From positions 1-32,678 of the forward strand of contig CACZFT010000026.1 in the NCBI GenBank assembly GCA_902780535.1: a stretch of DNA of 32,678 bases, in the 5' to 3' direction. This DNA comes from an uncultured Selenomonas sp. GTDB lineage: Bacteria; Bacillota; Negativicutes; Selenomonadales; Selenomonadaceae. The position numbers and the translations under genes are program-made. Numbering within the stretch: position 1 is the first letter of the stretch; the number at the start of each line of letters is the position of its first letter. Under the pieces are notes generated by a model, which was given only the letters and a program-made list of their open reading frames with translations, made no database searches and had not been told where the DNA came from. Below, in pieces: positions 1 through 32,678 of the stretch.

Positions 1-1230
1 GCGCTGCGCGACGGCTTCATCATGACGACGCCGTTCACAATCTGTGGCTCCGTCTTCCTGCTGCTCGCGAATCTGCCGATTCCGGGCTACGCCGACTTCA
101 TGGCTGGCATCTTCGGCAAAGACTGGACGATTCCTCTGAACGCCGTCGCCGGCGGCACGTTCTCCGTGCTCGCCGTCATCGCCGTGCTCGCCATCACGTA
201 CAAGTACGTCGAGGCCGAGGGCTGCGATGCCATCATGGCTTCCATCCTCGCGCTCACGACGTTCATCATCGTCCTGCCGCCGTTTGCAGCGACAAAGGAC
301 GGCGTCATCGTGAACGACGTCATCCCGAAGGCCTGGGCAGGCAGCAACGGCGTCATCACGGCCATCCTCGTCAGCTTCTTCGTCTCGGCCGTCTTCTGCT
401 ACTGCGAAAAGAACCACATCGGCATCAAGATGCCGGATGCCGTCCCGGGCGGCGTTGCCAAAGCTTTTGAAGCACTCGTCCCTGGCATGGTTCTCTTCAC
501 GACGGCTGCCATCGTCTATGGCGTCTGCCACTTCGCACTCGGCACGACGTTCCCCGAGCTCATCTTCAAAATCATCCAGACGCCGCTGCAGGGCCTCTCG
601 GACAGCGTTGTCGGCGGCACGGTCATCGTCTCGCTGCAGTCCATCCTGTTCTGGGCCGGCATCCACGGCCCGAACGTCGTCGGCGGCGTCGTGAACCCGC
701 TGCTCATCGCGAACTCGCTCGACAACCAGGCGCTCATCGACGCCGGCCAGCAGCTCGCTGGAAATCCGGCCGCGAAAATCTTCACGTGCCAGATCAACGA
801 CGTCTTCGTCAAATCCGGCGGCTGCGGCCTCACGATGGGCTTCCTGATCGCCAGCTGGCTTTCGGCGAAATCCGACCAGATGAAATCCATCACGAAGCTC
901 GCAACGGTGCCGGGCCTCTTCAACATCAACGAGCCAATCATCTTCGGCCTGCCAATCGTCTTCAACCCGTACCTGCTCTTCCCGTTCATCTTCGTGCCGC
1001 TGTTTGCCTTCTTCATCACGTACGCTGCCATCGCCATCGGCTTCATGCCGCCGTTCAGCGCCGTGCAGGTGCCGTGGACGACGCCGCCGGTCATCGCAGG
1101 CCTCCTGCTCGACGGCTGGCAGGGCGCTGTCATCCAGATCATCAACCTTGCGATGGCCACGGCCGTCTACTTCCCGTTCGTCCGCGCACAGGACAAAAAG
1201 ATGCTCGAAGAAGAGCAGGAAGCAGCCTGA
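1..1230 (+). CDS. celB: PTS cellobiose-family EIIC permease (5' end outside window)
   Basis: This is the membrane channel subunit of a cellobiose/lichenan-type phosphotransferase permease, which imports beta-glucosides while they are phosphorylated. The frame is open from base 1 and begins with residues ALRDGFIMTTPFT, which in the family lies roughly 30-40 residues after the true start, so the start is upstream of the window; the ATG at 22 is internal. About 409 residues remain, with many hydrophobic segments and the conserved stretch INEPIIFGLPIVFNPYL in the C-terminal half. It heads a same-strand set with EIIB, EIIA and a GH1 glycosidase, which supports a beta-glucoside substrate. A palindromic repeat follows its stop, inside the operon. 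Assignment to the EIIC family is secure; the exact sugar is inferred. Confidence 0.93.
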   Translation, partial: ALRDGFIMTTPFTICGSVFLLLANLPIPGYADFMAGIFGKDWTIPLNAVAGGTFSVLAVIAVLAITYKYVEAEGCDAIMASILALTTFIIVLPPFAATKDGVIVNDVIPKAWAGSNGVITAILVSFFVSAVFCYCEKNHIGIKMPDAVPGGVAKAFEALVPGMVLFTTAAIVYGVCHFALGTTFPELIFKIIQTPLQGLSDSVVGGTVIVSLQSILFWAGIHGPNVVGGVVNPLLIANSLDNQALIDAGQQLAGNPAAKIFTCQINDVFVKSGGCGLTMGFLIASWLSAKSDQMKSITKLATVPGLFNINEPIIFGLPIVFNPYLLFPFIFVPLFAFFITYAAIAIGFMPPFSAVQVPWTTPPVIAGLLLDGWQGAVIQIINLAMATAVYFPFVRAQDKKMLEEEQEAA

Positions 1231-1241
1231 ACTGCACCAAT

Positions 1242-1293
1242 AGCTCCCCCTCTGGGGGAGCTGTCGAGCGATAGCGAGACTGAGAGGGTAAAG
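1242..1293 (+). repeat. Palindromic repeat R1, between EIIC and EIIB
   Basis: AGCTCCCCC (1242-1250) pairs with GGGGGAGCT (1254-1262) around a 3-base loop, and is followed by a degenerate second arm and GACTGAGAGGG. It has the architecture of the other repeats here (for example 6880-6940 and 32414-32470): a G/C-rich hairpin, a weaker second hairpin and a GACTGAgGGAG tail. It lacks a T-run, so it is not an obvious terminator. Confidence 0.75.
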
Positions 1294-1348
1294 CCACCAA
1301 CTCTGATAGATTCCATTTCATCGTTCATATTTTTAGGAGGAACCCATT

Positions 1349-1651
1349 ATGAAAAAAATCGTACTTCTCTGCGCTGCCGGCATGTCCACGAGCATCCTCG
1401 TCAAGAAGATGCAGGAAGCAGCCAAAGCCGACAGCTTTGACTGCGAAATCGCCGCGTATCCGACGTCCGAAGCGAAGGACAAGGCCGCCGATGCCGACGT
1501 CATCCTGCTCGGTCCGCAGGTGCGCTTCCAGGCGAAGAAGATTGCCGAGCAGTGCCCGGGCCGTCCCGTCGAGCCCATCGACATGCGCCTCTACGGCCGC
1601 ATGGACGGCGCCGGCGTGCTGAAGTTTGCCCGCGAAAAGATGGGCGCATGA
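1349..1651 (+). CDS. celA: PTS cellobiose-family EIIB
   Basis: This cytoplasmic phosphocarrier takes phosphate from EIIA and passes it to the incoming sugar bound by EIIC. It has 100 residues, the normal size for the lactose/cellobiose EIIB family. The N-terminal motif VLLCAAGMSTS carries the active-site cysteine at residue 8, directly after the first beta strand. An AGGAGG at 1335-1340 lies eight bases before the ATG. It sits between EIIC and EIIA, and EIIA starts 15 bases after its stop, so the three are almost certainly cotranscribed. Identification is confident; the sugar preference rests on the neighbouring GH1 gene. Confidence 0.95.
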   Translation: MKKIVLLCAAGMSTSILVKKMQEAAKADSFDCEIAAYPTSEAKDKAADADVILLGPQVRFQAKKIAEQCPGRPVEPIDMRLYGRMDGAGVLKFAREKMGA

Positions 1652-1666
1652 GGAGGAACTGACACG

Positions 1667-5175
<3,509 letters not shown>

Positions 5176-5230
5176 TGATGATTCCCACTTTCGTTACAAG
5201 ATAACAGGTTCCTCAAAAAACCATGTTCCT

Positions 5231-5259
5231 ATTGTATAACAATTCTGTTATAGAAGCAA
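5231..5259 (-). promoter_or_regulatory. nhaC promoter with internal palindromic operator candidate
   Basis: On the - strand, TTGCTT (5254-5259) and TACAAT (5231-5236) are separated by 17 bases, a good sigma-70 type promoter. TATAACA (5235-5241) and TGTTATA (5246-5252) form a perfect 7-bp inverted repeat with a 4-base centre, filling the spacer and touching the -10. A repressor bound there would block polymerase; no cognate regulator is visible. Confidence 0.65.
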
Positions 5260-5279
5260 CGCTTTTTCTGCAAGTATAC

Positions 5280-5310
5280 AAAAAAACAGAGGAGGCGCCG
5301 CCTCCTCTGT
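5280..5310 (-). terminator. Intrinsic terminator after ksgA
   Basis: On the - strand ACAGAGGAGGC pairs with GCCTCCTCTGT (arms 5300-5310 and 5286-5296) around a 3-base loop, followed by seven T. This is a textbook Rho-independent terminator 10 bases after the ksgA stop. Confidence 0.92.
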
Positions 5311-5320
5311 CATCTTCTGT

Positions 5321-6187
5321 TTACGATACAAATGCATCTGCAAGCCGACCGAATTCTTCGAGCGAAAGCGTTTCGCCTCTGCGCGTCGGGTCGATAGCCG
5401 CATGCTCGAGGGCGTCGCGGACCTGTTCTTTCGGGAAGCCACCGCCTTTGAGGGCGTTGGCGAGGGTCTTGCGGCGCTGGCCGAAGGCGGCTTTGACGAC
5501 GCGGAAGAAGGTTTTTTCATCGCGTACGGCGACGGCTGGCGTCTCGCGGACGCGGCAGGCGATGACGACGCTCATGACTTCCGGCGCGGGGATGAAGGAG
5601 CGCGGCGGGACGTCCAAAACAATTTCGGGCTCGGTGTAGTACTGGACGGCGACGGAGAGGGCGCCGTACGTTTTCGAGCCGGGTTTGGCGACCATGCGCT
5701 CGGCGACTTCTTTCTGCACCATCGTCACGAGGTGCGTGATGGGGAGATGTTGCTCGAGAAGCGCCATGAGGATGGGCGTCGTGATGTAGTACGGCAGGTT
5801 CGCCGCGACTTTGAACGCACCCTCGCCCATGATCTCGGGGATGTTGACTTTGAGGATGTCGCCCGGCACGATGCGGACGTTGTCGTAGCCTTTGAGCGTC
5901 TCGGCGAGGACAGCGGGGAGTTTTTTGTCGAGCTCGACGGCCGTGACCTGCGCACCTGTCTCGGCGAGGCCTTGCGTCAGCGTGCCGATGCCTGGGCCGA
6001 TCTCGAGCACGCGGTCACCCGCGTGGACGTCCGCCGCCTCGACGATGCCGTCGACGATGCCCTTGTCGATGAGGAAGTTCTGGCCGAGCTTCTTGCTCAT
6101 GTGGATGCCGAAGGCTTTCAAAATGTGCAGCGTGACCTCGCGGCTCGCGATGGTCGGATGCAAAACGTCTTTTTCTTGATTATTCAT
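5321..6187 (-). CDS. rsmA: 16S rRNA dimethyladenosine transferase KsgA/RsmA
   Basis: KsgA dimethylates two adjacent adenines in the 3' hairpin of 16S rRNA using SAM and acts as a late 30S assembly checkpoint. The family motifs are in order: KKLGQNFLID (32-41), SAM-binding LEIGPGIGT (61-69), acidic VELDK for the ribose (84-88) and catalytic NLPYY (130-134). I use the ATG at 6187, giving 288 residues; the frame is open 14 codons further, but that region is the rnmV 3' end and part of a repeat-altered sequence. The start overlaps the rnmV stop by 8 bases, so the genes are translationally coupled, as in the widespread rnmV-ksgA pair. Confidence 0.96.
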   Translation of the reverse strand: MNNQEKDVLHPTIASREVTLHILKAFGIHMSKKLGQNFLIDKGIVDGIVEAADVHAGDRVLEIGPGIGTLTQGLAETGAQVTAVELDKKLPAVLAETLKGYDNVRIVPGDILKVNIPEIMGEGAFKVAANLPYYITTPILMALLEQHLPITHLVTMVQKEVAERMVAKPGSKTYGALSVAVQYYTEPEIVLDVPPRSFIPAPEVMSVVIACRVRETPAVAVRDEKTFFRVVKAAFGQRRKTLANALKGGGFPKEQVRDALEHAAIDPTRRGETLSLEEFGRLADAFVS

Positions 6188-6818
6188 GTTGTTTGGCTTC
6201 TCCTTCGACTGCACGACGGATAGTCTCATCGCGCCCTACCTCCGACACTCCTTCCACCGCTTCGCGGTCCCCCTCCCTCTGAGAGGGAGGCAATTTATTG
6301 ACGGCCGCTTCGAATTCTTCGCGCGTGACGCCGTAGTGGTTGAGCCGCTTCAGAAAGGTCTTGGCGTTCGCAAAGCCGAGGCCGAGTGCGGCGCCAAGCT
6401 TTGCACGGCGCTTGCTCGCGTCTGCGCCGCCCGAGATGCCCGCGCGGATGAGGTCGGCGCCTGTGAACGTCGCGGTCGGCTCGATGTGATGCGTACGGAC
6501 TTTCGCGAGCGCCGAACGGATGGCGTCGGGCTTTGCCTGCTCGATGCCGATGTCATTGTTCGCCGTCGCATCCTCGACGGGCACGAAGGCGTGCTTCGCC
6601 TCGGGAAAGCGCTTCGCGAGGAATTTGCGGATGCGCTCGCCTGCGGAGTCGGGATCGGTCAGGATGATGATGCCGCGCTTCTTGTAGGCTTTCTCGATGT
6701 CATCGAGCGTCTTCTTGTGCAATGCGAAACCGCCCGTGATGATGCAGTCGGCGTCGACGGCCTTGTCGATGGCGACAACGTCCATCTTGCCTTCGACGAC
6801 GAGGACTTCTTGAATCAT
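6180..6818 (-). CDS. rnmV: Ribonuclease M5 with repeat-encoded C-terminal segment
   Basis: RNase M5 performs the final maturation of 5S rRNA in Firmicutes. The N-terminal Toprim domain shows VVEGKMD (catalytic Glu9) and TDPDSAG (Asp55, Asp57), followed by the C-terminal RNA-binding region. The protein is 212 residues, somewhat longer than usual. The surplus is explained by sequence: codons about 176-197 (LPPSQREGDREAV and on) are encoded by repeat copy R2 (6229-6293), nearly identical to the intergenic copy at 32542-32580. Normal homology ends near residue 174. AGGAG lies about 12 bases before the ATG. The repeat kept the frame open into the 8-base overlap with ksgA. Confidence 0.93.
   Translation of the reverse strand: MIQEVLVVEGKMDVVAIDKAVDADCIITGGFALHKKTLDDIEKAYKKRGIIILTDPDSAGERIRKFLAKRFPEAKHAFVPVEDATANNDIGIEQAKPDAIRSALAKVRTHHIEPTATFTGADLIRAGISGGADASKRRAKLGAALGLGFANAKTFLKRLNHYGVTREEFEAAVNKLPPSQREGDREAVEGVSEVGRDETIRRAVEGEAKQHE
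6229..6293 (-). repeat. Palindromic repeat R2 inside rnmV
   Basis: The + strand reads CCCTACCTCCGACACTCC, a CCACCGCTTCGCGGT hairpin and CCTCCCTC/GAGGGAGG (6272-6279, 6283-6290). The first 19 bases and the CCGCTTCGCGG block match the copy at 32542-32580. It lies wholly within the rnmV reading frame. Confidence 0.88.
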
Positions 6819-6879
6819 GTGATGTACTTGCTCCTATATGTTTGTATCTTTCAAATATGGAGCGCTTCTTTTTCCTGCA

Positions 6880-6940
6880 AGGCTCCCTCTTAGAGGGAGC
6901 TGTCAGCCGAATGGCTGACTGAGGGAGTAGTTGGGTGCTG
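6880..6940 (+). repeat. Palindromic repeat R3, left half of an inverted pair
   Basis: GCTCCCTC (6882-6889) pairs with GAGGGAGC (6893-6900), then GTCAGCC (6902-6908) with GGCTGAC (6913-6919), then tail GGGAGTAGTTGGGTGCTG (6923-6940). The tail pairs with 7006-7023 of copy R4 with one mismatch. Confidence 0.85.
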
Positions 6941-7005
6941 GAGACGAGCAAATATGCGAAACTTTGCTAAAGGACTTTAGCAAAGACCGTGTGCTCGTTC
7001 GGCTT
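6941..7005. repeat. Palindromic core between R3 and R4
   Basis: ACGAGCA (6944-6950) pairs with TGCTCGT (6992-6998), and CTTTGCTAAAG (6962-6972) with CTTTAGCAAAG (6975-6985) around two bases. With the flanking copies this makes one nested, roughly 190-base inverted structure filling the rnmV-tmk gap. No gene is visible in the gap. Confidence 0.8.
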
Positions 7006-7076
7006 CAGCACCCTACTACTCCCCCCGCCGCTCACGCGGCCCGTCCCCCCTCAATGAGGGGGGCTGCGGGATAAGC
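7006..7076 (-). repeat. Palindromic repeat R4, right half of an inverted pair
   Basis: CAGCACCCTACTACTCCC is followed by CCGCCGCTCACGCGGC and a CCCCCCTC/GAGGGGGG hairpin, then ATAAGCAACG. The copies at 26503-26552 and 31250-31320 share the GCTCACGCGGCCCGTCCCCCCTC block. It lies downstream of tmk and may serve as its mRNA 3' end, but no clear T-run follows. Confidence 0.85.
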
Positions 7077-7113
7077 AACGCTCCGTTCCTTCTAGTAGAT
7101 TTTCCTGGCAACG

Positions 7114-7794
7114 TCAGGCTTGTTTTTCAAGCACGCCTGTTACTGCAGCATACACTTCGGCGTGGATTTCTTCGATGCTTCTCGGCTGGCCGTCTTCGCT
7201 GCATTTCACGGTCTTCCAGCTGTATTTCTTCGCGAGGTCAAGGTAGGCCGCGTGGCACTTGGCGAGGTAAGCTTTGTCTTTTTCGTGGATGTCTTCTTTC
7301 GCGCCCGTTTCTTTCGCACGCGCGGCAATGAGCTGGTTCGCGACCGCGGGATCCATGTCGAGGAAGACGACGGCGTCGGGGACGGGGAGACCCATTTTGA
7401 CGAATTCGAGGTCCCAGAGCCACGCGAGGAAGGCTTCCCGCTCCTTGGCATCTTCGATTTTCACGGCCTGATGCACCATGTTCGATGTCGTGTAGCGGTC
7501 AGCGAGGATGATGTCGCCTGCATCGTACCATTTCTTCCACTTCGTGCGATACGAGGCATAGCGGTCGACGGCGAAAAATGTCGAGGCCGCGTAGGCGTTG
7601 ACGTCGTCGGCGTGGCCGCCAAACTTGCCGGAAAGATACATGCGCACGAGCGCCGAAGAATCGGATGCGTAGTCGGGGAACTCGACGCGGTGCACGGTGC
7701 GGCCGTCGCGGACGAGATGGTCGTAGAGCGCCTTCGTCTGCGTCGCCTTGCCGCTGCCGTCCCCGGCCTCGATGATGATAAGCTTGCCTTTCAT
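7114..7794 (-). CDS. tmk: Thymidylate kinase family protein
   Basis: This enzyme phosphorylates dTMP to dTDP for DNA synthesis. The P-loop GDGSGKAT spans residues 11-18 and the DRY motif residues 99-101, followed by TTSN. It has 226 residues, about the family size. The P-loop context EAGDGSGKATQT differs from the commoner EGxEGxGKTT form, so it belongs to a divergent clade, still consistent with dTMP kinase. Its ATG overlaps the stop of the decarboxylase gene as ATGA, indicating translational coupling. A decarboxylase next to tmk recalls the yaaO-tmk pair of Bacillus subtilis. Confidence 0.88.
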   Translation of the reverse strand: MKGKLIIIEAGDGSGKATQTKALYDHLVRDGRTVHRVEFPDYASDSSALVRMYLSGKFGGHADDVNAYAASTFFAVDRYASYRTKWKKWYDAGDIILADRYTTSNMVHQAVKIEDAKEREAFLAWLWDLEFVKMGLPVPDAVVFLDMDPAVANQLIAARAKETGAKEDIHEKDKAYLAKCHAAYLDLAKKYSWKTVKCSEDGQPRSIEEIHAEVYAAVTGVLEKQA

Positions 7795-9290
7795 ACCTGC
7801 CGTCCTTTCTCACACGATGCGCCGCTACCCTCTCCGCCAAAGGGGGAGGCTTTGCCCAGCACGAGCAGCGTCTGGAGCGATGCGTCCTCGGGCCCGACGA
7901 CCTTCCGTCCGACGGCCTGCATGGCGCGGATGTAGCGGATGGCGTCCTCCGTCACGCGGTCGCCGGGCACAAGGATCGGGATGCCGGGCGGGTAGAACAT
8001 GACCTGCTCGGCCGCGATGCGGCCAGCGGCCGTCTCAAAAGTCACGCGCTCTTTCGGCGCAAAGAACGCCGTGCGCGGGTCGGCGGCTGTCTCGGGGACT
8101 GGTGGCAACGATGGGAGCGTATCTTCTGCCATGTCCGCCGCTCTTCCTTGCCGTTCCTTCACGAGCGCCCGGAGCGCCGTGATGAGCTTTTCGATGGTCT
8201 CTTCCGTATCGGCGTATGTCACGAGGAACAGCACATTCCGCGCATCGGCCTCGGGGCCTGTGAGGCCAAGGCCTGTGACATCGACCGTGACTTTCGTGCG
8301 GTCGAGGCCGCTGGCGCCCGGCGTCTGGCAGTCTGCCGCGCCGAGGCAGCGGAGGCCCGGCAGTTCGTCAGCGGCCGCCCGCAAGCGATCCGCGAGGCGG
8401 AGCGCCTCTGCCCAGCGCATGCGTCCTTCCGTTGCCATCTGCATGCGCGCGATATCGATGGACGCCATGAGCAGCTGGTTCGGGCTCGTCGTCTGGAGGA
8501 GGCTCGCGGCCGCGCGGATGCGCTCGTCGTCGATGCGCGCGCCCTGCGTCAGGAGCAGCGAGCCCTGCGTCATGGCGCCGAGCAATTTGTGCGTCGATTG
8601 CGCGACAGCATCGGCGCCGCAGTCGAGCGCCTGCTTCGGCTGACCGGAATCTGCCGCAAAAAAACGCAGATGCGGCCCATGCGCCTCGTCGACGAGCAGC
8701 AGCATGCCCGCATCATGGAGGATGCGGGCGATGGCCGCGAGGTCGGTCGCGACGCCATAGTATGTCGGATAGACGAGCAGCGCGGCCTTTGCCTCTGGGT
8801 GCTCTCGCACGGCACGCCGCACGGTTTCTGGCGCAACGCCCATCGGGATGCCGAAACGTTCGCTGGCCTCGGGCGCCATCCAGACGGGCTTGGCCCCTGC
8901 GAGCACGATGCCGCCGATGACGGAGCGGTGCGCATTTCGCGGCACAAGCACGATGTCCCCGGGCGCGAGCGTGCCGACGAGCATGGCATGGATGGCCCCC
9001 GTCGTGCCGTTGACCATCAGATAGGCTTTGTCTGCACCATAGAGCCCCGATGCGAGTCGCTCAGCTTCGGCGATGCACATGGTCGGTTCGTGGAGGTCGT
9101 CGAGCTCCTCCATCAGCGAGACTTCCTCGCGCAGCCCTTCGTCCGTCACGAGCGAACGCAGCAGCGCATGCGCACCGAGTCCCTGCTTGTGCCCCGGCGT
9201 ATGGAATGCGAGCGCGCCACCCTCGCTGTAGGCCCGCATGGCCTCGGCAATCGGCGCATGATGCTGCGCATCCTGTCTGCTTTCTGTCAC
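7791..9290 (-). CDS. PLP-dependent Orn/Lys/Arg decarboxylase (YaaO-like)
   Basis: This fold-type I PLP enzyme decarboxylates a basic amino acid to a polyamine or its precursor. The N-terminal FHTPGHKQG motif (29-37) is typical of the family. DEAHG (201-205) contacts the cofactor, and STHKLLGAMTQGS carries the Schiff-base lysine K235. The C-terminal domain includes FYPPGIPILVPGD. It has 499 residues, as in the short YaaO/SpeA-like group rather than the 700-residue inducible enzymes. It overlaps degS-like and tmk genes by four bases each (ATGA). Residues about 479-489 (KASPFGGEG) are encoded by a fragment of the local repeat (R5), so the C-terminal end may not be ancestral. Substrate cannot be told from sequence. 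Confidence 0.9.
   Translation of the reverse strand: MTESRQDAQHHAPIAEAMRAYSEGGALAFHTPGHKQGLGAHALLRSLVTDEGLREEVSLMEELDDLHEPTMCIAEAERLASGLYGADKAYLMVNGTTGAIHAMLVGTLAPGDIVLVPRNAHRSVIGGIVLAGAKPVWMAPEASERFGIPMGVAPETVRRAVREHPEAKAALLVYPTYYGVATDLAAIARILHDAGMLLLVDEAHGPHLRFFAADSGQPKQALDCGADAVAQSTHKLLGAMTQGSLLLTQGARIDDERIRAAASLLQTTSPNQLLMASIDIARMQMATEGRMRWAEALRLADRLRAAADELPGLRCLGAADCQTPGASGLDRTKVTVDVTGLGLTGPEADARNVLFLVTYADTEETIEKLITALRALVKERQGRAADMAEDTLPSLPPVPETAADPRTAFFAPKERVTFETAAGRIAAEQVMFYPPGIPILVPGDRVTEDAIRYIRAMQAVGRKVVGPEDASLQTLLVLGKASPFGGEGSGASCEKGRQV
7825..7855 (-). repeat. Repeat fragment R5 in decarboxylase 3' end
   Basis: TACCCTCTCCGCCAAAGGGGGAGGCTT resembles the CCTCCC/GGGAGG core of the repeat family with a degenerate left arm. 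It is coding, near the gene end. Confidence 0.5.
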
Positions 9291-10588
9291 CGCTTCGCCT
9301 TCCTGCCTTTCGCGTCGCCGTCCTGCGGCGTTGCGACATCTTCTTTCTTGTACGGGATGCGCAGATGCACGCGCGTCCCCTTGCCGGGCGCCGACGTGAC
9401 ATTGAGCTCGGCGCCGACCATCTTCGCGCGCTCCTTCATGCTGACAAGGCCGAAATGGTTGCCGCTGTCAGCCGAGCCGTCATCGGCGGCTTTCATCTCC
9501 GCCTCGACGGCGGCTTCCACATCCTGAGACTCCGCTTCCTCTTTCTGCCGCGCCTCGAACTCATCGAGGTCGAAGCCCTTGCCCTCGTCTTCGATGAGGA
9601 TGGAGAGCGCCGCCTTCGTATAGAGCACACGCACGCGCGCCGTCTTGACCCCCGAGTGGTGCGCCACGTTGTTGAGCGCTTCCTGCACGATGCGGAATGC
9701 CGCGACCTCGACGTATTTCGAGAGCCGCACCGGCGTGCCGTCGAGCTGGTACTCCGCCGCGAGCACGCCGCGCGCGCCGAGCTTTGCCACGAGCTGGTGG
9801 ATGGCCGCCTCGAGCCCGATGTCGTCGAGCGCCATCGGCCGCATGTCGAAGATGACCTGCCGCACGCCCGACAGGCAGTCGCGAATCTGCTGGCGCATCT
9901 CCTGCAGGTTCGCCTTCGCCTCGTCGGGGTTGAAGTCGATGAGCTTTTCCACGATGCTCGCCTGAAACATCAGGTTCGCGAGATCCTGCGCCGGGCCGTC
10001 GTGCAGCTCGCGCGACATGCGATAGCGCTCTTCCTCGACCGCCTTGATGATGCGCGCGCCCACGAGCTTGTCTTTCTGCACGGCCTCAATCTGCCAGACG
10101 ACGCCCGAGACCTGCGTCGAGAGATAGTTCAGCACCGAGCCGATGGCGAGCGCGAGATGCTCGGCCTGCTGCAGCATCACCATGAGATGGCGCAGGCGGA
10201 GCTCCATCTTGTCGCGCTGGTCGCGCAGGCGCGCTTCCTTGTCGCGCTCGACGGCCAAGGCCACCTGCACGTTCTTCACCGCGTCGTAGCGCTCTTTCAT
10301 GCGCGCCTCGGAATCCTCTTCCTGCGCGAAATTCTTACTGGCAAGCGCGAGCTTCTGCTTCTCCTGCTGCTCCTGCTTTTCGAGCGCATCGACGCGCTCG
10401 ATGGTCTGGCGCACCTGGAACTTCAGGTCCTCGAGCTGCTTCTTCGCCGCCTCGACCTCCGTGCGCACCGACTCATAGATATCAAAGAGCTGCGACTTGT
10501 TGTCCTCGATTGTCGCAATCGTATTGTTCAGGATCTTCTTGAGCGACGCATCGCCCGAGAGCTCCAATCCCTCTGCTGCTTCCGCCAT
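9287..10588 (-). CDS. DegS-like sensor histidine kinase, cytoplasmic
   Basis: This is a HisKA_3-type histidine kinase of the NarL/DegS class. Residues 15-180 are a long coiled coil (DegS sensor type) without membrane segments, so the signal is intracellular. The dimerisation/phosphorylation motif EEERYRMSRELHDGPAQ places the phosphorylated histidine at H196. The ATPase domain has an N box around N306/N307 (EALNNVAHHS), G1 DEGKGFD (334-340) and G2 FGLVSMKERA (379-388). A hydrophilic acidic insert of about 35 residues (342-376) separates G1 from G2. No response regulator is encoded here; instead the gene overlaps a decarboxylase gene by ATGA. The C-terminus is basic (KGRKAKR). Family is certain, partner unknown. 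Confidence 0.93.
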   Translation of the reverse strand: MAEAAEGLELSGDASLKKILNNTIATIEDNKSQLFDIYESVRTEVEAAKKQLEDLKFQVRQTIERVDALEKQEQQEKQKLALASKNFAQEEDSEARMKERYDAVKNVQVALAVERDKEARLRDQRDKMELRLRHLMVMLQQAEHLALAIGSVLNYLSTQVSGVVWQIEAVQKDKLVGARIIKAVEEERYRMSRELHDGPAQDLANLMFQASIVEKLIDFNPDEAKANLQEMRQQIRDCLSGVRQVIFDMRPMALDDIGLEAAIHQLVAKLGARGVLAAEYQLDGTPVRLSKYVEVAAFRIVQEALNNVAHHSGVKTARVRVLYTKAALSILIEDEGKGFDLDEFEARQKEEAESQDVEAAVEAEMKAADDGSADSGNHFGLVSMKERAKMVGAELNVTSAPGKGTRVHLRIPYKKEDVATPQDGDAKGRKAKR

Positions 10589-10627
10589 AAGCTCCCTCCG
10601 TTCTTGTTGTTTCCCGTCTATTGTATC

Positions 10628-10798
10628 TCAATCGAATGAAGGTATCCAGAGAATCTTCGCCGTCAGCGTCCCTTGCGCAGATGGCGGCCGAGCACCGTCA
10701 GCAGCACGTACACACGCCTTGCCATCTTCCTGGATTTTCGCAAAGCATGCCACCGCGACGAGCACGACGAGCAGCAGAATCGAAATCTTCCGAGCCAT
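10628..10798 (-). CDS. Small hydrophobic secreted or membrane peptide, unknown
   Basis: A 56-residue frame starts MARKISILLLVVLVAVACFA, a basic N-terminus and hydrophobic core like a signal peptide or single membrane anchor. VACFA could be a weak lipoprotein box, but the position after Cys is not typical. AAAGGA lies eight bases before the ATG at 10798, and a promoter lies just upstream. It precedes the DegS-like kinase by 39 bases and would be the first gene of that operon. The part after residue 25 has little protein character and another frame there also looks plausible, so the C-terminus may be frameshifted. No family recognised. Confidence 0.42.
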   Translation of the reverse strand: MARKISILLLVVLVAVACFAKIQEDGKACVRAADGARPPSAQGTLTAKILWIPSFD

Positions 10799-10831
10799 GA
10801 AAATCATCCTTTCCATTCTGACATTCATTTT

Positions 10832-10860
10832 AGCATATCACATCCTGCGCATTCCTGAAA
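10832..10860 (-). promoter_or_regulatory. Promoter of small peptide-kinase-decarboxylase-tmk operon
   Basis: On the - strand TTTCAG (10855-10860) and TATGCT (10832-10837) are 17 bases apart, with a TG one base before the -10 (extended -10). It lies 34 bases upstream of the small-peptide ATG and back-to-back with the uma2 promoter. Confidence 0.5.
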
Positions 10861-10911
10861 GATTTACTGCATGAAAAAGCACGAACAGATTCCCTTTCCC
10901 CCGCAAAATGC

Positions 10912-10940
10912 TTTCGCCGACGCGCAAGAACGGGTATAAT
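10912..10940 (+). promoter_or_regulatory. Promoter of Uma2-family gene
   Basis: A consensus TATAAT (10935-10940) lies 32 bases before the ATG, with a weak TTTCGC at 10912-10917, 17 bases upstream. AAAGGAG at 10957-10963 is the ribosome-binding site. Confidence 0.6.
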
Positions 10941-10972
10941 GAAGGGAGAACAAAGGAAAGGAGTGGCCTGCC

Positions 10973-11539
10973 ATGGAAACCCTTGCCCGTATCGACCCCC
11001 CGCCAATGGAGATTATCGATGGCAATGTCGTCATGATGTCCCCGCGGCCGCGGCCCATGCACAACCGCGTCATCACAAACGTTTCTTATATCTTCGAACG
11101 CTATCTGCGTGACAAGCCCTGCCGCGTCTACTCCGACGGTGTCGATGTGCATCTTGACGAAAAGAATCTCTTCGTCCCTGACGTCATGATTGTCTGCAAC
11201 CAGGACATCATCAAAACCGATGCCATCTACGGTGCGCCCGACCTCGTCGTGGAAGTCCTCTCCCCCTCGACCGCGCGCAACGACCGCGGACCGAAGCTTC
11301 AGGTCTACGGCCGCGCCGGTGTCCGCGAGTACTGGATCATCTCGCCGCGCGCCCGCACCGTCGAAGTCTATCGGAACCAAGACGGCGCGCTCGTCTTCGA
11401 CGACGTCTACACCGACCTCCCCGACGAAGACCTCGCGCGGATGGACGAGGAAGACCGCAAGGACATCCACATGGACATCAAAGTCTCCCTCTACGACGAC
11501 CTCATCGTCTCCGTGCGCGATGTCTTTTTCAAGCTATGA
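10973..11539 (+). CDS. Uma2 family (DUF820) putative endonuclease
   Basis: Uma2-family proteins have a restriction-endonuclease-like PD-(D/E)xK fold; their biological role is mostly unknown, and they are abundant in cyanobacteria and present in some Firmicutes. The 188-residue protein shows EIIDGNVVMMSPRP near the N-terminus and the putative catalytic set D70 (VPDVMIV), E94 (LVVEVLSPST) and K108 (GPKLQVY), followed by GVREYWIISP. AAAGGAG precedes the ATG at 10973. It is a single-gene unit, divergent from the kinase operon and convergent with panD, sharing the terminator at 11546-11593. The family call is confident; function is not. Confidence 0.9.
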   Translation: METLARIDPPPMEIIDGNVVMMSPRPRPMHNRVITNVSYIFERYLRDKPCRVYSDGVDVHLDEKNLFVPDVMIVCNQDIIKTDAIYGAPDLVVEVLSPSTARNDRGPKLQVYGRAGVREYWIISPRARTVEVYRNQDGALVFDDVYTDLPDEDLARMDEEDRKDIHMDIKVSLYDDLIVSVRDVFFKL

Positions 11540-11545
11540 CCCGAT

Positions 11546-11593
11546 AAAAAAGCGAGCTCCCCGCTGCATTTTCATGATTGCAGAAGGGAGCTC
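11546..11593. terminator. Bidirectional terminator between uma2 and panD
   Basis: GAGCTCCC (11554-11561) pairs with GGGAGCTC (11586-11593), with an inner CTGCA/TGCAG pair. On the - strand it is followed by GC and six T, ending the pan operon; on the + strand it is followed by ATTTTC, weaker, after uma2. Confidence 0.85.
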
Positions 11594-11611
11594 ATTTTCT
11601 ATCAAAAAATT

Positions 11612-11995
11612 TCAACCAACCTGTCCGTGCTTTTCGAGATGACGGATTTCTCTGACGTGGTTCTTTTCATCGACCATGACGACGGTCGGCTGGTAGGCGG
11701 CCGCTTCTTCCTGCGTAAAGAAAGCGTAGCACATGATAATGACGGTGTCGCCGGGCTGGACGAGGCGGGCCGCTGCGCCGTTGAGGCAGATGACGCCAGA
11801 ATTGCGCTCGCCTGGGATGACGTACGTTTCGAGGCGGGCGCCGCTCTCGTTGTCAACGACCTGCACGCGCTCGTTCTCGAGGATGCCCGCCGCCTCCATG
11901 AGGGCGCGGTCGATGGTGATGCTGCCCATGTACTGGAGGTTGGCCTCCGTGACCTTGGCCGCATGGATTTTCGATTTGAGAAGATTGAGAATCAC
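11612..11995 (-). CDS. panD: Aspartate 1-decarboxylase PanD
   Basis: PanD makes beta-alanine from aspartate with a pyruvoyl group formed by self-cleavage. With the GTG start at 11995 the protein is 127 residues, exactly the usual length, begins (M)[10 protein letters not shown] as in the family, and has the cleavage site Gly24-Ser25 in MGSITID. AAGGA lies eight bases before this GTG. The frame is open 13 codons further to an ATG, but those codons overlap the panC end and match no PanD. It starts 16 bases after the panC stop, last in the operon. Beta-alanine is the PanC substrate, so the pair makes sense. Confidence 0.96.
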
Positions 11996-12011
11996 GATAC
12001 GTTCCTTTCTT

Positions 12012-12866
12012 TCAGCCGAGAATGACATTGTCAATCAGGCGCGTCTTGCCGATGTAGACGGCGATGGCGAGCAGGCAGGGCTCCATGACCTTGTCCGCCT
12101 CCTGGAGCGCCGGATACGTGTAGAGATCGACGTAGTCGACCTTCGCGAGCGGCTCCTGTTCGAGTTCGGCGCGCGTGACGGCCTTGAGCGCTTCCGCGCT
12201 GTGCTCGCCCGCTTCGTAGGCTTCCTTCGCCTTGCGCAGGCTGCGCGAAAGGACGACGGCGGCCTGTTTTTCCTCGGCGCTCATGTAGCTGTTGCGGGAA
12301 CTGCGCGCAAGGCCGCTTTCCTCGCGGCAGATCGGCACCATGCAGACCTCGACGGGGAGGTTCAGATCGGCGACGAAGCGGCGCACGACGGCGACCTGCT
12401 GCGCGTCTTTCTGGCCGAAGAATGCCTTGTCGGCCCGTGTGATGTTCATGAGCTTCGTCACGACCGTCGCGACGCCGCGGAAATGGCCCGGACGGCGCGC
12501 GCCGCAGAGGATGTCCGTGATGCCGTTCTCGACCGTGATGTACGTGCCGTAGCCCGCCGGATACATCTCCTCCGGGCTCGGATGGAACACGGCATCGACG
12601 CCCTCGACTTCGAGCTTCTGGCAGTCGGCGTCGAACTGGCGCGGATACTTGTCATAGTCCTCGTTCGGGCCGAACTGGACAGGGTTGACGAAGACGGACG
12701 CGATGACGATGTCGCAGGCTTTGCGCGCTGCGCGCATCAACGTCATGTGGCCTTCGTGGAGCGCGCCCATCGTCGGGCAGAGGCCGATGGTCTTGCCTGC
12801 AGCCTTCTGCTCTTTGGCATAAGCGATGGTTTCAGCGACAGTCGTAAAGATTTTCAGATCACTCAT
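12012..12866 (-). CDS. panC: Pantothenate synthetase PanC
   Basis: PanC joins pantoate and beta-alanine using ATP to make pantothenate, the CoA precursor. The 284-residue protein has the nucleotidyl-transferase motif [10 protein letters not shown] (31-40), VFVNPVQFG, the second ATP motif FGQKDAQQ, and RSSRNSYM near the KMSKS-like loop. GAGGA lies about eight bases before the ATG. The start overlaps the stop of the transporter gene by eight bases, so transporter and PanC are coupled. No panB or panE lies in the window; pantoate must come from genes elsewhere or from import. Confidence 0.97.
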
Positions 12867-13809
12867 TGTAGGCTTCCTCTTTTCGTGTCAGACGGTCATC
12901 GCGGCGCGCGAAATAGTTCGCGACGAGCGAGCCCGAGATATTGTGCCAGACGGAGAAAATCGCGCCGGGGATGGCGGCGGCGGGGTCGAAGTAGAGCACG
13001 GCAAGCGCGGCGGCGAGGCCGGAGTTCTGCATGCCGACCTCGATCGAGACCGTGCGGGCGCGGCGGCTGTCCATGCGGCAGACCTTCGCGAGGCCGTAGC
13101 CGAGCGCGAGACCGATGACATTGTGCAGCACGACGATGACGGCCATGACGGGGCCGACGGCGAAGAGCTTCGATGCCGAGAGCGACACGACGCCGCCGAC
13201 GAGCAGCACGATGCAGACGACGGAGATGACGGGCAGCACGGGCTCGATGCGCGCGATGCGGCGGCCGAGCAGGTGGTGCGCCGCGAGGCCGAGCAGCACC
13301 GGCGCGAGCACCATTTTCGCAATCGAGAGCATCATGGCGGCCGCCGAGACCTCGATGCGCGCGTCGGCGTAAAAGAGCGTCAGCGCCGGCGTCACGATGG
13401 GCGCGAGCAGCGTCGTCATCATCGTCATCGAGACGGAGAGCGCGACATCGCCGCGCGCGAGGTACGAGATGACATTCGACGCCGTGCCGCCCGGGCACGT
13501 GCCGACGAGGATGACGCCGATCGCGAGCTCTGGCGGCAGGCCGAACGCCTGCACGAGCCCGAACGCGACGAGCGGCATGATGAGGAACTGCGCGGCGACG
13601 CCGATCGCCACATAACGCGGCTGGCGCAGCACGGCGCGGAAATCATCGACGGAGAGCGTCATGCCCATGCCGAACATCACGATGCCGAGCATCCAGCTGA
13701 CATACCCGCCGACCCACGTCAAAAGCTCCGGATGCCACGCGCCGAGGGCGCCGGCCAGCACGACGAAAACCGCCATGTCATCGACGAGGAATTTTGCCAA
13801 TCGTTTCAA
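12859..13809 (-). CDS. BASS-family transporter, candidate pantoate/ketopantoate carrier (TTG start)
   Basis: This is a bile acid:sodium symporter family membrane protein with about nine or ten hydrophobic segments. It has the family motifs GMGMTLSVDDFR, GTCPGGTASNVISYLARGDVAL, and EVGMQNSGLAAALA followed by SVWHNISGS. I start it at TTG 13809 because a perfect AGGAGG (13817-13822) lies seven bases upstream and homology begins there, giving 316 residues. The frame stays open 68 codons further, but that region is the leader with an intrinsic terminator. BASS relatives include a ketopantoate transporter in Salmonella (PanS) and plant proteins that move pantoate. Coupling to panC makes a pantoate-type substrate likely, by inference. 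Confidence 0.9.
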   Translation of the reverse strand: MKRLAKFLVDDMAVFVVLAGALGAWHPELLTWVGGYVSWMLGIVMFGMGMTLSVDDFRAVLRQPRYVAIGVAAQFLIMPLVAFGLVQAFGLPPELAIGVILVGTCPGGTASNVISYLARGDVALSVSMTMMTTLLAPIVTPALTLFYADARIEVSAAAMMLSIAKMVLAPVLLGLAAHHLLGRRIARIEPVLPVISVVCIVLLVGGVVSLSASKLFAVGPVMAVIVVLHNVIGLALGYGLAKVCRMDSRRARTVSIEVGMQNSGLAAALAVLYFDPAAAIPGAIFSVWHNISGSLVANYFARRDDRLTRKEEAYNE

Positions 13810-13865
13810 AAAAAGACCTCCTTCTGCTGAAAACAACGTACGGCGTTGCAGCAAAAGAAGGCGAA

Positions 13866-13898
13866 CAAAAAACGCGCACGGCAAAAAACCATGCGCGT
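13866..13898 (-). terminator. Intrinsic terminator in the pan operon leader
   Basis: On the - strand ACGCGCATGG (13898-13889) pairs with CCGTGCGCGT (13881-13872) with one wobble, followed by a run of T to 13867. It lies about 60 bases before the BASS start codon and about 135 bases after the promoter start site, so it ends transcription before the coding region unless prevented. Confidence 0.75.
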
Positions 13899-14033
13899 AT
13901 CTTTCCGTAAACATCGTGCAGCACGCGCGTTTTTCCGCCGTCCTGTTCCCCTCGGATACAGGCAGCGCGTCGGCGCGTGCCGTTTGAAATTTTGAAAAGT
14001 ACAACCCGCCCAAGCGGTGTCATCTTTTGCCAC
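13899..14033 (-). promoter_or_regulatory. Candidate attenuator/riboswitch leader of BASS-panC-panD
   Basis: The RNA from about 14033 contains GGCA-CGCG-CCGA-CGCG-(C)-TGCC, a local hairpin (about 13960-13981). GCACGCGC within it (13980-13973) can instead pair with GCGCGTGC (13928-13921). GCGCGT of that second segment can instead pair with ACGCGC of the terminator left arm (13898-13893). This gives sequester, antiterminator and terminator states that exclude each other. I could not match it to TPP, FMN, cobalamin, SAM, T-box or other common aptamers. A ligand such as pantothenate or CoA is only a guess. Confidence 0.5.
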
Positions 14034-14039
14034 GGCAAC

Positions 14040-14068
14040 AGACTAGCACATTTCTCTCGAAAAAGCAA
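14040..14068 (-). promoter_or_regulatory. Promoter of BASS-panC-panD operon
   Basis: On the - strand TTGCTT (14063-14068) and TAGTCT (14040-14045) are 17 bases apart. The expected start site near 14033 leaves a leader of about 225 bases before the TTG at 13809. Confidence 0.65.
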
Positions 14069-14085
14069 CTGCCCTGCGCCATGCC

Positions 14086-17000
14086 TCACTCCTGCGCCGC
14101 TGCGTCATCCGCAGCGTCATCGGCAGCATCTTCTGCTGCCGCGCCCCCATCCTCTTCGGATGATGCTTCCGAAGCCGGAGCTTCCTCCTTGTGCAGCACG
14201 AGGTCCGTGGATGCCGTATCGACGGTCGTGCCGCTCATGAGCGGGCGCGTGCCGTAGATGGCGAGCTCGAGACCCTGCTGATCGAGGACGACGGTGTCGC
14301 CGCCATCCGTGCGGCTCGAAGCATCGATGGTGAGGTCGCCAAGGTCTGCCAAGACGTCGCTGACGCGGATGACCGTGTCTTCGAGCGTCAGGAAGCGCCG
14401 TGCGCGCAGGCCGTCTTCTGGGCGGTAGCCGCCCTCGTTTACGGGGCGCTCTTCTGCGGGCTGGCGATCCTCTGCGGTTTGATCCTCCTGCTCCTTTTCC
14501 TTCTCTTCCGTCTGGTTCGTCTGCTGAACCGTCGCCGCAACGACGGAACGCGCCCGCGTCACCGGCGTTCCGCTGTCTTCGGAAAGCAGCGTCGCCACTT
14601 TTTGCGCCATCGAATGACCCGGGGAAGATGGATCATCCTGCGCGGACGGCTGCGGAGCATCCGGCCGGGCAGGGTTCTCCGGCGTTGATGGAACATCCGG
14701 CGTTGACGGTTTTTCCAGCGTCGACGGGGTATCCGGCGTTTCAGGAACATCGGACGGCTGCGGCTGCGGATCGGATGGATTCGATGGATTCGATGGGTTC
14801 GATGGATTCACCGGGCGGGATGGATTGGATGGAACCGGAGCCGGCGGCGGATCCTGCACGATGACGTCGCCTGGCGCATAGGTCAGGTTGTAATCGCTGT
14901 AGGCCTTGTAAACCGCCGAGCTGTCGATCGGCGCTGCCTCAGTCTGTCCCGTGTACGTCCCGATCTTCGTCGCATCAAAGGAGGCGTCCGGCACGAGACT
15001 CGTCTTGAAATACGTGTCGGCTGCCGCCCGGCTGCCAAGCGCATCGCGGTCGTGGCCGATGCGGAAGCCCTCAAATGTCACGGGCGCAAAGACGAACGTG
15101 CCGTTCTCGCTGCCGACATTCCGCGTGGCATCGCCTGCGCGGACGGTCAGGTCGGCCGGCGTCACTTCATAGGTGAGCATGCCAAGCTTCAGCGTATAGT
15201 TCGGCGTCAGCGTATCGCTCGTCGTCGCGGCCGGCGTCTTTGCCTGCGCAGTGTCGAGCGCGGTGACGTTGCCGTCCGCATCGCGGCGGACATGCGTCGT
15301 CTCGTCGATGCCGTTCGCTTTCAAAACCTTTTCAGCAAAGGCTGCCGCATGGTCCGTGTCGATGACGTTGTCGAGCGTATCAAGATTTTTCAGCTGCGTC
15401 GCAGCCGTCGCTCCCGCGCTGGCCTGTGCTGCGGGCTTGTCGCCATAGACATGGCCGCCCTTCACGTCGTACGTCAGCTCGGCGGGGTTCACCTGGTAGC
15501 TGCCGCCCGTGACATGGATGTCGTAGTTCTTGCTGCTGTAGATGCCGTCGAGGCTGCCGTCCTTCAGGTCGTAGGCGATGATGTTGCCATCGTCGTCCGT
15601 GCGGACCCACGTTTTTTCGTCGATGACGTCGCTCGTGCCTGCCTCCTTGCCGCCCGCGGCGATGCCGTTCTTCGCCGCCTCGATTGAACGCAGCGTAAAG
15701 GGCTTGTCTGTCTTGGCGGCAAAGCCCTCGAGCTTCGTGACGTCGCCCGCGGTATTTGCAGCATCCCAGGACTTCAGTGCGCCATCATCCGTGCCGTCAT
15801 CATCTGCAGCGCCATGCTGAGTCTTCGCCTGGACTTTCGTGAACTGGCTGAGGTCGTTCGCCTCGCCATAGCCGCGCGCGCCATCGGCCGTGATGTCGAG
15901 CCGGGCTTTTTCGACCTTCCATGTGCCGTCTGTGACGCCTTTGTCATCCAGTTCGTAGTTCTTGTTGCCCCACGTCTCGATGGCACTTTGGAGCGCGTCC
16001 TGCTTTGCGCCGACCGTATAATCGCCGGCGTCGGACTGGCGGAGCTCCTTTGCCGCGCCATCTTTCACGGTGTAGTTCTCATTCCCCTTTCCTGCAAAGG
16101 CCGCCGCGAGTTTTCCCTGTTCCTCTTTCGATGTCACGTCGTCCTCTGCGAAATTCGAGAACTTGCCCGTGAACGTCGGCGTCTCGCCATACGTCGTCGC
16201 CTTGTTATCTGCCGCAAAGGTCAGCTTGCGCCGGACGACGGTTTCCTTGCCTTCCAGTGGTGCCGTGCCGCCCGCCGGGTTGATGTTGTAGTTCTTGTAG
16301 GCCGACTTCCCCTTCTTGATGGCCTTGCCATCAGCACCTAGCAGGCTCTTGTCGACGAGCGCTGTCGCGCCCTCGATCGCCTCCCCGGCATCGCTCATCT
16401 TTGTGATGCCCTTGGCCTTGTCCGTCAGCTTCGAGCCAAAATATGACTGTCCGGCCGTTCCGCCCAAAGTGTTTTCATCATGCGCTTCGAGCCCCGTAAA
16501 CGTGACATCGGAGAACGTGACATTCTTGTCGGTATTTTCATCACCATAGACTTTCGTGGCGTCGCCGGCGCGGACGGTCAGGTCTTTCCGTTGGACGGTG
16601 AAATCGCCTTTCTCGTACGTGATGTCGTAGTCATTGAGATAGAGGCTGCCGTTTGCGGCCGAGAGCACGCCCTTGTAGGCAGCGACGTTCTCGCCATCTT
16701 CGGCGTATTTCACGCCGAGCGTCGCGTCGTCGAGCTCCTTTTCTTTGTCGCCGTCCTTGGCCTTGGCATGCTGGAAGTCCGCTACGAGGTCGTTGGCCTT
16801 GGTGGCGCGGTCCTCGTAAATGGCCGACTCCGCCGCAACTTTGTCGTGATCTCTCAATTTAGCTTTTCCCGCAGCATCGACATCATAGACCGCCGTGACG
16901 GGTCCGTCGTCCTTTGCCTTGGCCGCCGTGCCTTTCATGAGCTCGAGCTTGCCGCTGTCGTCTTTCAGCGTCGTGTCGCCATAGGTTTTCTCGTTGTTGT

Positions 17001-20000
17001 TGACCGTGAAGACGGCTTTTGCCGGATCGACACGGTAGTAGAGCTTGCCCGATGTCAGGACGTAGTTTGTCGTCAGGGCATCTGCATTGCTTCTCTGCGC
17101 TGTTGTGGCTGGATCTCCGTAAATCAGTCCTTCGTCGAGGATAGCGACCGGTTTGCCATTTTCATCGCGCTTGACATGGGTATTTGCCGTGATGTCGTTG
17201 TCCTTGAAAATCTCCTTGACGAGGTCCTGCGCGTTGCCGGCATTGACGACATCCGTGATCTTGTCGCCATTCTTCATGAGGTTGCCAGGATCGGCTGCGA
17301 GCTCGTAGGCGGGATTTTCCTTGTTCGGCGTTTCGCCATACGTGTGGTAGCCCGTGACATTGTAGATGAGGTGGACGGGATGGATCTGGTACGTGCCAAA
17401 ATCGGCCGCCGTCGCATCCTTCTTGTTGCCCAGGTAGACGATGTTATATTTTTCGCTTTCAAAGACGGTGTTGCCATCTTTGTCGAGGAAGCTGCCCGCG
17501 GCAATCGTATAGGGCTTCGGATCCTTGCCCGTGCCATAGACCCACGTCTTGGCATCGATGACGGGATGGTCTTCCGATTCGGCCGTGCCATCGCCGCGCC
17601 CTGCCACGATGCCGTTCTTTGCTTTCTCCGCTGCGAGGATGGTCACTTTGTCCTTGTCGTTCTGCGGGCCTTTGTAGAATGTCATCTTCGACAAGTCATA
17701 GCCAATGATGTTTCCGTCCTTGTCCTTCACGACGGGCGAGTGCGAAAAATCGTATGTGCCGTCCAGATTCTGGGCACTGCCCGCGATATCCCAGGGGTTC
17801 AAGCGGCCGGTATCAAATCCATTATCCACGCCATCGCCCGTGGTATTGGCCTGCACGATGAGTTTCAGCGTGCCCATCGTGGTGTCCGAGCCATACTCTC
17901 GCTCGCCGCTCGCCGTGAAATAGAGCGTCGGTTTGAGGACGTTCAGGATAGACTCCGTCCGCGGCTTGTTCTCGTCGTCGGTTTCCTTCGTGAAATCGAT
18001 GAGATAGTTGTAGTTTTCTTCCGCCCGATACGCCTCGATGTCCTTGCCATCGGCGACGCCTGTGAGGTTCAGCGTGTAGCTCGTCTTCGGCAGCTGCTGG
18101 CGGTTTTTGAGGTCGTCGCCTGGCGTGACGGACATGTCGATCGCGCCACTCGTCGCCTGGTCGGTTTTCTTGCCATCGTAGTCAATGATTTCCGCCTTGA
18201 GGAACGGCAGTTCCTTGAGCTGCGTCGTCGGGTTGATCTCCTCGCTGTTCTCATTCGCGAGGCCGTTCACAGTGACGGGCTTGCCGTCCTTGTCGTTTTC
18301 CGTGTGCGTCAGCGTGATGATGTACGTCGTGCCCTGCGTTGGCGCGGTTTCCGAGGCCGTCCACGTTCCCGCATCTTTGTTATAGGAATAATACGTCGAT
18401 TTCGTGACGTTCCCTGTTTCATCGGTCTCATCATAACGGTAGACATAGCCTTTCGTCAGCTGGCCGTACGTCTTCGTGACGTTCTCGATCTGGATCTTGA
18501 CGGGCTCCGGCGTGATGATGACGCTGGCGTCCGCATCCGTATAGTAGCCGTGCTGCGGCGACCAGAGGTCCGACTTGTCGTACTGGTAGACGGAGGAATG
18601 GTCGGTGTTCGCATTTTCGCTGCCCGTCGCGACTTGGTAGTCGCCCACATGGTCTTTTTCGACGATATTGACGCCTTTCGTGTAGACGTTCTTGCCATAG
18701 CCTTCGTCCTTGTCGCTCGCGAAGAACGCGCCGCCATAGTAGTTGCTGACATCGGACGTGACGAGGTTGTGCACCGTGCCGTCGTACTGGTACTGGCGCT
18801 TGATGTCGATGGACGTCATGAATGTCTTTAAAAGCGGTGCCGTCTGGTTGTTGTAGGCGATCCAGTCGCCATTCTGCGCATGATCTTTGCTCATGGCCGT
18901 CGAGCCATCGCTCCAGCCGATGTTCTCGGACTGCGTCAGCTGCTGCATCGTCAGGCCCTCGGCATACGCAGAGGACGACCCGGACGATGTACCGACAGCC
19001 GCGAGGCCTCCTTCCGAAAGGTATTCGCCCGTCGCTTCGTTCTTTGTGGCGAAAAAGACTTTGTTCTGCGCATCCTGTCCGAGCGTGCCGCCCGCGAACG
19101 TGCCGACAATGCCGCCCGTCATCGTGAGATCCGGCTTGCCGTCTGCGTCCGAGCCGCCTGTGACCTTGCCTTCGCTGTAGTCCTGGTTCACCGTGCCGGC
19201 CGTCATCGTACCGATGAGGCCGCCGACATTCGGCTTGCCCGTGACACGGGCGTCACGGTACGCCATGCGGTTGTTGTTGTGGCGCAGGTTGCCCGCGGGG
19301 AGATCATCGGTTGCGATGTGATCTGCCAAGACGGTCGTTGTCTCGCTCCCATCCGCATTCTTTGTCACTTTCGAACGCGTCCATGTTGCCGTGAGGACAT
19401 CATACGTGTAGACGCCGTTGAGGTCGTTTTTGTCGAGACCTTTTGCCGACGCCTGCTCTGCCGCATCCACGCCCTGCGTGACAGTGAAGCCGACGTATTC
19501 GCCTTCATCTTTGCGGTTTTCAGCCGTCAGGTGGCTGCCATTCGCTCCCTGCTTCGTCATGAGAATCGTGTTGTTGTCGGCATTGTAGGCTTTCTTGACC
19601 GTGCCGCCCGTCATGGTACCGACGAGGCCGCCGACATCGTTTGTGCCTTTGACATCGCCCGCATTGTAGGCGTTCTCGATCGTGCCGCCAGACATCGATC
19701 CAACGAGGCCGCCGACGCCGCTGCTCTCCTGCGTGACCGTCTCCGTCGTGCCATCGTCTTTTGTGATGGCAGCCACCTTGTCGACGCCCGTGACGCGGCC
19801 ATAGACGCTCTCGTCTTTGACCTGCCCCTCGTCCGTCAGGATGGAGACAGCGTTGTTCGCGTAGCCGCGCGTCTCGCCTGCCTTTTTCCCATTCGCATTC
19901 GACGATTCATTCGTGTTGTAGACGCGCGCCATTTCGGCATCGCCCGACATCGTGCCGACGAGGCCGCCGACGTTTTCCATGCCAATGACATTGCCGGAAT

Positions 20001-20244
20001 TATAGACGTCGCTCTGGTAGTTCTTCTGGTTCTCGAAGCGCGTCGTGCCGGAGAGATTGCCGACGAGGCCGCCGACATTCTTCTCGCCTTCGACGACGCC
20101 GACTTTGTAGCCGCGATTCGCGCCTGTGCCATAGGTCTCTTTCTTGGTGAAATCGCCAGCGATTTCCGTGACCTTGCCATAGGATTGGAGGTTGCCGGAG
20201 CTCGGCGTATCGTAGTCATATTCCTCCGTCGTGCCGAGGCTCAT
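14086..20244 (-). CDS. TpsA-type giant adhesin, C-terminal part (after frameshift)
   Basis: These 2052 residues continue the exported adhesin begun at 22880. Residues 1-430 carry GLUG-type repeats (NVGGLVGTMSGG and variants). About 590-1715 carry MBG-type domains marked by recurrent TYG/VYG motifs (KTYGQ, REYGS, HTYGE, KTYGD, KVYGD, TTYGE, RGYGE, HVYGD). About 1798-1870 are a Pro/Ser/Asn-rich linker (NPSNPSNPS). The last 180 residues have a small conserved-looking segment (RARRFLTLEDTVIRVSDVL) and an acidic, alanine-rich tail. It lacks a signal peptide, so it could not be secreted as a separate protein. Its ATG at 20244 overlaps the preceding stop as ATGA, but no strong ribosome-binding context supports independent translation. 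Confidence 0.85.
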   Translation of the reverse strand: MSLGTTEEYDYDTPSSGNLQSYGKVTEIAGDFTKKETYGTGANRGYKVGVVEGEKNVGGLVGNLSGTTRFENQKNYQSDVYNSGNVIGMENVGGLVGTMSGDAEMARVYNTNESSNANGKKAGETRGYANNAVSILTDEGQVKDESVYGRVTGVDKVAAITKDDGTTETVTQESSGVGGLVGSMSGGTIENAYNAGDVKGTNDVGGLVGTMTGGTVKKAYNADNNTILMTKQGANGSHLTAENRKDEGEYVGFTVTQGVDAAEQASAKGLDKNDLNGVYTYDVLTATWTRSKVTKNADGSETTTVLADHIATDDLPAGNLRHNNNRMAYRDARVTGKPNVGGLIGTMTAGTVNQDYSEGKVTGGSDADGKPDLTMTGGIVGTFAGGTLGQDAQNKVFFATKNEATGEYLSEGGLAAVGTSSGSSSAYAEGLTMQQLTQSENIGWSDGSTAMSKDHAQNGDWIAYNNQTAPLLKTFMTSIDIKRQYQYDGTVHNLVTSDVSNYYGGAFFASDKDEGYGKNVYTKGVNIVEKDHVGDYQVATGSENANTDHSSVYQYDKSDLWSPQHGYYTDADASVIITPEPVKIQIENVTKTYGQLTKGYVYRYDETDETGNVTKSTYYSYNKDAGTWTASETAPTQGTTYIITLTHTENDKDGKPVTVNGLANENSEEINPTTQLKELPFLKAEIIDYDGKKTDQATSGAIDMSVTPGDDLKNRQQLPKTSYTLNLTGVADGKDIEAYRAEENYNYLIDFTKETDDENKPRTESILNVLKPTLYFTASGEREYGSDTTMGTLKLIVQANTTGDGVDNGFDTGRLNPWDIAGSAQNLDGTYDFSHSPVVKDKDGNIIGYDLSKMTFYKGPQNDKDKVTILAAEKAKNGIVAGRGDGTAESEDHPVIDAKTWVYGTGKDPKPYTIAAGSFLDKDGNTVFESEKYNIVYLGNKKDATAADFGTYQIHPVHLIYNVTGYHTYGETPNKENPAYELAADPGNLMKNGDKITDVVNAGNAQDLVKEIFKDNDITANTHVKRDENGKPVAILDEGLIYGDPATTAQRSNADALTTNYVLTSGKLYYRVDPAKAVFTVNNNEKTYGDTTLKDDSGKLELMKGTAAKAKDDGPVTAVYDVDAAGKAKLRDHDKVAAESAIYEDRATKANDLVADFQHAKAKDGDKEKELDDATLGVKYAEDGENVAAYKGVLSAANGSLYLNDYDITYEKGDFTVQRKDLTVRAGDATKVYGDENTDKNVTFSDVTFTGLEAHDENTLGGTAGQSYFGSKLTDKAKGITKMSDAGEAIEGATALVDKSLLGADGKAIKKGKSAYKNYNINPAGGTAPLEGKETVVRRKLTFAADNKATTYGETPTFTGKFSNFAEDDVTSKEEQGKLAAAFAGKGNENYTVKDGAAKELRQSDAGDYTVGAKQDALQSAIETWGNKNYELDDKGVTDGTWKVEKARLDITADGARGYGEANDLSQFTKVQAKTQHGAADDDGTDDGALKSWDAANTAGDVTKLEGFAAKTDKPFTLRSIEAAKNGIAAGGKEAGTSDVIDEKTWVRTDDDGNIIAYDLKDGSLDGIYSSKNYDIHVTGGSYQVNPAELTYDVKGGHVYGDKPAAQASAGATAATQLKNLDTLDNVIDTDHAAAFAEKVLKANGIDETTHVRRDADGNVTALDTAQAKTPAATTSDTLTPNYTLKLGMLTYEVTPADLTVRAGDATRNVGSENGTFVFAPVTFEGFRIGHDRDALGSRAAADTYFKTSLVPDASFDATKIGTYTGQTEAAPIDSSAVYKAYSDYNLTYAPGDVIVQDPPPAPVPSNPSRPVNPSNPSNPSNPSDPQPQPSDVPETPDTPSTLEKPSTPDVPSTPENPARPDAPQPSAQDDPSSPGHSMAQKVATLLSEDSGTPVTRARSVVAATVQQTNQTEEKEKEQEDQTAEDRQPAEERPVNEGGYRPEDGLRARRFLTLEDTVIRVSDVLADLGDLTIDASSRTDGGDTVVLDQQGLELAIYGTRPLMSGTTVDTASTDLVLHKEEAPASEASSEEDGGAAAEDAADDAADDAAAQE
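14777..14812 (-). repeat. 9-bp tandem repeat in adhesin linker
   Basis: Four consecutive 9-base units based on GGATTCGAT encode the NPS repeats of the proline-rich linker. Such units can expand or contract by slippage. Confidence 0.8.
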
Positions 20245-22880
20245 CTCCTGGCTGTGATGTAGCCGGAGTTGTAGCTGTTGCGGATGTAGTTCGTCGTGCG
20301 CGCGACCGTCTTGCCGTTCGCCGTGGTGTCCGTCGTCGTTCCCGTCGCCTTGCCTGCGAGGCCGCCGACGTTCGTCTTACCCACGATGTAGCCTTGGTTG
20401 TGCGAGTTGTCATACATGCGCGCGTCATTCATCGAGCCCACGATGCCGCCGACATTCTCGATGCCCTTGACGTTGACTTCCGTTCCCGTCTCTTTGTCAA
20501 AGAGCTCGTTGACGGAACGGAAATCCTGCGTCGCGCGCGTCGTGCGCTTGCGGTTCGTGATGCCGCTCATGGACGTGCCCTCGCCCGCTTCGCCTGCGAG
20601 CGTGCCGACATTGTTGCGTCCCTCGACCTTCGCATCGACAAATGTCGTGCTCCCGAAGTAGCCGCCCGTCCGCACTTCTTCCTTCGTGTCCTCCGCAGGC
20701 TTCGTATCATCGCCCGTCGTTGCGCCAGTGTCGGTCTTCGTGCCGTCGCCCGTCGCTGCACCCGTGTCGGTCTTTGTGCCGTCACCGGTCATCGCCCCGT
20801 CATCTGCCGTCTTTGTCGTCACGTTCTGCTGCGTGCGCGCAAAGAGGCCGACGTAGTCCTCATCCGGGCGGTTGATCGTGAAGTCGTAGATGCCATAGCC
20901 CATGAGACCATTGCCCGTGAAGCTGCCCTTGAACGGGTGCTTCTCCGTGCCGATGGGGTTGAATCCCTTGCCGCCATTCCACTCCGACATCTTGTACGTG
21001 TTAATCGTTTCAAACGTCGGATTCTTGGCGCTCTTGTCGCCGATGACCTTGTATTGGTTGTTGTAAAGCGTCTGGCCGAGCGCATAGCTGCCCGTGAGGT
21101 TGCCGTAATACCCGTCGCCGTCCGCCTTGATGGCATAGGCTTCCTCGTCATTGACCTCTTTCGTGTCCTGGATGGCCTGCAGCTGGTACGGGTCATTGAT
21201 GAGCATGGCGAAGTTCGTATTGTGATTGCCGCGCAGAGTGCTTTTCGGCGTCTTGCCATCGGCTTCCACTTCCAGCATTCCATTCACGTTGTACGTCTGC
21301 GGCACGTTCACGTTGACATGGGACGCCATGCCCGCGGCTTCTGCGCCGCCCTTCTTGTAGTCTTTCTGCGTGAAGGTCTTCTGGCCGGCGTCCGTGATGC
21401 CGATGCTCGCAAGATCGGTGCCGTTGACACCTTTGTCCGTGATGTCAGCATCAAAGAAGATCGAGACGCCATTCGCCGTCATCGGCGTCGCGTTGTTCAG
21501 ATAGACTTTGGCTGTCTTGTACTTGCCATCAGGCGTCGCTTCGCCCACGGGGATTTCTTCCGTCGACGAGCGCTTGCTCGCGATGTTGTAGCGCTGGATG
21601 GCTCCCGTGTCCGTGACGCCGCCCGCTTTGAGGAGGTCTTCGTCATAAGCCGCCACGTCATCGGCGTTCGCATCGGCGCGCAGGACAATGGAGCCCTCGC
21701 GCGTCTCCGAGCTGCTGCTGCCCGTCGTATAGCCTTCCTTGCCCGCCGTGCCGCCCGACGAAGAGACGTTCGTCAGACGGTTCGCCGACAGGACGGCGCT
21801 CTTGCCGATCGCGATGTCGCCATTTGCGACGATCTTGATCGTGTTCGTGCCCGCCGAGATGCCCGGCGTCACTTCGATATCCGTCCCGAGTTTGAGCCCG
21901 AGGCTGTTGAGCGCCGAACTATCGAGGATGCCCTTGATTTCCTTGCCGAGCGGCGTCAGCGCGTCGTCGAGCTCATTCTGCGCCAGCGTCGCGACGCTGA
22001 GCTTGCCGTCGACGATGATGCCGGCGTTCTTCGCATTGGCAGCACTATCGGCCGTCTGATCGAAAATGAGCTCGCCGTTGTTCATGAAGCGGTCATGGTC
22101 GAGCGCATTCGTCGACGCGACGATGCCGGCCGCATTGACCTCCGAGCCCTCGGCGAAGATGATGCCGTTCGGATTCGTCAGGAGGAACGTGCCGACGGAG
22201 TTGATCTTGCCCGCGATGGTCGAGAGCTCCGTGCCCGTGACCTCGTTCAGCGTCATGGCGGCTGGATTCAGCGCGCCGTCCTTCGTCTGGATGAAATTCA
22301 CCGTCGAATTGCTGCCGACATTGAACGAGCCCCAGTCGATGATGGCGCGGTCGCTTGTCTGCGTGATCGTCATCATGTTCGCGCCGCGCATGTCCTTGAC
22401 GTCATACTTTACCGTGGCCTTGCTGCTGTCATAGACGGGCTCAGACTCTTTTTCGAAAGGATCTGACGTATGAAGAACCGTCCCGTCTGGTGCCAGTGTC
22501 TCCATGACCATCGTCGTGACCGTCTTCGTGCCGGGCGTCGTTGTCGTCTTCGTGACCTGCGAGAGGATGGCGCTGATGAAGGCATCGCCGCGGACAACGC
22601 TGCCGTCGAGCGGCATATTGTTCTTCACGTAGTCGAGCAGGCTCTTCCCATAGTCCCCGCTCGTCGCCTGCTTCAGGAGCGTCGCATTGTCATCGGTAAC
22701 GACTTGCGGATCAACGTCCACCGTCTTCTCTGAAATCACCCGCTCCCGCGTCGTCGTCTCCTGCGGCGTCGGGACGACATCTTCCGCCGACACGTATCCC
22801 ATGCCGCCCAGGCCGATGGACGCCGCCATCAGGCCGAGCAGAATCTGTCTCGTCAAAATCCTTTTTTCCCTTGCGCTCAT
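20241..22880 (-). CDS. TpsA-type filamentous haemagglutinin-like adhesin, N-terminal part (frameshifted)
   Basis: This is the secreted partner of a two-partner secretion system. It has an N-terminal signal region (QILLGLMAASIGLGGMGYVSA, split here as residues 12-32) with a basic start. It then has a TPS domain (about 165-300) with SDRAIIDWGSFNVGS (176-190) and the hallmark NPNG at 236-239 followed by AEGSEVNAAGIVAST. Residues 600-879 begin the GLUG repeats. AGGAGG lies six bases before the ATG, and the gene follows the tpsB stop by 18 bases. It stops after NSYNSGYITARR while homology continues in another frame at 20244; restoring one C (GCC CAG GAG ATG) would give a single protein of about 2930 residues. 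Confidence 0.9.
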   Translation of the reverse strand: MSAREKRILTRQILLGLMAASIGLGGMGYVSAEDVVPTPQETTTRERVISEKTVDVDPQVVTDDNATLLKQATSGDYGKSLLDYVKNNMPLDGSVVRGDAFISAILSQVTKTTTTPGTKTVTTMVMETLAPDGTVLHTSDPFEKESEPVYDSSKATVKYDVKDMRGANMMTITQTSDRAIIDWGSFNVGSNSTVNFIQTKDGALNPAAMTLNEVTGTELSTIAGKINSVGTFLLTNPNGIIFAEGSEVNAAGIVASTNALDHDRFMNNGELIFDQTADSAANAKNAGIIVDGKLSVATLAQNELDDALTPLGKEIKGILDSSALNSLGLKLGTDIEVTPGISAGTNTIKIVANGDIAIGKSAVLSANRLTNVSSSGGTAGKEGYTTGSSSSETREGSIVLRADANADDVAAYDEDLLKAGGVTDTGAIQRYNIASKRSSTEEIPVGEATPDGKYKTAKVYLNNATPMTANGVSIFFDADITDKGVNGTDLASIGITDAGQKTFTQKDYKKGGAEAAGMASHVNVNVPQTYNVNGMLEVEADGKTPKSTLRGNHNTNFAMLINDPYQLQAIQDTKEVNDEEAYAIKADGDGYYGNLTGSYALGQTLYNNQYKVIGDKSAKNPTFETINTYKMSEWNGGKGFNPIGTEKHPFKGSFTGNGLMGYGIYDFTINRPDEDYVGLFARTQQNVTTKTADDGAMTGDGTKTDTGAATGDGTKTDTGATTGDDTKPAEDTKEEVRTGGYFGSTTFVDAKVEGRNNVGTLAGEAGEGTSMSGITNRKRTTRATQDFRSVNELFDKETGTEVNVKGIENVGGIVGSMNDARMYDNSHNQGYIVGKTNVGGLAGKATGTTTDTTANGKTVARTTNYIRNSYNSGYITARR
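20700..20789 (-). repeat. 36-bp tandem repeat in adhesin
   Basis: About two and a half units encode TGDGTKTDTGAA, a hydrophilic spacer between the beta-helical region and the next GLUG repeats. The units are nearly identical at DNA level (20789-20754, 20753-20718, then a partial). Confidence 0.8.
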
Positions 22881-22898
22881 GAGAACCTCCTTTTCTCA

Positions 22899-24587
22899 TC
22901 AGAAATACTGCACGAACTGGAACCACCACATGCCGTGCATGTCCTCGCCCGCAGATGCGGAATAGGCGTCCGACAGCGGATACGCCCAATCGAGGCGGGC
23001 GTAGCTGTGGCCGGGGTTGCGGTAGGCGAGGCCGAGGCCTGCGCCCGCGAGCGTGCGGCGGTTGTCATACGGGCCGTTGTACGACTGGCGGTACTGCACC
23101 CAGCCGATATCATAAAATGGAATGATTTCAAAGCGCGTCTTTGGCACCTGAAAACTCAGATCGATGCTGCCGAGGACGCCATGGTCGCCGCCCGCTTCCG
23201 ACTGTGGGAATGCGCGGACGGCATTGTGGCCGCCGACATAGAGCTTTTCGCTGGAATCGAGGTTGTCCCAGGCGTACTGCGCCGACAGCTGCGCCGTCAG
23301 CGTCACCGCGGGACTGATGCGCCAGTAGTCGTAGGCGTCAAGCTCCGTCTTCTGGTAGCTGCCGGCCGTGTCGGCATACTGCCAGCGCGTGATCTCGTTT
23401 TCCATCTTCATGCCACCGACCGTATGCGTGAGCTTCATCGTTGCCGCCTGCGTCGATGAGCGCCACAGCCCTTCGAATCCCACGCGCAGCGCACGGTTCT
23501 TCTTTTCCGCATCGTAGCCGATGAGATGGATGTAGTCGCTGAGGTTCGACTCGCCATACTCGAGGCGCAACCACGTATTGTTGTTCAGCGTGCGCTTCAT
23601 CGGCGTGCGCGTGTAGATGCGCCAGCCATGCGACAGGCCGTCCATCTCGAATTTCCGGTACTGCTTGCCGAGGACGTAGTCCGTCTGGTAGCCCTCGATG
23701 CCGAGGAACATGCCGCCATTGCCGACCGGGAACTCGTAACTGACATCATAGCTGCGAATGTCGTCCGTATGGCTGCGCAGCGCGCCGATCGCGAGCTTGT
23801 CGCCGATATGGGCGAGATTGTTCCGATAATAATAGCCGCCGAGGCGCCAGCGCCCCGTGTAGCGGCTGCCGAAGTTGTCGATATACGCCGCGCCGCCCTC
23901 TTTCTCCGTCGTCTCGAGGCGGAACAGGATGTCGGCCGTGCCCGTCGTCCGCCCCGGCGAAAGATAGGCATGCGCCTTGACGCCCGGGAGGTCGTTCAGG
24001 ATCAGGAGCTCGCGGTCGAGCGGCCCGCGCAGGATCTTCTTGCCCGGCCGCGCTGCCGGCAGAAAGCTCACGGCGCGCGACGTCACGAGCTCCGACGTAT
24101 TCTCGAATGCCGCGCGGTCATAATGGCCGATGAGGATCTGCATCGTGACGTTGCCGTCGACGATCTCCTGCTCGGGGAGGATGGCGATCGCGGACATATA
24201 GCCGGCCGTGTGCAGGTAGTTCGTCACCTGCGCCGCGACTTTCCAGAGGTCATGGATCGTCATCTCATCCTGCAAAAGCGGTGCGGCGAACGATTGCAGA
24301 TCCTTTTCGTCCACCGTCTCCTCGAGCCCGGTGAAATGCAGCGCTTTCACGGCGATGCGGACATCGCTGCCCTGCATCTCCGGGAGGTTCATCTCCACAG
24401 AGACGTTGGCGTCGTCCTTCTTCGGCACCCAGCCGCGCTGCTGATCGACGCCAGCCGCCACGCCGCCCGCCGTCAGCCCCGGCGGAGGCATCTCCGGCCC
24501 CGCCTCGGGCGCCGCTGCCGCCGGGAGCGGCGAAAGAGCAGCCGCGAGACCAGCGGCCACGGCAATCGATGGTTTCCAAGAATCCAT
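22899..24587 (-). CDS. TpsB outer-membrane transporter (ShlB/FhaC family)
   Basis: TpsB proteins form a 16-strand outer-membrane barrel that exports their TpsA partner. The 562-residue protein has a signal peptide (SIAVAAGLAAALSPLPAAAA) and one clear POTRA domain at about 77-156 (VKALHFTGLEE to MQILIGHYD). A barrel follows, with LYVGGHNAVRAFP near residue 455 in place of the usual VRGY/F tetrad (Gly to Ala), and a C-terminal aromatic residue (QFVQYF) as in other barrels. The family normally has two POTRA domains; the second is probably the divergent 160-240 segment. AGGA lies nine bases before the ATG. It directly precedes the adhesin, so the pair is a complete TPS operon apart from the adhesin frameshift. 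Confidence 0.93.
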   Translation of the reverse strand: MDSWKPSIAVAAGLAAALSPLPAAAAPEAGPEMPPPGLTAGGVAAGVDQQRGWVPKKDDANVSVEMNLPEMQGSDVRIAVKALHFTGLEETVDEKDLQSFAAPLLQDEMTIHDLWKVAAQVTNYLHTAGYMSAIAILPEQEIVDGNVTMQILIGHYDRAAFENTSELVTSRAVSFLPAARPGKKILRGPLDRELLILNDLPGVKAHAYLSPGRTTGTADILFRLETTEKEGGAAYIDNFGSRYTGRWRLGGYYYRNNLAHIGDKLAIGALRSHTDDIRSYDVSYEFPVGNGGMFLGIEGYQTDYVLGKQYRKFEMDGLSHGWRIYTRTPMKRTLNNNTWLRLEYGESNLSDYIHLIGYDAEKKNRALRVGFEGLWRSSTQAATMKLTHTVGGMKMENEITRWQYADTAGSYQKTELDAYDYWRISPAVTLTAQLSAQYAWDNLDSSEKLYVGGHNAVRAFPQSEAGGDHGVLGSIDLSFQVPKTRFEIIPFYDIGWVQYRQSYNGPYDNRRTLAGAGLGLAYRNPGHSYARLDWAYPLSDAYSASAGEDMHGMWWFQFVQYF

Positions 24588-24664
24588 TCCGAATCATCCT
24601 ATCTAATTTTCATTTTATTTTCGTATACAGTTCGGCGCGAATCGTCTGATAATTAAATACAATA

Positions 24665-24680
24665 CGTGATATTTATCACA
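24665..24680. promoter_or_regulatory. Crp/Fnr-type palindrome between tpsB and ygbA
   Basis: CGTGATATTTATCACA reads on the other strand as TGTGA-N6-TCACG, nine of ten matches to the Crp consensus, and contains the exact palindrome GTGATA-TT-TATCAC. It lies 78 bases upstream of tpsB and about 220 before ygbA. The rest of this 314-base gap is AT-rich, unlike the coding DNA; a TATAAT (24723-24728, - strand) without a good -35 is also present. Confidence 0.5.
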
Positions 24681-24811
24681 TATTAAGTCGCACGCCATCA
24701 TTCAAGTGCGGAAAGTAGGATAATTATACGCCGTCTCCCTTAAATCTCCCATAAAAACTATCGTTCAATAAAAGTTATCCGCAACCTTTTTCTGCCAGCG
24801 TTTCCGATCGC

Positions 24812-24840
24812 TTGCAATTCCAACGGAAAACACGTAAAAT
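24812..24840 (+). promoter_or_regulatory. ygbA promoter
   Basis: TTGCAA (24812-24817) and TAAAAT (24835-24840) are separated by 17 bases, 61 bases upstream of the ygbA ATG. Confidence 0.65.
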
Positions 24841-24901
24841 AATAGTAGCGTGCCATTCGCACGCGAACGCATTTATCAAAACATCAAAGGGTGATTTTTT
24901 C

Positions 24902-25372
24902 ATGAGCATCTTATCGAGATTCCTGCCGAAGAAGAAGCCGGTAGAGATCAAGAACAATATGCCGAAGGAGAAGGCGAACATCAAGAAGACATTCGGCGTC
25001 TACTGCCACAGCCATCACGGCACGTCCGGCGAAAAGCTCTGCCCGAAGTGCACGGCGCTGCTCGCGACCGTCATGACGCGCATGAACCGCATGAACCGCT
25101 GCCGCTACGGCATCACGAAGCCGATCTGCGACAAGTGCGAATTCGCCGGCCAGTGCTTCGGCGAGCGCCAGGCGCGCGAATTCCTGACGATCATGAACAC
25201 GGGCAGCCGCAAGATGTACCTCAAGCATCCGGTCATGGCCGTCAAGCATAAGCTCGCGAGCATGGGCGTCGACTACGCGCGCTACGAGCAGCAGAAGAAG
25301 CTCGACGACAAGATCAAGGCGAAGGAGAAAGCCTCGAAGGAACGCGCGAAGGGCCGCAAGGAAAAGAAATGA
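24902..25372 (+). CDS. ygbA: YgbA family (nitrous oxide-stimulated promoter) protein
   Basis: In enterobacteria YgbA belongs to the NsrR regulon and is linked to nitrosative stress; its biochemical role is poorly known. The match is clear across residues 30-120: YCHSHHGT (34-41), LCPKC (46-50), CRYGITKPICDKC (67-79), C85, then the GSRKMYLKHPVMAVKH segment, which parallels the family's GPRMLWRHP region. The cysteines and histidines suggest a metal or cluster site. The protein has 156 residues, longer than the E. coli form, owing to a lysine-rich C-terminal tail. I start at ATG 24902 with AGGGTGA upstream; a frame open to 24812 would start upstream of the likely transcription start. A strong terminator follows at once. 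Confidence 0.88.
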   Translation: MSILSRFLPKKKPVEIKNNMPKEKANIKKTFGVYCHSHHGTSGEKLCPKCTALLATVMTRMNRMNRCRYGITKPICDKCEFAGQCFGERQAREFLTIMNTGSRKMYLKHPVMAVKHKLASMGVDYARYEQQKKLDDKIKAKEKASKERAKGRKEKK

Positions 25373-25374
25373 AG

Positions 25375-25400
25375 AAAGCCTCCCGCGAGGGAGGCTTTTT
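25375..25400 (+). terminator. ygbA terminator
   Basis: AAAGCCTCCC (25375-25384) pairs with GGGAGGCTTT (25389-25398) around GCGA and continues into TT, two bases after the ygbA stop. Confidence 0.92.
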
Positions 25401-25420
25401 CTTGCTCATTCACTTTTCGT

Positions 25421-25908
25421 TCACTTTTTCAGAAACCGCTGCACGGCCGGCCAGACGATGAGCGCCGCGACGGTATTGACCGCGCCCTCCATCAGAAGGC
25501 CCGGTGTCGAGGCGAGACCGGCAGCCACGCTCGCATAAAGCGCAGCGCCGAACACCGTATAAGCCGCCGCCATCCAGACGGAGGAAAGGACGAACGCACC
25601 CAGCACGCGCAGACGGCCGGCATTGCCGCGCCCGGCGATGCGCCAGACGATGTCCGCCATGAAGAATTTGATGACGAGCGTCGGCACGGCCCAGAGCAGG
25701 AAGCCGCCGAGCACATCGGAGAGCGCCGAGCCGAGGCACGCAGCAATCAGCGCCTCGCGCCGCCCGATGGAAAGCGCCAGCAGGAAGATGACGGCGTCGC
25801 CGAGATGCGCGTAGCCGAGCGGAATCGGGATGCGCGGCACGGCTCGCGCGCTGTGAAGGCGGGGCGCTGCTGCGCTCCTGCCGCGGCCGTAGATGTCGTA
25901 GAAATCAT
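25421..25908 (-). pseudogene. ECF transporter S component, frame broken near N-terminus
   Basis: The body is a substrate-binding S component of an energy-coupling factor transporter: IPLGYAHLGDAVIFLLALSIG, then GSALSDVLGGFLLWAVPTLVIKFFMA and further membrane segments to the end at 25421. The best start is ATG 25908, with AAAAGGAGG (25916-25924) seven bases upstream and a promoter whose start site falls near 25925. It reads MISTTSTAAAGAQQRPAFTA, but this is not in the frame of the body. One missing base near codon 20-25 would join them. The body frame runs upstream to an ATG at 25936 that lies before the predicted transcript start. The first membrane helix expected in the family is not visible, so more than one base may be lost. 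Substrate unknown. Confidence 0.7.
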
Positions 25909-25931
25909 GAGAATGCCTCCTTTTGCGCCTC

Positions 25932-25960
25932 ATTCTAGCGCAAAGGGGGGCTCCATGAAA
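25932..25960 (-). promoter_or_regulatory. Promoter of ECF S component
   Basis: On the - strand TTTCAT (25955-25960) and TAGAAT (25932-25937) are 17 bases apart, eight bases upstream of the AAAAGGAGG site. This geometry supports the start at 25908. Confidence 0.55.
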
Positions 25961-25980
25961 TATCCAGTTTGCAAAAATCA

Positions 25981-26030
25981 TGCATGCCAGCCATGCCAGA
26001 TTTTCACAATCAACTGGCAGCTGGCATGCA
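25981..26030. promoter_or_regulatory. Nested palindrome with four TGCCAG half-sites
   Basis: TGCATGCCAG (25981-25990) and CTGGCATGCA (26021-26030) are a perfect 10-bp inverted repeat; inside, TGCCAG (25994-25999) and CTGGCA (26014-26019) form another. The DNA thus holds two TGCCAG on each strand, just upstream of the ATG at 26054. It could be an operator or an RNA hairpin near the ribosome-binding site. Confidence 0.6.
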
Positions 26031-26053
26031 AGCGAAAGAAAGGAACACATCGT

Positions 26054-26452
26054 ATGAACTACATTGTCACAAAACTCGTCACAGAAGGCGATTCGCAGGA
26101 ATTCTCCATCCTCGGCCTCACGCAGGACGAGGGCCGCGCCGCGGAGATCGCGGCGGCCGCCTACAAGGAATACAACACGAATGCCTCGTTCCAGAATGTC
26201 GAAGTCATCACGGAATGGCTGCGCACGCGCAAGAAGCACTCGTTCCGCAAGGACAAGAGCCACCGCCTCCAGCTCGCGATCACGCCGCTCGAAGGCGAAA
26301 CGCCAGAGGGCGGCAGCATCCTCGTCTACTCCGCTTCGCAGGAGCAGGATGAGCTCATGCGCAAGATGAGTCAGGCGCTGTTCGAAGGGACGAATGCGGC
26401 GCGGAGGAATACGGACGGGACGACGGTGTCATGCCCGTTGGAACAAGAATAA
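26054..26452 (+). CDS. Hypothetical protein, 132 residues
   Basis: I do not recognise this protein. It starts MNYIVTKLVTEGDSQEFSIL and looks soluble and mixed alpha/beta, with a basic stretch RTRKKHSFRKDKSHR around residues 57-71. It has no signal peptide or membrane segment. The ATG at 26054 has AAAGGA ten bases upstream. The frame is open upstream, and an alternative ATG at 25955 has AAAGGGGGG before it, which would add a 33-residue cysteine-rich segment spanning the palindrome; I prefer the shorter form because the palindrome looks regulatory. It is divergent from the ECF S gene. The last 15 residues (RNTDGTTVSCPLEQE) are low in conservation signals. Confidence 0.65.
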   Translation: MNYIVTKLVTEGDSQEFSILGLTQDEGRAAEIAAAAYKEYNTNASFQNVEVITEWLRTRKKHSFRKDKSHRLQLAITPLEGETPEGGSILVYSASQEQDELMRKMSQALFEGTNAARRNTDGTTVSCPLEQE

Positions 26453-26502
26453 CGATGTCGCACCCGCGGAAGATACTTCCTGCGATTTCATTGACGTACA
26501 AG

Positions 26503-26552
26503 GGCCCCCCGCCGCTCACGCGGCCCGTCCCCCCTCTAGAGGGGGGCTCAAC
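26503..26552 (-). repeat. Palindromic repeat R6
   Basis: CCCCCCGCCGCTCACGCGGC followed by CCGTCCCCCCTC, TA and GAGGGGGG. It is almost identical to R4 and R8 in the GCTCACGCGGCCCGTCCCCCCTC block and lies between the hypothetical gene and the tRNA terminator. Confidence 0.88.
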
Positions 26553-26556
26553 ATAA

Positions 26557-26587
26557 AGAGACCGTTGCAAATCTTGCAACGGTCTCT
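26557..26587 (-). terminator. tRNA operon terminator
   Basis: AGAGACCGTTGCAA (26557-26570) pairs perfectly with TTGCAACGGTCTCT (26574-26587) around ATC; on the - strand it ends in TTT, 10 bases after the last tRNA. It may also end the convergent hypothetical gene. Confidence 0.8.
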
Positions 26588-26597
26588 ATTCTTTCAG

Positions 26598-26683
26598 TGG
26601 TGGGCAGGGATGGATTCGAACCATCGTAATCCGAAGATGACAGATTTACAGTCTGTTCCCTTTAACCACTCGGGCACCTACCC
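26598..26683 (-). tRNA. tRNA-Tyr (GTA)
   Basis: Acceptor GGGTAGG pairs with CCTGCCC; anticodon loop CTGTAAA gives GTA; a long variable arm and T-arm GATGGTTCGAATCCATC follow; CCA is encoded. It is the last gene of the tRNA operon. Confidence 0.96.
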
Positions 26684-26689
26684 ACAATA

Positions 26690-26767
26690 TGGTGACCCAG
26701 GGGGGATTCGAACCCTCGACCCTTTGATTCGTAGTCAAATACTCTAATCCAGCTGAGCTACTGGGCC
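26690..26767 (-). tRNA. tRNA-Arg (ACG)
   Basis: Acceptor GGCCCAG pairs with CTGGGTC (one wobble); anticodon loop CTACGAA gives ACG, read as ICG after deamination; T-loop GGTTCGAATCC; CCA encoded. Confidence 0.96.
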
Positions 26768-26789
26768 ATATTGTAAAATATATATTTTT

Positions 26790-26881
26790 GAAGCACCAAC
26801 TGACTCGGTCAGAGGAAGCTATTTGCCTATCGGCAAATGGCTAAAATATCTGTAAGCGCTGAAGCGCTAACAGCTATTTTA
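26790..26881. repeat. Degenerate repeat R7 and palindromes inside tRNA operon
   Basis: Three inverted repeats fill this spacer: CTGAC/GTCAG (26800-26812) within GCACCAACTGACTCGGTCAGAG-like remnants of the local repeat; ATTTGCC/GGCAAAT (26821-26838); and a 19-bp arm pair with two mismatches (26842-26860 and 26863-26881) whose hearts are AGCGCT-GA-AGCGCT. They may direct processing of the tRNA transcript. No T-run terminator is present. Confidence 0.6.
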
Positions 26882-26958
26882 TGGTGGGCCCACTTGGACT
26901 CGAACCAAGGACCGACCGGTTATGAGCCGGATGCTCTAACCAACTGAGCTATAGGCCC
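26882..26958 (-). tRNA. tRNA with CAT anticodon (Met, or Ile2)
   Basis: Acceptor GGGCCTA; anticodon stem-loop CCGGCTCATAACCGG gives CAT; T-loop GGTTCGAGTCC; CCA encoded. It is not an initiator form. The GGCTCATAACC loop is shared by elongator Met and lysidine-modified Ile2 tRNAs of Firmicutes, so identity depends on tilS modification. Confidence 0.93.
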
Positions 26959-26988
26959 AAAACATTCCTATGATGCTTTCAAACAAAA

Positions 26989-27064
<76 letters not shown>

Positions 27065-27068
27065 ATAT

Positions 27069-27144
<76 letters not shown>

Positions 27145-27191
27145 ATCCATCCAGCGCCGAGGCTCACGGCCTCTCGCTGACTGACAAAATA

Positions 27192-27220
27192 CATTATACG
27201 CATCCAGCGCCTCGAAGTCA
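27192..27220 (-). promoter_or_regulatory. tRNA operon promoter
   Basis: On the - strand TTGACT (27215-27220) and TATAAT (27192-27197) are 17 bases apart, about 48 bases before the first tRNA-Gly. Confidence 0.88.
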
Positions 27221-27258
27221 AGCATTTTTTTGCAAAAACGAAAACTTTTTTGGAATAC

Positions 27259-27290
27259 AGAAGCGCCGCATCTTTCGATGCGGCGCTTCT
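27259..27290. terminator. Perfect 14-bp hairpin upstream of tRNA promoter
   Basis: AGAAGCGCCGCATC (27259-27272) pairs with GATGCGGCGCTTCT (27277-27290) around TTTC. It likely ends the transcript of the 76-residue protein gene on the - strand, though no T-run follows directly. Confidence 0.6.
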
Positions 27291-27398
27291 CACGTCTGGA
27301 ACGGTCCTATCATTGCCTTGCACAAGTACGGAGGGAAGGGCGCATATCCACATTCATTTCCAGCTTCCGCTGCCGCCCTTCTGCATGGCTATTCTACA

Positions 27399-27629
27399 TC
27401 ATGCAACTCCCTCAGTCACCTTACCAACAACTTGGCAATCGAGCCACTCAGCTACTGCCTGCTGGTCTGAAGATTTTGCGGTCTTCTGATCACGGCCGAC
27501 CTTGTCATCTGCAGCGGCAAAGCTTTTGAAACTCGAATGACCCATGAGCTTTGCTGCCTTGGTGAACTGCTTCGTGCGGACGGGGACGAATTTCGTTTCC
27601 ATCCACTGGGAATATGTCTTGACTTTCAT
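27399..27629 (-). CDS. Hypothetical protein, 76 residues
   Basis: I do not recognise this protein. It begins MKVKTYSQWMETKFVPVRTK and is basic, soluble and without signal peptide; the last third (KSSDQQAVAEWLDCQVVGK) may be helical. AAGGAG lies ten bases before the ATG at 27629. The frame continues upstream to a GTG at 27719, but those codons look non-coding. Transcription probably starts near 27871 from a near-consensus promoter, leaving a leader of about 240 bases. Its base use is more AT-rich than its neighbours, which hints at acquisition or a short constrained gene. Confidence 0.55.
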   Translation of the reverse strand: MKVKTYSQWMETKFVPVRTKQFTKAAKLMGHSSFKSFAAADDKVGRDQKTAKSSDQQAVAEWLDCQVVGKVTEGVA

Positions 27630-27871
27630 GTTGATTTCGCTCCTTGCTACTTGCTGTTTTTTCGGCCACCCGGTGATGACCCTCCTCAGTCCCTCGTTCC
27701 GGTGTGGTATCGCAAGCACCTTTCTCTTCGTTGCCTGCTTCTTTTCAACTGCAAGTACATCTTGCGATGATCCTCAAGAAATCAAGTACATGATGGAGAT
27801 TTCGAAATAACCTCTTCTAAAACCTTCTACTGATCTGAACCGTCTTCCTTGAGTTCCTTTTCCTTATCTTT
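27630..27871 (-). other. Long untranslated leader or small-RNA region
   Basis: Between the promoter and the 76-residue gene there is no convincing coding sequence. A 24-codon frame (27686-27760) encodes a very basic peptide beginning MYLQLKRSRQRRER with a distant GAGG; CAAGTACAT occurs twice (27752-27760 and 27783-27791). The length and strong promoter make a regulatory leader or a small RNA possible. Confidence 0.35.
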
Positions 27872-27877
27872 GACCTT

Positions 27878-27906
27878 ATTATAGCCCCGGCTCGAATGTT
27901 TGTCAA
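27878..27906 (-). promoter_or_regulatory. Perfect consensus sigma-70 promoter
   Basis: On the - strand TTGACA (27901-27906) and TATAAT (27878-27883) have exactly 17 bases between them. Both hexamers are consensus, the strongest promoter in the window. Confidence 0.88.
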
Positions 27907-27999
27907 CATGTAACTCGTGTTTTTTATTGTACTTTGGATACAGTCGTACTTTCGCGTCAATTCCGCACGAATCAGAACATTTCACGCATCTGCAGGCAG

Positions 28000-28032
28000 A
28001 AAATTGGAGGATGCTGGTCTCAGCGTCCTCCA
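28000..28032 (-). terminator. Terminator after PHP phosphatase
   Basis: TGGAGGA pairs with TCCTCCA (28005-28011, 28026-28032), with an inner GCTG/CAGC pair, followed on the - strand by ATTTT. It starts nine bases after the stop at 28041. Confidence 0.75.
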
Positions 28033-28040
28033 TCGTGCAA

Positions 28041-28892
28041 TCATTCGAGCTTGACGAGCGTGCGGCGGCGCTGCTCGAAATGGACGAGCTCCGTGTAGCC
28101 GAACGACTTCGCATAGGCGACAGCCTCGGCGTTGTAGGCGCCGCAATCCTCGGGCTTGTGCGCGTCCGATGTCGTGATGATCGGCAGGTCATATTTGCGC
28201 GCCATGCGCAGGAAATCGGGATACGGCGAGATCTCCTGGATCGGATAGCGGTAGTACGTGCCCGTGTTGATGTCGACGACCATCTTCGCCTTCGCCATCG
28301 CGCGCGCGACGCGCTCAAGGTACGGCGTGACGTCGAAGTCCGGCAGGTATTTGAAGAGACGGATGTTGAACGGATGGCCGAGCACGTCGTATTCGCCGCT
28401 CTCGGCAAGCTTTTCGACTTCTTCGGCATACCATTCGTAGATGTCTTCGAGCGGATGGCGATCCCATTCGGCCTTGATTTCCGAAGAGTCGTAAGCCCAG
28501 CCGCGCAGGAAGTGGACGGAGCCGATGACGTAGTCAAACGGGTAGTCCTTGAGGATGTCGTGCACCTTGTCCTGCTGCTGGAAATTGCAGACCTCGATGC
28601 CCGTGCGCACATTCGGATGGCGCTTGCGCAGCTTTTCCATGAAGCGGAAATAGTCGTCGAGCGTGTACTTGAACTTGTTCGACTTCAGCCATTTCTGCTG
28701 GAACGTGCCGATGAAACTGTCGTCGAGAATCAGGTCGTGATAGTAGAGCTCCTCGAACTCGGGGAACGTGTGGCTGTGCTCGCTGATGCCGATCTCGTCG
28801 AGGCCGCGCTTTGCCGCCGCCGTGAAAAAGCCTTCGGCCCAGTCCTCATCATAGGAGCCTTTTTCAAAATGCATGTGATAGTCGAGTTTCAT
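28041..28892 (-). CDS. PHP-domain histidinol-phosphatase family protein
   Basis: PHP-domain phosphoesterases of this group act as histidinol-phosphate phosphatases (HisK type) or on related sugar phosphates with a trinuclear metal site. The motifs are in order: DYHMHFE (H6, H8), GISEHSHTF, GIEVCNF, VIGSVHFLRGW, VLGHPFNIRLF and TTSDAHKPED, together giving the metal ligands. With ATG 28892 the protein is 283 residues. The start overlaps the preceding HAD stop by one base (TGATG), so both come from one mRNA. No other his gene is in the window, so histidine biosynthesis is not proven; another phosphate ester is possible. Confidence 0.9.
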   Translation of the reverse strand: MKLDYHMHFEKGSYDEDWAEGFFTAAAKRGLDEIGISEHSHTFPEFEELYYHDLILDDSFIGTFQQKWLKSNKFKYTLDDYFRFMEKLRKRHPNVRTGIEVCNFQQQDKVHDILKDYPFDYVIGSVHFLRGWAYDSSEIKAEWDRHPLEDIYEWYAEEVEKLAESGEYDVLGHPFNIRLFKYLPDFDVTPYLERVARAMAKAKMVVDINTGTYYRYPIQEISPYPDFLRMARKYDLPIITTSDAHKPEDCGAYNAEAVAYAKSFGYTELVHFEQRRRTLVKLE

Positions 28893-29698
28893 CAGCACAA
28901 ACCTTCTTTCATGAGCCATTCAATGCCCTTGAGCACACCGGCCTCGTCATTGCTGGCGGTCTCGTAGTTCGCGGCCTTCTTGACGGCGGGGTGCGCGTTC
29001 GCCATGGCGAAGCTGTATTTCGCCGCGCTCATCATTTCGAGGTCGTTGAGGTAATCGCCGAACACGGCGACCTCGTCGGGGCGCAGGTGGAATTTTTTCT
29101 CGACGGCCTGCACGGCGACGCCCTTGTTGATGTCCTTGTTCATGATGTCGAGCCAGTAGTCGCTTGACAGCGTGACCTGCTGCGGACCGCGATAGCCTTT
29201 GACGAGCGGCTCGATGCGGTCTTTCGAATGCGCCGTGACATCGTAGAGCGCGACCTTGATGCAGGTGTCCGTGACATCCTCGAAGCGGTCGACGATCTGT
29301 GCGTGCGTGTAATATTTCGCCATCTCGTCGATGTTCGGCCCCGTGTACTGGGCGCGCAGGACATAGGCATCTTCGAGACCGCAGTAGACGCAGAAAATGC
29401 CGGGGTCAGCGGCGTAGACCTTGTTCAGGATTTCGAGCGCGACATCGCGGTCCATCGGACAGGAAAAGACCTGCTCGCCGCGATAGCGGACGTTCGTGCC
29501 GTTCTCCGCGACGAAGAGAAACTCGTCCTTGTACTTTGCAAACGACTCGATCAGCGAGTAATACTGCCGCCCGCTCGCCGCGCCGAACATCACGCCGCGC
29601 CGCTTGAGCTCCGCCATCATCGCATCAAAGCCCTCGGGCAGCCGGCTCTGGCTGTCGAGCAGCGTGCCATCCATATCTGTGAGGATCAGTCTTACCAT
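28892..29698 (-). CDS. Cof-type HAD-IIB phosphatase
   Basis: This is a cytoplasmic HAD-superfamily phosphatase of the Cof/YidA group, usually acting on sugar phosphates or similar metabolites. Motif I is LILTDMDGTLLDS (nucleophile D8, D10); motif II is around AASGRQY; motif III is the lysine in NKDINKGVAV; motif IV is FGDYLNDLEMM. The IIB cap lies between. The ATG at 29698 follows AGGAAG by seven bases and gives 268 residues, the usual length. It forms a two-gene operon with the PHP phosphatase. Substrate cannot be told from sequence. Confidence 0.92.
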   Translation of the reverse strand: MVRLILTDMDGTLLDSQSRLPEGFDAMMAELKRRGVMFGAASGRQYYSLIESFAKYKDEFLFVAENGTNVRYRGEQVFSCPMDRDVALEILNKVYAADPGIFCVYCGLEDAYVLRAQYTGPNIDEMAKYYTHAQIVDRFEDVTDTCIKVALYDVTAHSKDRIEPLVKGYRGPQQVTLSSDYWLDIMNKDINKGVAVQAVEKKFHLRPDEVAVFGDYLNDLEMMSAAKYSFAMANAHPAVKKAANYETASNDEAGVLKGIEWLMKEGLC

Positions 29699-29732
29699 CC
29701 GTCTACTTCCTTTCCTGCTGTTTCTGCCTTCC

Positions 29733-29738
29733 ATTATA
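29733..29738 (-). promoter_or_regulatory. Extended -10 promoter of HAD-PHP operon
   Basis: On the - strand TGCTATAAT is a consensus extended -10, 35 bases before the ATG. The -35 is weak (TGGACG at 29757-29762, 18 bases away). Confidence 0.6.
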
Positions 29739-29770
29739 GCATCCCGCCATTTCCCGCGTCCACGAGAAAA

Positions 29771-30460
29771 TCATCCGAACGCGGCGCTGTTTTCTTCGAC
29801 CGTGACTGTATGGTCTTTCTGGACGCGGAGGATTTTCGTGGCAAAGGCGCGCGCCAGCGCTTCGTCGTGCGTGGAAAAGACGATGGTCTTGCCCGCGGCC
29901 TGAAGGCTCTCAAGAAATGCATGGAAGCCCTCGATGCCGTCGTCGTCGAGGTTCGCCGTCGGCTCGTCAAACGTCCAGACGGCGGGATTCACCGTGAGGA
30001 TGGCCGCCATCGCGACGCGCTTCTTCTCGCCGCCCGAAAGCGTGTAGGGCGCGCGGCTGCGCAGGTGACCGATGGCAAACATGCGAAGTGCATCCTCGGT
30101 GCGCTCCTGCACCTGCGCAACGTCGAGCCCCATCTGGCGCGGGCCGAACGCGAGCTCCTCTTCGACGGTCGGGCAGAACAGCATCGCGCCAGCGTCCTGC
30201 CAGACGTAGCCGATGCGCTGGTGGAACCATTTGCTGTAGCGATGCTCGCGCATCTTTTCGGCCGTGATTTCCGTGCCCTCGAAGAGATAGCGCCCCGTCT
30301 CGGGGAAATGGATGCCGTTCAGCAGAGAAAGCAGCGTCGATTTGCCCGCACCATTCGGGCCGAGGATGGCGATGGTGTCGCCGCGGCGGATGGTGAACGT
30401 GACGTGGCGGAGAGTGGGGGTGGCGTCGTAGGCAAAGCAGACGTCTTCGAATGTCAACAT
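29771..30460 (-). CDS. cbiO: Cobalt/nickel ECF transporter ATPase CbiO
   Basis: This ABC ATPase powers the CbiMQO-type metal importer. The 229-residue protein begins MLTFEDVCFAYDATPTLRHV. Walker A GPNGAGKST is at residues 34-42, the Q-loop WQDAG, signature TLSGGEKKRVAMAAIL, Walker B WTFDEPTANLD, and the switch histidine in FSTHDEAL. AGGAGC (30470-30475) lies nine bases before the ATG, showing it is meant to start on its own. In the present sequence cbiQ is open in the same frame straight into it, so a CbiQ-CbiO fusion would also be made. Confidence 0.92.
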   Translation of the reverse strand: MLTFEDVCFAYDATPTLRHVTFTIRRGDTIAILGPNGAGKSTLLSLLNGIHFPETGRYLFEGTEITAEKMREHRYSKWFHQRIGYVWQDAGAMLFCPTVEEELAFGPRQMGLDVAQVQERTEDALRMFAIGHLRSRAPYTLSGGEKKRVAMAAILTVNPAVWTFDEPTANLDDDGIEGFHAFLESLQAAGKTIVFSTHDEALARAFATKILRVQKDHTVTVEENSAAFG

Positions 30461-31246
30461 ATCTTTCGAGCTCCTATCAAAAGAAAAAACCGGAGGGGCG
30501 GGTTGGGGGCCATACGTGCCGGTGAAGCCGCGGCAACGCATGGCTTCGTACGTTGCCTGCGAGAGGCGGCCGGCCTGGAGGTAGAGGCTGCCGAGCACGC
30601 CGCCCATCGCGCGGCTTTTCTGGCGGTTGCGGCCGATGGAGCGGAGCTTGAGCGCGAGGAGCAGGCGGCCGGCTTCCACGCCGAGCATGTAGAGCGAACG
30701 AAGCATCGTATCGAGCAGGAAGATGACGGTTTCCGGCACATGCAGCCGCGCGAGCGCCCGCGTGACGTCGTGCCACATGAGCGACTCCGCGAGCATCATG
30801 ACGCCCGCCATCGTCAGGAACGACTTCCACGGCAAGAGAAGCGCGCGCCAGCCGCCCGCGCTCAGGAAGAAGGCCGGCAGCACGAGCAGGAGCGAGAACA
30901 GCGCCGCCGCGAACGCCCCGCCGAGGACGCGGCGGATGGCACGGCCGGAAAAGACCGCAAGGACAGCGAGTGCGACGGCTGTCGCGATGAAGAGCAGCGT
31001 CGTTGTCTGCGCAAGAACGATAAAGAGGATCCACGCAAAGAGCAATAAAAGCGCCCCGAGCGCGGGAATCCGGCTCGTGCGGCGCCCCTGCGCGCGCAGG
31101 GAAAACAGGATGTCCATGACACGCAAAAGAGACCGGGACAAGAATGCGTCACGGTCTCGCGAGGGATGATAGTCTTCGTCGTGTCTGGCCCAAGCGGGAA
31201 ATATCGGTTCTACCTTCGCAGAATCCAATCCTTCAAATAGATGCAT
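30461..31246 (-). CDS. cbiQ: Cobalt/nickel ECF transporter membrane component CbiQ (stop lost)
   Basis: CbiQ is the membrane T component that couples CbiO to the substrate component CbiM. It has several hydrophobic helices, then the coupling region RSLYMLGVEAGRLLLAL and the motif YEAMRCRGF, a variant of the Ala-Arg-Gly signature. The start at ATG 31246 lies at the very edge of repeat R8, which supplies the AAGG four bases upstream; an N-terminus altered by the repeat is possible. After GPQPAPPVF the frame should stop: TGA and TAG sit at 30479-30474 in a neighbouring frame. One extra T in the run at 30484-30489 would restore that stop. As written it fuses to CbiO. Confidence 0.85.
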
Positions 31247-31320
31247 CCTACCTTCGACACTCCCCCCGCCGCTCACGCGGCCCGTCCCCCCTCTGTGAGG
31301 GGGGCTGACAATAAAGCAAC
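31247..31320 (-). repeat. Palindromic repeat R8 filling the cbiM-cbiQ gap
   Basis: The + strand reads TCCTACCTTCGACACTCC, CCCCGCCGCTCACGCGGC, CCGTCCCCCCTC/GAGGGGGG and then ATAAAGCAACG. The tail matches 32454-32472 in reverse, and the core matches R4 and R6. The whole 78-base space between cbiM and cbiQ is this element. Confidence 0.9.
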
Positions 31321-31324
31321 GTTT

Positions 31325-32312
31325 TCAATTTTCCGCAGGAACGTCATAATTCGTTTCTTTCTTCTTGAACGATGCGAGCACTTTGAATGCGATGATCAAG
31401 AGTGCCGCGCCGAGGACGGCGGAGAGGACGTAGCCGGCCGCATCGGGCAGGCCGGTGACGGCGTAATCGGGGAGCAGCGCGTCAAACGAAAATCCCGTCT
31501 CCATGCCCTGCGGCGTGTAGCCGAGCGCCGCACCGGTATCCGTCGTCTCCGCAATCTCGTCGGCGCCCCATTCACCCCAGGCCGTGCCTTCGGCGAGCAG
31601 GCCGAGCGGCGTGCCGACAATCAGGAGCGCGACGAGCGCGTAGACAGCGCGGCTCGTCTTCGCTGCGACATGTGCCGCGCCGCGCACGACGTCGGGCGCA
31701 GTTTTCGCGAGGTAGCCGAGCACAGCCGTCGTGAAGACGACTTCGGCGAGGCCGAAGAGCGTGAGATGGCCGAGCATCATGGCAGGGAGGGAGACGCTGA
31801 GCGGATACGGGCAGTAGAGCGCTTGCCCCGCCGCGTCCTGAAAGAGCAGCGGCTGGACGCCGAACTCGACGGCCGCCGCGAACGCCGCGCCATTGATGCC
31901 GACATAGGCGCCGATGCCCGCCGCCGCGATGGGATGCGCCGGCATGAGCTTTTTCACGAGCGAATAGATGCCATAGCCCGCAAACGGCAGCACGAACGCC
32001 ATGTTGAAGCAGTTCGCACCGAACGCGAGGATGCCGCCGTCGCCGAAGAACACAGCCTGCACAAGCAGAGCGACGCTGATGGCAAGACACGCCGCCCACG
32101 GCCCGAACAGCACGGCCAGCAGCGTGCCGCCGACCGCATGCCCCGTCGTGCCGCCCGGCAGCGGGATGTTGAACATCATCGCGAGGGAGCGGCAGCCGTT
32201 CCTTCGGGATCTCCTTTTTCACCTTCGAGACGGCCATATACCAGGCAGGCGCCATCGCGAGCGTCATGACGGCGCACGTCTCAGGGCTCAGGTAGTTTTC
32301 GGGAATATGCAT
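31325..32312 (-). pseudogene. cbiM: Cobalt/nickel ECF substrate component CbiM(N), broken frame
   Basis: CbiM binds Co2+ or Ni2+ through its N-terminal Met-His. The start is clear: AAAGGAGG (32321-32328) precedes ATG 32312 and MHIPENYLSPETCAVMTLAM. After KERLPL (residue 42, near 32187) the frame changes and homology resumes as SLAMMFNIPLPGGTTGHAVGG in another frame, continuing to 31325. Compared with the family, about seven residues (the usual LPLMGxxxAF stretch) are also missing, suggesting a deletion of some 20-25 bases. The C-terminus (DALLPDYAV, then a last helix) is the CbiN/PDGLE-like part fused to CbiM. As written no functional CbiM can be made, because the metal-binding N-terminus is cut off from the membrane domain. 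Confidence 0.85.
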
Positions 32313-32333
32313 AGGGATTGCCTCCTTTGGGTC

Positions 32334-32368
32334 AAAAAAATCGGGTACTCGTTTATCGTACCCGATTT
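32334..32368 (-). terminator. Intrinsic terminator directly before cbiM
   Basis: On the - strand AAATCGGGTAC pairs with GTACCCGATTT (32358-32368, 32338-32348) around nine bases and runs into T to 32334, five bases before the cbiM ribosome-binding site. It either ends an upstream transcript or attenuates cbiM. No metal or cobalamin aptamer is recognisable in the 300 bases upstream, which are mostly repeat. Confidence 0.8.
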
Positions 32369-32413
32369 CTTGAACGTTCGGAAGCCCCCTAGGGGGTAAG
32401 ACATGCAAACTTC

Positions 32414-32470
32414 GGCTCCCTCTCAGAGGGAGCTGTCAGCGAAGCTGACTGAAGGAGTGTCGAAGGTAGG
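32414..32470 (+). repeat. Palindromic repeat R9, left half of second inverted pair
   Basis: GCTCCCTCT/AGAGGGAGC (32415-32433), then GTCAGC/GCTGAC (32435-32449), then GGAGTGTCGAAGGTAGG (32454-32470), which pairs with 32542-32558 with one mismatch. Same plan as R3. Confidence 0.88.
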
Positions 32471-32541
32471 ATACAGGAAATCACAGGATTGTTTCCTGCG
32501 GAGACGTACCTTCGCAGCTACACTCGAATTTATTGATGTGC
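32471..32541. repeat. Core between R9 and R10
   Basis: CAGGAAA/TTTCCTG (around 32474-32498) forms an internal hairpin, followed by GCGGAGACGTACCTTCGC. It parallels the R3-R4 core in position but not in sequence. No gene seen. Confidence 0.65.
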
Positions 32542-32630
32542 CCTACCTCCGACACTCCCACCACCGCTTCGCGGTCCCCGCAAAGTCTCCACTGGAGACT
32601 TTGCGTCTCTGTGAGGGAGGCTGGAGTTGC
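32542..32630 (-). repeat. Palindromic repeat R10, right half of second inverted pair
   Basis: CCTACCTCCGACACTCC, CCACCGCTTCGCGGT, then CGCAAAGTCTCC/GGAGACTTTGCG (32580-32604) inserted before the CTCTGTGAGGGAGG core. The extra hairpin distinguishes it from R2. The last 48 bases of the window hold nothing I can assign. Confidence 0.85.
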
Positions 32631-32678
32631 GGGATTTTAGCAAAATCAGGCAATCATTCATCCTTTTCTGCCGTGGTA

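Follow-up and report, generated by a model that had tools for sequence, protein, structure and literature searches.

A diverged pan RNA ahead of a putative pantoate-salvage operon in Selenomonas, a candidate double-lock switch

The operon and its leader

The window, that is, the whole stretch of 32,678 nucleotides analysed here, carries on its minus strand three consecutive genes encoding a BASS-family transporter, the pantoate-beta-alanine ligase PanC and the aspartate decarboxylase PanD (Table 1). The true start of panD may lie nearer 11995 than the listed reading frame indicates. Against NF047939, the PanS model, the transporter scores 302.4 bits where the equivalog cut-off is 400 bits, so we term it PanS-like only, with a putative substrate. 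The PanS family is one of ketopantoate/pantoate/pantothenate transporters. The transporter's nearest solved chains include 3zuy and 8oyf/8oyg, which are of the type of ASBT-NM, a BASS-family protein for which pantoate binding was shown (PMC10645422).

Operons made of panD, panC and panS serve pantoate salvage in Clostridiales, Tissierellales and Veillonellales (PMC6593275). The same three functions are united in the window's operon, although here the order is panS-like, panC, panD and a pan RNA stands ahead of them. The window's genome also has an unlinked panB (C104) and a panE-like gene (C143), so that salvage adds to synthesis in this organism; many relatives with the operon have no panB.

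On the minus strand, the leader of the operon begins with a promoter (14068-14040) and continues to the TTG start codon (13809). Scanning the leader with a plain sigma-70 consensus did not reveal this promoter. Its extended -10 element, TGnTAnnnT, nevertheless recurs at the equivalent position in 77 of 80 related leaders, where shuffled DNA gives 4.2, and the first-pass annotation, which had placed a promoter here with an RNA start about 225 bases before the BASS gene, was therefore right. We infer a transcription start near 14033, about 224 bases upstream of the TTG; the RNA starting there reads GUGGCAAAAGAUGAC, whose later bases begin the first of two hairpins described below. The 5' end set by the conserved promoter is GUGGCAAAAG.

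Taken as a whole, the leader has an unusually stable predicted fold (z -5.5, matched by none of 200 shuffles), and the intrinsic terminator that had been proposed at 13866-13898 was found, with its stem and T run, between the promoter and the first gene. The earlier view of a regulated leader with a terminator ahead of the transporter-panC-panD operon is thus supported. On its other side, the promoter is closely preceded by the end of a 2052-aa reading frame (14086-20244, minus strand), which has no Pfam match, is rich in GGLVG-type and YG-type repeats and perhaps encodes a repetitive surface protein.

Table 1. Features of the leader and operon, in order of transcription (positions in the window)
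Feature	Position	Strand	Details
Promoter	14040..14068	-	TTGCTT (14068-14063), spacer, extended -10 TGCTAGTCT (14048-14040)
RNA 5' end, 5' arm of predicted long-range helix P0	14023..14033	-	GUGGCAAAAGA
Pan hairpin 1	13997..14026	-	bulged A's at 14018 and 14000; RF01749 and lineage model R1
Pan hairpin 2	13938..13965	-	bulged A's at 13957 and 13941; RF01749 and lineage model R1
Switch segment of the first-pass annotation	13921..13928	-	GCGCGUGC; may close a helix around pan hairpin 2 with linker GCACGCGC
Intrinsic terminator	13866..13898	-	11-bp stem (13898-13872), then T run
3' arm of predicted helix P0	13848..13858	-	UCUUUUGCUGC; also part of the anti-SD strand
Predicted SD-sequestering hairpin	13816..13862	-	GCCUUCUUUUGCUG (13862-13849) with CAGCAGAAGGAGGU (13829-13816)
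BASS-family transporter	12859..13809	-	TTG start; PF01758; nearest named family PanS
panC, pantoate-beta-alanine ligase	12012..12866	-	PF02569, E = 1.6e-106
panD, aspartate decarboxylase	11612..12034 (listed ORF)	-	PF02261, E = 5.5e-52

Membership of the pan RNA family and its regulon

At the default threshold, tRNAs were the sole Rfam families matched (five tRNA genes are clustered at 26601-27144, minus strand). At a relaxed threshold, the pan RNA family RF01749 matched positions 13934-14026 with 33.9 bits, the gathering score being 36.2, and with E-values of 2.7e-4 in a 361-base search and 5.2e-4 genome-wide; this is the sole pan match in its genome. Matches to mir-244, Hrs12, trpB and other families at the same relaxed threshold were rejected as chance matches (E at least 0.29). 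The region 13938-14026 of the minus strand holds two hairpins in tandem, each with both bulged A's of RF01749.

We built a lineage model, R1, from 26 relatives, leaving out the window's genus. It scores 35.5 bits in the window (E = 1.7e-5), also matches the genus-mates G001, G003, G005, G006, L042 and G002, and gives no further match over the rest of the window's genome. The pan stems of 26 relatives outside the genus have 99.6% of their cells paired, with changes on both sides at 13 of the 20 pairs, and their covariation score of 0.484, against 0.243 in shuffles, was reached by none of 500 shuffles. Across the order, a pan match occurs in 89 of 189 genomes, 73 of them above the cut-off. One copy missed by R1 is that of L043 (about 2705-2765), where the apical loop of pan hairpin 1 bears a long extra hairpin, AAGGAAACGCTGAC...GTCAGTGTTTCCTT, resembling a small palindromic insertion.

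The BASS-panC-panD genes directly downstream fit the usual pan context of panB, panC and panD operons. Its sequence, its structure, the bulged A's and the genes downstream all identify the leader as a diverged pan RNA (RF01749). It shares with the family the tandem hairpins, the two bulged A's in each, the position upstream of pantothenate genes and the terminator that lies 3' of most members, but it falls just below the gathering score, has a GC-rich linker, and shows two elements beyond the RF01749 model, a long-range 5'-end helix and an SD-locking hairpin. The first-pass annotation had called the leader unassigned, a label that no longer applies; its caveat that the known pan motif might be present was borne out, albeit by a match short of the gathering score.

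The pan motif was described in 2010 by Weinberg et al., who favoured a dimeric protein-binding motif and named just panB, panC and aspartate decarboxylase genes (PMC2864571). Among the later papers searched we found annotation mentions only, none of which explains mechanism or signal. Most pan RNAs in the order stand before BASS-panC-panD, panC-panD or panB; others precede panF. In two genomes a pan RNA lies 5' of yhdT-panF (L145, 480-2226; L146, 588-2368), with TIGR02119 scores of 478 and 505 bits, and the pantothenate symporter gene panF thus seems to be a member of the pan regulon in these relatives.

Two further associations were observed. In L026 (1829-2428), a pan RNA scoring 57 bits lies 5' of the S component of an ECF transporter, possibly a gene for uptake of pantothenate (PanT-like) or of another vitamin. 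The Megasphaera-like L221 and L222 have a second pan RNA before a gene starting MRLGIIGAGRVGASF, which on visual inspection resembles a ketopantoate reductase gene; panB follows about 950 bases 3' of the pan RNA.

Pairings of the RNA 5' end, the terminator and the SD sequence

In the window, the RNA 5' end can form a duplex of -17.8 kcal/mol with 13848-13858, equalled in 6 of 200 shuffles; its segment GGCAAAAG has CUUUUGC as long-range partner. Most Negativicutes leaders likewise have a 5' end complementary to a segment some 20-60 bases before the start codon. The arms of this pairing vary: besides GGCAAAAGA/UCUUUUGCC, we found GACAAGGGA/UCCCUUGUC in genus g3, GUAACAAAC/GUUUGUUAC in g7 and g9, GGCAAACAG/CUGUUUGCU before panB and GCAAAUCUAGAUAA/UUAUCUAUAUUUGC in G001. 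Pair types were counted by script, since MAFFT shifted some of the arm pairs. Among the 18 distinct arm pairs, 157 of 162 cells are paired and changes on both sides occur at all nine helix positions.

As these arms were picked with the helix in view, significance rests on permutation. Thirty-one representatives, one or a few per lineage, were scored against shuffles and their partners were permuted: the cognate mean z was 1.35, against 0.59 for permuted partners (p = 1e-4), and an earlier run had given p = 5e-5. A first test over a wide 130-base 3' region (cognate 20.5, non-cognate 18.3) was superseded by these narrower ones. Control DNA from upstream of the promoter was flat (-0.19, p = 0.88). 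No 5'-end helix was detected in the Bacilli (0.23, p = 0.40), nor in genera g16, g20, g21 and part of g19. This comparison across leaders shows a covarying long-range helix predicted to join the RNA 5' end to the segment that otherwise locks the SD sequence. The last four bases of its 5' arm double as the start of pan hairpin 1; a shortened form of the helix may coexist with pan 1, the shared bases being AAGA only.

Within the window's genus, folding shows that the pre-SD segment of P0 can instead lock the SD. The predicted hairpin of the window, whose 3' strand CAGCAGAAGGAGGU contains the SD GGAGG (13821-13817), has 14 bp, a stability of -24.8 kcal/mol and a z of -5.5. Equivalent hairpins are found in the genus-mates G003, G005, G006, L042 and L043, with z from -2.7 to -4.8 (the six genomes together give -5.5, -3.8, -4.0, -4.4, -2.7 and -4.8). 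In leaders from outside the genus this segment often pairs with the SD too, though weakly (mean z -0.95). Three of the genus-mates, G003, G005 and G006, have no usual separate terminator and show only the SD hairpin with a T run after it.

The 5' end has a second potential partner in the terminator, where the loop and 3' arm (13888-13877, UUUUUUGCCGUG) could pair with it at -16.9 kcal/mol in the window (6 of 200 shuffles as good) and at -18.8 kcal/mol in L042 (3 of 200). Other genera and the Bacilli present another overlap: the 3' strand of pan 2 matches the 5' arm of the terminator and could form an antiterminator, for example GAGACAGAAAGGC with GCCTTTCGGTCTT or GGACGGAAG with CTTCTGTCC. For Negativicutes and Bacilli pooled, the cognate z of this pairing is 1.34 against 0.75 (p = 4e-4), the p-values of the two groups alone being 0.04 and 0.41, respectively, and a linker control gave -0.25. 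The window and its genus gave no signal for it. Attenuators of the trp-leader type operate through successive 1-2, 2-3 and 3-4 pairings. Many relatives are similar in that pan 2, the putative antiterminator and the terminator share strands in this order, whereas the window's genus has no 2-3 pairing.

A different alternation had been proposed in the first-pass annotation, which described neither the pan hairpins nor the SD-sequestering hairpin (13862-13816) nor the long-range pairing of the 5' end. In that three-state attenuator, termination would be set by a choice of the segment GCGCGUGC between GCACGCGC, around pan 2, and the 5' arm of the terminator. Both segments are indeed present on the minus strand, GCGCGTGC at 13921-13928 and GCACGCGC at 13973-13980; their helix is the best perfect one in 13900-13990 (score 27, reached by 4 of 200 shuffles and thus better than 196 of them), occurs in the predicted fold and may form. 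However, it has no counterpart at the equivalent place in four genus-mates (L042/G004, G003, L043 and G001), and the antiterminator side would comprise just 6 bp against the 11 bp of the terminator. The lack of counterparts leaves the three-state layout unsupported; we rejected it as a conserved mechanism and consider it very unlikely as an explanation of this leader. Covariation in relatives is seen in the pan stems and the 5'-end helix instead, and the conserved alternative pairings predicted here use segments other than GCGCGTGC and GCACGCGC.

Possible modes of action

How might such a leader respond to the state of the pathway? We infer from these overlaps a double-lock OFF switch. A signal, carried most likely by a protein and possibly by a ligand, and reporting pantothenate or CoA sufficiency, would stabilise both pan hairpins. 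Stabilised pan 1 would tie up the 5'-end bases AAGA, and the 5' end would then be unable to invade either the loop and 3' arm of the terminator or the anti-SD strand. Transcription would terminate, and any read-through RNA would keep its SD in the hairpin. When the signal is absent, the 5' end would pair with the terminator segment and with the anti-SD strand, so that the terminator would open and the SD would be freed. Bound pan 2 would in addition, in other genera and in Bacilli, hold its 3' strand away from the putative antiterminator. Sufficiency of pantothenate or CoA is the probable signal because a pan RNA also stands before yhdT-panF, where a pantoate signal makes little sense. Since both the terminator and the SD hairpin persist in the minimum-energy fold computed for the window, an ON state would have to arise kinetically or with the help of a factor. 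That the leader is a diverged pan RNA on a pantoate-salvage operon, working as a double-lock OFF switch of this kind, is a proposition to which we give equal weight for and against.

A rival account is a plain pan RNA controlling termination only: the hairpins would bind a dimeric protein, the terminator alone would matter, and the complementarity of the 5' end would protect the mRNA 5' end or be a leftover of promoter conservation, with no role in translation. Terminators do follow the pan RNA in most genomes, the Bacilli do without the 5'-end helix, and a dimeric protein-binding motif was already suggested in 2010 (PMC2864571). The 5'-end helix covaries, however, members of the window's genus share a strong SD hairpin, and the SD hairpin with its T run is found without the usual separate terminator in G003, G005 and G006; we hold this simpler scheme to be rather unlikely. 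It is improbable, in our estimate, that the tandem hairpins act as a riboswitch binding pantothenate, 4'-phosphopantothenate or CoA directly: a selective aptamer would be expected to be larger than two simple 10-bp hairpins with bulged A's, and those who described the motif preferred a protein (PMC2864571), even though the pan RNA before panF, a sodium/pantothenate symporter gene, makes the signal fit the end product rather than pantoate, and no natural CoA riboswitch was known as of 2022 (PMC9971707).

The double lock and direct sensing could also be combined. The pan RNAs of Negativicutes would then be double locks with the 5' end as mobile strand, for which the pan hairpin, the terminator and the anti-SD strand would compete, and the hairpins themselves would sense CoA or pantothenate. 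We find this joint reading highly doubtful; if true, direct sensing of CoA or pantothenate would make it the first natural riboswitch of a CoA class.

The family itself is known, and what is new here is the long-range architecture linking the 5' end and the SD, together with the association with panF. We found no prior description of the long-range 5'-end helix, the SD-locking hairpin or the panF link in a search that covered only a minority of subscription journals. The comparison of some 80 relatives provides a concrete, testable idea of how pan RNAs could switch vitamin B5 genes, with named strands whose swap can be probed by point mutants. It would also widen the pan regulon to pantothenate uptake through yhdT-panF, and it links the pan RNA to pantoate salvage, a possible route of cross-feeding in gut and rumen bacteria.
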